Shown here in pieces: positions 1-64,000 of a stretch of DNA of 64,000 nt. The position numbers and the translations under genes were made by a program. Below the pieces are notes generated by a model that was not told where the DNA came from, ran no database searches, and was given only the letters and a program-made list of their open reading frames with translations. How positions within the stretch are numbered: position 1 is the stretch's first letter; every line of letters begins with the position of its first letter. The DNA lies in the NCBI RefSeq assembly GCF_002005445.1, contig NZ_CP014692.1, positions 1,178,001-1,242,000 of the forward strand, given 5' to 3'. Source of the DNA: Acetobacter aceti. Its GTDB lineage: Bacteria > Pseudomonadota > Alphaproteobacteria > Acetobacterales > Acetobacteraceae.

Positions 1-291
1 CAGAAGCATTTTATGCGCTTACAGAGGCGCGTTATGGTTCTCGATATGGCCATAATGTTTGGTGGTCTTGCCGGAGCCATGACATGCGGCGCTGCATTTG
101 TACTTTTTCTTGGTACAGTAAGGGATGCTTCCATTGCATTGTGGCTGGTCGGTCTTTTTGGGGCGGCTTTGCTTTGTACAATCGCCTCACTGGCATCCTT
201 TCTGGGAGATTGTTTCCTGTCCTGGGATACTTTGAAAAAAGTTGGCACCCTCCCAAAGAATGTTAAAAAAACAGAAGAAAAAACCAGTTAG
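1..291 (+). CDS. C-terminal part of a small membrane protein (DUF2721-like), 5' end outside window
   Basis: The frame is open from the first base and ends at TAA 289-291. It encodes a basic segment (LQRRVMVL) followed by two hydrophobic helices with a short turn and a Lys-rich tail. This basic segment plus helix pair resembles the C-terminal half of DUF2721 membrane proteins, which are usually about 130-150 aa; the fit is by pattern only. An internal ATG at 13-15 could start a 92-aa product, but the open frame reaching the window edge makes truncation by the window more likely. Function is unknown. Confidence 0.5.
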   Translation, partial: QKHFMRLQRRVMVLDMAIMFGGLAGAMTCGAAFVLFLGTVRDASIALWLVGLFGAALLCTIASLASFLGDCFLSWDTLKKVGTLPKNVKKTEEKTS

Positions 292-368
292 TTCCGTACA
301 TAAAGAAATCTATGAATCATAAGAAGATATAGAGAAAATACGCTCTTTTAACAAGGCATATTTTGAAA

Positions 369-406
369 ACAGCTTTTTCTTCTGGCAGTCATGAAGAAAA
401 AGCTGT
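369..406 (-). terminator. Rho-independent terminator of the DUF3465 gene
   Basis: A perfect 14-bp stem (369-382 with 393-406, arm ACAGCTTTTTCTTC) has a 10-nt loop. Read on the minus strand it is followed by a T-rich stretch. It lies just downstream of the minus-strand stop codon at 415-417. It may also end transcripts arriving from the plus strand. Confidence 0.7.
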
Positions 407-414
407 TGTGGATT

Positions 415-885
415 TCAGTCGAACCGTTTGCCATTGATGATGACATAACCCGGAATATCCCAGGAACCACCAGTGCCTTTATGTGTCCAGTCGATCCCCT
501 GACGGCGGGGAGAGTCATAATAATAGCGTCCTACAATGTCCGCCATGTCGCCATCCCGCACCCACGGCCATTCCGGTGCGTTGATCTCGTCGAGGTTGCT
601 GACAACGCGGATTGAAATTCCCTGTCCGACATTCACGTAAAAATAGCCATGCCAGCCACTGCGTGTATGTTTGGCTTTTTCTGAAACAGCTACAACCTGT
701 CCACAGATATGAACAGGAACATCCTGTTTCTGTCCGCCGTTCTCGAAAGCCTGCTGAGCCTGAACGAAGCTGCTGTTATCGCAGGTGGATGAGACACTTC
801 GTGCGAAAGATGATGTGCCGCCAAGTGTCAATGCCAAAAAGAGTCCAGCGATAAGTGAACCTGACGGTCTGGATAATGCGATCAT
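415..885 (-). CDS. Exported DUF3465 family protein
   Basis: The preferred start is the ATG at 885-883, which has an AGAGGA ribosome site a few bases upstream and gives 156 aa. An earlier in-frame ATG at 969 would add a hydrophilic leader ahead of the signal peptide and is less likely. Residues 1-28 form a signal peptide ending near SFA-RS. The mature part contains FENGGQKQDV, HICGQVV, SGWHGYFYV and DGDMADIVGRYYYD, the pattern of DUF3465, a small beta-rich periplasmic family of unknown function. It lies downstream of the amidase gene on the same strand and has its own terminator. Confidence 0.75.
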   Translation of the reverse strand: MIALSRPSGSLIAGLFLALTLGGTSSFARSVSSTCDNSSFVQAQQAFENGGQKQDVPVHICGQVVAVSEKAKHTRSGWHGYFYVNVGQGISIRVVSNLDEINAPEWPWVRDGDMADIVGRYYYDSPRRQGIDWTHKGTGGSWDIPGYVIINGKRFD

Positions 886-978
886 GAAAGTCCTCTTGTG
901 ACCATTGGATGAAGCGTATGGACATTGTTGTGCCCGTTGATGGCGCAGATGAGGCGGCATGTATGGCATGGAGGTTTT

Positions 979-1833
979 TTAACCCACGCCGAGACGAGTG
1001 GTGGCGAAGTAGCGATCCACTGCATCCCGCATGGCGCCAGCCACCATGGCTCTATGGCCTGCCTGTCGGAGTGCGGCCTCATCACTGCGGTTGGACATGA
1101 ACCCCATTTCCACGAGTACTGAGGGAATGTCCGCCGCTTTGAGAACAACGAAAGCGGCGTGACGGTGTGGATGCGACAGCAGCGAAAGACGCGACTGGAA
1201 GGACGAGACAACCTGATTGGCAATATGAGTGGATCCCCGGCGTGTTTCTTCCGAAACCAGACTGGCCAGTATCTGTTGCACTTCCGGGGACGTTGCGTGG
1301 ACATGCGGGCCACCAAAGAGATCGGCGCTGTTCTCGCTCTGGGCAATCATGGCTGTCTGTGAATCTGATGCGGCTCCGGCAAGCGTGTAGACACTCGCAC
1401 CTCGTACGGTCGGGTCGTGCAGCGCATCGGCATGCATGGAAATGAACAGGGAGGCTTTGTGTGCCTGCGCCATCTCCACTCTGCCTTCCAGTGGGATGAA
1501 GCGGTCGCTGGACCGGGTCAACGCGACACGGTAGCGTCCTGTCGCCAGTAATTGCCGCTCCAGTTCTGCGGCTGCGGCCTCCGACACATGCTTCTCATAC
1601 GTCCCCGAATAGCCGATGGCTCCCGGGTCTTTGCCGCCATGGCCAGGGTCCAGCATGACGAGCGGCGGCGGCGGTGCGGCCCCTCTGATAATGGCAGGCG
1701 CGTGTACCGTGTTGTGGAGATGTGAAGACGCGGAAGTATGTGCGCCCGTTCCCGTGCGGGCGAAGGCGACCTCGGAAAGCAGGGGGGCGAGGCTGGCGAT
1801 AAGGGCCGTCCTGCGATGAAGAGACACGCCCAT
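979..1833 (-). CDS. N-acetylmuramoyl-L-alanine amidase (Amidase_3 family)
   Basis: A periplasmic zinc amidase that cleaves the amide bond between N-acetylmuramic acid and the stem peptide, as in daughter-cell separation and wall turnover. The catalytic domain shows LDPGHGGKDPGA (Zn His), the following Glu in GTYEKHVS, SLFISMHADA (Zn His) and LVEMGFMSN (catalytic Glu). The chosen start at 1833 gives an N-terminus MGVSLHRRTALIASLAPLLS that resembles a Tat/Sec signal. Earlier in-frame ATGs exist at 1959, with a good AGGA site 8 nt upstream, and at 2016. They would add up to 61 residues before the signal, so the start is uncertain. No AMIN domain is present. Confidence 0.85.
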   Translation of the reverse strand: MGVSLHRRTALIASLAPLLSEVAFARTGTGAHTSASSHLHNTVHAPAIIRGAAPPPPLVMLDPGHGGKDPGAIGYSGTYEKHVSEAAAAELERQLLATGRYRVALTRSSDRFIPLEGRVEMAQAHKASLFISMHADALHDPTVRGASVYTLAGAASDSQTAMIAQSENSADLFGGPHVHATSPEVQQILASLVSEETRRGSTHIANQVVSSFQSRLSLLSHPHRHAAFVVLKAADIPSVLVEMGFMSNRSDEAALRQAGHRAMVAGAMRDAVDRYFATTRLGVG

Positions 1834-2029
1834 CAGTCCTGATGTCGCACTGGCAGGTAGCGGATCAGCTGCTTTTGCGGCGCAACCCTGTCGGAAGGAG
1901 TTGCCCGGAAGTATAGGGTCGTTCGGCAATTTATCTCCATTATCCAGATTCTGGGCCATGAACTGCGTCCTGAAAGAGGCTTTTACGATTTTGCCATGCT
2001 GACGTTTGGAAGTCATTAATGAACGATGA

Positions 2030-2520
2030 TTATGTCAGGAGAGTGTGGGGTTCGTTGCGGCTGCATTCACTCCCGGTTACATACAGTTGTATCCGATGGC
2101 TTGCGTACTCTGCTGGTTTCGGCCATGTTTGCGAGCATGTGGCCCGTCTGTGACGGTTATCCACTCTGCCCGGACCAAGGCAAGTCGCTTCTTCATCATC
2201 CAGAAGGCGGCCGAGTTTTGGGTCAGGCCTAATTTGTAATGATCGACAAGGGCGGATGAGAGCAGGTCTGGACACACTGGCGGAACAAGGGAAGGGCAGG
2301 GAGCGCAAGTGTCCTCTTCATGCCCCATTTCCGCTGTCAGTGATGGACTGTCATGCCGGCATCACTGTCTCCCGAAGGTCGCTCACGTCCGTTATCCCCG
2401 ATCATATAGTCGATTTTCCCGCAGCGCTCCCGCGCGGCGCCCATGTCCATTTTGGTTTGTTCCAAGCTGGTTGGCTGCGCCCGTCTGGACGAGCGCCGGG
2501 ACACCGGAGTTTCCTTTTTT
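2030..2520. promoter_or_regulatory. Long divergent intergenic region and rne leader, no gene seen
   Basis: About 490 bp separate the amidase and rne coding regions. No convincing coding frame is present; the short open frames here lack family features. Because RNase E genes in several bacteria are autoregulated through a long 5' leader, this stretch is a plausible site for promoters in both directions and a structured rne leader. The leader role is inference. A GGAG motif about 12 nt before the rne ATG may be the ribosome site. Confidence 0.35.
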
Positions 2521-5328
<2,808 letters not shown>

Positions 5329-5354
5329 AATCTTCTTCTGAAGATTGTATAATG

Positions 5355-5397
5355 GAAACGGGGACGGAGCAGATTGCTTCAGTCCCCGTTTCTGTCT
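5355..5397 (+). terminator. Rho-independent terminator after rne
   Basis: An 11-bp perfect stem (GAAACGGGGAC at 5355-5365 with 5382-5392) and a T-rich tail follow the rne stop codon and precede uvrB. It separates the two genes into different transcripts. Confidence 0.7.
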
Positions 5398-5412
5398 CTT
5401 GCGGGTTGAGCG

Positions 5413-7647
5413 ATGAACGCCCATGTTCACGAAATGGCCACTCGCTCCCGATCCTCCCTTGAGGGAAATCCCGCACTCCTGTTCCAGCCTGAGCGCCAGC
5501 CTCCGAAGGAGAAACGCTTCCGCATGGAAGTGGTGTCGGAGTATGAGCCTGCGGGCGATCAGCCGACAGCAATCCGTGAACTGTCTGAGGGTGTACAGGA
5601 AAATCTGAGAGATCAGGTTCTGCTTGGAGTAACTGGTTCGGGCAAAACCTTCACCATGGCCAAGGTCATCGAGGCCACGCAGAAGCCCACGCTCATTCTT
5701 GCGCCTAACAAGACACTTGCTGCCCAGCTCTACGGGGAGATGAAGCAGTTCTTTCCCAACAACGCGGTCGAGTATTTCGTCAGTTACTACGACTATTACC
5801 AGCCGGAAGCGTATGTACCGCGGTCTGACACGTACATAGAAAAAGACAGTCAGATCAATGAACAGATCGACCGGATGCGGCACGCGGCTACTCAGGCGCT
5901 GCTTGAGCGGAACGATGTCATCATCGTGGCGTCGGTTTCCTGCATCTATGGTATCGGATCGGTTGAAACCTATTCCCGCATGGTGGTGCGTCTGGAGGTC
6001 GGGGGTGAAATCGATCGTGACAAACTGATCAAGGGATTGGTGGAGCTCCAATATCGACGCAATGATGCGGCGTTCGTGCGTGGCGCGTTCCGTGTACGCG
6101 GAGAGAGCATCGACATCTTTCCGTCCCAGAACGAAGACCGTGCCTGGCGGGTATCCCTGTTTGGCGATGAGATCGATCAGATCATCGAGTTTGACCCGCT
6201 GACGGGTGAAAAGACCGCTGATCTTCAGGAAGTCAGTCTCTACGCCAACAGCCACTATGTCACGCCGCGTCCCACGCTCAATCAGGCGATCGTCGGGATC
6301 AAGCAGGAGCTGAAACAGCAACTCGCGAAGTTCATTGAGGAAGGCAAATTACTGGAAGCGGAGCGCCTCCAGCAGCGTACGACCTTTGATCTTGAAATGC
6401 TGGAAACAACCGGCGTCTGCAAAGGGATCGAGAATTACTCACGCTATCTGTCAGGTCGAGCGGCTGGTGATCCTCCTCCAACGCTGTTTGAATATCTGCC
6501 GGAAGACGCCTTGCTGATTGTGGATGAAAGTCACGTCACAGTTCCGCAGATTGGCGGCATGGAGCGGGGAGACCACGCACGAAAATCCGTTCTTGCCGAA
6601 TTCGGGTTTCGCCTTCCGTCCTGTCTCGACAATCGACCGCTGAAATTTGAAGAATGGGAGACCTATCGTCCCCAGACGCTTTTTGTCAGTGCGACCCCCG
6701 GTCCATGGGAGATTGAGAGGACAGCGGGTGTTTTCAGCGAGCAGGTCATTCGGCCAACCGGCCTGATTGATCCCGTAACTGAAGTACGTCCCGTCGAACG
6801 GCAGGTGGATGATCTTCTTGCCGAATGTCGGGAGACAATCGGCAAGGGCGGGCGTGTGCTGGTCACGGTGTTGACCAAGCGCATGGCCGAGGATCTGACG
6901 GAGTATCTGGATGAGGCAGGCATCAAGGTTCGTTATCTGCATTCCGATATTGATACGCTCGAACGGATCGAGATCATCCGTGACCTGCGTCTTGGTGCGT
7001 TCGATGTGCTGATTGGCATCAACCTTCTGCGTGAAGGTCTGGATATCCCCGAGTGCTCGCTCGTTGCGATCCTTGATGCTGACAAGGAAGGTTTTCTGAG
7101 ATCGAAGACATCTCTGATTCAGACCATTGGCCGTGCTGCCCGTAATATTGATGGTCGCGTGCTGCTGTATGCAGACCGCATGACCGACAGTCTGCGGTAC
7201 GCCATTGAGGAAACAGCGCGGCGTCGTGAGAAGCAGTCTCTCTGGAATACGGAACATGGCATCACGCCGCAGGGTGTACGCAAGCAGATCGGCACTATTG
7301 TCGGTTCCGTGTTCGAGCAGGATTATGTGACCGTCACACCGATGCAGGGTGCTGTGGCCGATGAATTTGTCGGCAAGAATCTCGATCAGACGATTGCCGA
7401 GCTTGAGAAAAGGATGAGGACGGCAGCAGCTGATCTTGAGTTCGAGACGGCGGCTCGTCTTCGTGACGAAGTTAAACGGCTTGAAGCCCTGCAGTTGGGT
7501 CTCGAACCGCCACCGCCGACATCACCTCGCCAGAGACCGGGAGGGAGTAAGAAAAACAGTGGGCCTGTGCCGCTTGGTCCGGGTGGAGGAGGTTACGATC
7601 CTGAGAAGAAACGTGGGCGGGCGAGGGGGCGCGGCAAGGCGAAATGA
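5413..7647 (+). CDS. uvrB: UvrABC excinuclease subunit B
   Basis: The damage-verification helicase of nucleotide excision repair; it is loaded by UvrA and then recruits UvrC. Walker A GVTGSGKT lies at residues 72-79, followed by the beta-hairpin region [12 protein letters not shown] that grips damaged DNA. The helicase motifs VDESHVT, SATPG and QTIGRAARN follow. The C-terminal UVR domain (IAELEKRM through [11 protein letters not shown]) mediates the UvrC contact. At 744 aa it is slightly long because of a roughly 35-residue N-terminal extension and a Pro/Gly/Lys-rich tail. A later start at the ATG 5524 (MEVVSEY) is possible. Confidence 0.95.
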
Positions 7648-7827
7648 AAACCTTAACGTCGTTGTGACCGGGCCAGATGTAATATCCGGCGTGGATTTGA
7701 AAAGTTTCCTTACGGAAACGGGCCTTATCGCCCTGATTCTGCCTTAAATGAAGCTTCTTGTGGAGAGATAAACTCGCCTCTGTCCCGCCATGGGGGCGGG
7801 TAGACGGACACAAGGGGAAAATTCCTC

Positions 7828-7995
7828 ATGCATCACATAACGGATCAGGAAAATGCGGACCTGTCGGTCAGGACATTTTCTGGAATGATGCGTTTTCGAC
7901 GCAATACAGCCCGCTTCTGTGCGACCTGCGCCATGGGAGCATGGGTTGTGCTCGGCGCGGTCCCGTTTCTGATCATGCTGATCGAACTGATCTGA
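7828..7995 (+). CDS. Small hypothetical membrane protein (55 aa)
   Basis: ATG at 7828, an AAGGGGA ribosome site about 10 nt upstream, and TGA at 7993-7995. The product begins MHHITDQENADLSVRTF, has a basic stretch MRFRRNTARFCATC, and ends in one hydrophobic helix (WVVLGAVPFLIMLIEL). It has no recognised family. A GC-rich hairpin at 7784-7800 lies upstream. The 180 bp between uvrB and this start contain no other gene. The ribosome site and the basic-then-hydrophobic layout support a real membrane-anchored peptide. Confidence 0.5.
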   Translation: MHHITDQENADLSVRTFSGMMRFRRNTARFCATCAMGAWVVLGAVPFLIMLIELI

Positions 7996-7997
7996 AC

Positions 7998-8030
7998 AAA
8001 ACCTGAGACCTGACGGGCAGGTTCCGGTTT
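7998..8030. terminator. Hairpin between convergent genes
   Basis: Nested inverted repeats (AAACC with GGTTT, enclosing ACCTG with CAGGT) lie in the gap between the small membrane peptide gene and the convergent EAL gene. This is suggestive of a bidirectional terminator. There is no long T-run. Confidence 0.35.
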
Positions 8031-8047
8031 CTGGAAAATAAGGCTTT

Positions 8048-9724
8048 TCAGTCTGTCAGGCTGTCTGGCTGCCGCAGTGTAGGCTGTCCGATCAGATAAC
8101 CCTGAATTTCTTCGCATCCATGGGCTTCCAGAAAGCCAAGCTGCTCTTCCGTTTCCACACCTTCCGCGCAACAGCTCATGTTCAGGGCGTGGATCATGTA
8201 AAGCGTGCAGCGAAGAACCGTCTCGACACGACTGTCCACTCCGACGCGGCATACGAACGCACGGTCCAGCTTAACCTGATCGAACGGATAGTTGGTCAGA
8301 CGTTCGAGCGCGCCGATGCCCGTACCGAAATCATCCAGAATGAGCCTGACGCCCATGCCCCGGATTCTCGCGAGTTCCTTTCTGGCAATGTCCAGCGGGC
8401 CGAAATCGCTTCTCTCCGAGAATTCGATCTGAAGGCGGAGCGGGTCCAGACCGCTCTCCTTGAGGGCCGATCTGATGGTCGTGGCGACGCGCTCTGTCGC
8501 CAGCCAGGAGGGAGAGACATTCACACTAAGACCAAGCGGCTCTTTCCAGCTCTGTGCCTGACGACATGCGGTGTGCAGCACCCATGAGTCGATATCTTCG
8601 ATCAATCCGGCCGTTTCGGCACAGCGCAGGAAGAGCGTCGGATCAACATCACCGTGACCCGGACGCTTCCAGCGGACCAATGCTTCAAACGTGACAACAT
8701 GTTCTGTCCCCGTCTCAAGAACAGGGAGCCAGTTCAGAGTGAAGGCATTGTCGATCAGAGACTGTCGCAGGTCGCTTTCCATACCGATTTCGTCAGCATG
8801 AGCATGAGCGATTTCGGGCGCAACCCTGTTGATATGCGGTCCTGCGCGAAGCCCCCGAATACGGGCGAGCGCTGCATTGGCGAAGCCGATCAGCGTGTTT
8901 GCATCCGGCGCATCAAATGGATAGCAGGCCCAGCCGATATAAGGTTCGAAAGGAAAACCATCTCTGGGTATCGCGACGTCTTCCTGCATGCGTCTGACGA
9001 GATCTTCTGCAAGAGCTTCCGCCTCGGACACATCTTTTTCGACAGGAAGCACGATGGCGAAACTACCGCCGCCCAGGTGGACGGTAAAACAGTGGGATGG
9101 GACAAATTCGCGGATCAGCGTGTTGGCCCGGTCGATGAGGGCATCGGAGGCAGGCCAACCATCCCGATCGTTGATGGGGGTGATCCTGCCGAGATCAAGC
9201 CGGAGAAGGGCGAGCGGGGTTGAGGATGAAATTTCCGATGGCGAGATACGCGTATCAAGATAGCGGGCCAGATCAGATATTCCGGAAACGGACCGGCCTG
9301 TCTGGCTGCTCTTTTTTCTGGTTTCAGACGGTGTTGCGTTGGCTGTCAGCGTAGCCAGTCTGGTCAGCGAGGGGGATGGGAAAGGATCCGCGCTGCTGTT
9401 CAGGCACAGAACCAGCACTGCATGACCGTCCTTCGACCCGATGGGCTTGCTGGCCCACGACCGGAAGCCGCTGATCTGCTGGGGGAAAAGGCCGGCATCC
9501 ACGCCCCCTTCGGCAGATAGTCTTTCTGTGGACAGCATCATCGCATCAATCAGTGACTGAGCGACGAAAGTCTCCTCATGACCAGAGCTGGTGCTGAGGA
9601 TTCGGGGAGAAGCGCCTTTTTCAAGAATGATGGCAGCTTCACAAGGCAAAAGCTGCGGCAAGAGATGGCACAGCACGTTGCAGGACACATCCGGGCCGTT
9701 TTTGTCTGCCTTGTTATCAGTCAT
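8048..9724 (-). CDS. EAL-domain cyclic-di-GMP phosphodiesterase with degenerate GGDEF
   Basis: The N-terminal ~130 residues are unassigned and may be sensory. A GGDEF fold follows, but its signature is GGGSF (about residues 218-222), lacking the catalytic Asp/Glu, so diguanylate cyclase activity is not expected. The EAL domain keeps FEALVRW (about 344-350), the Asn of SVNVSPSW, the Glu of IEFSERSD, DDFGTG, KLDRAF and AEGVETEEQ, so c-di-GMP hydrolysis is plausible. No membrane segment is evident, suggesting a cytoplasmic enzyme. Partner genes are not visible. In acetic acid bacteria c-di-GMP controls cellulose synthesis, but nothing here ties this protein to that role. Confidence 0.85.
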   Translation of the reverse strand: MTDNKADKNGPDVSCNVLCHLLPQLLPCEAAIILEKGASPRILSTSSGHEETFVAQSLIDAMMLSTERLSAEGGVDAGLFPQQISGFRSWASKPIGSKDGHAVLVLCLNSSADPFPSPSLTRLATLTANATPSETRKKSSQTGRSVSGISDLARYLDTRISPSEISSSTPLALLRLDLGRITPINDRDGWPASDALIDRANTLIREFVPSHCFTVHLGGGSFAIVLPVEKDVSEAEALAEDLVRRMQEDVAIPRDGFPFEPYIGWACYPFDAPDANTLIGFANAALARIRGLRAGPHINRVAPEIAHAHADEIGMESDLRQSLIDNAFTLNWLPVLETGTEHVVTFEALVRWKRPGHGDVDPTLFLRCAETAGLIEDIDSWVLHTACRQAQSWKEPLGLSVNVSPSWLATERVATTIRSALKESGLDPLRLQIEFSERSDFGPLDIARKELARIRGMGVRLILDDFGTGIGALERLTNYPFDQVKLDRAFVCRVGVDSRVETVLRCTLYMIHALNMSCCAEGVETEEQLGFLEAHGCEEIQGYLIGQPTLRQPDSLTD

Positions 9725-9874
9725 GGAAATCCACTGCCTTGTTCAAAATAAGACTGACGAAGAAGAGCGGCTCCCCGTATGCCTCTTTATGTGGTTCTCC
9801 CTGTAGTATCAGCGGCCTGTAAATCTAAAATTAATGACGCAATAAGCAAAAATTGAATGAATTTGCCGGAGGTG

Positions 9875-12088
9875 TCATGCCTGCAGAATGGAAGCAAAAT
9901 TACTTTTATTGAACAAGGCAAGGAGGCAGAGAATATTTTCGGAAGTATCCAGGTTTTTTTTCATCTGATCAAACAGGGTTTCCGCTGTCTGGCGGGCGAG
10001 AACAAGAAGAGTCCCAATATCCATCTCGCATTTTTCCGGGTCAGCCAGTCTGAATCCCGGGAGGCCTGACTGACGGTTTCCGGTGACATCACCCCCACCA
10101 CGAATACGAAAATCCTCATCCGCTATAAGGAACCCATCTTCGGTTTCCCGCAGCAGGGTGAGGCGCTGACGGGCGACCTGTCCCATTTCACTCCCATGCA
10201 GCAACAGGCAGAACGACTCCGCCGCCCCGCGTCCCACACGTCCGCGCAACTGATGCAGTTGCGCGAGTCCGAAGCGCTCGGCGTGCTCGATGACCATCAC
10301 GGTGGCGCTGGGAACATCCACGCCCACTTCGATGACCGTCGTGGCCACCAGAAGCTTTGTGCGTCCTTCAGAAAAATCCGTCAGGGCCGCCTCACGCACG
10401 GCGATATCCTGCTGGCCATGCGCCAGACCAACGCCAAACCGCTCGCCGAACTGCTGCTCCAGGGAAATATGACGCGCCTCGGCGGCTGCGATATCCAACG
10501 CCTCGCTTTCACTGACGAGCGGGCAGACCCAGAAAATCCGTGCGCCCGACTTCAGCGCCCGTTCCAGACCGGCCAGCACGCCGGCGAAGGAGTCCGGTCC
10601 GTGAACCGAGGTCCGGATGGGCTTGCGACCGGCGGGCTTGCTGTCCAGACGGCTGACGTCCATTTCGCCCCACTGCGCCAGAAGCAGCGTGCGGGGAATG
10701 GGCGTGGCCGTCATGACCAGCATGTCCACCGCCTCCCCTTTGGAGCCGAGAGTGAGCCGCTGCCCAACCCCGAAACGGTGCTGTTCATCCACCACCGCCA
10801 GAGCGAGATCATGGTAATGAACGGCGTCCTGCACGAGCGCATGCGTGCCGACAATCAGAGAGGCGGAGCCATCCGCGATGGCGGCAAGGGCCTCGCGACG
10901 CGCCTTGCCGCGCACAGAGCCGGAGAGAAACACGACCGGGACGGGAGAGAGGCGTTCGAACGTCGCATAATGCTGGCGGGCGAGGATTTCCGTTGGGGCC
11001 ATGATCGCCGCCTGCGCTCCGGCTTCGGCGGCACGCAGCATCGCCAGAAGGGCGACCAGCGTCTTGCCTGCACCCACATCGCCCTGAAGCAGACGCACCA
11101 TGCGTCGAGGGGCGGCCAGATCGAGGTCGATTTCCCTCAGCGCCTTTGACTGGGCGGAGGTCAGGGGATGACCGAACCGGGCGAGCGCCTCCCTTCGCAG
11201 ATGGTCATCGCCTTTCAGGGACCGTCCGGGACGCGACCGGTTGGCTTCACGCGCCATAAGGGTGGCGATCTGATCGGCAAGCAGTTCATCCGCCGCCAGT
11301 CGCTCCCGCGCCTTGCGACGGCTTTCCCGCCATACCTCGCCATCCTGAAACTCCGGCACATCGCCGGGAAAGTGGGTCCAGAGGAGTGCCGTCCGAAAGT
11401 CAGGCCATCCGCGTTTTGTGATCACGGCCTGTTTCTGCCATTCGGGCAGATCGTTCGGCAAGCGGGTAAAGGCGCGGCGCATCGCGGTTCGCACCTGTCC
11501 TCCGAACAGACCTGCGGTCAGGGGCCAGACAGGATCGAGCGACGGGATGTGATCGTCCGCCGACACGAAATAGTCCGGCGTGTTCATGACCCTGCGTCCG
11601 TTGAACAGTTCCGTGCGACCGGACACCTGCATGGCGGCATTCAGGACCGCACGCTTTGCCATCCATTTCGAGAAGAAGGCGATATCGAGTGTGCCCGTAT
11701 CGTCGGCGAGCGTGACGGTCCAGGGCTGCCGTCTGTGCGCCGGTTCGGAGATCCGTGTGACTGTTCCCGTCAGCGTCACGATCTGGCCGGGTTCCAGGGC
11801 TGCTATCGTGGAGCGACAGCGCCGGTCGATGACATTTTCCGGCATCAGAAACAGTAGATCAACGATCCTGTTACCGCCAGCGACCCGTGACAGCAACCTG
11901 ACCGTCGCCTCGCCAATGCCGGGGAGAGCAGTCAGGGGTTCCAGAAGCGGCGCGACACAGGCGGGCGGCTGTAAGGCCTCCGTTTCCTGCGAAGCAGGCA
12001 TGACCTCACCCGCCCGTGAGCGGTTCTCCGGGCGAACTGGTCTGGACATGGGCGGCGCAACGGCCTTTCTTGTCGGGCTGACAGGCAT
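9875..12088 (-). CDS. recG: ATP-dependent DNA helicase RecG
   Basis: Remodels stalled replication forks and branch-migrates Holliday junctions. The N-terminal wedge/OB region (ALPGIGEATVRLL, then VTLADDTGTLDIAFF) is followed by Walker A GDVGAGKT (336-343), the DEQHRFG box, TATPIPRT, the QLRGRVGR motif and the RecG C-terminal EDGFLIAD / RIRGGGD region. The annotated start at 12088 lies only 29 bp from the divergent sdhE start. Starts at 12049 or 12001 would give more usual lengths near 700 aa and leave more promoter space, so the N-terminus is uncertain. Confidence 0.95.
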   Translation of the reverse strand: MPVSPTRKAVAPPMSRPVRPENRSRAGEVMPASQETEALQPPACVAPLLEPLTALPGIGEATVRLLSRVAGGNRIVDLLFLMPENVIDRRCRSTIAALEPGQIVTLTGTVTRISEPAHRRQPWTVTLADDTGTLDIAFFSKWMAKRAVLNAAMQVSGRTELFNGRRVMNTPDYFVSADDHIPSLDPVWPLTAGLFGGQVRTAMRRAFTRLPNDLPEWQKQAVITKRGWPDFRTALLWTHFPGDVPEFQDGEVWRESRRKARERLAADELLADQIATLMAREANRSRPGRSLKGDDHLRREALARFGHPLTSAQSKALREIDLDLAAPRRMVRLLQGDVGAGKTLVALLAMLRAAEAGAQAAIMAPTEILARQHYATFERLSPVPVVFLSGSVRGKARREALAAIADGSASLIVGTHALVQDAVHYHDLALAVVDEQHRFGVGQRLTLGSKGEAVDMLVMTATPIPRTLLLAQWGEMDVSRLDSKPAGRKPIRTSVHGPDSFAGVLAGLERALKSGARIFWVCPLVSESEALDIAAAEARHISLEQQFGERFGVGLAHGQQDIAVREAALTDFSEGRTKLLVATTVIEVGVDVPSATVMVIEHAERFGLAQLHQLRGRVGRGAAESFCLLLHGSEMGQVARQRLTLLRETEDGFLIADEDFRIRGGGDVTGNRQSGLPGFRLADPEKCEMDIGTLLVLARQTAETLFDQMKKNLDTSENILCLLALFNKSNFASILQA

Positions 12089-12117
12089 CAGTCATGAGGC
12101 TATAGGACACCACGGCC

Positions 12118-12429
12118 ATGGAACAAAACGAAACCGTATCTGCCCCGGAATCGACTCAGGGCTCCGAACCCGATCTTGAGACACGGCGGCGACGTCTCGT
12201 CTTCCGTGCACGTCATCGCGGTACTTTCGAGACTGACATCCTGATCGGTGGTTTTGTCGATCGGAATGTGGACAGGATGGACGCCGCAGCCCTCACCGAC
12301 ATGGAAGCCGTGCTGGAAATGCCCGACCCTGACCTGTCGGACTGGCTGTTCGGGCGTCTGCCTCTGCCGAAAGAACGCGAGACGCCCATGCTCAGGGCGA
12401 TGATCGACGATGCTCATCATCGCCGCTGA
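12118..12429 (+). CDS. sdhE: FAD assembly factor SdhE (YgfY/DUF339)
   Basis: A small protein that promotes covalent FAD attachment to the succinate dehydrogenase flavoprotein. The 103-aa sequence has the family layout: a variable N-terminus, RRRRLVFRARHRGTFETD (the RGxxE signature, here RGTFE), then helical segments containing LEMPDPDLSDWLFG. An AGGA site lies about 10 nt upstream of ATG 12118. It is divergent from recG, and the recG-sdhE-mfd neighbourhood is common in alphaproteobacteria. Here mfd is displaced by an accessory insert. Confidence 0.9.
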   Translation: MEQNETVSAPESTQGSEPDLETRRRRLVFRARHRGTFETDILIGGFVDRNVDRMDAAALTDMEAVLEMPDPDLSDWLFGRLPLPKERETPMLRAMIDDAHHRR

Positions 12430-12435
12430 GAATGC

Positions 12436-12470
12436 GAGGTGTCGCGGCGCAGCCGTGCACCTCTTTTTTT
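12436..12470 (+). terminator. Rho-independent terminator after sdhE
   Basis: GAGGTG pairs with CACCTC, an inner CGCGGC pairs with GCCGTG (one wobble), the loop is GCA, and seven T residues follow directly at 12464-12470. It is a strong intrinsic terminator just after the sdhE stop. Confidence 0.85.
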
Positions 12471-12692
12471 GAGATGTGTTTTTTTTTAAGGATTTTTCTG
12501 TAATTCGGTGGGATGTGGGCGAAAACGGCAATCTGACAGAGTATCGGAGTGTTGCCTGTCACGACCCTGATCTTCAAGACTGCAGGATTTGCGATGATTT
12601 CGTTGATTCCTTTGACATTCTGCTGTTACCTGAAAAATAACGATATTTCCAGCCATTGTTACTTATACTGGGTTCAACTGAAAGAGATAATT

Positions 12693-13563
12693 GATGGGTG
12701 GCTCGTCTGAACTCCGGAGTTCTCCGCAAGCTATGCCTGTTGTGGTGAAACTTGCGGGAAAAGAAATGGCTTAGTGCCGGGCGCTTGCTGACGCCGAAGT
12801 TCTGGCTCAGTTAAGTAACCTGGCTTATGGCGGAGAGGGGGAAGTTCCGGTCGGTTTTCAGAATATAACAGAACGTAATGAGAAACTGATACCGATTGAA
12901 TTAACGAACTCCATTATTCAACCGACAAGAGAAAGCTCTCACCTACGCTGTCGTGTCTACTGGGCCATATCACTACTCGGTGGATATTATGTTATTGCTT
13001 TTGCTGGAACGGCCAACATGCAGGATGCCTTTGAAGACGTTGCTCAGGGCGGTGCTGGCGTTCCTACTGACCAGTATAGACGAGCTCATCAGATTGGTGT
13101 TCTTGTTGGAAAAGCACCGAGATCGATCGCCATCATCTTTACAGGACATTCGCTTGGAGGAGGTCTGGCTGCTGAAGCGGCGATGGTTGCAGGGCGTCCT
13201 GCCGTTACATTCAATGCTGCCGGTGTTAATCAGTTTAACATTCCACAGCATTCGGAGCGTGCCACCATTGATGCCTACAGCACCTATGGTGATCCACTGA
13301 CCTTTCTTCAAAACAGTCGCCGCATTATCATTGCTGGAATTGGTTCAACCCCTTTTATGCCTGCCAAAGGATTGTCGGCGACTATGCAGCTTCTTGGTTC
13401 TCTTCCTCAGGCAATCGGACACCAAGTGGTAATCCCGGACTATGCCGGGCAACATGATAGTGTCTGGGACAATTTCAACCCGCTTTACGACTTTGAACGT
13501 CACAAAATAGGTAGGCTGATTCAGAATATTCATATTTATGAGGTCATCTTGAAATGCAAATAG
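12693..13563 (+). pseudogene. Lipase-fold (GHSLGG) protein gene interrupted by an in-frame amber stop
   Basis: One frame runs from ATG 12693 to TAG 13561-13563 and is broken only by TAG at 12771-12773, after MGGSSELRSS...KLAGKEMA. After the stop the frame continues CRALADAEVLAQLSNLAYG and YYVIAFAGTAN. It goes on to FTGHSLGGGLAAEAA, the nucleophile elbow of class 3 lipases (nt ~13141-13185). The later Asp in STYGDPLTF and His in QHDSVWDNF could complete a triad. The first standard start codon after the stop is ATG 13018, which would omit the N-terminal part of the hydrolase fold. There is no signal peptide. The 3' end overlaps the exported ankyrin gene by 10 nt. The arrangement resembles type VI lipase effector-immunity pairs (inference). 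It may be a real nonsense mutation or a sequencing error. Confidence 0.7.
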
Positions 13564-14405
13564 GGAGATATATACTCTACTTTTTTGTGACGTTGATGCT
13601 GTTCCCGATTACCGCCGAAGCGAAATGCTACGAGGGTTTTCCAGTGGATGACGTTCCGAATGTCTGTAACTATATCGCTTCTTTTCCTACTGGCAGAGCC
13701 CGACAGTTCGCTGAAGCAGTCCTTTCTGGATCTGTCGATAAAACGCTTGAATATGCCTCGATGTTGCGGAATGGTGTTAATACTGTCGGAGCATTCGGAC
13801 ATACTGCTCTCGATATTGCCGCATGGCGCAATGATCAGCCGATGATGGAAGCCCTGCTGAAAGCCGGAGCACGCCCGGATGGAGAAAGGGATATGGCGCC
13901 GATCGCCATATTGCCTCAGGATAATACCCAGAAATTTGAAGCATCACTAAGAATGCTTCTTCACGCAGGCGCAAATATAAATGGCACTTACAGAAGAGGT
14001 ACAGCAACTGACGGGGCTGCCGATGAAGGGAATAATGAGGCTCTTCTGACCTTGATCGCATTGAAGGCTGACATCAATACAGACTATGGATCCGGCCCTC
14101 CGATTATCGAAGCTGCTAGAGGTGGATACTGGACAACAGTGAGGATTTTTCTGCAATACGGCGTATCTCTATGGACCACTGATCGTATTGGTGAAACTCT
14201 TGGTAATATTGCTATGGACCAGATGAAGCCTGGAGAACTGGCTGCTGTGCTTTTCATCGATCAGGGAAGCAAGAAAGAAAAAGCAGAAAAAGAAGCGCTT
14301 GAACAAACAGTTGTAGACCTGAAAAAAGCAGGCTTCCCTTGGCCGGCGCCCGGTTATGAGGAAATAAGAAAAATGCAAGCGGAACATAAATGGCCACCTA
14401 AGTAG
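13554..14405 (+). CDS. Exported ankyrin-repeat protein, possible immunity protein
   Basis: 283 aa with a signal peptide (MQIGRYILYFFVTLMLFPITAEA-KC), predicting a periplasmic location. Ankyrin-type repeats occupy the middle: GHTALDIAAWRNDQPMMEALLKAGA, then ASLRMLLHAGANING, ALLTLIALKADIN and PPIIEAARGGYWTTVRIFLQYG. The C-terminus is charged and helical. The start codon lies inside the end of the lipase frame, so translation is probably coupled. Periplasmic ankyrin proteins are found beside secreted or type VI phospholipases, which suggests it protects against the upstream lipase. That role is inference. The gene appears intact although its partner is interrupted. Confidence 0.75.
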   Translation: MQIGRYILYFFVTLMLFPITAEAKCYEGFPVDDVPNVCNYIASFPTGRARQFAEAVLSGSVDKTLEYASMLRNGVNTVGAFGHTALDIAAWRNDQPMMEALLKAGARPDGERDMAPIAILPQDNTQKFEASLRMLLHAGANINGTYRRGTATDGAADEGNNEALLTLIALKADINTDYGSGPPIIEAARGGYWTTVRIFLQYGVSLWTTDRIGETLGNIAMDQMKPGELAAVLFIDQGSKKEKAEKEALEQTVVDLKKAGFPWPAPGYEEIRKMQAEHKWPPK

Positions 14406-14801
14406 GGTGTCCTACCAATCTGCACTGCGTAAACCTGTTGAAGGTAAAGCTGGCATGCGATGCCACCTCTCAGGCAAGCAGACTGGCGATCGTAAACGTC
14501 TTACCTTGAAATCGACGCGGACGGTTTTTTCCGACTGGTGTCTCGGGCAGTGTAGGTAAGTAGATGGTTTTTCCATTGAAAAACTGCTTCTCGCTCGAGC
14601 GTTCTGGCGGTATCGCTCACATTCGATGAAAAGCATATGACAGACGATCCATTGGTCAGAAGGACGTCGCCCGATGGAGCATAATGATGTTTTTTTGGGT
14701 CGCGGACTGAAGGCGGAATAGTAACGAACGCCGTCTCATGAAAAAGTCTCTTTACCGAACCGTTGATATTATGGCGGATTTGACCGAAATATGGGCCGGT
14801 T
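14406..14801. other. Non-coding gap between the ankyrin gene and mfd
   Basis: About 395 bp without a recognisable gene. Short open frames on both strands lack family features or good ribosome sites. This stretch must hold the mfd promoter and is probably the right-hand edge of the accessory insert. I saw no flanking direct repeats, IS ends or tRNA. Confidence 0.4.
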
Positions 14802-17800
14802 GTGAATGGACTGGCGCTGATGGACGTGGATGAACGCTCTCCCAAGACTGCTGCTACCCCGGTAAAAGGCACTGCAATATGGGGTGCGCCTGATGGTTTC
14901 GATGCGCTTCTGCTGGTCAAGCGTGCACGGGAGCATAATGGTCCTGTGCTGCATGTCGCCAAGGACGATGCTGCCCTCAATCGGCTTGGCGAGGCGCTGG
15001 ACTACATGGGGGAGAAGACCGAAGTTCTGCGCTTTCCCGCGTGGGACTGTCTCCCGTATGATCGCGTTTCTCCCAATCCGGTTCTGATCGCCGAGCGTGT
15101 CGCCACCCTGACGCGCCTGCTGGAACCGACGAAAGCGAAAGGCGGACGGATCGTTCTTACGACGCCTGCCGCTCTTATGCAGCGTGTTGCGCCCCGCTCG
15201 GCGTTTGAAGGTCAGTCTCTCGAGGTCGCGCAGGGCGAAAACCTCGATCAGTCCTTTCTGATCGAACTGCTGGTCGCCAATGGTTACACCCGAACCGACA
15301 CGGTGATGGAACCGGGGGAATTCGCCTCCCGTGGCGGGATTTTTGACCTGTTTCCCGCAGGGCAGGCAGAGCCGGTCCGGCTTGATCTGTTCGGCGACGA
15401 GGTTGAGAACATTCGCTACTTCGACCCCGGCACCCAGCGTTCGACGGGCAAGGCGGAGCGTCTGACACTGCGTCCCGTATCCGAGTTCTCGCTCGATCCT
15501 GACAGTATTTCCAGATTCCGCTCTGCATGGCGTGACCAGTTCGGGCAGGCTGCCGCGACCGATTCGCTCTATGAGCATGTGAGCGAAGGACGTCGCTATA
15601 CCGGAATTGAACACTGGTTGCCGCTATTCCATGGGGACATGGAAACCCTGTTCGACTATCTGAAAAATCCGGCCATCTCCCTCGATCATCAGGTCGATGA
15701 ATCTCTCGCAGCCCGTATGGAGATGGTGCAGGACCATTACGAGGCGCGAAAGACACCGCCGCGTGAAGGAGAGACACCTTATCGCGCCCTGCCGCCGCAT
15801 CTGCTGTATCTTGATCGCAAGGGGTGGGACGCCGCGCTGTCACGCTTCCCGGTCACGAAGTTCAGTCCCTTCGCCAAACCGGATGGCGCGGAAGGGATTG
15901 ATGCGGGCGGTCGCCCCGGCATCATGTTCGCCAAAATGGCGCCGCAGGGTGAGCGCGAGAAGGTCTTCGATCTGATCGCTGATTACGCGCAGCAATGGGC
16001 GCAGACGAAACGACGCTGTTTTGTCACCGCGTGGACCAAAGGCTCCCGTGAGCGGATCAAGACGCTGCTCATGGAGCATCGTGTAGCGGTCGAGACCTTC
16101 GATAGCTGGGACCCCGCCAGCAAGATGAAGGCGGGAGCGGTCGGGCTGCTGATCTTCGGTATCGAGCGTGGTTTTGTCGGCGACGACATCGCCATCGTTT
16201 CCGAACAGGATCTGCTGGGTGAGCGGATTGGTCGCCCGCCGCGTAAACGTCGTCGCGCTGATGAACTGATTTCCGAAGCGGGCGAGATCACCGAGGGTGA
16301 TCTGGTCGTCCATCAGGATTACGGCATCGGGCGGTATGACGGGCTGGAGACGGTCAGTGTCGGCGTCGCGCCGCATGACTGTCTGCGCCTGCTCTATGAC
16401 GGTGGGCAGAAGCTGTATCTGCCGGTCGAGAATATCGAACTGCTGAGCCGCTTCGGCTCCGATCAGGCCGGTGTGGCGCTCGACAAGCTCGGTGGCGTGG
16501 CGTGGCAGGCCCGCAAGTCCAAGATGAAGGAGCGTATCCGCGATATGGCGGGCGCGCTCATCCGCACGGCGGCGGCGCGCGCGCTGCGTGAAGCGCCTTC
16601 TCTGGCGCCACCGGAAGGTCTCTGGGAGGAGTTCTGCGCCCGCTTCCCGTTTGTGGAAACGGACGATCAGGCCCGCGCCATTGCCGATGTGATTGAGGAC
16701 ATGGCGTCCGGCCGGCCGATGGATCGTCTCGTCTGCGGCGATGTCGGGTTCGGAAAGACCGAAGTGGCGTTGCGGGCGGCTTTCGTGGCGGCGATGTCCG
16801 GCACACAGGTGGCGGTCGTGGTGCCGACCACACTGCTGGCCCGTCAGCATTTCCGCACCTTTGAGACGCGGTTTGAAGGGTTCCCGATTCACGTCGCGCA
16901 GCTTTCGCGGATGGTTACCGCCAAGCAGGCGACGGAGGTCCGCAAGGGCATCACCGACGGCACGGTCAACATTGTGATCGGCACGCATGCGCTGTTGGCG
17001 AAGACTGTGAAATTCGCCGATCTTGGCCTGCTGATCATTGATGAAGAGCAGCACTTCGGTGTGAACCACAAGGAAAAGCTGAAAGCCCTGCGCGAGGACG
17101 TGCATGTGCTGACGCTCTCCGCCACGCCGCTGCCACGCACGCTCCAGCTTTCGCTGTCCGGCGTGCGTGAAATGAGCCTGATCGCCACACCGCCAACCGA
17201 TCGTCTGGCCGTCCGGACATTCATCATGCCGTTCGACAGCGTGGTGATCCGTGAGGCAATCCAGCGCGAACGCTTCCGTGGCGGCCAGATTTTCTGTGTC
17301 GCGCCGCGTGTGGAAGATCTGAACCGTCTGGCCGAACGGTTGGCTGACATCGTGCCTGATGCGAAAGTCGTGCAGGCGCATGGTCAACTGTCACCAACCG
17401 AGCTTGAGCGGGTGATGACGGAATTTGCTGATGGCAAATACGACATTCTGCTTTCCACCAACATTGTGGAAAGTGGACTGGACATGCCGTCCGTCAACAC
17501 GCTGATCATCCATCGCGCCGACATGTTCGGACTTGGTCAGCTTTACCAGCTTCGTGGGCGTGTAGGGCGCGGCAAGCAGCGTGGTTACGCCTATCTGACA
17601 TGGCCGCAGACCCATCTGCTGTCCGCCGCCGCGCAGAAACGTCTTGAGATCATGCAGACGCTCGACACGCTGGGGGCGGGCTTCACGCTGGCCTCGCATG
17701 ACCTTGACCTGCGTGGGGCGGGTAACCTGCTGGGCGATGAGCAGTCCGGTCATATCCGTGAAGTGGGCATCGAGCTTTACCAGCAGATGTTGCAGGATGC

Positions 17801-18311
17801 TGTGGCGGATCTGCGGGCTGAAAAAGGCAAGGCCAAGCGGGAAGACCGCGACTGGACGCCGAACATCGTGCTGGGTCTGCCGGTTCTCATTCCCGACAGC
17901 TATGTCACGGATCTGCCTGTCAGGCTCAGCCTGTATCGCCGGATAGCCTCGCTGGCGTCAGCCGCCGAGGATGAGGCGATGGAGGCCGAACTGGTGGATC
18001 GTTTTGGAGCCGTGCCGCCTGAACTGAAAAACCTGCTCGACGTGGTGGCGATCAAGCGGTCCTGTCGCGCCGCTGGCGTCGAGCGCGTGGAGGCGGGTCC
18101 GAAAGGGATGGTGATCCAGTTCCGTGGCAATCAGTTCGCCAATCCTGAAGGGCTTATCCGATGGATGGGGAAGTGGACGGATGGTCTGATCCGTATTCGT
18201 CCGGACCACAAACTGTCCATCGTGCGTGAACTGCTCAATGCGCAGAGGGTTGGTCTGGCACAGAAGGTAACGACTGTTCTGGCGAAGCTGGCGGCAAAAG
18301 TGGAAGGGTGA
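14802..18311 (+). CDS. mfd: Transcription-repair coupling factor
   Basis: An ATP-dependent translocase that removes RNA polymerase stalled at lesions and recruits UvrA. 1169 aa, normal for the family. The N-terminal UvrB-like module (VLHVAKDDAALNRL through FASRGGIFDLFPAG) is followed by the RNA-polymerase-interacting domain (EGDLVVHQDYGIGRYDGLE). The RecG-like motor has Walker A GDVGFGKT near residue 646, DEEQHFGV, SATPLPRT and QLRGRVGRGKQRGYAYL, followed by the C-terminal TRCF domain. The GTG at 14802 is used here; ATG at 14820 is an alternative. Neither has an obvious ribosome site. Confidence 0.95.
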   Translation: MNGLALMDVDERSPKTAATPVKGTAIWGAPDGFDALLLVKRAREHNGPVLHVAKDDAALNRLGEALDYMGEKTEVLRFPAWDCLPYDRVSPNPVLIAERVATLTRLLEPTKAKGGRIVLTTPAALMQRVAPRSAFEGQSLEVAQGENLDQSFLIELLVANGYTRTDTVMEPGEFASRGGIFDLFPAGQAEPVRLDLFGDEVENIRYFDPGTQRSTGKAERLTLRPVSEFSLDPDSISRFRSAWRDQFGQAAATDSLYEHVSEGRRYTGIEHWLPLFHGDMETLFDYLKNPAISLDHQVDESLAARMEMVQDHYEARKTPPREGETPYRALPPHLLYLDRKGWDAALSRFPVTKFSPFAKPDGAEGIDAGGRPGIMFAKMAPQGEREKVFDLIADYAQQWAQTKRRCFVTAWTKGSRERIKTLLMEHRVAVETFDSWDPASKMKAGAVGLLIFGIERGFVGDDIAIVSEQDLLGERIGRPPRKRRRADELISEAGEITEGDLVVHQDYGIGRYDGLETVSVGVAPHDCLRLLYDGGQKLYLPVENIELLSRFGSDQAGVALDKLGGVAWQARKSKMKERIRDMAGALIRTAAARALREAPSLAPPEGLWEEFCARFPFVETDDQARAIADVIEDMASGRPMDRLVCGDVGFGKTEVALRAAFVAAMSGTQVAVVVPTTLLARQHFRTFETRFEGFPIHVAQLSRMVTAKQATEVRKGITDGTVNIVIGTHALLAKTVKFADLGLLIIDEEQHFGVNHKEKLKALREDVHVLTLSATPLPRTLQLSLSGVREMSLIATPPTDRLAVRTFIMPFDSVVIREAIQRERFRGGQIFCVAPRVEDLNRLAERLADIVPDAKVVQAHGQLSPTELERVMTEFADGKYDILLSTNIVESGLDMPSVNTLIIHRADMFGLGQLYQLRGRVGRGKQRGYAYLTWPQTHLLSAAAQKRLEIMQTLDTLGAGFTLASHDLDLRGAGNLLGDEQSGHIREVGIELYQQMLQDAVADLRAEKGKAKREDRDWTPNIVLGLPVLIPDSYVTDLPVRLSLYRRIASLASAAEDEAMEAELVDRFGAVPPELKNLLDVVAIKRSCRAAGVERVEAGPKGMVIQFRGNQFANPEGLIRWMGKWTDGLIRIRPDHKLSIVRELLNAQRVGLAQKVTTVLAKLAAKVEG

Positions 18312-18349
18312 GGGACGCAACCTGAACTGCCGCAGGTCAGGAGAGATTG

Positions 18350-18384
18350 TGACATGCTGAATTTCTGCAGGATTCAGCATGTCA
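18350..18384. terminator. Long hairpin between convergent mfd and the heme receptor gene
   Basis: A perfect 13-bp stem (TGACATGCTGAAT with its complement at 18372-18384) and a 9-nt loop lie between the 3' ends of two convergent genes. No long T-run follows, but the position fits a bidirectional terminator. Confidence 0.55.
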
Positions 18385-18415
18385 TGGCTGTAATCTAAAT
18401 TAACTTCTGACAGAT

Positions 18416-20752
18416 CTAGAAATTTATCAATGCTGTGACTTTGAAGCTGCGTCCCGGCTGTGAGTAATACGCCTTTTTCACTGTGGAACTGTCGGGGATA
18501 TCGAGGGCGCTGTAATACCGCTTGTTGAACATGTTGTACATTCCTGCCTGTATCTTCATGTTTGGAAAAAAGGTGGGCGAATACCATCCGTTCAGGTCAA
18601 AGATGGCGTATCCGGGAGTCTTGTTCAGGGAGGAGGAGGGATCCTGCACCTTGTTTCGGGCAGCGGCAAAAGTCGTGGAGAAATTTGCTCCCCAGCGGTC
18701 GGACACATAACCGACTCCAACAATTCCCCTGAATGGCGCGACAGAGTTCAGATGCACATGCTCCTGCTGATCTTTTCCATCGGAGTAGGCAAGGGAGGTC
18801 CACGCCAGCCAATGCTCACCAAAGGTCCAGTTTGCACGGGCTTCAACGCCATAAATCCGCACACGCTGACGATTGACGTATTTGAAGACGCCAAATGGAA
18901 AGTTTCCGTCAATTCCGGCTGCATCCGCCGTTGTGGTGATCTGGTCGATGAAATTGTGATAATAATTGTCGTAGACAGAAATATTCGCGCCGCGTTTTGA
19001 ATCTCCGTAACGGACACCGGCTTCCCAACCCCTGCTTGTTTCCGGTTTGAGAGCGGGATTGCCAATTGCAGCATAGGACCCTGTTCCGCCATAGGTCAGA
19101 TAAAGCTCATTTGCGGAGGGAGCACGAAATGCCGTGTTATATTGGGCGTAAAGCGTGACCTTATCCGCAACACGGACTTCCGCCAGCACCTTGGGAGAAA
19201 AATGCGAGGTGCTGGATGCCGCTGGAAATCCGTCGTAAATGGCGTTGGCGGTATAGGACGCTGTCTGCTGTGGTGCGCGTTTATACCAGTCAAAGCGGAA
19301 TCCCGGTGTAATGTGCAGCCATTCATGTTTCCCGTATCCGATACGGTCCTGCACAATCGCGCCAAGATCCGTGCCATGTACATTCGGCATGTCTGACTGG
19401 TTGTTGTGCAGATAGGCGCAGGTCCAGATGGAGGCCGTGCAGTTGTCCCGGCCGGCGGCATATTCACTGGTGTCGGTCAGATAGGCCTCGCCCCCAAGCG
19501 TGATTGCATGATGGAAAGGACCGGTAAAGACATTGGATGAAACAGAACCGGTCACGCCGTAGGATGACGTAGTCAGTTTGTCATTCCGGTCATAAATGCC
19601 GACTGGCGCGATCAGCCGGTTGGAAGCAGTATTGGCAATGGTGTCGACCTTCTGCCAGTAGGCAATCAGATGTGCCTCACTGATGAAGGCCAGAGGATTG
19701 ACAGATTTGTAGTCATAGCCGCCAGAAACACGGGAGCGCTTTGTTTCTTCAAGAGTGCGGTAGGTACTGTAGGTGCTGTTGATGTTTGACAGCGTGTTTT
19801 CATTGTAATTGCGGTCGAAGACTTCCCCTGTCAGTCCGATCCGATGACCACCCGCAAAATAATGCTGAATTTTTCCAAGGAAATTTCCCTGTGTATAGGA
19901 AGCCGGATCCCGTTTCGTCCGCGTGGTTCCGACACCTCCCACGGTTCCCCGGTTGCCTGTCTCGCTACCGTCCTGAAATCCACCCTGGACCAGCATGACG
20001 GTGTTATGGTACCGCGCTGCAAAAGCCTGATTGAGATAGGCGCTTTCGCTGGAACCGTCATAGGTCAGCTTTGTCAGGCCTCCGACTGTCTTGCCGGGTT
20101 TGAGAATATCTTCCGGTTCAAGAGTGCGCATGGCCACGACACCCCCCAGCGCCCCGGTGCCGAAAAAGCTTGAACTCGCGTTCTTCACCACGTCAATGGC
20201 GCTGAGCGAATTGAAATCATAGCCTGAAATACCGCCTTCAAGCCCGCGTGCGCCATTATTGCTCCAGATACTGCGGATACCGTCGATCGTGGTGAGAATA
20301 CGGTTCTGATCAAGGCCGCGCATGTTGATCGACGAATTGTTCGTATTGAAATTCACCGCCGCATCCACGCGACGGCTGTAATCGGAGATGTTGTCGATCA
20401 TCCGGTCCTGGAAAGTCTTCATCGTGGTTGTCTGTGTCAGGACACGTGCTTTGCCGACATTGCTGTAATCCGCATCCGGATCGATCTTCATGGAGCCGAT
20501 GAGATCCGTTGACCGCCCCTGAACCCGGACAGGGGAAAGAGAAATTGGTGATGCTGCTGAAGCCGCAGCGGTTTGCGACGGTGCTGACGGCGCGGTCGTA
20601 GGCGACGAAACTTTGATTTTCTTCTTTGGAGAAACTGAAACGGCATCCTGCCCCAAAGCCGCTGATGAGACTGATGTGAGGAGAAATGCAGGAAATGCCA
20701 GAAGGAAAGAACATCTTACGGCATGGGCTGACCGAAGGAGAGGCATGACCAT
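18416..20752 (-). CDS. TonB-dependent heme/hemoglobin receptor
   Basis: An outer-membrane gated beta-barrel for heme-type ligands. With the start at ATG 20752 (MVMPLLRSAHAVRCSFLLAF, 778 aa) the signal peptide ends near ALG-QDA. A Pro/Ala/Ser-rich spacer and the plug domain follow (SSINMRGLDQNRILTTIDGIR, SSSFFGTGALGGVVAM). The 22-strand barrel ends in the aromatic-terminated SFKVTALINF. The plug resembles the hemoglobin/transferrin receptor family. Ligand assignment rests mainly on the divergent hmu operon. The frame is open to 20869, but that extension crosses the Fur-box-like site and lacks signal-peptide features. Iron-dependent repression by Fur is likely. Confidence 0.88.
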   Translation of the reverse strand: MVMPLLRSAHAVRCSFLLAFPAFLLTSVSSAALGQDAVSVSPKKKIKVSSPTTAPSAPSQTAAASAASPISLSPVRVQGRSTDLIGSMKIDPDADYSNVGKARVLTQTTTMKTFQDRMIDNISDYSRRVDAAVNFNTNNSSINMRGLDQNRILTTIDGIRSIWSNNGARGLEGGISGYDFNSLSAIDVVKNASSSFFGTGALGGVVAMRTLEPEDILKPGKTVGGLTKLTYDGSSESAYLNQAFAARYHNTVMLVQGGFQDGSETGNRGTVGGVGTTRTKRDPASYTQGNFLGKIQHYFAGGHRIGLTGEVFDRNYNENTLSNINSTYSTYRTLEETKRSRVSGGYDYKSVNPLAFISEAHLIAYWQKVDTIANTASNRLIAPVGIYDRNDKLTTSSYGVTGSVSSNVFTGPFHHAITLGGEAYLTDTSEYAAGRDNCTASIWTCAYLHNNQSDMPNVHGTDLGAIVQDRIGYGKHEWLHITPGFRFDWYKRAPQQTASYTANAIYDGFPAASSTSHFSPKVLAEVRVADKVTLYAQYNTAFRAPSANELYLTYGGTGSYAAIGNPALKPETSRGWEAGVRYGDSKRGANISVYDNYYHNFIDQITTTADAAGIDGNFPFGVFKYVNRQRVRIYGVEARANWTFGEHWLAWTSLAYSDGKDQQEHVHLNSVAPFRGIVGVGYVSDRWGANFSTTFAAARNKVQDPSSSLNKTPGYAIFDLNGWYSPTFFPNMKIQAGMYNMFNKRYYSALDIPDSSTVKKAYYSQPGRSFKVTALINF

Positions 20753-20808
20753 TATCTTTCTATTGCGAATTGTTCGCAACAAAAGCGGATTGATCGATAA
20801 TGTCAAGA

Positions 20809-20828
20809 TAATGATATTGATTCTCATT
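20809..20828. promoter_or_regulatory. Fur-box-like operator
   Basis: On the minus strand the site reads AATGAGAATCAATATCATTA, close to the Fur consensus GATAATGATAATCATTATC and with its imperfect dyad symmetry. It lies in the 186 bp between the divergent receptor and heme-monooxygenase genes, so it could repress both directions when iron is sufficient. An Irr- or RirA-type regulator cannot be excluded. Confidence 0.65.
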
Positions 20829-20938
20829 TGCGTTAATGCAAGACTTCGTTGCTGAGACATCAAAGTCACACTGCTGCAAGCGGGGATCAGAAACGGGTCT
20901 CTCGCTGCAACGTGCTGTGTTTATAAGGTTTTTCGCGT

Positions 20939-21259
20939 ATGTTCATTGCTATGAATCGTTTCAAGGTGCGTCCGGATAGCGAAGACATGTTTCTCGCCCG
21001 CTGGCTGGATCGCGAGGTCAGCCTGTGCGGCGTGCCTGGCTTTGTTGCGATCCGTTTCATGAAAGGGGATGTGTACGAAACCTATATTCTTTACGCATCG
21101 GAAACGACATGGGTCTCTAGGGAAGCCTTCGATGACTGGAAGCAGTCCGACGTGTTCCGGACCGCGCATCGTACTGCGGGCCAGGGTGAAATGCTGACGA
21201 TCGAGCGGCGGGAATCGAATGGATTCGAGGTTCTGAAAACGGTCAGTGCGCTATCCTGA
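20939..21259 (+). CDS. Heme-degrading monooxygenase, IsdG/HmuQ-like (copy 1)
   Basis: A 106-aa ABM-fold protein. The IsdG-family catalytic residues align as Asn6 (FIAMNRF), Trp67 (DDWKQS) and His77 (FRTAH), and PGF is conserved at 33-35. The expected reaction is oxygen-dependent opening of the heme ring to release iron in the cytoplasm. It is the first gene after the Fur-box-like site and precedes hmuT, with an AAGG site upstream of ATG 20939. A paralogue with the same residues ends the operon. Bradyrhizobium HmuQ/HmuD are the closest described arrangement known to me. Confidence 0.85.
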   Translation: MFIAMNRFKVRPDSEDMFLARWLDREVSLCGVPGFVAIRFMKGDVYETYILYASETTWVSREAFDDWKQSDVFRTAHRTAGQGEMLTIERRESNGFEVLKTVSALS

Positions 21260-21274
21260 GTGAAAGATATCATT

Positions 21275-22222
21275 ATGGATATGAAAATGAAGCTGATAAC
21301 CCGGCGTCTTTTCGGAAAAGGTCTGACTGCGGGTCTTCTCACCGCAGGGAGCGCAACCGGGGCATTCGCCGCCGAAGGGCATGTTGTGACCGACTGTCGG
21401 GGGCGTCGGGTCAATCCGGGAAAGGCCCGCCGGATTGTTTCCGTGGGTGGGGCGGTTACGGAAACACTGTATGCACTTGGAGACGCGGCCCGGATTGTCG
21501 GGGTGGATTCCACCTCGACCTGGCCAGTGGAAGCGCTGCACGACAAAGCTTCTATCGGCTACATGCGGGCTCTGTCCTCCGAAGGAGTGCTTGCGCTCCG
21601 TCCCGACCTTGTTCTCACAATGAATAATGCCGGACCACCAACGGCTCTCGATCAGCTCATGGCGTCTCGTATCCCGGTAATTTTTGTGGATTCCACTCCC
21701 TCTATGGAAGCGATCGTGGATCGGACTCGATTTATCGCAGATCTGATGCAGGCTGGAGCAGAGGGGGATCGCCTGTGTGCTGATCTTTCACGGCGTTTCG
21801 AGATCCTTACGGCCTGGCGCGCTGCCCATACTCTTAGGCAACGTGTGCTGTTCGTGATGCGTATGACGAACAATCGACCGATGGTCGCTGGAGGAGGAAC
21901 TGCGGCTGACGCGATGATCCGACTGACAGGCGCTGTCAATGCGGGCGCTGCGATGCAGGGATACAAGATTGTCGATCAGGAAAATCTCATTGCCCTGAAA
22001 CCTGATGTTATCCTTGTCATGGCGCAGGGAAGTGAGGATATCCGCAAAAACCTTCTGGCCGATCCGGGCTTCCGTCTGACCTCGGCGGGCCGGTCCGGAG
22101 CGATCATTTCCATGGAAGGCGAGCGTCTTCTGGGGTTGGGATTGCGCACGCCGGATGCAGCTCTTGAACTCGCGAGGAAACTCGCTGAGATGCCGCTGGG
22201 CACGGCTGGGCAGCCCGGATGA
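21275..22222 (+). CDS. hmuT: Heme ABC transporter substrate-binding protein
   Basis: A periplasmic heme carrier of the cluster-A (BtuF/FhuD-like) fold. The N-terminus carries a twin-arginine signal (TRRLFGKGLTAG) and a cleavage region near AFA-AEG, so Tat export is predicted. The segment SIGYMRALSSEGVLAL contains Tyr96, at the position of the heme-ligating tyrosine in HmuT/ShuT proteins. The C-terminal lobe has ALKPDVILVMAQGS. A GTG at 21260 directly after the previous stop could also start the frame, but ATG 21275 has a better placed GAAAG. The 3' end overlaps hmuU by ATGA. Confidence 0.85.
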   Translation: MDMKMKLITRRLFGKGLTAGLLTAGSATGAFAAEGHVVTDCRGRRVNPGKARRIVSVGGAVTETLYALGDAARIVGVDSTSTWPVEALHDKASIGYMRALSSEGVLALRPDLVLTMNNAGPPTALDQLMASRIPVIFVDSTPSMEAIVDRTRFIADLMQAGAEGDRLCADLSRRFEILTAWRAAHTLRQRVLFVMRMTNNRPMVAGGGTAADAMIRLTGAVNAGAAMQGYKIVDQENLIALKPDVILVMAQGSEDIRKNLLADPGFRLTSAGRSGAIISMEGERLLGLGLRTPDAALELARKLAEMPLGTAGQPG

Positions 22223-23244
22223 TGGCGCACCGCTCCATTCTGTTCTGGCTTCTGTTTCTGTTGCCCTCCCTGCTGCTGGTTACGATGGTGCTGTCAGTCA
22301 ATATTGGCGCGACCGGTCTGCACTTTGATGCGTTGTGGCGTGGGGGAGATGATGCGGACGCCTCGATGGCGTGGCTGGTGCTTACGCAGATCCGGGCGCC
22401 CCGCGTGGTCATGGCGAGCCTGACGGGTGCGGCTCTCGGTGCGTCGGGTGCGATCATGCAGGGGCTTTTTCGAAATCCACTGGCTGATCCGGGATTGATT
22501 GGCATTTCCGCTGGGGCTGGTCTGGCGGCTGCGTGTGTCATTGTTCTTGGTAGTGCGAGTGGTTTTTCCATTCTTTCCTCGGTGTGGGCTGTGCCAGCCG
22601 CCGGGGTTCTTGGCAGTTTTGGCGCGACGTTGACACTATATCTTTTTGCGACACGCGAAGGCATTACGTCCATCACGCACATTCTTCTGGCAGGAGTGGC
22701 GTTTGGAACACTTGCCGCTGCACTCACGGGTGTTCTGGTCTTTCGCGCCAATGATACAGCCCTGCGTGATCTGACCTTCTGGACCATGGGCAGTTTCGCT
22801 GGGTCGACCTGGCCGCGTATCGGAATCCTGTCTCCGTTTCTCATGGCAGCGACGGCGGGAGTCATATGGCTCGCCGGACCTCTGAATGCGATGTTGCTGG
22901 GAGAAGGAGATGCACGGCTGATGGGCTATCCGGTCGAGCGTGTGAAAACGGTTGGCATGCTGACTGTCGCCTGCGCGGTAGGGCCTGCCGTCGCCTTCAC
23001 CGGCGTCATTGGTTTTATCGGTGTGGTGGTGCCTCATCTTGTCCGGCTGATCACTGGTCCGGACCACAGGCTGGTGCTGCCGGGCAGCGTCCTTCTTGGA
23101 GCCGTCCTGCTGACTGGTGCGGACACGCTTGCGCGAACACTGGCAAGCCCGGCCGACGTTCCGGTTGGAATTGTGACAGCCATTCTCGGTACACCGGTTT
23201 TCATCTGGCTTCTCGCGCGCACTCATGATGGAGTGGGTGTATGA
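22219..23244 (+). CDS. hmuU: Heme ABC transporter permease
   Basis: A FecCD-family inner-membrane permease, 341 aa, with about ten hydrophobic helices. Family motifs include IRAPRVVMASLTGAALGASGAIMQGLFRNPLADPGLIGISAG, split here by description only, and the cytoplasmic coupling region GFIGVVVPHLVRLITGPDHR that docks with the ATPase. Start and stop overlap the neighbouring genes by 4 nt on both sides (ATGA), showing tight operon coupling with hmuT and hmuV. Confidence 0.88.
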   Translation: MMAHRSILFWLLFLLPSLLLVTMVLSVNIGATGLHFDALWRGGDDADASMAWLVLTQIRAPRVVMASLTGAALGASGAIMQGLFRNPLADPGLIGISAGAGLAAACVIVLGSASGFSILSSVWAVPAAGVLGSFGATLTLYLFATREGITSITHILLAGVAFGTLAAALTGVLVFRANDTALRDLTFWTMGSFAGSTWPRIGILSPFLMAATAGVIWLAGPLNAMLLGEGDARLMGYPVERVKTVGMLTVACAVGPAVAFTGVIGFIGVVVPHLVRLITGPDHRLVLPGSVLLGAVLLTGADTLARTLASPADVPVGIVTAILGTPVFIWLLARTHDGVGV

Positions 23245-24041
23245 CGATTGCGCTTGAAAACGCCTTCTGGGAGGCAGGAAACCGGGCCATTGTGAACGAC
23301 GTCTCGGTCGTGTTCGCGCCGGGACAGGTCACGGCGATTGTCGGTCCCAATGGTGCGGGGAAAAGTTCGCTGCTTCGTCTTGCCAGTGGACTTACGTCTC
23401 TTTCGAGAGGGAAGGTTCTGCTTGATGATCTCCCTCTCTCTTCCTTCAGTCCGGCAGTCATGGCGGCACGGCGGGCGATGCTGATGCAGGATGGCGTCCT
23501 GGCCGCACGCTTTACAGCCCGGCAACTGGTTGCGCTTGGAGCGTCCGTTTCGGCTGCCCACCTGCCGCATGCGAAGCGTATTACGATGGCGGATGAAATT
23601 CTGGATCGGGTGGGTCTTCTTGCTTTTGCCGAACGGGATGTGATGAGTCTGTCAGGGGGTGAACGCCAGCGCGTGCATCTTGCCCGTGTGCTGCTGCAGC
23701 TTGAAGCAGCGGCGCTTGATACTTCTCCTGGGTTTCTGCTTCTTGATGAGCCGATTTCCGCACAGGATCCAGCACGGCAGGAACTCATTCTCAGGATCGC
23801 CAGAGCGCACGCCGAGCATGGAGGCGGGGTCGTAATGGTGTTGCACGATCTGAACTGGGCGGCGGCGTGCGCCGACAGGATCGTGGTCGTCCATGACGGA
23901 CGGATCTACGCTCAGGGAACACCGCAGACGGTGCTCTCAGGCTCCTTGGTCCGATCGGTTTTCGGGCTTGCGGAAGAGTGCGTGCGCACGCATGAGCGGA
24001 CAGGAAAACCCTATATGCTTCCGCACGATATCATGCATTGA
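23241..24041 (+). CDS. hmuV: Heme ABC transporter ATP-binding protein
   Basis: The ATPase that powers heme import through HmuU. Walker A GPNGAGKS (35-42), signature LSGGERQ (137-143), Walker B FLLLDEP (165-171), and the H-loop His in VVMVLHDLNWA. The D-loop after Walker B reads ISAQDP rather than the usual SALD, which I also associate with HmuV-type proteins. 266 aa, usual length. It overlaps hmuU by 4 nt. Confidence 0.88.
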   Translation: MTIALENAFWEAGNRAIVNDVSVVFAPGQVTAIVGPNGAGKSSLLRLASGLTSLSRGKVLLDDLPLSSFSPAVMAARRAMLMQDGVLAARFTARQLVALGASVSAAHLPHAKRITMADEILDRVGLLAFAERDVMSLSGGERQRVHLARVLLQLEAAALDTSPGFLLLDEPISAQDPARQELILRIARAHAEHGGGVVMVLHDLNWAAACADRIVVVHDGRIYAQGTPQTVLSGSLVRSVFGLAEECVRTHERTGKPYMLPHDIMH

Positions 24042-24057
24042 AAGGAATAATCACATC

Positions 24058-24378
24058 ATGAACAAATACATCGCGATGAACCGTTTCAAGGTGCTTCCGG
24101 AAGGAGAGGATGCTTTCCGCAGCCGCTGGCTGGACCGGGAAGTCCTGCTCAAGACGGTTCCCGGTTTCATAAGCTTTCAGTTTCTGAAAGGACCTGAAAA
24201 AGACGGATATGTTCTCTACGCATCGCACACTGTCTGGGCATCTTATGACGCTTTTATCGGTTGGACCAACTCGGAGCAGTTCCGTCAGGCTCATGCCGGT
24301 GCGGGGCAGGGTAAGCCTCAGACAGCCGGACCGCCAGTTTTCGAAGGCTTCGAGGTGCTTCAGGATATTGAACTCTGA
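24058..24378 (+). CDS. Heme-degrading monooxygenase, IsdG/HmuQ-like (copy 2)
   Basis: 106 aa, starting at ATG 24058 with AAGGAA about 10 nt upstream and 16 nt after hmuV. It keeps the catalytic set Asn8 (YIAMNRF), Trp69 (IGWTNS) and His79 (FRQAH), and RWLDRE and VPGF are shared with copy 1. By eye the two copies are roughly half identical. Having one copy at each end of the importer operon suggests duplication, with possibly different products, partners or redox conditions (inference). Confidence 0.85.
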   Translation: MNKYIAMNRFKVLPEGEDAFRSRWLDREVLLKTVPGFISFQFLKGPEKDGYVLYASHTVWASYDAFIGWTNSEQFRQAHAGAGQGKPQTAGPPVFEGFEVLQDIEL

Positions 24379-24704
24379 AAAGCGAATGACTGAAGAGGCG
24401 AACGCTTTGCTGCCAGCCTGTTGAAGGTTGGTAAGCCCGCATCTGGCCGGAACTACGCTTCGAAGAGTCAATCGTTCTGACGAGCCCGTGTCTGTTGTAC
24501 AATCGATGGTTTAACGCAGAAATATTCGCCTGGTGATCCGGTTCGGCACTCTGCAGCAGAAGCATGATCTGTCCGCCCGCCTGAACGGTGATGGGTAGAT
24601 CATGCTCGAACCTTTTCAGACACCCACGATCCCGCACATTCCGTCGAAGCACGCTTCTTGCAAATTTTTGGGTTGGTGTACGAAAACTCGTGTAGAGTAG
24701 TTAT
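24379..24704. other. Non-coding gap after the heme operon
   Basis: About 325 bp. Open frames on both strands lack ribosome sites and family features. A weak inverted repeat (AAAGCG with CGCTTT) just after the last heme gene may be a terminator. No RNA gene or IS end is recognised. Confidence 0.35.
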
Positions 24705-25508
24705 TCAGGAACTCCAGTTTTTCGCAAAATCAGCATAAAGTGTCAGGCCGCCATCAATATACAGTGTCTGTCCGGTAATATAGGACGCTTTTTCGGAAGC
24801 GAGAAACAGGACGGGTTCGGCTATTTCCTCAGGCTTTCCCGGACGTCCCATGGGAATATGTGATGAAACAGTCTTGTATTTTTCGGGGTCATTGACCCAG
24901 GCATCATTCATTGGCGTGATAATTGCGCCGGGCGCGACACCGTTCACGCGAATGCCGCGCGATGCGTATTCGAGGCCCCATGTCCTGACCATGTTGCCCA
25001 CCGCGCCCTTGCTGGCGGAATAGGCCAGGAAAGCAGGTTTCGGAATGATCTGATGAACCGAACTGTTGATGATGATGCTGCCTCTGGCGCCAGTGTCCAG
25101 CCAGCGTTTAAGCACTTCCCGCACGCAGAACATGACGCCTGTGACGTTCACGTTCATCACTTTCATGAAGGCGTCGTGCGTGACGTCTTCGGACGGTGAT
25201 TCCGAGAGGATGCCAGCATTGCACACCAGAACATCCAGCCCGCCGAACTCGCGGAAAGTCTGGTCAATGACACGGATCACAGCCTGTTCATCAGCCACAT
25301 CGGCGGCACAGGAGAGGTGAGGCCCGGCGTTCACGGTGGGCAGCGTAGGGAGGAAGGCATCCAGTTTTTCCCTGTGACGCCCATTGACGGCAACGCGTGC
25401 GCCTTCCCGTGCAAATGCGTGTGAAATGGCCTGTCCGATGCCCTGGTTACCTCCACTGACAAAGACTCTCTTGTTTTCAAAATGTTTTGCAGCAGGCGTG
25501 GAGGGCAC
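24705..25508 (-). CDS. SDR-family NAD(P)-dependent oxidoreductase (glucose 1-dehydrogenase-like)
   Basis: A classical short-chain dehydrogenase of 267 aa. The cofactor motif is SGGNQGIGQA (18-27), and the NNAG equivalent is VLVCNAGIL. The catalytic residues are Ser (INSSVHQI), Tyr and Lys in AYSASKGAVG, and the C-terminal YITGQTLYIDGGLTLY resembles glucose/polyol dehydrogenases. The substrate is unknown; a sugar or polyol is plausible in an acetic acid bacterium. It is divergent from the nitrilase gene and its ATG at 25508 gives the usual family length. Confidence 0.8.
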   Translation of the reverse strand: MPSTPAAKHFENKRVFVSGGNQGIGQAISHAFAREGARVAVNGRHREKLDAFLPTLPTVNAGPHLSCAADVADEQAVIRVIDQTFREFGGLDVLVCNAGILSESPSEDVTHDAFMKVMNVNVTGVMFCVREVLKRWLDTGARGSIIINSSVHQIIPKPAFLAYSASKGAVGNMVRTWGLEYASRGIRVNGVAPGAIITPMNDAWVNDPEKYKTVSSHIPMGRPGKPEEIAEPVLFLASEKASYITGQTLYIDGGLTLYADFAKNWSS

Positions 25509-25692
25509 GGAAATTCTCCTGAACGTGGACGTTCTGGGGAATCAATGTATGAGAAAAGCGGTGGTTGCGCAAAAAGCTGTTTCCGAACAATCAGCTCATG
25601 TGCCTGCGCAGGGGCTCCCGTTGAAGTCATTGTGCATCCGTTTTTCTTTCGTGTAGGATTGTTTCACTATCGTAAGAAAAGGGCGGATTGGA

Positions 25693-26496
25693 ATGCGGGT
25701 TGCCGGACTTCAGACAGCAGGAACACCCGGCGACGTGGATGCAAACCTGCGGGAGCTTGATCGGGTAGCCGGAGAAGCGCGCAGTCAGGGCGCTGATCTG
25801 CTGGTCACACCGGAACTCTTCGTCACCGGTTACGATATCGGTGAACAGCTTTTTGAGCTTGCCAAAGCAGATACTCTTCCCGCGATAAAAGACATTGCGG
25901 CCCGTCACGGTCTGGCGATCCTCGCCGGTTTTGCGGAAAGTGCGGCGGAAGGGCTCTATAACAGCGCTGTCATGGTGACGCATGAGGGGCAGGAGGTGCT
26001 GCATTACCGAAAGCAGCATCTCTTCGGCGATCTTGATCGTCATTTCTTTCTGCCGGGAGACGCCAATCCGGAAGTTGTGTCATTCATGGGCGTCCGGATC
26101 GCCACAATGATCTGCTACGACGTGGAGTTTCCGGAATATGTACGGGCGACGGCGCTGGCAGGGTGTGAACTGCTGCTCGTACCGACAGCGCAGATGGAGC
26201 CTTTCACCTTTGTCGCCCGTGAGGTGATCCGTACACGGGCGTGGGAAAACCAGATCTATCTCGCCTACATCAATCATGATGGTCGCGAAGGTAACACCGA
26301 ATACGTGGGCAACAGTCAGATCGTAGCGCCGGACGCTTCTGTTCTGGCGCGGATCGAGCACGGTGACGGCCTGATCCTGGCCGATGTGGAACCCGGTCTG
26401 GTCGCCAGGGCCCAGTACGAGAATCCTTATCTTCAGGACAGGCGGCCAGCCGCCTATGGATCACTGATTTCCAATACACGAAAGGAAAGAGCATGA
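25693..26496 (+). CDS. Nitrilase-superfamily carbon-nitrogen hydrolase
   Basis: 267 aa with the Glu-Lys-Cys triad: Glu41 in TPELFVTGYD, Lys107 in YRKQHLFGD and Cys141 in MICYDVEFPE. The family hydrolyses amides, N-carbamoyl compounds or nitriles. Features such as LFVTGYDIG and WENQIYLAYIN resemble amidases of the RamA type, but the substrate cannot be read from sequence. The stop overlaps the permease start by 4 nt (ATGA), so hydrolase and permease probably act on the same imported nitrogen compound or its amide. Confidence 0.85.
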   Translation: MRVAGLQTAGTPGDVDANLRELDRVAGEARSQGADLLVTPELFVTGYDIGEQLFELAKADTLPAIKDIAARHGLAILAGFAESAAEGLYNSAVMVTHEGQEVLHYRKQHLFGDLDRHFFLPGDANPEVVSFMGVRIATMICYDVEFPEYVRATALAGCELLLVPTAQMEPFTFVAREVIRTRAWENQIYLAYINHDGREGNTEYVGNSQIVAPDASVLARIEHGDGLILADVEPGLVARAQYENPYLQDRRPAAYGSLISNTRKERA

Positions 26497-27926
26497 AGAA
26501 GACGGATACAGCTTCGCCGGAGGGCCGCCTTTCCGGTAATCTCGGTGTTGCGGAAATCATTTTCATGGTCGTGGCTGCTGCTGCACCCCTGACGGTAGTC
26601 AGCGGCAATGTGCCGCTCGCGATTGCGCAGGGAAATGGTCCTTATGCGTGGACCGGCTTTGTGGCGGCTGCTTTTGTGCTGATGCTGTTTTCCATCGGCT
26701 TTGTCGCCATGACACCTTTCATGAAGGAGGCCGGCGCGTTTTTTTCCTATATCCGGGAAGGACTCGGTAAACGTATCGGTTGTGGCGGCGCTTTCGTGGC
26801 TCTGCTGACCTATACCGCCATTCAGGTTGGAGTGTACGGGTTTTTCGGCTGGGCGGTTGACGATGCCGTCAGGGAATGGGGTGGGCCTCATCTTCCGTGG
26901 TGGCTCTATGCCTTTGGCGTGCTGGCTGTGGTGGGTGTGCTCGGCTACCGTCATATCGAACTCAGTTCGCGTGTTCTCGGTGTTGCGCTGATTCTGGAAA
27001 TCGGTGTCGTGGTCGTCATGAATGCTGCCATCATGATGCACCCGTCTCCCGTTCCGGTGCCTGTGACGACAGGGCCCGCTGAGCCGATGGGGCCATTTGC
27101 CGTGGCGCTTCTGTTCGCCATCACAGGTTTTCTGGGGTTCGAGGCGACGGCGATCTTTCGTGACGAAGCGCGCGACCCGGAGCGGACCATCCCCCGTGCG
27201 ACGTATGGCGCGGTCGCGATCATCGGTGTGTTCTACGCTTTTTCGTGCTGGTGTCTGATTGAGGCATGGGGCGCGGACTCCGTCACGGCGGTTGCCCGCA
27301 AATATCTGGCGGATGGCGGCAATATGGTTCTCGACACGGCCAGCCGATATGTGGGCACCGGCATGCGCAACGTCATGGAAGTGCTGCTGCTGACCAGCCT
27401 GTTCGCCTGCCTGCTGTCGTTTCACAATATCATTGCGCGTTATCAGCTTGTTCTCGGCCGTGAAGGCATTCTACCCGCTTTTCTGTCGCAGACCCATTCC
27501 CGACATTCCTCACCGCACAGCTCTTCTCTGGTTCAGAGCTTCACTGCAATTGTGCTTGTCACTGTAGCGGCCATGTCCGGGGTCGATCCTCTTGTGACGG
27601 TTTTCGGTTCGATGGCCGGTATTTCGACAGTCGGGATCGTGCTGCTGATGATTCTGACATCTGTAGCGGTGGTCATGTTCTTTCGGAATAATCGAGTGAA
27701 TAAGGCTGGCAGCGTGCAGACAAACTGGTGCCCGGTTCTGTCCGTGTTCGTGCTGGTCAGCGTGCTGTTCATCATTCTCGATAACTTCACGACCATTACA
27801 GGGCTTTCCATGGGGATCAGTACGTTTCTGGCTGTGATGCCGTTTGTCACCCTTCTGGGCGGATGGTGTCTGGGTGGACGTAGCGTCAATGTTTCGGGGC
27901 GGATGCCGCAGGGGCAGGAGGTCTAG
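26493..27926 (+). CDS. APC-family amino acid/amine permease
   Basis: A 477-aa, roughly 12-helix inner-membrane transporter. TM1 has the APC signature region VVAAAAPLTVVSGNVP, and FGWAVDD, GFLGFEATAIFRDEARDPERTIPRA and FACLLSFHNIIARY are typical of amino acid-polyamine-organocation permeases. The upstream nitrilase suggests an amide, amino acid or amine substrate. Its TAG stop (27924-27926) is exactly where the IS pair inserted; the TA is target site and the G is the first IS base. Its original terminator is now about 1.7 kb downstream. Confidence 0.85.
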   Translation: MKKTDTASPEGRLSGNLGVAEIIFMVVAAAAPLTVVSGNVPLAIAQGNGPYAWTGFVAAAFVLMLFSIGFVAMTPFMKEAGAFFSYIREGLGKRIGCGGAFVALLTYTAIQVGVYGFFGWAVDDAVREWGGPHLPWWLYAFGVLAVVGVLGYRHIELSSRVLGVALILEIGVVVVMNAAIMMHPSPVPVPVTTGPAEPMGPFAVALLFAITGFLGFEATAIFRDEARDPERTIPRATYGAVAIIGVFYAFSCWCLIEAWGADSVTAVARKYLADGGNMVLDTASRYVGTGMRNVMEVLLLTSLFACLLSFHNIIARYQLVLGREGILPAFLSQTHSRHSSPHSSSLVQSFTAIVLVTVAAMSGVDPLVTVFGSMAGISTVGIVLLMILTSVAVVMFFRNNRVNKAGSVQTNWCPVLSVFVLVSVLFIILDNFTTITGLSMGISTFLAVMPFVTLLGGWCLGGRSVNVSGRMPQGQEV

Positions 27927-28787
27927 AAGGTGTTATGCACCTTGAGCGAGTATAGCGGCGTTTCTGAGCATGAAGCATGCGAAAGCGACGACATGGAGAC
28001 TTGCGAGTGTTGAGGCATAGCGCTCGTAATCCTTGACGAGCCTACGGCATCGCGTGGCCCATGCGAAAGATCTTTCGACGACCCAGCGACGAGGTAGCAG
28101 AACAAAACCGCGCTTGGCCTCGGGCAATTTGACGACCTCAAGGGCGATACCGTGAGCCCGCGCTGCCTCTGCCGGCCTCTCACCCGTATATCCCTGATCG
28201 ACATAGGCCAGTTCGACGCTTTCGTCCGTCACTTCCTGAATGGCGGCAGCGAGGCGTCCGACCTCGGCGCGATCGTCCCGATTGGCTGGCGTGACGTGCA
28301 GGGCCAGCAGATGGCCAAACGTGTCCACGGCCATATGCAGTTTCGAGCCCTTTTTGCGTTTGGCCCCATCATATCCGGCGCGTGCCCCGCTCTCCGGCGT
28401 CGAACGCAAGGTTCGGCTGTCAAGAATAGCCGCCGTGGGTTCCGCCTTGCGGCCTGAGGCCATGCGCAGCACAGCACGCAGGTCAGACGCCAGCGCTTCG
28501 AAGCAGCCTGCCTCCATCCAGCGACGGGATTGCTGATAGACCGCCGACCAGGGCGGCAGATCGTTCGGCATGGCGCGCCAGGCGATCCCGTAGCGGATCA
28601 CGTAGCGCAACCCGTTGAACAGTTCGCGCAGATCATGCCGCCGCTGTTCCGCGTCCTCTCGCATCAGAACCAGATACGGAACAACCAACGACCATTCTTC
28701 GTCTGACACGTCAGAGGGATACGGCTTGCGAGCTTGCTTCATTCAGCATTACTGAAACAATCACGCGCGAAAGTACATAACACCCTC
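27926..28787. mobile_element. IS5-family insertion sequence, element 1 (862 bp)
   Basis: The ends are imperfect inverted repeats. The left end starts GAAGGTGTTATGCACCTT at 27926. The right end read inward starts GAGGGTGTTATGTACTTT from 28787. TA dinucleotides flank it at 27924-27925 and 28788-28789, the usual TA target of several IS5-family groups. It contains one intact transposase gene on the minus strand. It is directly joined to element 2 through the shared TA. Confidence 0.85.
27933..28742 (-). CDS. IS5-family transposase (element 1)
   Basis: 269 aa, apparently complete. The N-terminal domain (YPSDVSDEEWSLVVPYL, NGLRYVIRYGIAWRAMP) is typical of IS5/DUF4096 transposases. DDE residues are visible as Asp in AILDSRTLRS, Asp in AYVDQGYTG and Glu in VVERSFAWA. 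The TAA stop lies inside the terminal inverted repeat. No frameshift or internal stop is seen, so it could be active. Confidence 0.9.
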   Translation of the reverse strand: MKQARKPYPSDVSDEEWSLVVPYLVLMREDAEQRRHDLRELFNGLRYVIRYGIAWRAMPNDLPPWSAVYQQSRRWMEAGCFEALASDLRAVLRMASGRKAEPTAAILDSRTLRSTPESGARAGYDGAKRKKGSKLHMAVDTFGHLLALHVTPANRDDRAEVGRLAAAIQEVTDESVELAYVDQGYTGERPAEAARAHGIALEVVKLPEAKRGFVLLPRRWVVERSFAWATRCRRLVKDYERYASTLASLHVVAFACFMLRNAAILAQGA

Positions 28788-29565
28788 TAGGTTCTGTTGA
28801 CAAAAGACGGTAGCCACAATTTTACGGCTGCGAGGTTAAGAAAGGCGAGGAACGATTTTCTTGTCTTGTCATAGCGTGTGGCGATACGTCGGAACTGCTT
28901 CAGCTTGTTGAACATCCGCTCGATACGGTTGCGATCCCGATAACGACGGAAGTCGCAGGGGATATCCTCTGTGCGGTTTGAACGCGGCGGGATAACAGGA
29001 AGAATACCTCGAAAAAGCAGGGTCTCCCGTATCCTGTCACTATCATACACCTTGTCGGCCAGAAGTCGGCGCGGTGTCACCACCGGTAGGCCCATCAGGG
29101 CGTCAGCGCCGCAGTAGTCAGAAATTTCACCGCCCGTCAGTTCAAAGCCAAGAGGGCGCCCCTGACCGTCAGCACGGGCGTGGATCTTGCTCGTAAAGCC
29201 GCCGCGGCTTCGACCAAAGCCTTCCTTATGCGTCCCCCTTTTGCGCCAGCCGCCTGGCTGTGAGCCCGAACGACCGTGCTGTCGATCATGTGCTGCCAGT
29301 CATCGGTCAGACCAAGTTCGACCAGCGTTTCCAGAAGAGCGTCCCAGACACCCTGCTCAGCCCATCGACGGAACCGCACATACACCGAGTTCCATTTTCC
29401 GTAGCGCTCATGCATGTCCCGCCACGGACAACCAACACGCAGGACATAAAGCATTCCATTGAGAAACAGGCGATTATCCTGCGCCGGCCGTGACCAGCGA
29501 CCACGTTCAGGCGGCAGCAGGTCGCCAATGATCGCCCATTCCTCGTCCGTCAGGTCGCCACGCAT
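28787..29565 (-). CDS. IS5-family transposase (element 2), OrfA-OrfB by -1 frameshift
   Basis: OrfA (stop at 29137; likely start ATG 29565, MRGDLTDEEWAIIGDLLPP, with a longer option at 29631) carries the first catalytic Asp in MIDSTVVRAH. OrfB carries ADKVYDSDRI (second Asp) and NRIERMFNKLKQFR (Glu). The run AAAAGGGGG (minus strand, 29242-29234) lies before the OrfA stop. A -1 slip there enters the OrfB frame, which is open all the way (THKEGFGRSRGGFTSKIHA), giving a fused DDE transposase of about 259 aa. The fused product ends VNRT followed by TAG made by the target TA. Confidence 0.8.
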
Positions 29566-29638
29566 CCACAGGTCTCCGTAAAGACCAGCGTTGAACCACG
29601 TCCAAGCCAGCCTGTATAGACCTTTTGTCAACAGAACC
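28790..29638. mobile_element. IS5-family insertion sequence, element 2 (849 bp)
   Basis: Perfect 17-bp inverted repeats GGTTCTGTTGACAAAAG occupy 28790-28806 and, inverted, 29622-29638. TA flanks it at 28788-28789 and 29639-29640. The layout (TA target, two overlapping orfs joined by a frameshift) fits an IS427-like group of the IS5 family. The transposase reads across the inner end and takes its stop codon from the flanking TA plus a G from element 1. Confidence 0.88.
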
Positions 29639-29639
29639 T

Positions 29640-29679
29640 AGAGCATTTCCATCGAAAACCGGTTCGGTGGAAATGCTCT
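29640..29679 (+). terminator. Terminator-like hairpin displaced from the permease gene
   Basis: A perfect 12-bp stem AGAGCATTTCCA (29640-29651 with 29668-29679) with a loop containing ACCGGT, followed by GGTTTATTGTTTTT. Without the two IS elements it would directly follow the permease TAG. GAGCATTT...AAATGCTC hairpins with an ACCGG loop also occur as dispersed repeats in other alphaproteobacteria, so it may be a REP-like element acting as terminator. Confidence 0.65.
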
Positions 29680-29853
29680 GGTTTATTGTTTTTACGAGCA
29701 GATCCCATATTTTCAAATAGGTGGGAGAAGTATGGTTCTTCCCTCTATTGCTTGTGAGGCGGGAGGCAGGGAGAGATATTGTTCTGTGTAGGGTGCCTCA
29801 GGACGAAGACTCCTGAACCTCTCAAATCGACCTTGTGCCTCTCCTGAAGACAA
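29680..29853. other. Short non-coding gap between IS pair hairpin and yceI terminator
   Basis: No gene is recognised. A small inverted repeat (TCAGGA with TCCTGA near 29787-29815) is present. Nothing else is supportable. Confidence 0.3.
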
Positions 29854-29882
29854 TAAAAAAGCCGGGCATCTTGCGCCCGGCT
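29854..29882 (-). terminator. Rho-independent terminator of the yceI gene
   Basis: A perfect 8-bp GC-rich stem (AGCCGGGC at 29860-29867 with 29875-29882). Read on the minus strand it is followed by TTTTTTATTG. It lies 26 nt past the yceI stop codon. Confidence 0.85.
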
Positions 29883-29907
29883 CTCCAGTGGCGAACTGAC
29901 CGGAAAC

Positions 29908-30516
29908 TTACTTTTTCTCGAATGCGCCTGCGATGGTCAGGGTCACATCGTCACCCACCATGGGCACGTATTTACTGACACCGAATTCACTGCGCTTCAC
30001 TGTGGTCGTGCCTTCAAAACCGATTGTATATGCTTTATCCATTGGGTTGACGCCAGCGCCGATAAAGTGCGCGTGGAGTGTCGCTGGCTTGGTGATGCCG
30101 TGCAGGGTCAGGCTTCCGGCGATATCCGCTTCGCCTTCACCCGTTTGAGTGACGCTGCTGGAAACGAAGGTTGCTGTCGGAAACCGGGCTGCATCAAACC
30201 AGTCGGATGCTTTCAGCTCATCGGTGAGGCGACTGCTTGTTGTCTGAACGCTGTCGATTTTCAGCGCGACATCAAGCTTCGTTTTGTCGAGGTGCTTCGG
30301 ATTGAATTTCAGCGTGCCGGACGCATCAGAAAACAGGCCGCTATAATTGGTGAAACCGAAGTGCAGCAGGGAGAAAACGACCTGTGTATGTCCCGGCTCA
30401 ATCACATACTGGCCCGCCTTGATGTCTGCGGGCAGAGGTGCGGCACTGGCGGTTCCCAGCGCGGCGATCAGGCCGAAAGCGGCGAGAGAGGACGTGAGGA
30501 GTGTTCTTTTCTTCAT
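29908..30516 (-). CDS. YceI-family periplasmic lipocalin-like protein
   Basis: 202 aa with a signal peptide (MKKRTLLTSSLAAFGLIAALGTASA-AP). The mature domain has YVIEPGHTQVVFSLLHFGFTNYSGLF, FDAARFPTATFVS and SLTLHGITKPATL, the YceI pattern. YceI proteins are small beta-barrels that bind polyisoprenoid-like amphiphiles; the physiological role is generally unclear. An AAGGACAAGG stretch precedes the ATG. It lies 28 nt downstream of the dioxygenase gene on the same strand and probably forms an operon with it. Confidence 0.88.
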   Translation of the reverse strand: MKKRTLLTSSLAAFGLIAALGTASAAPLPADIKAGQYVIEPGHTQVVFSLLHFGFTNYSGLFSDASGTLKFNPKHLDKTKLDVALKIDSVQTTSSRLTDELKASDWFDAARFPTATFVSSSVTQTGEGEADIAGSLTLHGITKPATLHAHFIGAGVNPMDKAYTIGFEGTTTVKRSEFGVSKYVPMVGDDVTLTIAGAFEKK

Positions 30517-30544
30517 TAACCTTGTCCTTGTCTGAAAATAGAGG

Positions 30545-31360
30545 TTATCCGAAACGGAAACCCGAAAGGGCTTTTCCCATCACGACGTCGCTGTATGTGC
30601 GAACGCCACGATCCTGACCGGCAGCGCCGGCAGCGATCATGAGGGGAAGAAGATGTTCTTCGCGAGGATGGCATATCCGTGCGCCCGGAGCATGTTCCCA
30701 ATTGGTCAATGCCTGATGCCGGTCGGCGGGAGAGGCTTCCACCGTCTGCGACAGCCATCTGTCGAACAAGCGCGCCATGGCGTCCGTGGCGGGATCACCC
30801 GTCATGAACTGTCGGAGATTGTGGTAGCTCATGCCCGTTGCGACAATCAGCACGTTCTCGTCCCGTAAAGGGGCGAGCGCATGACCGACACGGAGTTCTT
30901 CGGCGGCATTCATGTCTTCATGCAGAGACAGTTCCACAACGGGAATATCTGCGTCGGGGAACGCAAGCATGAAGGGAATGAAGACGCCGTGGTCCAGTCC
31001 GCGACTGTCATCCTCGGCGCTCCGGATGCCAGCCAGTGTGAGCAGCGAGCGTACACGGGCAGCAAGAGCAGGCGAGCCGGGTGCGGGATATTTCAGGTGG
31101 TAAGTATGATCGGGAAATCCATAATAGTCATACAGCAAAGAGTGGTTCTCTGCCGTCGTGACTGTCGGCTCGCGGGTTTCCCAGTGACCTGACACCACGA
31201 GAATAGCAGAGGGTTTGCGTGGCAACGTAGCGGCTACACCCCGGAGATAGGCTTCCATTTTGTCCCACCCCGCCCAGTCCATGAAAAAGCATGGTCCCCC
31301 ACCGTGGGGCAGAAACAGAACAGGCTGGCGTTCATGGTCCGTGGCGGCTGCGTCAGTCAT
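30545..31360 (-). CDS. DODA-type class III extradiol ring-cleavage dioxygenase
   Basis: 271 aa with start ATG 31360 (MTDAAATDHERQPVLFLPHG). Candidate metal/catalytic histidines are His19 (FLPHGGGP), His59 (VVSGHWET), His124 (GLDHGVFIP) and His180 (GMSYHNLRQF), matching the LigB/YgiD layout. The family opens catechol rings, for example 4,5-DOPA, but the true substrate is unknown. The frame continues upstream to 31810, but that extension would run over the divergent regulator gene and has no family similarity. LysR regulator divergent; yceI downstream. Confidence 0.85.
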   Translation of the reverse strand: MTDAAATDHERQPVLFLPHGGGPCFFMDWAGWDKMEAYLRGVAATLPRKPSAILVVSGHWETREPTVTTAENHSLLYDYYGFPDHTYHLKYPAPGSPALAARVRSLLTLAGIRSAEDDSRGLDHGVFIPFMLAFPDADIPVVELSLHEDMNAAEELRVGHALAPLRDENVLIVATGMSYHNLRQFMTGDPATDAMARLFDRWLSQTVEASPADRHQALTNWEHAPGARICHPREEHLLPLMIAAGAAGQDRGVRTYSDVVMGKALSGFRFG

Positions 31361-31467
31361 CAGGCTTTTCCCTTCGGCCTTGTGCGGCATGGAACAATGG
31401 CATCCAACCCAGGTTGTGATAATGCCGGTTTCAGGCAAGATATCTGGAACTGTGAGTGTGAGATAAG

Positions 31468-32379
31468 ATGCTGGATCGTGTGACAAGCATGCAGGTCTTT
31501 GTGCGCGTGGTTTCGCAGGGCAGTTTTGCAGCAGCGGCGCGCACCCTGTCTCTCTCCCAGACCATGGTGACGCGACATATCGTTGCGCTGGAAGAGCGTC
31601 TGGGTGTGACGCTGTTTCAACGCAGCACGCGTCGTCTGTCGCTGACTGAGGCCGGGCAGCGCTATCTTGCGGGATGTCAGAGGGTTCTGGGCGATCTCGA
31701 TGAAATGGAACATGAGGTCGCTGCCGAAGGGCGTGAACCACGCGGGAGGTTGCGTCTGAACGCACCGGTGTCTTTCGCCATCCGGTATCTTGGACCGGTT
31801 CTGCCAGCATTCAGCCGGCGTTATCCCAAGGTTTCGGTGGAACTGGGTCTGGATGACGGTCTGGTGGATCTGATTGCGCAAGGCTGGGATCTGACACTGA
31901 GAATCCGGCGGATGGAAGCGAGCAGTCTGAAGGCGAGAAAGCTGGCCTCCATTCGCTATGTCGTGTGCGCGGCGCCGTCTTATCTCAACCGGTATGGTGC
32001 GCCGAAAACAGTGGCCGAACTGGAAACCCACATGTGCCTTGGTTACACGCTGAGTGAAGCTGTGGGGGTCGGGCGGTGGAGTTTCGGCAGGGATGGCGAG
32101 GTGACGGTTCCAGTATCCGGGCCGTTGAGCGCAAACAACGGCGACGTGCTGACACAGGCGGCTCTGGCCGGAATGGGCATTATCTACCAGCCCCTGTTCA
32201 TTGTGGCCGAGGCGGTTCGACGGGGTGATCTGAAAGTTCTTGATCTGGGAATGCCTCTTCTGGAGGGACCGGAACTGCAGGCGGTTTATGCGCCGGGTTT
32301 AACGGTGCCGCTCAAGACCCGCGTGATGATTGATTATCTGGTGGAGTGTTTTGGCGAGAGGCCCCCTTGGGAGCTTTAA
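31468..32379 (+). CDS. LysR-family transcriptional regulator
   Basis: 303 aa. The N-terminal winged helix (MQVFVRVVSQGSFAAAARTL, LSQTMVTRHIVALEERLG, LFQRSTRRLSLTEAG) is typical of the CrgA-like subgroup, followed by a substrate-binding domain (RGRLRLNAPVSF, GLVDLIAQGWDLTLRI). It is divergent from the dioxygenase gene with about 107 bp between starts, so it probably controls that operon in response to an aromatic or quinone-like effector (inference from context). Confidence 0.9.
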   Translation: MLDRVTSMQVFVRVVSQGSFAAAARTLSLSQTMVTRHIVALEERLGVTLFQRSTRRLSLTEAGQRYLAGCQRVLGDLDEMEHEVAAEGREPRGRLRLNAPVSFAIRYLGPVLPAFSRRYPKVSVELGLDDGLVDLIAQGWDLTLRIRRMEASSLKARKLASIRYVVCAAPSYLNRYGAPKTVAELETHMCLGYTLSEAVGVGRWSFGRDGEVTVPVSGPLSANNGDVLTQAALAGMGIIYQPLFIVAEAVRRGDLKVLDLGMPLLEGPELQAVYAPGLTVPLKTRVMIDYLVECFGERPPWEL

Positions 32380-32527
32380 AAAAAGCCATTGTTCTGCGTG
32401 AAACTGACAAAAGGATCTTCTTGGTTGCATGAAGCGCAGGAGTTGAAAGATCAGGTTTTGTAAATCCAGGGATCTCCCAGCACTGTACCCCTACCGGACA
32501 AAGTCCCCTTGATCCCGGTTAGTTAAA

Positions 32528-32568
32528 ACAGGTGGGATGAAGGATGAAATCTCTCTTCATCCCCTGTT
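32528..32568. terminator. Bidirectional terminator between LysR and usp genes
   Basis: GGGATGAAG (32534-32542) pairs with CTTCATCCC (32555-32563), and the stem is extended by ACAGG with CCTGT around a bulge. T-rich tracts flank it in both reading directions. It separates convergent genes. Confidence 0.7.
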
Positions 32569-32592
32569 TGCAAAGGACGTAATCCCCAGAAG

Positions 32593-33471
32593 TCAGCGGC
32601 TCATCAGAACAAGCTGCGTGTTGTTTTCCAGAACGTGGCGTGTCACGCCGCCGAGAATAAGCTGACGCAGCCGGGAATGGGAGTAGGCGCCCATCGCCAG
32701 CATGTCGGCGCCGAAATCCTGACAGGCTCCCAGAAGACCTTTTCCGATATCGCGGTCGATGGCCTGAAACTCCTGTCTGTCAGCAGCAATGCCATGCATG
32801 GAGAGATAATCCACGACTTCCCGCGCATCCGGACCGCGGCGCTGATAATCCTCGCAGTGAAGAACACGTACTCTCTCAGAAGTGCTGGCCCATGCGAGGA
32901 CACCGCGCAGAGCCGACGCGGCTTCAGCCGTTCCATTCCAGGCGATGCACACCCGTTTCACAAAGTGAGGCAACGGTATCCGCGGCGCGATGACGACAGG
33001 ACGTCCGCTGTCGAAAAGCACGGCATGCAGGGCTTCAGAGGAGGAAACTTCGTCTCCACTGTCCGGGTGCGGCACCAGTGTGAAATCGGAGAGGCGGGCA
33101 TGCCAGGGAACGACTTCGCTTTCGGCTCCCTTGATGACATTGAAACTCATGCTCGGTCGTCCCTGCGGAAACGGAATGCGGGGCGGGACGGCCTCGATGT
33201 CGGGTGTCCGGCTGGCGAAATCCTCGAAGGCGTGCTGCACTTCACGGGACCGCTTTCCCCCTTCCTTTTCGGCGGAAGCGATGAGTTCCTCGACCATGCC
33301 GCCGGTCAGTCCTTCGCCCGCCAGAGGCGCAATATCGCGTCCGTCAGAGCGGACGTGAAGAACGGCAAGATGCGCTGAAAAGCGACGGGCGAAGTTCGCG
33401 CCGGAGACAAAGGCGGCCTCGGCGTTCCGCGCACTGCTGAGCGGGAGGAGGATTTTACTGACCTGCTTCAT
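32593..33471 (-). CDS. Universal stress protein (UspA family)
   Basis: 292 aa, long enough for two Usp folds. The first starts KILLPLSSARNAEAAF; the second starts RVCIAWNGTAEAASALRGVL. The second half ends with the nucleotide-binding pattern GAYSHSRLRQLILGGVTRHVL, so ATP binding is likely there, while the first half has no clear such motif. The role is general stress tolerance; specific partners are not known. It is followed by the bidirectional hairpin. Confidence 0.85.
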   Translation of the reverse strand: MKQVSKILLPLSSARNAEAAFVSGANFARRFSAHLAVLHVRSDGRDIAPLAGEGLTGGMVEELIASAEKEGGKRSREVQHAFEDFASRTPDIEAVPPRIPFPQGRPSMSFNVIKGAESEVVPWHARLSDFTLVPHPDSGDEVSSSEALHAVLFDSGRPVVIAPRIPLPHFVKRVCIAWNGTAEAASALRGVLAWASTSERVRVLHCEDYQRRGPDAREVVDYLSMHGIAADRQEFQAIDRDIGKGLLGACQDFGADMLAMGAYSHSRLRQLILGGVTRHVLENNTQLVLMSR

Positions 33472-33734
33472 GATGCGCTCCTGTGTCTGATGGACCGAAA
33501 ATCTTGACGTTACAGGATAAACGCACGGAGTGGTGCAGAGTTACAGAGCTGTTCGTTATGTGATGAAAAAGAAACAGAAACAGGAGGATTGTTCGCCTCT
33601 TGTGCGTTTCTGCTGACAAAATCATGCAGGCGACGACCGCCAATGCTTCGGGGCGTAATAAAAAACAGACGTTTCCTTGGTGTGTATGGTGGAGAAACGC
33701 GCTGGAACTGGCCGTATAGGTGCGGCAACACGCC

Positions 33735-34181
33735 CTACAGATCCATCCGGTAACGAACAAAATCGTCCGCTTTGACGAACTCGTCATAGAGTTTGCGGGC
33801 GGGATTGTTCTCACGCGTGTGCCAGTAAAGCCGGGACCAGCCCTGTTTTCGACCCAGATCGACAAGATCCGTGATCAGGGCGCGACCCACACCGCTTCCG
33901 CGGGCTTCGGGTGTGACAAACAGATCTTCCAGATAGCAGATCGGTTTCATGACCCACGTACCTTCATGCAGAACACTATTGGTGAAGCCTATGGTTTCAC
34001 CCGATTTTTCAGCGATGCGGCAGAAGAGAGGGTTGCCCGTGTCAAGAAGCCGCTCCCATGTGCGCCGGGTCACTTCCGGGGGAACGGTCGCTTCGTAAAA
34101 CCGGTTATAGCCTGCCCATAACCGGTACCATGCGATTTCATCGGAGGCTTCAGCGTCTCTGATGACAAGGGGGGTATTCAT
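33735..34181 (-). CDS. GNAT-family N-acetyltransferase
   Basis: 148 aa with acetyl-CoA-binding motif A: YLEDLFVTPEARGSGVGRALITDLV (Arg/Gln-x-x-Gly-x-Gly/Ala type, here RGSGVG), and motif B near WSRLYWHTRENNPARKLYDEF. Substrate unknown; the C-terminal VKADDFVRYRMDL is typical of small-molecule or amino-acid acetyltransferases. It lies about 28 nt downstream of pdxH on the same strand and is probably co-transcribed. Confidence 0.85.
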   Translation of the reverse strand: MNTPLVIRDAEASDEIAWYRLWAGYNRFYEATVPPEVTRRTWERLLDTGNPLFCRIAEKSGETIGFTNSVLHEGTWVMKPICYLEDLFVTPEARGSGVGRALITDLVDLGRKQGWSRLYWHTRENNPARKLYDEFVKADDFVRYRMDL

Positions 34182-34209
34182 TGGAAAGGCTCCAGGGTCG
34201 GGAACGGGG

Positions 34210-34848
34210 TTACGGATACAGTCTCGTCACGTCCCACCCGTCCATGCCATGACGAACCCAGATAGCCCGGTCATGCAGCCGATAAGGGCGGTCCTGCCAG
34301 AACTCGAAACGATCTGGCAACAGACGGAAGCCTGACCAGTTGGCTGGGCGAGGAACCTCCTGTCCGGCATATTTCTCTTCCGTCTCATGGATACGTTTCT
34401 CGAACGTGGCGCGGTCGGGCAGGGGACGGGACTGATCGGAGGCGATGGCGCCGATCTGCGAGAGGCGTCGGCGTGTGGCGAAATAGGCGTCGGCCTCCTC
34501 CGTTGTGACAGGAGTGACGGTTCCCTCGATGCGGATCTGACGGCGCAGGCTTTTCCAGTGGAACAGCAGGGCGGCGACCGGCGTGGCGGTCAGTTCACGT
34601 CCCTTGCGGCTCTCGAGGTTGGTGTAGAAACAGAACCCCCTCCGATCCGCTCCCTTGAGCAGGATGATACGGGCGGAAGGGCGTCCTTCCGGTGAGACGG
34701 TGGCGAGCGTCATTGCGTTCGGGTCGTTGGGTTCGGATGCTTCCGCATCCTTCATCCATGCGGTGAAAAGATCGAACGGATCGGCGGAGAGATCGATCAA
34801 CGGCTGTTTTTCAGTATCCTGCTGCGGGATGCTCTCGGGGTGGCTCAT
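34210..34848 (-). CDS. pdxH: Pyridoxamine 5'-phosphate oxidase
   Basis: An FMN-dependent enzyme making pyridoxal 5'-phosphate, the last step of vitamin B6 synthesis and salvage. The start at ATG 34848 has GGAG 7 nt upstream; 212 aa. Motifs include NAMTLATVSPEGRPSARIILLKG, GFCFYTNLESRKGREL, PVAALLFHWKSLRRQIRIEG and the C-terminal WSGFRLLPDRFEFWQDRPYRLHDR, all diagnostic. It is divergent from fabI. The promoter between them is not resolved by eye. Confidence 0.95.
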   Translation of the reverse strand: MSHPESIPQQDTEKQPLIDLSADPFDLFTAWMKDAEASEPNDPNAMTLATVSPEGRPSARIILLKGADRRGFCFYTNLESRKGRELTATPVAALLFHWKSLRRQIRIEGTVTPVTTEEADAYFATRRRLSQIGAIASDQSRPLPDRATFEKRIHETEEKYAGQEVPRPANWSGFRLLPDRFEFWQDRPYRLHDRAIWVRHGMDGWDVTRLYP

Positions 34849-34973
34849 GAGCGTTCTCCGTTTCTCTGTCACGAGTGGAAAGGATTCTTGTTCTGTCCGG
34901 GCTTGTTCCCGCACGCTTGTTGTGCAACGACCCGTGCCATCTTGTCATCACTCCAGCAGTCGAGGTTTTTGTT

Positions 34974-35810
34974 ATGACTGAGGACACCCTTGCACCGGCT
35001 ACCGGCACTCTGATGCGCGGAAAGAGGGGCCTTGTAATGGGCGTGGCGAATGATCGCTCCATCGCCTGGGCCATAGCGAAAGCTGTTGCGGCACAGGGCG
35101 GTGAAGTGGCCTTCACCTATCAGGGCGAGGCGCTGGGCAAGCGCGTTCGTCCTCTTGCCGACAGTATCGGTTCCAAACTTGTTCTGCCATGCGACGTTTC
35201 CGATGACGCCGCGATCGACGAGACGTTCTCGGCAATTGAAAAAGAGTGGGGCGGTCTGGACTTCGTCGTCCACGCTATTGGCTGGGCGGACAAGCAGTAT
35301 CTGCGTGGCCGTTATGTCGATACGCCCCGTGAAGCCTTTCTCACGGCTCTGGATATTTCCTGTTATTCCTTCACTGCCGTCGCCCGTCGTGCAGCAGCCC
35401 TGATGAAAGACGGTGGCTCACTGCTGACCCTGACCTATCTCGGGGCGGAGCGCGTCATGCCGCATTATAATGTCATGGGTGTCGCCAAGGCTGCCCTTGA
35501 GGCTTCCGTGCGCTATATGGCTGCCGATCTCGGAACGGACGGTATCCGGGTGAATGCGATTTCCGCCGGTCCGATCAAGACGCTGGCCGCCAGCGGCATC
35601 GGCGACTTCCGCTATATTCTCAAATGGAACGAGTACAACGCTCCGCTTGAGCGTAATGTGGCGCTGGAAGAAGTCGGTGGCGCTGGTCTCTATATGCTGT
35701 CCGACCTGTCCCGTGGTGTGACCGGCGAGGTGCATCATGTGGATAGCGGCTACCATATTGTCGGCATGAAGAACCCGAAGGCTCCCGATATTTCGGTTGC
35801 CGGCGAGTAA
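34974..35810 (+). CDS. fabI: Enoyl-[acyl-carrier-protein] reductase (NADH)
   Basis: Catalyses the last reduction of each fatty-acid elongation cycle. Starting at ATG 34974 (GAGG upstream) the protein is 278 aa. Family marks: GLVMGVANDRSIAWAIA cofactor loop, the active-site Tyr and Lys in YNVMGVAKAALEA (Y-x6-K spacing of FabI), and the SAGPIKTLAASGI triclosan/substrate loop. An 18-nt gap leads to aroC, so they are probably co-transcribed. Confidence 0.95.
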   Translation: MTEDTLAPATGTLMRGKRGLVMGVANDRSIAWAIAKAVAAQGGEVAFTYQGEALGKRVRPLADSIGSKLVLPCDVSDDAAIDETFSAIEKEWGGLDFVVHAIGWADKQYLRGRYVDTPREAFLTALDISCYSFTAVARRAAALMKDGGSLLTLTYLGAERVMPHYNVMGVAKAALEASVRYMAADLGTDGIRVNAISAGPIKTLAASGIGDFRYILKWNEYNAPLERNVALEEVGGAGLYMLSDLSRGVTGEVHHVDSGYHIVGMKNPKAPDISVAGE

Positions 35811-35828
35811 GAGCGGGAGCGGTCAGGG

Positions 35829-36905
35829 ATGTCCTACAACACGTTCGGGCATATGTTCCGCGTCACGACCTGGGGCGAGAGCCACGGGCCGTCGATCGGG
35901 TGCGTGGTGGATGGCTGCCCGCCGCTGCTGGGTCTGACCGAAGAGGACATCCAGCCGTTTCTCGACAAGCGCCGTCCGGGTCAGTCCTCCTTTACGACCC
36001 AGCGCCGCGAGCCGGATCAGGTAAAAATCTGCTCGGGTGTGTTCGAGGGTAAAACTACCGGCACGCCGATTTCGCTGGTGATTGAAAACACCGACCAGCG
36101 CTCCAAAGACTATGGCGACATTGCCCAGACCTTCCGGCCCGGTCATGCGGATCTTGCCTACCAGACCAAATACGGTATCCGCGATTACCGGGGCGGCGGT
36201 CGCTCCTCCGCCCGTGAAACGGCGATGCGGGTGGCTGCGGGCGCCATTGCGCGCCATGTGCTCGGAGAAAATGTCCGTATCCGTGGCGCTCTGGTGCAGA
36301 TCGGCAAACATGCCATCGACCGCAGTCGCTGGGACTGGAACGAAATCGATCAGAACCCGTTCTTCTGTCCGGATGCGGAAAGCGTTCCTGTCTGGGAAGA
36401 GTATCTGGGTGGCATCCGGAAGGCAGGTTCTTCTGTTGGCGCGATTGTCGAAGTGGTTGCTGAGGGCGTCCCGGCTGGTCTCGGCGCACCGCTCTATGGC
36501 AAGCTGGATGCTGATCTGGCCGCCGCCCTGATGAGCATCAACGCCGTCAAGGCTGTCGAAATAGGTGATGGTTTTGAGACCGCCGCCTATGAAGGTCCGG
36601 ACAATGCGGACGCCATGCGGATGCAGGACGGAGAAGTCGCGTTCCAGAGCAACCATGCGGGCGGTATTCTCGGCGGTATCTCCACCGGACAGCCGATCGT
36701 CGCACGCTTCGCTGTCAAACCGACCAGTTCCATGCTGATTCCGGTGAACTCGGTCAATCGTTCTGGTGAAAATGTCGATGTCATCACCAAAGGACGGCAT
36801 GATCCCTGCGTCGGTATCCGCGCGGTGCCAGTGGGTGAGGCGATGCTCGCCTGCGTTCTGGCGGATCACCTGTTACGACATCGTGGGCAGGTGGGACGTT
36901 TCTGA
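35829..36905 (+). CDS. aroC: Chorismate synthase
   Basis: Converts 5-enolpyruvylshikimate-3-phosphate to chorismate using reduced FMN; the last step of the shared aromatic pathway. 358 aa. Signatures are present at the N-terminus ([19 protein letters not shown]), in the middle ([19 protein letters not shown]) and near the C-terminus ([18 protein letters not shown]). It follows fabI closely. A GGAGCGGTCAGGG stretch precedes the ATG. Confidence 0.95.
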
Positions 36906-37037
36906 CGCTCCGTTTCTGATGCTGCAAGTTCGGGCCATATGGCCCGAAAGCACTGTAACCAAAGCCTCCCTTTGCAAATCGCCTGTCAATCTTCAAGGCG
37001 ACGCCTTTTCTCTCTTCGTCTCACAGGAACTGGTCTC

Positions 37038-38702
37038 ATGATCCGAGTCAGCGAAATCCGTCTGCCGCTGGAGCATGCTCCGGAAGCCCTGCCGGAAGCG
37101 GTGGCCCGGCGTCTCGGGGTAAGCAGGGCTGAGATTGGTCAGTTTTCTGTTGTCCGGCGTGGGTATGATGCCCGGAAAAGGGGGCGCATCGCTCTGGTTT
37201 ACTCGGTTGACTGCGTTCTTCCGGATGAAGCGGCAGTCCTGAGCAAGCACAGCGATGACCCACAGATCAGGATCACACCGGAGACGCGCTATGAACCGGT
37301 GGATGTGGACGTTCCGGCTCTGCTGGCTAAACCGGATTTCCAGCGCCCTGTCGTCGTGGGTGCCGGTCCCTGCGGTCTGATGGCGGCGCTTATCCTTGCG
37401 CAGATGGGACTGAAGCCAATCATTCTTGAACGTGGCAAGCCTGTGCGCGAGCGGACAGTCGACACATTCGCTCTCTGGCGGAAATCGGAACTGACGCCGG
37501 AAAGCAATGTCCAGTTTGGCGAGGGCGGAGCCGGCACCTTCTCGGACGGCAAGCTTTATACCCGCGTGAATGACGCCCGTCATCTGGGTCGCAAGGTGCT
37601 GGAGGAGTTCGTCCGCGCCGGAGCGCCGGAAGAAATTCTCTATCTGTCAAAACCGCATATCGGCACGTTCCGACTGGTTTCGATGGTCGAGCATATGCGT
37701 AAGGAGATCGAAGCGGCTGGGGGAACATACCGGTTCCACACGCGGGTTGAGCTACTGCTTCTCGATGAAAAAAGACAGGTGCGCGGCGTCCGTCTGTCGG
37801 ACGGCGAGGAAATCCTGACCCGCCACGTCATTCTGGCGGTCGGACACAGCGCCCGTGACACGTTCGAGATGCTCCACGCGGAAGGCGTGGCGATGGAAGC
37901 CAAGCCGTTCTCCATTGGCGTTCGCATCGAGCATCCCCAGTCCCTGATCGATGCTGACCAGTTCGGTCCGCAGGCCGGGTCGGAGATACTGGGTGCCGCG
38001 GATTACAAGCTGGTTCATCGCACGAAAGACGGGCGAGGGGTTTATTCCTTCTGCATGTGTCCGGGTGGCACCGTTGTTGCAGCGACGTCCGAACCGGAGC
38101 GCGTCGTCACCAACGGAATGAGCCAGTATTCCCGCGCCGAGCGGAACGCCAATGCCGGGATCGTGGTCGAGCTGAAGCCGGGTGTGGATTACCCCGACGA
38201 TCCTTTGGCGGGCGTGGCGTTCCAGCGGCATTGGGAAAGTCAGGCGTTTGTCGCAGGCGGTGGCGATTACAGGGCTCCAGCGCAGCGTGTTGAGGATTTT
38301 CTGGCGGAACGGCCCTCAACCCATCTGGGAGAAGTCACGCCGTCCTATCGTCCCGGCGTGACCCCCACGAGTCTTGATCGTTGTCTGCCCGATTTTGTCT
38401 GTGCCGCGATCCGTGAGGCGCTGCCCCTCTTTGCTCGCAAGCTGTCGAGTTTTGCTCTCGGCGATGCGGTGATGACCGGTGTTGAGACCCGTACGTCTTC
38501 GCCTCTTCAGATCCCGCGCAAGGATGATGGTGAGAGCCTCAATACACCCGGACTTTTCCCGGCAGGCGAAGGGGCGGGCTATGCCGGCGGCATCATGTCG
38601 GCGGCGATGGACGGTATCCGTATCGCAGAAGCCGTGGCGCTGGCGCTGGCCGGACGTCAGGCCAACGGGTTGCTGCGCGGGAAATCCGACAGTCTGGTCT
38701 GA
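37038..38702 (+). CDS. FAD-dependent oxidoreductase (large, uncharacterised)
   Basis: Starting at ATG 37038 (AGGAACTGG upstream), 554 aa. An N-terminal domain of ~95 residues (MIRVSEIRLPLEHAPEAL) precedes the dinucleotide-binding motif VVVGAGPCGLMAALILAQMG (near 106) and LILERG-type Glu. FGEGGAGTFSDGKLYTR and the C-terminal GLFPAGEGAGYAGGIMSAAMDGIR are features of the widespread family of NAD(P)/FAD-dependent dehydrogenases of unknown substrate. It is cytoplasmic, with no signal. Downstream of aroC by 132 bp. Confidence 0.85.
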   Translation: MIRVSEIRLPLEHAPEALPEAVARRLGVSRAEIGQFSVVRRGYDARKRGRIALVYSVDCVLPDEAAVLSKHSDDPQIRITPETRYEPVDVDVPALLAKPDFQRPVVVGAGPCGLMAALILAQMGLKPIILERGKPVRERTVDTFALWRKSELTPESNVQFGEGGAGTFSDGKLYTRVNDARHLGRKVLEEFVRAGAPEEILYLSKPHIGTFRLVSMVEHMRKEIEAAGGTYRFHTRVELLLLDEKRQVRGVRLSDGEEILTRHVILAVGHSARDTFEMLHAEGVAMEAKPFSIGVRIEHPQSLIDADQFGPQAGSEILGAADYKLVHRTKDGRGVYSFCMCPGGTVVAATSEPERVVTNGMSQYSRAERNANAGIVVELKPGVDYPDDPLAGVAFQRHWESQAFVAGGGDYRAPAQRVEDFLAERPSTHLGEVTPSYRPGVTPTSLDRCLPDFVCAAIREALPLFARKLSSFALGDAVMTGVETRTSSPLQIPRKDDGESLNTPGLFPAGEGAGYAGGIMSAAMDGIRIAEAVALALAGRQANGLLRGKSDSLV

Positions 38703-38791
38703 GTGTGTGGCCGGACTTGCGGAGTGGGCGGGTTTGGGCTGTTGTGACGAAAAGTCGGCCGGTATCATAACCGGCGGAAAAGGAGCCACCC

Positions 38792-39814
38792 ATGCGCGCC
38801 GTTGGTTATCAGAAATCACTGCCAGTGACAGACGAGAACGCTCTCGTTGACATCGAGCTTCCGGATCCTGTGGCCACGGGTCACGATATTCTGGTCGAAG
38901 TGAAGGCGGTTTCAGTCAATCCGATCGATACCAAGGTGCGGATGCGGGCAGAACCTCCTCCGGGTGAGTGGAAAGTGCTGGGTTGGGATGCTGCCGGTAT
39001 CGTGCGGGCTGTCGGCCCTGAGGTGAAGCGTTTCCGTCCCGGTGACGAGGTCTGGTATGCCGGTGCGGTCACGCGACCGGGTTGCAACAGCCAGTTGCAT
39101 CTTGTGGATGAGCGGATTGCAGGCAAGAAACCTCGCTCGCTGAGCTGGGTCGAGGCGGCGGCCATGCCTCTGACCGCAGTGACGGCGTGGGAAATGCTGT
39201 TCGACCGGCTCGATATCACACGGCCCATTCCAGGTGTGCCTCAGGCGCTTCTCATTATTGGCGCAGGCGGTGGAGTAGGGTCCATGGCGGTCCAGTTGGC
39301 CCGTCGTCCGGGGAACGTGACTGTCATTGGCACGGCCTCGCGTCCGGAAACGGCTGACTGGGCAAAATCACTGGGCGCGGAGTATGTGCTCGACCACAGC
39401 AGACCGCTTGCACCCCAGACCGAGGCGCTGGGACTACTGGGCGGTCCGGGCTATGTCTTTTCGATCACCCAGACCGATAAGCATTTTACGGATGTCGTGA
39501 AGCTGATCGCGCCTCAGGGCCGGTTCGGACTTATTGATGACCCTTCCTCTCTCGATATCATGCCGTTCAAGGCCAAAAGCGTTTCGACCCATTGGGAACT
39601 GATGTTCACACGTTCCACTTTCCAGACGGCGGACATGATCCGTCAGGCGGAAATTCTGGAAGAAGTGTCCAATCTTGTGGATGCGGGTGTGCTCAAGACG
39701 ACCTTGAGCGACGTGGCTGGGCCGATCAATGCCGCCAATCTTCGGCGTGCGCATGCTCTGCTGGAGAGCGGGACGGCGAGGGGCAAGATCGTGCTGGAGG
39801 GTTTTGGGGAGTAA
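38792..39814 (+). CDS. Zinc-free MDR oxidoreductase (quinone oxidoreductase-like)
   Basis: 340 aa with an excellent ribosome site (AAAGGAGCCACCC before ATG). GroES-like N-terminal domain (VKAVSVNPIDTKVRMR, VLGWDAAGIVRAVGPEVKRF) and a Rossmann domain (LLIIGAGGGVGSMAVQLARR). The Cys/His ligands of zinc alcohol dehydrogenases are absent, as in the ZADH/quinone oxidoreductase subgroup. NADPH-dependent reduction of a quinone or enone is likely; substrate unknown. Confidence 0.87.
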   Translation: MRAVGYQKSLPVTDENALVDIELPDPVATGHDILVEVKAVSVNPIDTKVRMRAEPPPGEWKVLGWDAAGIVRAVGPEVKRFRPGDEVWYAGAVTRPGCNSQLHLVDERIAGKKPRSLSWVEAAAMPLTAVTAWEMLFDRLDITRPIPGVPQALLIIGAGGGVGSMAVQLARRPGNVTVIGTASRPETADWAKSLGAEYVLDHSRPLAPQTEALGLLGGPGYVFSITQTDKHFTDVVKLIAPQGRFGLIDDPSSLDIMPFKAKSVSTHWELMFTRSTFQTADMIRQAEILEEVSNLVDAGVLKTTLSDVAGPINAANLRRAHALLESGTARGKIVLEGFGE

Positions 39815-39822
39815 GCGCCTCG

Positions 39823-39854
39823 GTCTTTTTCCCCTGCTTTGAGGGGAGGAAGAC
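39823..39854 (+). terminator. Terminator after the MDR gene
   Basis: A 13-bp stem (GTCTTTTTCCCCT at 39823-39835 with 39842-39854, two G-T wobbles) and a 6-nt loop sit 9 nt after the stop codon. The tail is weakly T-rich. Confidence 0.55.
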
Positions 39855-39961
39855 AGTCCGTTTCATGTGCGTCTCGTCAAGGCAGTAATCTTTGCAAAAA
39901 CACTGTTTTGCTATAGGAGCGGCGTTATTCACTTTCTGCGATATGGTTAAGAGACTGTTCA

Positions 39962-40912
39962 ATGATGGAAATAGATAAGATGTCGATTGAGCCGTCTCCT
40001 CGTATTGCTGTTCTGGTGCCGTGTTACAATGAAGAAGTAACGGTTGGTACGGTGGTGCGTGATTTTCGGGCTGCGCTCCCTTTTGCTACGGTCTATGTTT
40101 ACGATAACAATTCCCGTGACAAAACACAGGAAGTCGCACGAGCTGCGGGAGCTGTTGTTCGACAGGAGCTCCTGCAGGGAAAAGGCAACGTAATCCGCCG
40201 TATGTTTGCTGATATTGAAGCGGACTACTATGTGCTGGTTGATGGGGATGCGACGTATGAGGCTGCTGCTGCACCCCGGATGTTGCAGGAATCAATAGAT
40301 AATTTTCTCGATATGGTAACAGGATTGAGGGTTACGGATCGCAAGGCGGCATACCGTCCCGGCCATGTTCTGGGAAATAAGATTCTTACCTCTCTGGTTC
40401 AGAATTTTTTCGGACGCGCTACAGACGACATGCTGTCGGGTTATCGTGTGTTTTCACGTCGTTTTGTAAAATCTTTTCCAGCTGCGTCTTCGGGCTTTGA
40501 AACAGAGACGGAATTTACAGTCCATGCGCTTCAGTTGTGCATGCCGATCGGTGAAGTGCCGACACGTTACATTGAGCGGCCAGAGGGATCGACCTCCAAA
40601 CTGAATACCTGGAGTGACGGAATGCGGATTTTGACCACAATCATTCAATTGGTCAAACAGGAACGCCCTCTGTTGTTCTTTACCGTTATAGCCTTTTTCC
40701 TGTCTTCTCTGGGTATAATTCTTGGTTTGCCGGTTGTGGCGGATTATATGCGATCCGGATTTGTTCCTCGGTTGCCAACTGCTGTTCTGGCAATGGGCTG
40801 TGAAATATTGGCCGCGTTGTCTCTGGTTTGTGGTCTGATCCTGAATAGTGTGGCTGTGGGTCGTCTGGAAGTAAAGCGTTTGGCTTATCTCTCGCAAATT
40901 AGATCTATATAA
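39962..40912 (+). CDS. Family 2 glycosyltransferase with C-terminal membrane anchor (GtrB/DPM1-like)
   Basis: 316 aa. The GT-A domain starts IAVLVPCYNEEVTVGTVV, has VYVYDNNSRDKT and the DxD-type YVLVDGDATYEA, then SGYRVFSRRFVKSF. Two C-terminal hydrophobic hairpins (about 235-300) anchor it to the inner membrane. The family moves a sugar from a nucleotide donor to polyprenyl phosphate. The following two DUF2142 proteins could be the extracytoplasmic transferases using that donor. Base composition is ordinary at first and becomes AT-rich toward the next gene. Confidence 0.85.
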   Translation: MMEIDKMSIEPSPRIAVLVPCYNEEVTVGTVVRDFRAALPFATVYVYDNNSRDKTQEVARAAGAVVRQELLQGKGNVIRRMFADIEADYYVLVDGDATYEAAAAPRMLQESIDNFLDMVTGLRVTDRKAAYRPGHVLGNKILTSLVQNFFGRATDDMLSGYRVFSRRFVKSFPAASSGFETETEFTVHALQLCMPIGEVPTRYIERPEGSTSKLNTWSDGMRILTTIIQLVKQERPLLFFTVIAFFLSSLGIILGLPVVADYMRSGFVPRLPTAVLAMGCEILAALSLVCGLILNSVAVGRLEVKRLAYLSQIRSI

Positions 40913-40943
40913 ATTCAAGTTCATTTTTCTTGGAGATATTGAG

Positions 40944-42371
40944 GTGATTTTTTTTAAATTGAGTAGTATTTCTAATTCTTTTCATGAATGTGATGTTTCA
41001 TCACGTCTGATTGGTGTTTTCTATCTGTGTTCTGTCATGGTGGTTTCGCTGCTGTTGGCGATAGTAGTGCCACCTTTTGAAAATTCTGATGAATTCAATC
41101 ATTTCAACCGCGTCTACCAGATATCGTCTGGAGAAATGATTGCCTTCAAAACCGGGCAACCGGCGCAATCCGGAGGGGTGGTTGATCTGGGTATCAATGA
41201 ACTTGATGATATTTATGGGTCTATAAGATTTCATGCCGACAAAAAAGTTACCAGTTCAATGGTGGAGCATGGCAATTCTGTTTTGATGGGAAGAAAAGGT
41301 TTTCAATCTTTTTCCAATACTGCGATTTATTCTCCACTTCTTTATTTTCCAGCGGTTGTGGGGCTGGATATGGCGCGACTGTCGGGTGTCCATCATGTCA
41401 AATGGGCGCTCATTGCCAGTCGCATGATGATGTCCATCGTGTGTGTCAGCCTGGCCTCTCTAGCTATTGTATTTTCAGGGAGGGCTGCAATATTTATCGC
41501 TGTTGTTTTGTCGTTGCCGATGACGATTTCTCTTTTTTCTTCTGTTAGTCAGGATGGACTTATTATTTGTTTTTCTGCTTTTTCTTTTGTGTTTCTTGCC
41601 CGATTTTTAAATTTTATTCCTTCTCAGCTCAAAGAAAATAAAAATATTGCTCTTTTTTATTGTTTTTTGTCACTGTGTGTTTTGGGGCGTCCTGCTTATG
41701 CACCGCTTTTTCTTCTTCCGTTTTTCACAAAAAAATTATCAAATGTTAAGTTCGTTGCTGCTTGTTTTTGCCTGTCCGTAAGTTTCGTGGCTTTGTGGAC
41801 ACTGGTCGTTCATTTTTTCGTTATGATTCCAATGTGGAATCAGGCTTCTCCCGGTCGTCAGTTACATAATTTAATTTTTAGTCCATGGCTGTTGCCTGAA
41901 TTGGTCAAGCACGCTTTTACAGATCATCAGGGTATGGAAGGTTTGCCTTTCTGGAAGGAAATGATTGGTGTTGTAGGTTGGATTGATACGGTTATGCCTG
42001 CATGGTTCTATAATTTTTCTTTGACTGTTCTTGGTCTCTCTTTATTTATGATCGGGAATTTTAATTTTAAAAAAGATATTCATATAATTTTTCGTTTTGG
42101 TGTTTCTTTTTCGTTGATTTCTTCTGTTTTGCTTATATTTTTTCTTGAGTATCTAACATTTACTCCTGTGGGGCAGGATTACGTGGTTGGTGTGCAGGGG
42201 CGTTACTTCTTGCCTCTCCTGCCATTCCTTCCTTTCCTTGTTTTGGGATATGATGGATCTATATTAAAAAAGTATCGCCGAGATGCAGTTCTTATGCTTT
42301 CTCCAATGTGGATTGTAATTTCCTCTGTGATTTTATTGTACTCTGTTTTAAATCGATACTATGTAATGTGA
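40944..42371 (+). CDS. DUF2142 membrane protein, copy 1 (putative GT-C-type glycosyltransferase)
   Basis: 475 aa from GTG 40944 (TGGAG upstream), about 10-12 hydrophobic helices. Family motifs: PPFENSDEFNHFNRVYQIS in the first outer loop with an acidic Asp-Glu pair, MTISLFSSVSQDGLII, and VGVQGRYFLPLLPFLPF. The acidic pair in loop 1 is the hallmark of GT-C enzymes that use polyprenyl-linked sugars, so a periplasmic sugar transfer role is likely but unproven. The gene is visibly AT-rich with many T-rich codons, unlike its neighbours, suggesting horizontal origin. Confidence 0.75.
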   Translation: MIFFKLSSISNSFHECDVSSRLIGVFYLCSVMVVSLLLAIVVPPFENSDEFNHFNRVYQISSGEMIAFKTGQPAQSGGVVDLGINELDDIYGSIRFHADKKVTSSMVEHGNSVLMGRKGFQSFSNTAIYSPLLYFPAVVGLDMARLSGVHHVKWALIASRMMMSIVCVSLASLAIVFSGRAAIFIAVVLSLPMTISLFSSVSQDGLIICFSAFSFVFLARFLNFIPSQLKENKNIALFYCFLSLCVLGRPAYAPLFLLPFFTKKLSNVKFVAACFCLSVSFVALWTLVVHFFVMIPMWNQASPGRQLHNLIFSPWLLPELVKHAFTDHQGMEGLPFWKEMIGVVGWIDTVMPAWFYNFSLTVLGLSLFMIGNFNFKKDIHIIFRFGVSFSLISSVLLIFFLEYLTFTPVGQDYVVGVQGRYFLPLLPFLPFLVLGYDGSILKKYRRDAVLMLSPMWIVISSVILLYSVLNRYYVM

Positions 42372-42461
42372 TATTTTATTTGTAATTATTATGAGGGGAG
42401 GTGACGAGCTTTCCTTGGGAAGAGACGGTGTTTACTACTATCTTCGTATGGGTGTTTTACG

Positions 42462-43832
42462 GTGAGTCATAAACATTTTTCTTTGTTTTCATTGGCATAT
42501 ATAGCATTTTCTTTAATATCGATTTTGGTGAGTATTCTGCTGACTCCTCCGGGGCAGGTCGTAGATGAAATGCCCCATTTTGCACGGGCTGCTTTTCTTG
42601 CCGAAGGAAAGGTTGTCGGGCGTCGGCTTTCTCCAGTCGCCAGCGGAGGGCTTTTGCCTTGTAATTTCAACTTGGTATATCTGGATTTCGAGAGGCCGCC
42701 TTCGAAGAGAATTGAGCCGGGAAAGCCTAATACATTTACCGATAGGCCCTGGAATGAGGAACTCTGTTTCGTCGGATTTCCTAATACGGTTATCTATGCT
42801 CCGTTCACTTATATACCGGCTGCCTTGACGATATGGGGAGCGCGGCATACCCATATGACGATAATTCAGACAGGCTATGCAGTCAGAATTATGAATGGAT
42901 TTATTTCAGTCTTACTTTGTGCGGCGGGAATAGTTTTGGCCCGACGTGGCGTTCTGTTTCTGGCAGCTATTGCCAGTATGCCGATGACTATAACCCTTGC
43001 CGGGTCCTGTTCGCAGGATGGCATCCTGATAGGACTCACGGTTCTGGCGGCAGGCATTCTTACACGCTTTAATCGTTTTACCGAAATCAATCTACGAAAT
43101 TGGATTTTTCTGAGTATCCTTTTTGCCCTGCTTGCTGTCAGCAAACCGCCGCTGCTCATGTGTTCAATGATTCCGGTTGCGTTTATGTTCAGGAAACATA
43201 AATTTCTGGCTCCATTGCCTGTTATCTTAAGTGTAATTTCTGTCGGGTTCTGGAGTAAAATTGCTATTAAGCCCGTTAAGATACAGTTTCTTCCTGATGC
43301 GGGCGTGTCTGATGGTGAGCAGGTTCACTGGGTCATGACACATCTTCTGTCTGTTCCAGATCTGCTGGCTCATACAATAAAAAATAATATTTTTACTTAT
43401 TTAACAGAATGGATTGGTGTTCTTGGTTGGCTGGACGCACCCCTGCCTCATCTTTTTTATTATTTCACTTCTGTTTTCGTGTTCTGCACTTTGATTCTTT
43501 CAGCTTGCCCTTTCCAAAAAGGTAAAGTCGTCGCTCAAGAGAGAGGTGTCACGATCACCACGCTTTTTTGTACGCTGGCTGCTTCGGCGGCCGTTTTTCT
43601 GGCACTGTATATTATCTGGACCAAAGTGGGTGATCCGATCGTGAATGGTGTGCAGGGCCGCTATTTCCTGCCTATAGCGCCATTCCTTGCGCTTGTATTT
43701 CCACAATTGAAACAGGGAGAGCCTATAGCGTCATCTCCTGTTGTGAATCAGACGGTGATTATCGCATTTTGTGCTTACTGGATTGTGGACGCGGTGACGA
43801 TCATGAATGTGTTGTTTGTAAGGTACTGGTAA
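42462..43832 (+). CDS. DUF2142 membrane protein, copy 2
   Basis: 456 aa from GTG 42462. It shares with copy 1 the loop-1 motif (PPGQVVDEMPHFARA), MPMTITLAGSCSQDGILIGL and NGVQGRYFLPIAPFLAL, but is otherwise quite different, so the pair probably has distinct acceptors or donors. It has a predicted multi-helix inner-membrane topology. A 90-bp gap separates it from copy 1. With the upstream family 2 transferase it forms a three-gene surface-glycan modification module (inference). Confidence 0.75.
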   Translation: MSHKHFSLFSLAYIAFSLISILVSILLTPPGQVVDEMPHFARAAFLAEGKVVGRRLSPVASGGLLPCNFNLVYLDFERPPSKRIEPGKPNTFTDRPWNEELCFVGFPNTVIYAPFTYIPAALTIWGARHTHMTIIQTGYAVRIMNGFISVLLCAAGIVLARRGVLFLAAIASMPMTITLAGSCSQDGILIGLTVLAAGILTRFNRFTEINLRNWIFLSILFALLAVSKPPLLMCSMIPVAFMFRKHKFLAPLPVILSVISVGFWSKIAIKPVKIQFLPDAGVSDGEQVHWVMTHLLSVPDLLAHTIKNNIFTYLTEWIGVLGWLDAPLPHLFYYFTSVFVFCTLILSACPFQKGKVVAQERGVTITTLFCTLAASAAVFLALYIIWTKVGDPIVNGVQGRYFLPIAPFLALVFPQLKQGEPIASSPVVNQTVIIAFCAYWIVDAVTIMNVLFVRYW

Positions 43833-43893
43833 GAACTTTATCAGGCACATTCACGATCGGGATCAAAGTGGCCTCAAGACGGGCTTACGACGG

Positions 43894-43925
43894 CTGGTTC
43901 GCCGAAGCGGAGTCCGGCGAACCAG
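43894..43925. terminator. Hairpin between convergent DUF2142 and OYE genes
   Basis: A perfect 11-bp stem CTGGTTCGCCG (43894-43904) with its complement at 43915-43925 and a 10-nt loop, located between the 3' ends of convergent genes. There is no clear T-run. Confidence 0.55.
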
Positions 43926-43943
43926 AAATGGACCAAGTCCACA

Positions 43944-45017
43944 TCACCTGGCGAGCGGGTAATCCGTATAACCCTCGCGTCCCTGCGAGTACCAGGTGCG
44001 GATATCGTCCTTGTTCAGGGGCAGATTGTCTTCCAGGCGACGCACCAGATCCGGGTTGGCGAGAAAGGGCCGGCCAAATGCAATGGCGTCCGCGACACCG
44101 GTTGCGACTGTCTCGATCGCTTCATCCCGTGTGTAGTCCTGATTCAGAACCAGTGGCTTCTTGAAGACCTCGCGGATCGGGCCATGCAGCTTTGGCTGAT
44201 CGGTTTTGCCGAATGTGCCATTCGGACCCGGCTCGCGCAGTTCCAGGAAAGCGATATTCAGGTCGTTCAGCAGTTTTGCCGCCGGGACAAAAACCTGCTC
44301 GGGATGACTGTCGATGCAACCTTGTGAGTCGCCATTAGGCGAGAGACGCACGGAAGTTTTGTCCGCGCCAATGGTGGCGATCACGCGTTCTGTGACTTCA
44401 CGCAGCAGGCGAATACGGTTTTCCGGTGACCCGCCATATTCGTCTGAACGATGATTGGTGCCGTTCCGGAGAAATTCGTCGATCAGGTAACCATTGGCGG
44501 CATGAATCTGCACACCGTCAAAACCGGCTGCCAGAGCATTACGGGCTGCATTTTCATAATCGTTGAGAATACGCGTGATATCCTCTTTCGTAAGGGCGCG
44601 CGCTTCTTCCGGAGCCTGCTTTCCGTCGTAAGTATGGATCTGGTCAGGGGCTGTGGTCGCTGAAGCCGAGACAGGCTGCTGACCGGTCACGCTGGAATGC
44701 ACCATACGCCCCATGTGCCAGATCTGGGCCACGATCTTGCCGCCCTTTGCATGGATTGCGGCGGTGATCGGCTTCCAGGCTTCCACCTGCTCCTGAGACC
44801 ACAGGCCCGTCGCATAGGGCCAGCCAAGACCTTCACGACTGATTCCGATTGCTTCCGAGATGATCAGACCAGCCCCGGCCCGCTGTGCGTAATATTCGGC
44901 CATGACGGGAGTGGCCACATTCTCGCGGGTGCCTCGGGCACGTGTCAGCGGCGCCATAAGAATTCTGTTTCTGGCGTGGATGCTTCCAAGTTCGATCGGT
45001 TCAAACAGGCTGGGCAT
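43944..45017 (-). CDS. Old Yellow Enzyme family alkene reductase / NADH:flavin oxidoreductase
   Basis: 357 aa with start ATG 45017 (MPSLFEPIELGSIHARNRI). An FMN TIM barrel: APLTRARG, IWHMGRMVHSS, the active-site pair in VQIHAANGYLIDEFLRNGTNHR (H-x-x-N) followed by DEYGGSPENRIRLL, and AIAFGRPFLANPDL. Such enzymes reduce activated C=C bonds or nitro compounds with NAD(P)H. A further in-frame ATG at 45077 is less likely because GAAAGAAG lies before 45017. Confidence 0.9.
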   Translation of the reverse strand: MPSLFEPIELGSIHARNRILMAPLTRARGTRENVATPVMAEYYAQRAGAGLIISEAIGISREGLGWPYATGLWSQEQVEAWKPITAAIHAKGGKIVAQIWHMGRMVHSSVTGQQPVSASATTAPDQIHTYDGKQAPEEARALTKEDITRILNDYENAARNALAAGFDGVQIHAANGYLIDEFLRNGTNHRSDEYGGSPENRIRLLREVTERVIATIGADKTSVRLSPNGDSQGCIDSHPEQVFVPAAKLLNDLNIAFLELREPGPNGTFGKTDQPKLHGPIREVFKKPLVLNQDYTRDEAIETVATGVADAIAFGRPFLANPDLVRRLEDNLPLNKDDIRTWYSQGREGYTDYPLAR

Positions 45018-45137
45018 GACGACTTCTTTCTTCAAAACTTTATCTGGATGAAGTGGGACGCCTGATACCAATTGCAATGGGTGACTAAACTTCGACCTGA
45101 AGAATCCCTGAATTATTCCATATAAATCAATATATTA

Positions 45138-46142
45138 TTATAGAAACTTTTTCGTTTCCTTTTTATCGGACACCGATGGACCGCTGCGGGATTTTGCTTT
45201 TTCATCTTTCCTGCCGGTTGTCGTACTGTTCACGAAAATTCGTCCGTGTCTGTAAAAAATCCAGACATGACGGGTTGCGAACCAGTCGGAGCCGAGCAGC
45301 ATATCAACGGATTGCTCGGATACGGCAGAGACGGTCAGCACCGGATTATACTCGGTTTCCTGTCCAATCGTCAGGCTGTGAAACTTGTGCCACCGGTAGA
45401 CCGATTCTTTCCCGTCCACACCCGCCGTCGTGCCTCCGGGATCTGTGGCAAGCTGTTCTTCTGTCAGTCCCATTGCTTCTGCGGCGCGGCGGGAGAGGAT
45501 GCGGGATCGTGCCCCGCTGTCCAGAAGAGCCGTCAGGTCGTGACCATCCAGTCTGACGCGGAGAACCATCCGATGACCGCGTTCCTCGGCGTCAAGGCTT
45601 TGCCATGCGACGCCGGGTAGAGGAGGCGGCTCTACAGAACAGGCATCAGTCTTGCGACCGGGAGCGTTCCACATGGCGACACGACCATGCGGCGCGTCGA
45701 TCTCCAGCACGTCCTGCGCCAGCACGTCGCCACCAAGCAGACCTTCAACAGGAGGGGTGATATTCGGGCGGCTGGGCAGAAACCCGAGCGGCATGGAAAC
45801 CGGTCCAAATCCTGAACTGCCAACTTGCAGGCTGGGAATGATGACATTCGGCACAACGCCGGCCGAGCCGCCAGTGCCGCTGACATGAGTCAAGGCGTTC
45901 GGGTCTTCCGGCAGTTTCATGAACCGCGCGAACCACGGCGAAATCAGACTGCCTTCCGAACCCGTATCGACAATGAAGCTGACAGTCCGCCCGGCGACCG
46001 TCACGGGCGCGGACAGAAAGCCCAGATCATTCCGTAAAGGCGCTTCCATGACCGGTGTCAGTGGACAGGGCGCAGCGCAAGCCGTTGATACTGCGAGCGC
46101 CTGTAAAGCAAGGCCTGTCAAAAGGGAGTGGAGGCGCGTCAT
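45138..46142 (-). CDS. Exported two-lobed retropepsin-like aspartyl protease
   Basis: 334 aa with a signal peptide (LLTGLALQALAVSTACA-AP). Two retropepsin-like repeats are present: FIVDTGSEGSLIS (first catalytic Asp) and ALLDSGARSRILS (second). Each is followed by a later GLLGGDV/MLLGSDW element. A single chain carrying both lobes would not need to dimerise as retropepsins do. The C-terminus is Lys/Ser-rich. It starts 3 nt after the pip stop, so it is the last gene of the xerC-pip-protease operon. Substrate unknown; periplasmic. Confidence 0.8.
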   Translation of the reverse strand: MTRLHSLLTGLALQALAVSTACAAPCPLTPVMEAPLRNDLGFLSAPVTVAGRTVSFIVDTGSEGSLISPWFARFMKLPEDPNALTHVSGTGGSAGVVPNVIIPSLQVGSSGFGPVSMPLGFLPSRPNITPPVEGLLGGDVLAQDVLEIDAPHGRVAMWNAPGRKTDACSVEPPPLPGVAWQSLDAEERGHRMVLRVRLDGHDLTALLDSGARSRILSRRAAEAMGLTEEQLATDPGGTTAGVDGKESVYRWHKFHSLTIGQETEYNPVLTVSAVSEQSVDMLLGSDWFATRHVWIFYRHGRIFVNSTTTGRKDEKAKSRSGPSVSDKKETKKFL

Positions 46143-46145
46143 GCT

Positions 46146-48076
<1,931 letters not shown>

Positions 48077-48136
48077 AGCACATTTCTCCGAAGGAGGGCG
48101 AGACAGGACGCCGTGAAGAAGGTAGAGAGAGCCATC

Positions 48137-50377
48137 ATGGTGCAGAGCAGCCTACTGGAACCTTTGCCTTCGCGAAAGCGCGTGTCTGTCCTGCTGCCAC
48201 TGCCGTTTCCCTGTGCGCTGGATTATGCCGTTCCGCAGTCGCTGGCTGACACGCTCGCTCCCGGCGATGTGGTGGTCGTGCCGCTCGGTGGACGGCGGGA
48301 AACCGGCGTGGTCTGGGAAGAGACGGCGCTTCCCGTCGACCTCGCGCCGCCGCCGCCGCCTGAAATTGCTGCGTCCCGTCTGCGCCCGATCAAGGAACGT
48401 CTCGATCTGCCGCCGCTGTCCGCAGAACTCCGGCAGTTTATCGACTGGGTCGCAGCCTATACGCTTGCGCCGCCGGGCATGGTGCTGGCAATGGCGCTGC
48501 GTTCCCATCTGCGCGGCGAGCAGACAGCGCCTGCTGTGGGGTGGGTGCGTGTTGGAGAGCCGCCTGAGTCGTTGCGGATGACACCGGCCCGACGCGCTGT
48601 GCTGGACGCCCTGCCGCAGGGTGCTCCGCCGGTGACAATGGCGGAGCTGACGGAGAAGGCTGGTGTCGGTGTGTCGGTCGTGCGTGGTCTGGCGGATGCT
48701 GGCGTTCTGAAAAGCATGCTGATGGGGCCGGTCTCTCCTTTTGCGGAACCAGATCCTTTTCATAATCCGCCCGTTCTGGAGGGCGATCAGGCAACTGCGG
48801 CTACCGGGTTGCGGGCGCGGGTCGAGGAGCGTGTATTTTCCGCGACCCTGCTCGAGGGCGTGACCGGCTCCGGCAAGACCGAGATCTATCTGGAAGCGGT
48901 GGCGGAATGTCTGGCGCAGGGGCGGCAGGCGCTGGTTCTGCTGCCCGAAATCGCTCTGTCAGCCCAGTGGATGGACCGTTTCGCCCGACGGTTCGGTGTG
49001 CGCCCGGCGGTCTGGCATTCCGAGATCGGTCAGAAGGCCCGTCGTCTGACATGGGCGGCCTGCGAGGATGGTTCGGCCAGGGTTATTGTTGGTGCGCGAT
49101 CGGCTCTGTTCATGCCGTTCCGCGATCTGGGTCTTGTGATTGTTGATGAAGAACACGAGGCTGTTTTCAAGCAGGAAGATGGCGTCACCTACAACGCCCG
49201 CGACATGGCGGTCGTGCGGGCACGACTGGCGAAGGCTCCGATTGTGTTGGCTTCGGCAACGCCAAGCCTTGAGACACTGAACAATGTCGAGACCGGACGC
49301 TATCGGCATCTGGTTCTGACAGCGCGGCATGGTGGTGCGTCCATGCCGGAAACGCATCTGATCGACATGCGGGAAAATCCGCCACCGCGAGGGCTGTTTC
49401 TCTCACCTGTGCTGGTGGAGGCAGTAAAAGCACGGCTCGGGCGTGGCGAGCAGGCCATGCTGTTCCTGAACCGTCGTGGTTATGCGCCGCTGACGCTGTG
49501 CCGGACCTGTGGCCATCGGATGGAGTGCCCACATTGCACGTCATGGCTGGTCGAGCATCGGAAAAAGCGCGTTCTGGCCTGTCATTACTGTGAACATACC
49601 GAACCTGTTCCCCATGCCTGTCCGACATGCGGGGCAGAGGACAGCCTGACAGCCATCGGTCCGGGGATCGAGCGGATAACGGAAGAGGCCCGCAGCGAAT
49701 TTCCCGATGCGCGGATCATGGTGATGGCCAGCGACACGATCAGCGGCCCTGCCGCCACGGCGGAGGCTGTCGGCAGGATTTCTCGCCGGGAAGTGGATCT
49801 CATCATTGGCACGCAGATTGTCGCCAAGGGCTGGCATTTTCCGCATCTGACGCTTGTGGGGGTGGTGGATGCCGACCTTGGGCTTGGTGGCGCGGATCTA
49901 AGGGCAGGGGAGCGGACGATGCAGCTTCTGCATCAGGTCGCCGGGCGCGCAGGACGTGCGGAAGCGCCGGGCGAGGTGCTGCTCCAGAGTTTTACGCCGG
50001 AACATCCGGTCATGCAGGCATTGGTTTCGGGTGACTTCGCCGCGTTCATGGCGGAAGAGGCCGATCAGCGCAAACCGGGCTTCTGGCCACCTTTTGGTCG
50101 TCTGGCGGCGCTGATCGTCAGTTCGGAAAACGCCGATGCCGCCGATAATGCCGCACGGCAACTCGGTGTTTCCGCGCCGCATGGCAACGGGGTCGAAGTA
50201 CTCGGTCCAGTTCCTGCGCCGATTGCCGTATTGCGCGGTCGGCATCGGCGGCGGTTGCTGCTGCGGACGCACCGGAATATCGCCGTGCAGCCAATCCTGC
50301 GCCGCTGGCTGGGTCAGGTGACGTTGACGAGTGCGGTGCGTGTGGACGTGGATGTGGACCCGATTTCGTTTATGTGA
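48137..50377 (+). CDS. priA: Primosomal replication restart helicase PriA
   Basis: Reloads the replisome at stalled forks. With ATG 48137 (MVQSSLLEPLPSRKRVSVLL) the protein is 746 aa. Order: 3' DNA-binding domain, winged helix, Walker A GVTGSGKT (near 241), DEEHEAVFKQED, and the zinc module with paired cysteines CRTCGHRMECPHC, CHYC and CPTC (about 455-505). The later helicase motif is GTQIVAKGWHFP, followed by QVAGRAGRAE. An in-frame ATG at 48053 would extend it into the xerC 5' end and is less likely. Confidence 0.93.
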   Translation: MVQSSLLEPLPSRKRVSVLLPLPFPCALDYAVPQSLADTLAPGDVVVVPLGGRRETGVVWEETALPVDLAPPPPPEIAASRLRPIKERLDLPPLSAELRQFIDWVAAYTLAPPGMVLAMALRSHLRGEQTAPAVGWVRVGEPPESLRMTPARRAVLDALPQGAPPVTMAELTEKAGVGVSVVRGLADAGVLKSMLMGPVSPFAEPDPFHNPPVLEGDQATAATGLRARVEERVFSATLLEGVTGSGKTEIYLEAVAECLAQGRQALVLLPEIALSAQWMDRFARRFGVRPAVWHSEIGQKARRLTWAACEDGSARVIVGARSALFMPFRDLGLVIVDEEHEAVFKQEDGVTYNARDMAVVRARLAKAPIVLASATPSLETLNNVETGRYRHLVLTARHGGASMPETHLIDMRENPPPRGLFLSPVLVEAVKARLGRGEQAMLFLNRRGYAPLTLCRTCGHRMECPHCTSWLVEHRKKRVLACHYCEHTEPVPHACPTCGAEDSLTAIGPGIERITEEARSEFPDARIMVMASDTISGPAATAEAVGRISRREVDLIIGTQIVAKGWHFPHLTLVGVVDADLGLGGADLRAGERTMQLLHQVAGRAGRAEAPGEVLLQSFTPEHPVMQALVSGDFAAFMAEEADQRKPGFWPPFGRLAALIVSSENADAADNAARQLGVSAPHGNGVEVLGPVPAPIAVLRGRHRRRLLLRTHRNIAVQPILRRWLGQVTLTSAVRVDVDVDPISFM

Positions 50378-50431
50378 AGCATGATAATTCTCACATCCGT
50401 CAAAAAATTTAATAATTAAAAATATTATTTA

Positions 50432-50821
50432 TTAAAGTTTTCGCGAATTTATAGTCTGGTTTACTCCTATAGAAGCGAGATAGGGGAAAAGTTTAGAGCT
50501 AAGTTTTTCAGCTAAATTTGAAAAATCACATGTACCATAATCTATATCTTTCTTGAAATAACGGTAAATCCCGAGGCTATAGACACAATTAATAATACAT
50601 TGATTAATTATATCAAGGTCCTTGTCTTTTAAATTGAAAATTATTTTTTCATCTTTTTTTACTATAGGGGATACATAAATAGCGCAGGATGTCTCAAATA
50701 TTTCTTCTATAGATTAGCAAATAAGCATCTCTACTTCTCCAACGGAGATATTTTGAAAAATGATGGCGATAAGAAACTGTCTTAATGATACAGCCTCATC
50801 GCAGGTTAGATGCAAATCCAT
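50432..50821 (-). pseudogene. AT-rich orphan gene with one in-frame stop, function unknown
   Basis: Reading the minus strand from ATG 50821 gives a 129-codon frame broken once, by TAA at 50716-50714 (codon 36). Before it: MDLHLTCDEAVSLRQFLIAI and ISVGEVEMLIC. After it: IEEIFETSCAIYVSPIVKKD, then DIINQCIINCVYSLGIYRYF and LSSKLFPYLASIGVN, ending at TAA 50434-50432. The composition is protein-like (alternating hydrophobic/charged) but unrelated to any family I know. The whole 50.38-50.97 kb gap is strikingly AT-rich, pointing to foreign origin. It could be a decayed gene or two short peptides. Confidence 0.4.
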
Positions 50822-50972
50822 GGTTAATATATCCGTTTATATGCTGCTCTGATCTCGCAAGAATTGAACGATACTTGTGATAACAATGTCAATGATTTTA
50901 TTTAATATGTTTTCGATTATGTATTTATAAGTGACAAATAAGCAGAGTCAAATTGCGTTATTTTATGAGCAT
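50822..50972. other. AT-rich non-coding gap upstream of the orphan frame
   Basis: No gene is seen. The composition matches the adjacent AT-rich orphan frame. It lies past the 3' end of the response-regulator gene. No clear hairpin terminator is found. Confidence 0.3.
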
Positions 50973-51860
50973 TTATTCCACATCCCCCAATAGCCGTGAA
51001 GCGGCCGCCGCTGCTGCTGCCCGTCCACTGAAACCCGCCTTGTTATAAAGCTGTTCCGTATGTTTATCGATCGTGCGAGGGCTGATACTGAGGATTTCAG
51101 CAATATCACGGCTACTCTTGCCACGGCTGATCCAGAGAAGCACTTCCGCCTCCCGTGCGCTGAGACCGAATTTTTCCTGTAGAATCTGCTCTGGCCGATC
51201 CAGCTGAAAGGCGATGGAGAACAGCCATTCCTGCGGCCCATCTCGTCCGATAAACGTGACGCGTAGAACACCATTCTGGTAAGGACTGGTGAAAATGACC
51301 TGTCCGGGTTCCGATTTTTTTCTGACAAATTCAGAGAAACTCTCGGGAGAAGATAACTGCGCCAGAAATTCTGCGGCTTTGGGGGTGGACCAGAGTAGTT
51401 CACCGCTGTCATCCAGAGCGAAGAAGCGTCTGCCCACGCTATCCAGTGCCGCATGAGCAGTCCGGATACGACGTGCTGCAATCAGGTGAATTTCAATGCG
51501 TGCCAGAACTTCCGCGAAATGAAATGGTTTGGTCACATAATCAGTGGCGCCAGCTTCAAAAGCCCGTAGGACATGTTCGATTTCTGTCAGGCCGGTCATG
51601 AAGATGACGGGTAGAGCGTTGAGTGTGGCATCTGCTTTCATGCTGCGGCAGACATCCCATCCACTCAGTCCCGGCATGATCGCATCGACCAGTACGAGAT
51701 CGGGGAGGGTCCGGTTCATGACTTCAAAGGCGCTGTCACCGGATTGCGCCAGAAGAACCGAGTAACCGGCATTTGTCAGAGCTTCATCCATCATGCCGAG
51801 AGCGGCAGGATCGTCATCAATCACGAGAAGAGTGGAGCGGGAGGATGTTTCACGTGTCAT
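50973..51860 (-). CDS. LuxR/NarL-type response regulator of the permease-kinase
   Basis: 295 aa. Receiver domain with acidic pocket (VIDDDPAA), phospho-acceptor Asp59 (LVLVDAIMPGLSG), Thr89 and Lys111 (VTKPF). A middle PAS-like segment of ~100 residues (FFALDDSGELLWSTPKAAEFL) is unusual. The C-terminal HTH (about 231-290) reads FGLSAREAEVLLWISRGKSS and ILSISPRTIDKHTEQLYNKA. It overlaps the hybrid kinase gene by 4 nt (ATGA), so it is the likely output partner. A 7-2-7 palindrome of NarL geometry in the urtA promoter is a candidate target. Confidence 0.88.
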   Translation of the reverse strand: MTRETSSRSTLLVIDDDPAALGMMDEALTNAGYSVLLAQSGDSAFEVMNRTLPDLVLVDAIMPGLSGWDVCRSMKADATLNALPVIFMTGLTEIEHVLRAFEAGATDYVTKPFHFAEVLARIEIHLIAARRIRTAHAALDSVGRRFFALDDSGELLWSTPKAAEFLAQLSSPESFSEFVRKKSEPGQVIFTSPYQNGVLRVTFIGRDGPQEWLFSIAFQLDRPEQILQEKFGLSAREAEVLLWISRGKSSRDIAEILSISPRTIDKHTEQLYNKAGFSGRAAAAAAASRLLGDVE

Positions 51861-54800
51861 GCGGGAAGGTCCTCCAGTAAACGTCTGACAGTCTCAAGTT
51901 GATAAGTGCGGGCTGCTTCCTGAATAGGGGCAAGAGTCGTGACAAGATGGGGGTGACTGTTGCAAAGAAGGTCAAGTTTCTGTCGTAAAAGACGGACGTT
52001 TCCTGAATTGATCAATTCAGTGAGTTCCATTTTCTCATCGAGCGTCAAGGGAGTGTCCGATACAGCGGATAGCCGGGTGTTTTCAGAATGAAGCACAGCT
52101 TCATCTTCTGCTGTCGATATTGGAAGAATTTCACCTGAAAGATCATTATTTTCAGAATCGAAAATCCATTTGATATCCAGAAGCCGTCCGATTTCATCGA
52201 GGAGAGTCTGAAAGTCCACGGGTTTCGGCAGGACCGTGCAGTCATCCAGAGAGGGAACGCGCCGTGACGCCAGTTCGGTGACATTGCCGGTGAGAAAGAG
52301 CAGGGGAAGATGGCCTGCGCTGGTTTCCCGGATACGCAGCGCCAGTTCCCGTCCATCCATGCCCGGCATGGAAAGATCGAGAATGATCAGGTCCGGTAGG
52401 TCTGCTTTCAGAAGTTCGAGACATTCAATGCCGCCTGAGACATCGCGGACGTTGAAATGTCTGGAGCCAAGAAATTCATGCATCATGCGCCGGTGGGCAG
52501 CATTATCATCGACCACGAGTATGGTTTTACATGAGCCTTCATAGCCTGATGGCAGCCCCTGAAGAGCCGGAGCTGCATCTTCAGCCCGATCGGACAGGAG
52601 CAACCGCACTCGGAAACGTGTTCCGTGTCCCACTTCACTCATCAGGGTGAGTTCTCCTCCCAGAATGTGGGTGAGAAGCCGTGTGATGGTCAGCCCAAGA
52701 CCTGTGCCCGGCACGGCGTCTCCTGCAGCTCTTTCGAAAGGCTCGAAAATCCGTTCCTGATCAACGAGCGCAATTCCGGGGCCTGTATCTTCAATGATGA
52801 ATTCAGCAATCTGGCCGCGCCAGTTTACCGTGAATGTTACCGAGCCTGACTGGGTGAATTTTACGGCATTGGAAAGCAGGTTCAGCAGGATCTGACGCAG
52901 ACGATGCTCATCTCCCATCACTACAGGTGGCAGATATCCAGGATGATAATGGAAATCCAGCTTTTTGGCGCGTGCTTGTGGCCGCACCATCTGCACAACG
53001 GTATTGAGAAACTGGCTCAGAGCGATCCTGTCGCTATAAAGCTCGATGCGACCGGCTTCAATTTTGGAAATATCGAGAAGTCCTGTCAGAAGTCCCGTCA
53101 TATGCTCACCACTTTCCCGCATGGTGCGTAGAACGTCCTGCCGGTCTGTAGGAATGCGATGATCGTTCTGAAGGATCTGCGTGTAGCCCATGATGGTGTT
53201 CAGGGGGGCTCTGATTTCGTGACTGATTCCACTCAGATAACGGGTTTTTGCAAGGCTGGCGGCCTCGGCCTTTTCCCGCGCCCGTTTGAGGGCTTCATCC
53301 GTGCGTTGGTGGGCACGGATCTCGTTCATCAGCAGATGAGTCTGGCGACGGGTTTCTTCACCTGCGGCCTGTCGTCCATCCTGTCCGAGGACGACGAGCC
53401 AGGATGTCAGAACGACAAGAAAAAACAGAAGGAGATAAGTGTGATTATGAGCAAACGAGCTGTCTCCAATCAGCAGCATTGCCGCTGTGCCCAGTCCTGC
53501 AAAAAGAAAAAAACGTCCTTTTGTAGATAGAAGAAAACTCTTTATTTTTCTGGGAAACAATTCAAACGGAAGGCTGAACTGTTGTCTCAGATGCGTGACG
53601 GGTGGTTTGCAGCGATCATTGCAGCGTGCGTCCAGTGAACAGCAGAGCGAGCAGATCGCCCCTCCATAAGCCGGGCAGCGGGCCATGTCGGTCGCTTCAA
53701 AACTATGTTCACAAATCACGCATTTCATGGAGTGGCGTGTGTTCCAGTCGGCAGGCGCCCGGCGTGCGAGATAGGTTCTCCCACCTGTCAACGCTGCAAG
53801 AAAGGGTGTCACCAGAAAGGACAGACCTAACGCGATGAACGGTGAAAAAGCTGCGGCATAAGGCCCGAAATAACCGTCAGTGCAGAGAATCCCTGTCACA
53901 GCGCCTGTAAGAGCCGCTCCCAGTCCCACGGGGTTGATGTCTGGCAGAAGGGCGCGCTTGAATTCAACAAAAGAGGGGCTGAGTTTGAGAGGTTTGCAAA
54001 GCACGATGTCGGCGAGGATGGGGCCGATCCATGCTGCCGCAAGGTCCGCATACAGCACGATGCCGGTCTCAATGGTGCTGACCAGTCCTGCAAGCATGAG
54101 AAGGAGGGCAAGAGCTACCGTGAACAGGACATAGAACACCCGTCCTGGATGGGAATGTGTCAGGCGTGAAAAGAAGTTCGACCAGGCGAGAGAGCCGGCA
54201 TAGGCGTTGGTGATGTTGATCTTGAACTGGGCGACGATGACGAGTGCTGCGGTGGCGAGCGTAGCGAATGGCGGTGACAGAAATGTTCCGTAGGCGAGCC
54301 TGTACATCTGTTGCGGCTGCACGGAGCGTTCGGGGGAAAAACCGGCATGAAGAACGGCCCATGCCAGAAAAGATCCGGCGAAAAGTTTTGCGGCGTCAAA
54401 TACGATCCACCCTGGTCCACCCGCGATCAGTGCACACCACCAGCCAAACCGGTTGTCTCGGGAGAGTGTCGGCATGAAACGCAGAAAATCGACCTGTTCC
54501 GCACTCTGGCAGATCAGCACAAACATGATGGACGCCGCACTGCCGATGGCGAAGATATTGACGGGCTGGGTGGAGGCCAATCCCTTGAACTGAACCCAGT
54601 CACCAACCCAGTCCGGGTGAGCGTAGAGAATGGCGATCAGCGGAATAAGGTTGAGTGCGAACCACAGGGGCAGGGAGAAGATCTGGAACCGTGCAATAAA
54701 ACGGAATCCGCCGGTCACCAGTGGAATGACAAGGAGAGCCGCAAGACAGCAGGCGATGGTATGAGAAATACCGGGAATCTGCTCCAGTAACGCAGCCAGA

Positions 54801-55267
54801 ATGGCGGCCTCGATCCCGAAGAAAATGAAGGTGAAACTCGCATAGATCAGCGAGGTGAGGGTCGAGCCGATATAGCCGAACCCCGTGCCGCGTGTAAGCA
54901 GATCGATGTCGAGACCGCTGCGCGCGGCGGTGGCGCAGATCGGCAGACTGACCAGAAAGATCACTACGCTGACAAAGAGAATGGCAAGCGCAGTGTTGGA
55001 AAAGCCGAACGCCATGGTCAGCGTGCCGCCGATGGCTTCAAGCGCCAGAAAGGAGATGGAGCCGAGCGCCGTCAGGGCTGCCCGCAAGGGTGTCGCAGCC
55101 CGGGCGGAACGGGCTGTAAAGCGCAGGGCGTAATCCTCGAGCGACTGGTCGGCTGCCCAACGGTTATAGTCGCGCCGCATGCGTACGATGCGTAATGGCC
55201 TCATGGCTGGGCGCCTGGGCACCCGGACAACTGCTCCTGCATCTCTGTTTTCCTTTGCATCTCTCAT
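51857..55267 (-). CDS. NCS1-type permease fused to hybrid histidine kinase
   Basis: 1136 aa. Residues ~30-500 form a ~12-helix domain resembling NCS1 nucleobase/cytosine permeases (DYALRFTARSAR, then FGFSNTALAILF and GSAASIMFVLICQSAEQVDF). A cysteine cluster follows (517-553: CVIC, C, CSLCC, C, C), perhaps zinc- or redox-binding, then two more helices (~585-630). The kinase core has His683 (SGISHEIRAPLN), N-box (LLNLLSNAVKF, ~795-805), DTGPG (827-831) and GTGLGL (854-859). A receiver follows with Asp964 (IILDLSMPGMDG) and a helical tail resembling a histidine-less HPt. It is divergent from urtA. It recalls CbrA, which fuses a different transporter family to a kinase. Confidence 0.88.
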   Translation of the reverse strand: MRDAKENRDAGAVVRVPRRPAMRPLRIVRMRRDYNRWAADQSLEDYALRFTARSARAATPLRAALTALGSISFLALEAIGGTLTMAFGFSNTALAILFVSVVIFLVSLPICATAARSGLDIDLLTRGTGFGYIGSTLTSLIYASFTFIFFGIEAAILAALLEQIPGISHTIACCLAALLVIPLVTGGFRFIARFQIFSLPLWFALNLIPLIAILYAHPDWVGDWVQFKGLASTQPVNIFAIGSAASIMFVLICQSAEQVDFLRFMPTLSRDNRFGWWCALIAGGPGWIVFDAAKLFAGSFLAWAVLHAGFSPERSVQPQQMYRLAYGTFLSPPFATLATAALVIVAQFKINITNAYAGSLAWSNFFSRLTHSHPGRVFYVLFTVALALLLMLAGLVSTIETGIVLYADLAAAWIGPILADIVLCKPLKLSPSFVEFKRALLPDINPVGLGAALTGAVTGILCTDGYFGPYAAAFSPFIALGLSFLVTPFLAALTGGRTYLARRAPADWNTRHSMKCVICEHSFEATDMARCPAYGGAICSLCCSLDARCNDRCKPPVTHLRQQFSLPFELFPRKIKSFLLSTKGRFFLFAGLGTAAMLLIGDSSFAHNHTYLLLFFLVVLTSWLVVLGQDGRQAAGEETRRQTHLLMNEIRAHQRTDEALKRAREKAEAASLAKTRYLSGISHEIRAPLNTIMGYTQILQNDHRIPTDRQDVLRTMRESGEHMTGLLTGLLDISKIEAGRIELYSDRIALSQFLNTVVQMVRPQARAKKLDFHYHPGYLPPVVMGDEHRLRQILLNLLSNAVKFTQSGSVTFTVNWRGQIAEFIIEDTGPGIALVDQERIFEPFERAAGDAVPGTGLGLTITRLLTHILGGELTLMSEVGHGTRFRVRLLLSDRAEDAAPALQGLPSGYEGSCKTILVVDDNAAHRRMMHEFLGSRHFNVRDVSGGIECLELLKADLPDLIILDLSMPGMDGRELALRIRETSAGHLPLLFLTGNVTELASRRVPSLDDCTVLPKPVDFQTLLDEIGRLLDIKWIFDSENNDLSGEILPISTAEDEAVLHSENTRLSAVSDTPLTLDEKMELTELINSGNVRLLRQKLDLLCNSHPHLVTTLAPIQEAARTYQLETVRRLLEDLPA

Positions 55268-55291
55268 GCCAGATGCGACATCGTAATAAAC

Positions 55292-55307
55292 TACGCAAGT
55301 TTGCGTA
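55292..55307. promoter_or_regulatory. Perfect 7-2-7 palindrome in the urtA/kinase promoter
   Basis: TACGCAA-GT-TTGCGTA: two perfect 7-bp arms with a 2-bp centre. NarL-family regulators bind heptamers beginning TAC arranged 7-2-7. The site lies between the divergent kinase gene and urtA, 55 bp upstream of the urtA ATG. It is a strong candidate operator for the adjacent LuxR-type response regulator. The assignment is inference. Confidence 0.6.
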
Positions 55308-55362
55308 TGGGAAAATCTGCGCTGATAGGGATGCTTATGTTAGTATCAGAAGGACAGAGGCC

Positions 55363-56688
55363 ATGACGACGTCGCCGCGTTTCTCCCGCCGTGATTTTAC
55401 GAAATTCAGTCTCGCTGCATCTGCCGCGATGCTCGCCGGTGTGAAAGGTGCCGCTGCAGCCCCGAAAGGCGAGCCGATCCGCATTGGCGTGCTGCATTCC
55501 CTGTCCGGAACCATGGCCATCAGCGAGACCACGCTGAAAGACGTCATCCTGATGCTGGTCGAGTTGCAGAATCGTAAAGGCGGCGTGCTTGGACGTCCGC
55601 TGGAAGCGGTCGTGGTTGATCCGGCCTCCAACTGGCCGCTGTTCGCGGAGAAAGCCCGTCAGCTTCTTGCCGTGGACAAGGTGGCGTCTGTGTTCGGTTG
55701 CTGGACCAGCGTGTCCCGCAAGTCGGTGCTGCCGGTGTTCGAGGAACTCAACGGCATTCTGTTCTACCCCGTGCAGTATGAAGGGCAGGAGTGCAGCCGC
55801 AATGTGTTCTACACTGGGGCCGCCCCCAACCAGCAGGCCATTCCGGCTGTGGACTATCTTCTCAGCGCCGATGGCGGCGGAGCGAAGCGTTTCGCATTGA
55901 TCGGCACGGACTACGTCTATCCGCGCACAACAAACCAGATTCTCCAGAATTACCTGAAATCCAAAGGCATCGCGGACGCCGACATCATGGTGAACTACAC
56001 GCCGTTCGGACAGTCCGACTGGCAGACCATCGTGTCCCAGCTCAAGGCGTTCGGTTCCGCGGGTAAGAAAACAGCCGTCGTATCCACCATCAATGGTGAC
56101 GCCAATGTCCCGTTCTATAAGGAACTGGGCGCACAGGGCATCACGGCCACGGATATTCCGGTCATGGCCTTCAGTGTTGGCGAGGAAGAACTGGCGGGTA
56201 TGGATACCAAGCCGCTCGTCGGCCAACTCGCCGCCTGGAACTATTTCGAGAGCATCGATAGTCCCGCCAACAAGTCCTTCATCAAGGAGTGGCATACCTA
56301 CACGAAGAACCCGAAGCGCACGACGAACGATCCGATGGAAGCCTCCTATATCGGCTTCAATCTGTGGGTGCAGGCGGTCGAGAAGGTCGGTTCCACCGAT
56401 CATGACAAGGTTATCGACGCGATGGTCGGTCTGAAGCAGGCCAACCTGACGGGCGGCACGGCGAAGGTTCTGCCAAACCATCACATCACGAAGCCGGTCT
56501 ATATCGGCGAGATTCAGGATGACGGGCAGTTCAACGTCGTCTGGCAGACGCCGAAGGAAGTGCCGGGCATGGCCTGGTCGCCTTACGTGGCCGAGACGAA
56601 GAACCTGATCGGCGACTGGACCAAGCCCATCAACTGCGGAAATTACGACACGGTCAAAAAAGCCTGTCTCGGAGCAAAGCATGGCTGA
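55363..56688 (+). CDS. urtA: Urea ABC transporter substrate-binding protein
   Basis: Periplasmic urea-binding protein. The start at ATG 55363 (AGAAGGACAGAGG upstream) gives 441 aa with a twin-arginine signal (FSRRDFTKFSLAA). The family pattern is clear: VGVLHSLSGTMAISE-type start (here IGVLHSLSGTMAIS), VFGCWTSVSRKSVLPVFEE, LFYPVQYEGQECSRNVFYTG, YVYPRTTNQIL and GGTAKVLPNHHITKPVYIGE, all typical of UrtA. It leads an operon with urtBCDE, overlapping urtB by 8 nt. Confidence 0.95.
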   Translation: MTTSPRFSRRDFTKFSLAASAAMLAGVKGAAAAPKGEPIRIGVLHSLSGTMAISETTLKDVILMLVELQNRKGGVLGRPLEAVVVDPASNWPLFAEKARQLLAVDKVASVFGCWTSVSRKSVLPVFEELNGILFYPVQYEGQECSRNVFYTGAAPNQQAIPAVDYLLSADGGGAKRFALIGTDYVYPRTTNQILQNYLKSKGIADADIMVNYTPFGQSDWQTIVSQLKAFGSAGKKTAVVSTINGDANVPFYKELGAQGITATDIPVMAFSVGEEELAGMDTKPLVGQLAAWNYFESIDSPANKSFIKEWHTYTKNPKRTTNDPMEASYIGFNLWVQAVEKVGSTDHDKVIDAMVGLKQANLTGGTAKVLPNHHITKPVYIGEIQDDGQFNVVWQTPKEVPGMAWSPYVAETKNLIGDWTKPINCGNYDTVKKACLGAKHG

Positions 56689-58339
56689 CGTTGCGATGTC
56701 GGGTCCGGCAGCTCTTTCCGGCCGGAAACTGTGGAACGGTGCGCGGGGTATCTTCGCCGCCGTCCTTCTGAGCCTGCTTTTCATCCAGCCTGATAGCGCC
56801 CGGGCTGATGAAGATGCATTCGCCGGGCTTGCGACAACGCAGTTCAACACCATCGCTTCATCAGTCGATCAGATCGCGCAGCAGGGAGGGCCCAGAGCTC
56901 TCCCTGTTCTGCGTGCTCTGGCCGACAAGAAACTTTTTGCCGCCAGTGAAGGCGACGCTCTGTTCATCCGTAAGGGCGACAGTTGGGAGGATGCCCGTTC
57001 CGGTGTTCCCGCTACCCCGGATGAGACGACGCTGCGGCCTGTAAGGGTCAATAATCGTGTCAGACTTGCCGTTGCGGCAGCCGAGGCTGAACTGGAACTC
57101 GTTTCCGGCACGCCTGCGGAAAGACAGGCTTCCGCAACGGTGTTCTACCAGCGCCACGATCCGGCCATGCTGCCTGCCATCGACAAGGCGCTGTCAAAAA
57201 CTGATGACGCCACCCTGAAGGATACATTGCTTAACGCCCGTGCGGCGGCTCTGCTCAGTCCCGGCGCTCCGGCGTCTGACGCACAGGCCCAGCAACAGGC
57301 TGTCGCCAAACTCAGGGCGGCAGGCGGTCTTGATGCCCGCGGCATTCTGGCTCAGGCCTCAACAGAGGAGACGCTTGACCCAGCAACACGCAAAGCTGCG
57401 GAAGAAGCGGTTTCCTCAATCGACTTCGAGCTGAGACTGTGGGGTTTCGGGCAGGACGCCTTTTACGGCATGAGTCTGGGTTCCGTGTTGCTGCTGGCCG
57501 CGATGGGGCTCGCCATCACATTCGGCGTCATGGGTGTGATCAACATGGCTCATGGCGAACTGATGATGATCGGCGCCTACACGACGTGGCTGACGCAGAA
57601 AGCCGTGCTTTCAGTGGCACCCGCTCTGGGGTCTTTCAGTCTGGTTCTGGCGATTCCCGCAGCCTTTCTGGTGTGCGGTGCGCTGGGGATCGTGATTGAG
57701 CGCGGGCTGATCCGCTTTCTCTATGGCCGTCCGCTTGAAACACTGCTGGCGACATGGGGACTTTCCCTCATTCTTCAACAGGTCATCCGCTCCCTGTTCG
57801 GACCGACCAACGTGGCGGTGACCACGCCCCCCTGGCTGTCCGGCTCCTTCCATCTGGGCGGTATCGAGGTCACGATTGATCGTCTCGCCATCATGATCTT
57901 TGCGGTCGTGGTCATGGCGGGTCTGACGTTGGTGTTGCGCCGTACACCGCTCGGACTGCAAATGCGCGCTGTCACCCAGAACCGGCGTATGGCGGCGTTG
58001 ATGGGTATCCGCACGGCGCGGGTTGATGCGCTGACTTTCGGCCTCGGGTCGGGTATTGCCGGGCTGGCGGGCGTTGCGGTCAGTCAGATCGACAATGTCA
58101 GCCCCAATCTCGGACAGAGCTACATTATCGACAGCTTCCTCGTCGTTGTGTTCGGTGGCGTGGGCAATCTGTGGGGCACTCTGGCGGCGGCGGCCACGCT
58201 CGGTATCGGCGGCAAGGCTCTTGAGCCGCTGGTCGGCGCCGTGTCGGGCAAGATCCTGCTGCTCGTCCTCGTCATTCTCTACATTCAGCGTCATCCACGC
58301 GGCATGTTTCCGCTGCGGGGCCGGGGAGTGGAATCGTGA
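56681..58339 (+). CDS. urtB: Urea ABC transporter permease UrtB
   Basis: 552 aa. The N-terminus has a signal-like helix (IFAAVLLSLLFIQPDSARA) and a ~190-residue extracytoplasmic region (ATVFYQRHDPAMLPAIDKAL, helical, repeat-like) that distinguishes UrtB from LivH. The LivH-type permease domain begins near residue 250 (GFGQDAFYGMSLGSVLLLAA, FGVMGVINMAHGELMMIGAY) and ends ILYIQRHPRGMFPLRGR. Overlaps urtC by 4 nt. Confidence 0.93.
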   Translation: MADVAMSGPAALSGRKLWNGARGIFAAVLLSLLFIQPDSARADEDAFAGLATTQFNTIASSVDQIAQQGGPRALPVLRALADKKLFAASEGDALFIRKGDSWEDARSGVPATPDETTLRPVRVNNRVRLAVAAAEAELELVSGTPAERQASATVFYQRHDPAMLPAIDKALSKTDDATLKDTLLNARAAALLSPGAPASDAQAQQQAVAKLRAAGGLDARGILAQASTEETLDPATRKAAEEAVSSIDFELRLWGFGQDAFYGMSLGSVLLLAAMGLAITFGVMGVINMAHGELMMIGAYTTWLTQKAVLSVAPALGSFSLVLAIPAAFLVCGALGIVIERGLIRFLYGRPLETLLATWGLSLILQQVIRSLFGPTNVAVTTPPWLSGSFHLGGIEVTIDRLAIMIFAVVVMAGLTLVLRRTPLGLQMRAVTQNRRMAALMGIRTARVDALTFGLGSGIAGLAGVAVSQIDNVSPNLGQSYIIDSFLVVVFGGVGNLWGTLAAAATLGIGGKALEPLVGAVSGKILLLVLVILYIQRHPRGMFPLRGRGVES

Positions 58340-59460
58340 ACGCATCCCTCTCATTTCGTGGCGCGTCCGTCACCGCGGTCATTGTCGTTCTGCTGACGGG
58401 TGTGCTGGCGGTGGGTAGCCTGCTGCCCGCTTCCAGCCCTGTGCAGGTGTCACCGTTCATCATGACGCTCGCCGGCAAGTATCTGGCTTATGCCATGCTC
58501 GCGCTTGCTGTTGATCTGGTCTGGGGCTTTGCCGGAATCCTGACGCTCGGGCATGCGGCCTTCTTCGCGCTCGGCGGCTATGCGATGGGCATGTATCTCG
58601 TGCGGGAAATCGGCGCACGCGGTGTCTATGGCAATGCGGACCTGCCGGATTTCATGGTCTTCCTGTCATGGAAAAGCCTGCCCTGGTACTGGTGGGGCTC
58701 CGACCATTTTCCGGTGGCATTGGCGCTGATGCTGGTCGTGCCGGCCGCTCTGGCCGGGCTGTTCGGCTGGCTGGCGTTCCGTTCCCGCGTCTCGGGCGTC
58801 TATCTGTCGATCATCACACAGGCGCTGACCTACGCGCTGATGCTGGCGTTCTTTCAGAATGGCTTCGGGTTTGGTGGTAATAACGGTCTGACCGATTTCA
58901 AGGACATCCTTGGATTTGATCTGCACAGCTCTTACACCCGCGCCGGGATGCTGTTCATCAGCGGGCTTATCCTTGCGGGAGCATTGCTGGCAGGCCGCTA
59001 CGTAGTCGGTGGCCGGTTCGGAAGTCTGCTGATCGCCGTGCGTGATGCAGAGAGCCGGACACGGTTTCTTGGTTATCGTCCGGAACAGATGAAGCTGCTG
59101 GTCTGGGTGTTCTCCGCCATCATCGCGGCGATCGGTGGCGCGCTCTACGTCATCCAGGTCGGCATCATCAACCCTGGCGAATTCGCGCCCGCCAACTCCA
59201 TCGAAGCCGTGATCTGGGTGGCAGTCGGTGGACGCGGCACACTGTCCGGCGCGGTTATCGGTGCAATCCTCGTCAATCTTGGCAAAACACTGTTCACGGC
59301 CTGGCTGCCGGAAATGTGGCTCTACGGTCTTGGGGCGCTCTTCATGGCGACCACGCTGTTTCTCCCGCAGGGACTGATGGGGCTGATGCGTCATATACCG
59401 AAAAAACGGCCTTCTGAAGTAACGCCTGAAGTGACCAGTCCGGAAGGAGAGGAGGCATGA
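58336..59460 (+). CDS. urtC: Urea ABC transporter permease UrtC
   Basis: 374 aa from GTG 58336. A LivM-type permease: YLAYAMLALAVDLVWGFAGI and LGHAAFFALGGYAMGMYL at the N-terminal half, VYLSIITQALTYALMLAFFQ and NNGLTDFKDILGF in the middle, and VAVGGRGTLSGAVIGAILVN near the C-terminus. The gene overlaps urtB and urtD by 4 nt each (GTGA/ATGA), so translation of the operon is tightly coupled. Confidence 0.93.
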   Translation: MNASLSFRGASVTAVIVVLLTGVLAVGSLLPASSPVQVSPFIMTLAGKYLAYAMLALAVDLVWGFAGILTLGHAAFFALGGYAMGMYLVREIGARGVYGNADLPDFMVFLSWKSLPWYWWGSDHFPVALALMLVVPAALAGLFGWLAFRSRVSGVYLSIITQALTYALMLAFFQNGFGFGGNNGLTDFKDILGFDLHSSYTRAGMLFISGLILAGALLAGRYVVGGRFGSLLIAVRDAESRTRFLGYRPEQMKLLVWVFSAIIAAIGGALYVIQVGIINPGEFAPANSIEAVIWVAVGGRGTLSGAVIGAILVNLGKTLFTAWLPEMWLYGLGALFMATTLFLPQGLMGLMRHIPKKRPSEVTPEVTSPEGEEA

Positions 59461-60197
59461 GCACCGGAACTCTGCTTGAGCTGAGCCATGTTTCCGTCAC
59501 GTTCGACGGTTTCCGGGCCATCAATGATCTGTCCCTGTCGCTGGCTCCGGGTGAAATGCGGGCTATTGTCGGTCCGAATGGCGCTGGCAAGACCACGATG
59601 ATGGATATCATCACCGGCAAGACGCGCCCTGATGCGGGTGTGGTCCGGTTCCGCGAGCATGATCTGACGAAACTGGATGAACCCGCCATCGCCCGCATGG
59701 GGATTGGCCGGAAATTCCAGAAACCCACGGTGTTCGAAGAACTCACTGTTCGTGATAACCTCTTGCTGTCGCTGAAAGGATTGCGTTCCCCTTTCGCTTT
59801 GCTTTTCGCGAAGGAAACAGCGGAAGAGAAAGCACGGATCGACGGTCTGCTGGGTACGATCCGTCTGGGTCGTGAGGCGACCCGGCAGGCCGGTGGCCTG
59901 AGCCATGGTCAGAAGCAGTGGCTGGAGATCGGGATGCTTCTTGGACAGGAGCCGGATCTTCTGCTGGTCGATGAACCTGTGGCGGGCATGACGGACGCGG
60001 AGACCATGGAGACGGCTGATCTTCTGCGCGAGATCAACCGCACCCGCAGCGTCGTGGTTGTGGAGCATGACATGGAGTTCGTGCGGGCGCTGGATGTCAA
60101 AGTCACCGTGCTGCACGAAGGTTCGGTTCTCGCAGAGGGCGAGCTGGATCAGGTGAGCAACGATCCGCGTGTGATCGAAGTGTATCTCGGACGCTGA
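59457..60197 (+). CDS. urtD: Urea ABC transporter ATP-binding protein UrtD
   Basis: 246 aa, LivG-type ATPase. Walker A GPNGAGKT (39-46), signature LSHGQKQWLEIG, Walker B LLLVDEPVAGMT and H-loop VVVEHDMEFVR. The signature with His (LSHGQ) is usual for UrtD/LivG proteins. RKFQKPTVFEELTVRDNLLL is typical of the urea branch. It lies between urtC (4-nt overlap) and urtE (12-nt gap). Confidence 0.93.
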   Translation: MSTGTLLELSHVSVTFDGFRAINDLSLSLAPGEMRAIVGPNGAGKTTMMDIITGKTRPDAGVVRFREHDLTKLDEPAIARMGIGRKFQKPTVFEELTVRDNLLLSLKGLRSPFALLFAKETAEEKARIDGLLGTIRLGREATRQAGGLSHGQKQWLEIGMLLGQEPDLLLVDEPVAGMTDAETMETADLLREINRTRSVVVVEHDMEFVRALDVKVTVLHEGSVLAEGELDQVSNDPRVIEVYLGR

Positions 60198-60209
60198 GGA
60201 AACAGACAG

Positions 60210-60905
60210 ATGCTCGACGTTGAGGACATTCAGCTTCATTACGGCGCGGCGATTGCCCTGCGTGGAGTTTCTCTTTCGGCGCGTGCTGGCGCCGTAACGT
60301 GCCTGCTGGGGCGCAATGGTGTCGGCAAGACCAGCGTTCTGCGTGCGGTCACGGGGATGCATGCCGTTTCATCCGGCAAGATCATGTGGGAAGGAGAGGA
60401 CATTACGCGCCTGCCTGCCTATGAACGGGCGCGGCGGGGTATTGCGACTGTTCCACAGGGACGCGATATTTTTCCGTTGCTGACGGTGAAGGAAAATCTG
60501 GAAACCGGATTTGGCCTTCTGCCGCGTGGCCAGAGGAAAGTGTCGGACGAGATTTATGACCTCTTTCCCATTCTGGCAAAGATGCGGGACCGTCGGGGAG
60601 GCGATCTGTCGGGTGGCCAGCAGCAGCAGCTTGCCATCGGCCGGGCGCTCGTCATTCGCCCGCGCCTGCTGGTTCTGGATGAGCCGACGGAGGGCATTCA
60701 GCCGAGTATCATCAAGGACATCGGTTCGGTAATCGGTATGCTGCGGGACCGGGGAGACATGGCGATCCTGCTGGTCGAGCAGTATTTCGATTTCGCCTAT
60801 GAACTGGCGCAGGATGTGGTGGTTCTGGACCGAGGCAAGGTCGTTGCCAGCGGCGCGGTGGGAGCGCTGGACGCCGAGGATATTCGAGGGCTGGTGGCGA
60901 TTTGA
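60210..60905 (+). CDS. urtE: Urea ABC transporter ATP-binding protein UrtE
   Basis: 231 aa, LivF-type ATPase. Walker A GRNGVGKT (34-41), PQGRDIFPLLTVKENL, signature LSGGQQQQLAIGRAL, Walker B LLVLDEPTEGIQPSI and H-loop VEQYFDFA. GIQPSI is characteristic of UrtE. It is the last gene of urtABCDE. No urease genes are in the window; imported urea must be used by enzymes encoded elsewhere. Confidence 0.93.
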   Translation: MLDVEDIQLHYGAAIALRGVSLSARAGAVTCLLGRNGVGKTSVLRAVTGMHAVSSGKIMWEGEDITRLPAYERARRGIATVPQGRDIFPLLTVKENLETGFGLLPRGQRKVSDEIYDLFPILAKMRDRRGGDLSGGQQQQLAIGRALVIRPRLLVLDEPTEGIQPSIIKDIGSVIGMLRDRGDMAILLVEQYFDFAYELAQDVVVLDRGKVVASGAVGALDAEDIRGLVAI

Positions 60906-60917
60906 GGCTGATTTTAG

Positions 60918-60946
60918 GATTTTCGTTTTCCGTTACGAAAATTCTT
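60918..60946 (+). terminator. Putative terminator of the urt operon
   Basis: ATTTTCGT (60919-60926) pairs with ACGAAAAT (60935-60942) around an 8-nt loop, 13 nt after the urtE stop. The stem is A/T-rich, so termination may be weak. Confidence 0.4.
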
Positions 60947-61031
60947 GCTTTCTGACAGTCTTGTAAACAGATTGGTAACTGTTTTCGGGCCACGAAACGA
61001 GTGACAGATTTTCCTGATGGAGGGTTTGGTG

Positions 61032-61607
61032 ATGCGTTTCTTCAGACAGTCTTTTCTGGTCAGATTTTCAGTGAGTGCTCTGGTTGCCGGCATGGCGGCT
61101 GCCGCCCTCTCCTCGCATGCATTGGCGCAGGAGATAATTCGGGTTGTTGACGCTCAGGGGCATCAGATCGGCGTGCTGATCCGTACGCCGTCCGGCATGG
61201 CTGAGGACGTTGCTTCCGCGCAGTCGTTTTTTGAGAACATGGACCGCATGCTGGCGCAGCAGATGGCGATCATGCAGAGGTCTGAGCAGCATATGCTGGA
61301 GATTGCTCACCAGTCGCCAGCGGACGGCGTGGTCGGCGGAACTTCCTACCAATCTGTCACCAGCATAAGTTGGGGTGGGAGGGGAACAGTTTGCTCCCAA
61401 ACCATCACAACGAGCCAGAACGGAGAATCCGCACCGGTTGTGCATGTTTCAGGAACGGGAAACGGCACTGGTTGCATGCATGATAGTTCTGCGTCGTCTG
61501 CACGAAGTGATCCATCACAGTCGGCGCATCAGCAGGATCTGATCCCGGCGGTTGATGTCGGTCATGTAGAAAAAGAGCCGGCTGAAAAATCATCCAGTCG
61601 CATGTGA
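61032..61607 (+). CDS. Exported hypothetical protein
   Basis: 191 aa with ATG 61032 and GGAGG 8 nt upstream; an in-frame ATG at 61017 is less favoured. A signal peptide (MRFFRQSFLVRFSVSALVAG through SSHALA-QE) predicts a periplasmic product. The mature part starts IIRVVDAQGHQIGVLIRTP, has a Met/Gln-rich helix (FENMDRMLAQQMAIMQRSEQ), two cysteines (GTVCSQT, TGCMHD) that could form a disulfide, and a polar Ser/Glu-rich tail. No family is recognised. It follows the urt operon with its own spacing and may be unrelated to it. Confidence 0.7.
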   Translation: MRFFRQSFLVRFSVSALVAGMAAAALSSHALAQEIIRVVDAQGHQIGVLIRTPSGMAEDVASAQSFFENMDRMLAQQMAIMQRSEQHMLEIAHQSPADGVVGGTSYQSVTSISWGGRGTVCSQTITTSQNGESAPVVHVSGTGNGTGCMHDSSASSARSDPSQSAHQQDLIPAVDVGHVEKEPAEKSSSRM

Positions 61608-61613
61608 GTTTGT

Positions 61614-61648
61614 GAGGGTACATCCCTTGAGTGGGTGTGCCCTTTCGT
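61614..61648 (+). terminator. Hairpin after the exported hypothetical gene
   Basis: GGGTACATCC pairs with GGGTGTGCCC (two G-T wobbles) around a 7-nt loop, followed by TTTCG. It is located just after the stop codon at 61605-61607. Confidence 0.5.
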
Positions 61649-61649
61649 A

Positions 61650-62037
61650 GCTCGAAGAGCTTCTGTTGGCATGGCCTTCAAGAGATATTTTTAATATGTC
61701 TCCATGGTTTGCGAGCTGCCTTGCATAATCAGAAAAGGACATGAATGTCAGTTCCGGCATGCGTTCAGTCCGCCCATGATCGGGGATGTTACGCTACGGA
61801 AAGACGAAACCGGATTTGGTTTGTCTGGCATATCGGCGCAAGAATTTTCGTGAAAATATAGAGTTTGATTGTCTGTTCGGCGAACCAGGCGTAGTTGGAG
61901 CGGCTGGCGCGTTCTCAGATATCTTGTTGAGAAATCTTCGACGGTCCTGCGGTATATTCGAGTTCGCGGACTGTATAAAGCACGGGCTTCAGATCCTCTC
62001 GGCAGGAATGACTGAAGAGTGTTCGGTCGCGCGGATC
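61650..62037. other. Non-coding gap before the convergent TonB receptor gene
   Basis: About 390 bp. Open frames exist on the plus strand but lack ribosome sites, family motifs or sensible composition. No RNA gene or mobile element is recognised. Confidence 0.35.
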
Positions 62038-62069
62038 GGGTGTATTTCGGAATTGTCTGAAATACACCC
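62038..62069 (-). terminator. Hairpin terminator of the second TonB receptor gene
   Basis: A perfect 11-bp stem GGGTGTATTTC (62038-62048) with 62059-62069 and a 10-nt loop, 21 nt beyond the minus-strand stop codon. There is no clear T-run. Confidence 0.6.
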
Positions 62070-62089
62070 GTTACATGCGAAATCCGTGT

Positions 62090-64000
62090 TCAGAGCGACA
62101 GATCTGCGCGTAGGTAGTAAAATCCACCATTCATGCCGAGCTGTGATGTGCTCATGTAATATTGCGGCACACCGAGATAGCGATTGCCATCCGGCACCCG
62201 GCTGGGGCGTTTATCGAAAATATTGTTGCCGCCAATCGTGAACGAAAGCTTCGGCATGACGTGATAGGTGACTTCGAGGTTTGTCACGAATTTCGGCGTG
62301 TTACGGAACGGCAGAAAGTCCGTGCTTGAAAGTGCGCTGGAATTTGTGGCGCCCGTATAATAGGTCAGTTCCGATGTCGTCTGACCCCAGCGGATTTCGT
62401 GAAGCCCGACAGACAGCTTGCCGTCGCCGCTGGTGTAGCGACCTCCCCAGATCATCTTGCTGCGTGGATAACCTGTGGTGATGTAGGCGATGGACTGCGC
62501 CGTCAGCAGATTGTTGCCCTGTGCATCAGTGCCCTGATGGGTCAGGCGTGTGCGGTTGAGGTTGATGCCGACATCCCAGTCGATATGCCCATAAACGCCG
62601 AGGCTGGTCGGATAGGTGGCGGTGATATCAAGTCCCTGAGTGCGTGTGCTGGCGACATTGGCGAACCAGTGGGTTGAAAGCGAAGCCGAACTCCAGCTCG
62701 CCGCTTCGGAAGGTAACTGGAAGCCGTTGGCGTTAAGTGCGGTAATAGCCTGATCGCCATAGACGTTGCCGCCCGGCAGGATCTGATCGCGCAGGTTGAT
62801 CTGATAGACGTCGGCTGTAATGTGAAGTTTCTTGACGGGTTCAATGATGATGCCACCAGTAGCGCTGGTTGAACGCTCCGGCTTTAGGGATGTGGCTCCG
62901 TTCGCCAGTGCGCCCGGCGAGTTCGCACCGATGATACCGCGCGCGGCCGTCGGTGAGAGCGCGACGGAACTGTAATATTCCTGAGCAAGCGTCGGAGCAT
63001 GGAAACCATTCGAAATGGTGCTACGGAAACCGAGCCAGGGAAGCGGATCATAGCGAAGCGCCGCCTTGCCGGTCTCGGTGTCGGAGACATCCGTATAATG
63101 CTCGTAACGGCCCGCCAGATCGAGTTGCAGATTTTTTGCCAGATGCGTGGCGACGTCGATATATCCGCCGACGACGTCGCGGCTGAAATGGCCTGCATTC
63201 TGATAGGTGGTGCCGGCGAGCGCATCTGAGCCGGAACCATAGGTTGAAGCGACTGACCCGGTGCCGATCGCGTAACTTTCATAACGGTAGGTTGCGCCAC
63301 CTGCCACATTGATGGCGTGGGGCCAGCCGTCGATATGAAAAGCCTTGCTCAGATCGAAGGAGTTGCTCCACATCTCGTTGTTGAAGCCCTGCACGGCGAA
63401 ACGGGTCGGCGTCTGACCTGTGGCAGCCGCCAGTGAGTAATTGGCCGAGTTTTTCAGACCGATATTATCGTAGTCACGGCCATAGACGGAGGAGAGATCC
63501 CAGTGCCAGTGGTCGAGATCACCTTTCAGACCGGCTGTCACTTCCCAGTCATTCTCTTCAAGTGTTTCGAGCGGTGAATACCCGTTGGGATAAATTGCGG
63601 CATAAGCCGGATATTTCGCGAGAGAGGATGCTGTTCGATAATTCTGATAGCTCTCGGCGTGGCGATGCGCATAAGTGGCGACGGCATAGGCTTCGATGGA
63701 GTCAGTCAGATGGTAGCCTGCGGTGATGGACACACTTTCGCGGGTCTGCTCGGGCTGGCCAAGAAGTTTGTTGATCTTGGAGTGGGTGCGCAGGTCATCG
63801 GCGCTGCGGTAGGTGTGATCCTGGTGCAGGAAATCGCCACTGATATGCACATAGCCACGCGAGCCGAGCTTGGCTCCACCGTCGAGATAAATGCCCTGCT
63901 GGAACCCGTCACCGGCTGCCGTAATGCCCGAGATGGAACGGGCGTGAAAACCGTGATCCGTTTTCTTCAGGATGACGTTGACGACGCCAGCGACGGCATC
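62090..64000 (-). CDS. TonB-dependent receptor, 5' end outside window
   Basis: The frame is open to the window edge, so the gene is truncated by the window and not by mutation. The first visible residues DAVAGVVNVILKKTDHG are the end of the plug domain. Barrel strands follow to the C-terminal GFYYLRADLSL, ending in the aromatic/hydrophobic pattern of outer-membrane barrels. Features such as VSGGRYEHYTD-type strands (here LAGRYEHYTDVSDTETGKAA), SNGFHAPTLAQEYYS and GGNNIFDKRPSRVPDGN fit the large group of iron-siderophore/vitamin/sugar receptors. The ligand cannot be told. A GTG at 63850 is internal and is not the start. Confidence 0.85.
   Translation of the reverse strand, partial: DAVAGVVNVILKKTDHGFHARSISGITAAGDGFQQGIYLDGGAKLGSRGYVHISGDFLHQDHTYRSADDLRTHSKINKLLGQPEQTRESVSITAGYHLTDSIEAYAVATYAHRHAESYQNYRTASSLAKYPAYAAIYPNGYSPLETLEENDWEVTAGLKGDLDHWHWDLSSVYGRDYDNIGLKNSANYSLAAATGQTPTRFAVQGFNNEMWSNSFDLSKAFHIDGWPHAINVAGGATYRYESYAIGTGSVASTYGSGSDALAGTTYQNAGHFSRDVVGGYIDVATHLAKNLQLDLAGRYEHYTDVSDTETGKAALRYDPLPWLGFRSTISNGFHAPTLAQEYYSSVALSPTAARGIIGANSPGALANGATSLKPERSTSATGGIIIEPVKKLHITADVYQINLRDQILPGGNVYGDQAITALNANGFQLPSEAASWSSASLSTHWFANVASTRTQGLDITATYPTSLGVYGHIDWDVGINLNRTRLTHQGTDAQGNNLLTAQSIAYITTGYPRSKMIWGGRYTSGDGKLSVGLHEIRWGQTTSELTYYTGATNSSALSSTDFLPFRNTPKFVTNLEVTYHVMPKLSFTIGGNNIFDKRPSRVPDGNRYLGVPQYYMSTSQLGMNGGFYYLRADLSL

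Follow-up and report, generated by a model that had tools for sequence, protein, structure and literature searches.

A probable urea- or amide-sensing hybrid histidine kinase with an NCS1-like permease domain, encoded beside urtABCDE in Acetobacter aceti

The window analyzed here, a stretch of 64,000 nucleotides from Acetobacter aceti (NZ_CP014692.1, positions 1,178,001 to 1,242,000, on a single contig of 3.73 Mb), carries a hybrid histidine kinase gene with a permease-like N-terminal region, an overlapping response regulator gene and, divergent from the kinase gene, a urtABCDE operon in which all five subunits score above curated cut-offs. In window coordinates the features are:

50973..51860, minus strand, REC-LuxR response regulator, overlapping the kinase gene by 4 nt (Pfam)
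51857..55267, minus strand, NCS1-like hybrid histidine kinase gene, an open reading frame of 1136 aa (Pfam, homologues)
53753..55195, minus strand, predicted NCS1-like permease (sensor) domain, residues 25-505 (AF2 model, fold searches, hhalign with CodB-led profiles)
53603..53728, minus strand, Cys-rich linker, residues 514-555 (its eight Cys kept in all 110 aligned sequences)
53351..53524, minus strand, two helices from linker to kinase, within residues 582-639 (582-601 and 610-639 in the AF2 secondary structure)
52595..53251, minus strand, HisKA and HATPase kinase core with H683, N800 and D827 (Pfam, conservation)
52190..52522, minus strand, receiver domain with D964 (Pfam, conservation)
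51860..52150, minus strand, C-terminal tail, residues 1040-1136, described as helical from the letters alone (sequence only)
55292..55307, no strand, palindrome TACGCAAGTTTGCGTA of the form TACG-N8-CGTA, predicted operator in the divergent promoter
55363..56688, plus strand, urtA (TIGR03407, 550.4 bits against a cut-off of 492.75; start read from the sequence)
56681..58339, plus strand, urtB (TIGR03409, over cut-off)
58336..59460, plus strand, urtC (TIGR03408, over cut-off)
59457..60197, plus strand, urtD (TIGR03411, over cut-off)
60210..60905, plus strand, urtE (TIGR03410, over cut-off)

The start of urtA was set at 55363, the longest open reading frame beginning at 55195. In UrtB about 250 residues precede the TIGR03409 match (259-548 of 552), and these are absent from the UrtB (317 aa) of a second locus, L116. 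Two plus-strand reading frames after urtE (61017-61607 and 61786-62241) have no Pfam or NCBIfam match at E<=0.001, and a minus-strand reading frame at 62090-63850 encodes a TonB-dependent receptor, possibly plug-less or cut, with the barrel domain as its single Pfam match. In this genome urease and the kinase are some 80 kb apart.

The kinase frame is not a chance reading, since at least 8000 candidates reach E<=0.001. The nearest named homologue, 95% identical over the searched part, is an Acetobacter sicerae protein of 1115 aa, and Met22 (55204) may therefore be the true start, giving a product of the same length. HisKA (673-739), HATPase (785-891) and REC (916-1026) all score above Pfam gathering thresholds, and His683, Asn800, Asp827 and Asp964 are conserved wherever covered in 110 aligned family members (one to two gaps each), giving the protein the full set of hybrid histidine kinase domains and catalytic residues. 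A sequence-only reading of this DNA had described a complete kinase core around His683 and a receiver with Asp964, joined to a permease region by a cysteine cluster and two helices, and it was right on each count: the helices appear in the AF2 model, and residues 516-553 hold eight cysteines invariant in 110 sequences (near-copies included). The domain combination is thus a real observation. It is also widespread across genomes, as HATPase, HisKA and REC occur together in 117 of the 120 matches listed (precomputed Pfam; HisKA only in two, none of the three in P0056), and family matches were found in 52 of 398 genomes of the phylum and 27 of 150 genomes of the family, our own genome being counted in both. 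Many of the listed members are named histidine kinase/purine-cytosine permease-like by JGI, so annotation has already noticed the domain mix; the fusion is a large, already sequenced, uncharacterized family and not a rarity.

The AF2 model of residues 1-640 (pLDDT 82.7, pTM 0.83) has CodB and Mhp1 as its best fold matches and is nearer to the NCS1 fold than to other LeuT-fold families, which bears out the proposal that the N-terminal region is a whole NCS1-type permease domain. Profile searches of this region against NCS1 models gave a mixed picture: PF02133 gave no match even at E<=10, whereas the NCBIfam cytosine permease model PRK11017 matched at E 9.2e-9 (34.5 bits, far under its cut-off of 326) and did so in three of the five kinase sensor domains submitted. 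With hhalign, CodB-led profiles gave 89.8% without and 98.4% with the intermediate L117, a more distant free-standing permease that itself matches PF02133 at 3.6e-9, and 9.1% was obtained against CodB alone. The model and its fold matches support a divergent, kinase-fused NCS1-like permease, from a transporter family other than SLC5. It differs from CodB and Mhp1 in lying below PF02133 detection and in being fused to a kinase.

Whole LeuT-fold transporters are likewise fused to kinases in the SLC5/STAC systems RpuS/RpuR, CrbS/CrbR and CbrA/CbrB, and the analogy drawn earlier with CbrA-type kinases, on another carrier family, holds. As here, two S. fredii SLC5/STAC systems have a hybrid kinase with an adjacent LuxR-family regulator gene. 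The closest in working is RpuS/RpuR, a hybrid kinase with a LuxR regulator described as controlling the pyruvate symporter MctP (PMC9100948). In contrast to these systems, the present kinase has an NCS1-like carrier instead of SLC5, apparently an eight-Cys linker where they have STAC, and a linkage to urea/amide ABC importers. Residues 505-670 gave no Pfam match over cut-off, a result that would bear on STAC only if Pfam holds a model of it; the only Pfam line of the N-terminal region is a sub-threshold match of its Cys-rich part to the treble-clef family PF23550 (E 0.057), and fold comparison gave no assignment for the linker, which probably binds metal. A search with residues 508-600 matched 52 of 398 genomes, the same number as the sensor-domain search, with all matches in frames of at least 894 aa except a weak one in a 158-aa reading frame. 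Relatives without a kinase also carry the linker wholly or partly, so it belongs to the family and not to the fusion alone.

The 80 best loci, of at least 583 in named genomes, were compared. Of these, 77 have the REC-LuxR regulator, the three without it being on short contigs, and 76 have a UrtA-type ABC gene, which is always divergent and in 73 cases no more than about 0.65 kb away. This gene is missing from L046 and L065, whose contigs both start just before the kinase, and from L019 and L085. The counts are not independent since many loci are from Bradyrhizobium and some copies share a genome. In the phylum sample, comprising top-scoring matches with short flanks and excluding our own loci, 28 of 29 loci had a UrtA-type ABC gene, L095 lacking it. 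The regulator is likely the cognate partner of the kinase, a partnership supported by P0036, in which kinase and LuxR-type regulator are naturally fused in one chain of 1408 aa. A single Hpt match was found, in a 667-aa reading frame; the kinase's own receiver may serve as a sink for phosphate.

The ABC operons were typed by scoring each UrtA against that of the window and that of L116, the higher score deciding. Fifteen loci type with the window, with UreC in 11 and an amidase above 200 bits in none (L013 has a weaker AmiE-like match), whereas 61 type with L116, with FmdA, AmiE or AmiF in 53 and UreC in none. Representatives of these neighbours were confirmed as FmdA (NF045496), AmiE (NF009802) and AmiF (NF009803). 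Since UrtA, UrtB and UrtC of L116 also exceed the NCBIfam urea-transporter cut-offs (both UrtC copies do), the amide label of the second type comes from its neighbours alone. A B. japonicum ABC operon beside FmdA and AmiE, which appears to be of the L116 type, has been argued to carry amide rather than urea (PMC3098086). L116 itself lies on the chromosome of the window and encodes another kinase of the family, whose sensor is 47% identical to that of the first; it comes with an overlapping regulator gene, a divergent second-type ABC operon and a formamidase adjoining the regulator; the regulators of the two loci share 118 identical residues of 295/300. An FmdB-type zinc-ribbon (RPWMISH) protein, represented by L061:3009-3377 and relatives, accompanies amide-type loci and was found by tblastn in 51 of the 80 loci.

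On a tree of 69 kinases under 88% identity plus L117, on which the long branches of L117 and L116 leave both poorly placed, the urea label changes four times, and starred branches force at least three of these changes. Separate positions are taken by the Acetobacteraceae-Acidisoma clade, Nevskiaceae, an Aureimonas MAG and L113. Hence the sensor has been joined to the two kinds of operon on more than one occasion; a pocket reading the H2N-C(=O) group that urea and amides have in common would lead one to expect this. The UrtABCDE importers and the amide-linked, FmdDEF-like ones are the likely targets of the kinase system as well as its neighbours; our literature search found no paper linking a kinase of this kind to either.

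The palindrome TACGCAAGTTTGCGTA is the sole TACG-N8-CGTA in the window, where shuffles expect 0.21. The same motif is present in 79 of 106 promoter regions (some of them duplicates), in 76 of 102 unique ones and in 62 of 87 after similar regions were collapsed; in its strict form it is missing from 26 unique and 25 non-redundant regions, and 78 of the 87 have it once CGCA or TGCG variants are allowed. Other spacers from 4 to 14 occurred in zero to two regions, and in shuffles it turned up in 0.23 of the 106 on average and in 3 at most. Within loci of at least 15 kb, the palindrome was counted 47 times in 17.8 kb of promoter regions and 13 times in 1.30 Mb elsewhere. A tighter form occurs three times in our whole genome: one copy is the palindrome of the window, one lies in the promoter at L116, and the third falls within a TTCG hairpin that separates ribosomal-protein-like reading frames. 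Since its reversed control is equally frequent (also three), it is the placement of the palindrome and not its number that is evidence. We predict from these sequences that the regulator binds the palindrome as its operator. The half-sites of the two operators in this genome differ (TACGCA in the window, TACGTC at L116), a difference that might stop each regulator from acting at the other's site. Over all loci, half-site and linkage type show no correspondence.

In CodB, the Na2 ligands are given as the carbonyls of Gly29, Phe32 and Asn275 and the hydroxyls of Thr278 and Thr279, and cytosine as held by the side chains of Gln105, Trp108 and Phe204 (PMC9379551). In our alignment via L117, the sodium ligands correspond to Gly69, Ser72, Ala346, Lys349 and Ile350 of the kinase and the cytosine ligands to Thr146, Phe149 and Leu251. 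The glycine at the TM1 break (G69 for CodB G29) is thus kept and Asn351 falls at CodB Asn280, whereas the Na2 site is not conserved, its two hydroxyls being replaced by K349 and I350. The Na2 mapping is by alignment only and its TM8 register depends on L117, shifting when L117 is omitted, while the TM3 pairing of Phe149 with Trp108 is identical either way; by eye, KINITNAYAG of the kinase aligns with STNAMNLYCG of L002, a permease of the same genome. At the position of Mhp1 Gln121 the kinase has the invariant Glu153, as read from the aligned WFG/FFG motif with numbering checked on the alignment. Among 110 kinases, counting near-copies, no variation is seen at Thr146, Glu153, Gln254, Glu257, Gln258, Lys349, Asn351, Asn354 and Tyr356. 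As to whether the substrate and Na+ sites are intact, a point raised in the sequence-only reading, the alignment puts Lys349/Ile350 at Na2 and Phe149/Leu251 at the stacking aromatics, so that the pocket does not resemble a standard sodium-coupled nucleobase site. Charged residues can take the place of Na2 in Na+-independent LeuT-fold carriers; Lys349 may similarly fill the sodium site here, and sodium coupling would then be lost.

From the gene context, the ligand of the sensor is probably urea or similar small amides. Of the candidates listed at the outset, urea, together with short amides, is therefore retained, and allantoin, hydantoin and nucleobases are disfavoured. That the sensed ligand is one of the latter three, as for characterized NCS1 carriers, would suit a domain whose best fold matches are CodB and Mhp1, but this is highly improbable, given that the neighbours are urease, formamidase and amidase genes and that Phe149 and Leu251 stand where CodB has its stacking aromatics.

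The domain anatomy, predicted fold, conserved gene order, co-segregation with urease or amidase genes, operator-like palindrome and kinase-less relatives near urease were observed here; the ligand, the direction of the response, phosphotransfer, attachment of the regulator to the palindrome and the loss of sodium coupling are inferred. We consider it about 75% probable that the protein is a transceptor kinase whose NCS1-like sensor binds urea and which switches urtABCDE through the REC-LuxR regulator and the palindrome. Urea, or formamide and other short amides in relatives beside amidases, would bind the permease domain, and binding or transport would shift its bundle/hash conformation. This movement would be relayed through the eight-Cys linker and the two helices to HisKA, and phosphate passed to the regulator encoded by the next, overlapping gene, which would then bind TACG-N8-CGTA between the kinase gene and urtA and switch urtABCDE as well as its own operon. 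If so, transporter-built kinases extend from SLC5 to a second carrier family, and widespread urea and short-amide ABC operons gain a candidate sensor and operator, and a new class of urea permease would be indicated.

The family search also found five copies without a kinase (L155 to L159), all of which keep the nine invariant sensor residues from Thr146 to Tyr356. Four of them, L155-L158, are from genomes of 2.0-2.7 Mb, all with urease, and three of these four lie within 6 kb of urease genes: L155 has a NicO nickel permease as its neighbour and is separated from ureC by about 5.6 kb that include a UreG-type GTPase gene, whereas the distance to ureC is about 2 kb for L156, where ureD is also present, and about 1 kb for L158. 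The exception is L157, which has no urease genes nearby. Searches of the four small genomes for UrtC, AmiS_UreI and UT gave no match over cut-off; none was found for UrtC or AmiS_UreI at all, and the genome of L157 (G495) has one sub-cut-off UT match. The kinase-less copies are candidate urea permeases. L159 lies downstream of a kinase-regulator pair beside FmdA and keeps all eight linker cysteines, while L155-L158 keep four.

These relatives bear on three other explanations. The Cys-rich linker could be the real sensor, of metal or redox, with the permease incidental, and the eight cysteines are indeed invariant in 110 kinases; however, four of the five kinase-less copies retain only half of them yet keep the pocket, and urease, a nickel enzyme, was found in none of the 61 amide-type loci, which makes this very unlikely. 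Rather improbable, too, is that the kinase responds to general nitrogen status, or to the state of UrtABCDE, and that its permease merely serves for docking: the ABC operon at 76 of the best 80 loci (of at least 583) would fit, but nine polar positions would not be expected to be invariant in 110 sequences, nor kinase-less copies to occur in four genomes without a UrtC match. The permease might instead be mainly a urea/amide transporter and the kinase largely ligand-independent and tuned otherwise. CbrA is a precedent, as it is reported to transport histidine while its in vitro activities are not significantly affected by histidine and its SLC5 domain is dispensable for signalling (PMC7096432), so that a fused permease need not be the input. 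The pocket kept in the kinase-less relatives agrees with this, but a second importer would be partly redundant beside the conserved ABC importer, and the regulator and palindrome fit substrate-specific control, and we regard it as unlikely, though the most serious of the three. Compared with it, the transceptor reading is preferred; with the urt-linked and formamidase-linked pair of this genome, and with the kinase-less copies, direct tests are possible both of ligand specificity and of whether a fused carrier needs to transport if it is to signal.

More tentatively, and at slightly under even odds, the family may comprise unrecognized NCS1-derived carriers of urea and short amides, acting as kinase-less urea importers in some urease-positive Acetobacteraceae and as kinase-fused transceptors controlling urea/amide ABC operons, both Na+-independent through the tethered lysine. 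The more distant L117 keeps Glu153, carries Arg in place of Lys349 and departs from the kinases at 146, 257 and 258. In the stretch L117:5949-10984 this permease stands beside an AmiC-like binding protein, an AmiR-ANTAR regulator and a double carbon-nitrogen hydrolase, reminiscent of AmiC/AmiR, by which amides control amidase through a soluble sensor and an antiterminator, whereas the kinase described here is membrane-bound.
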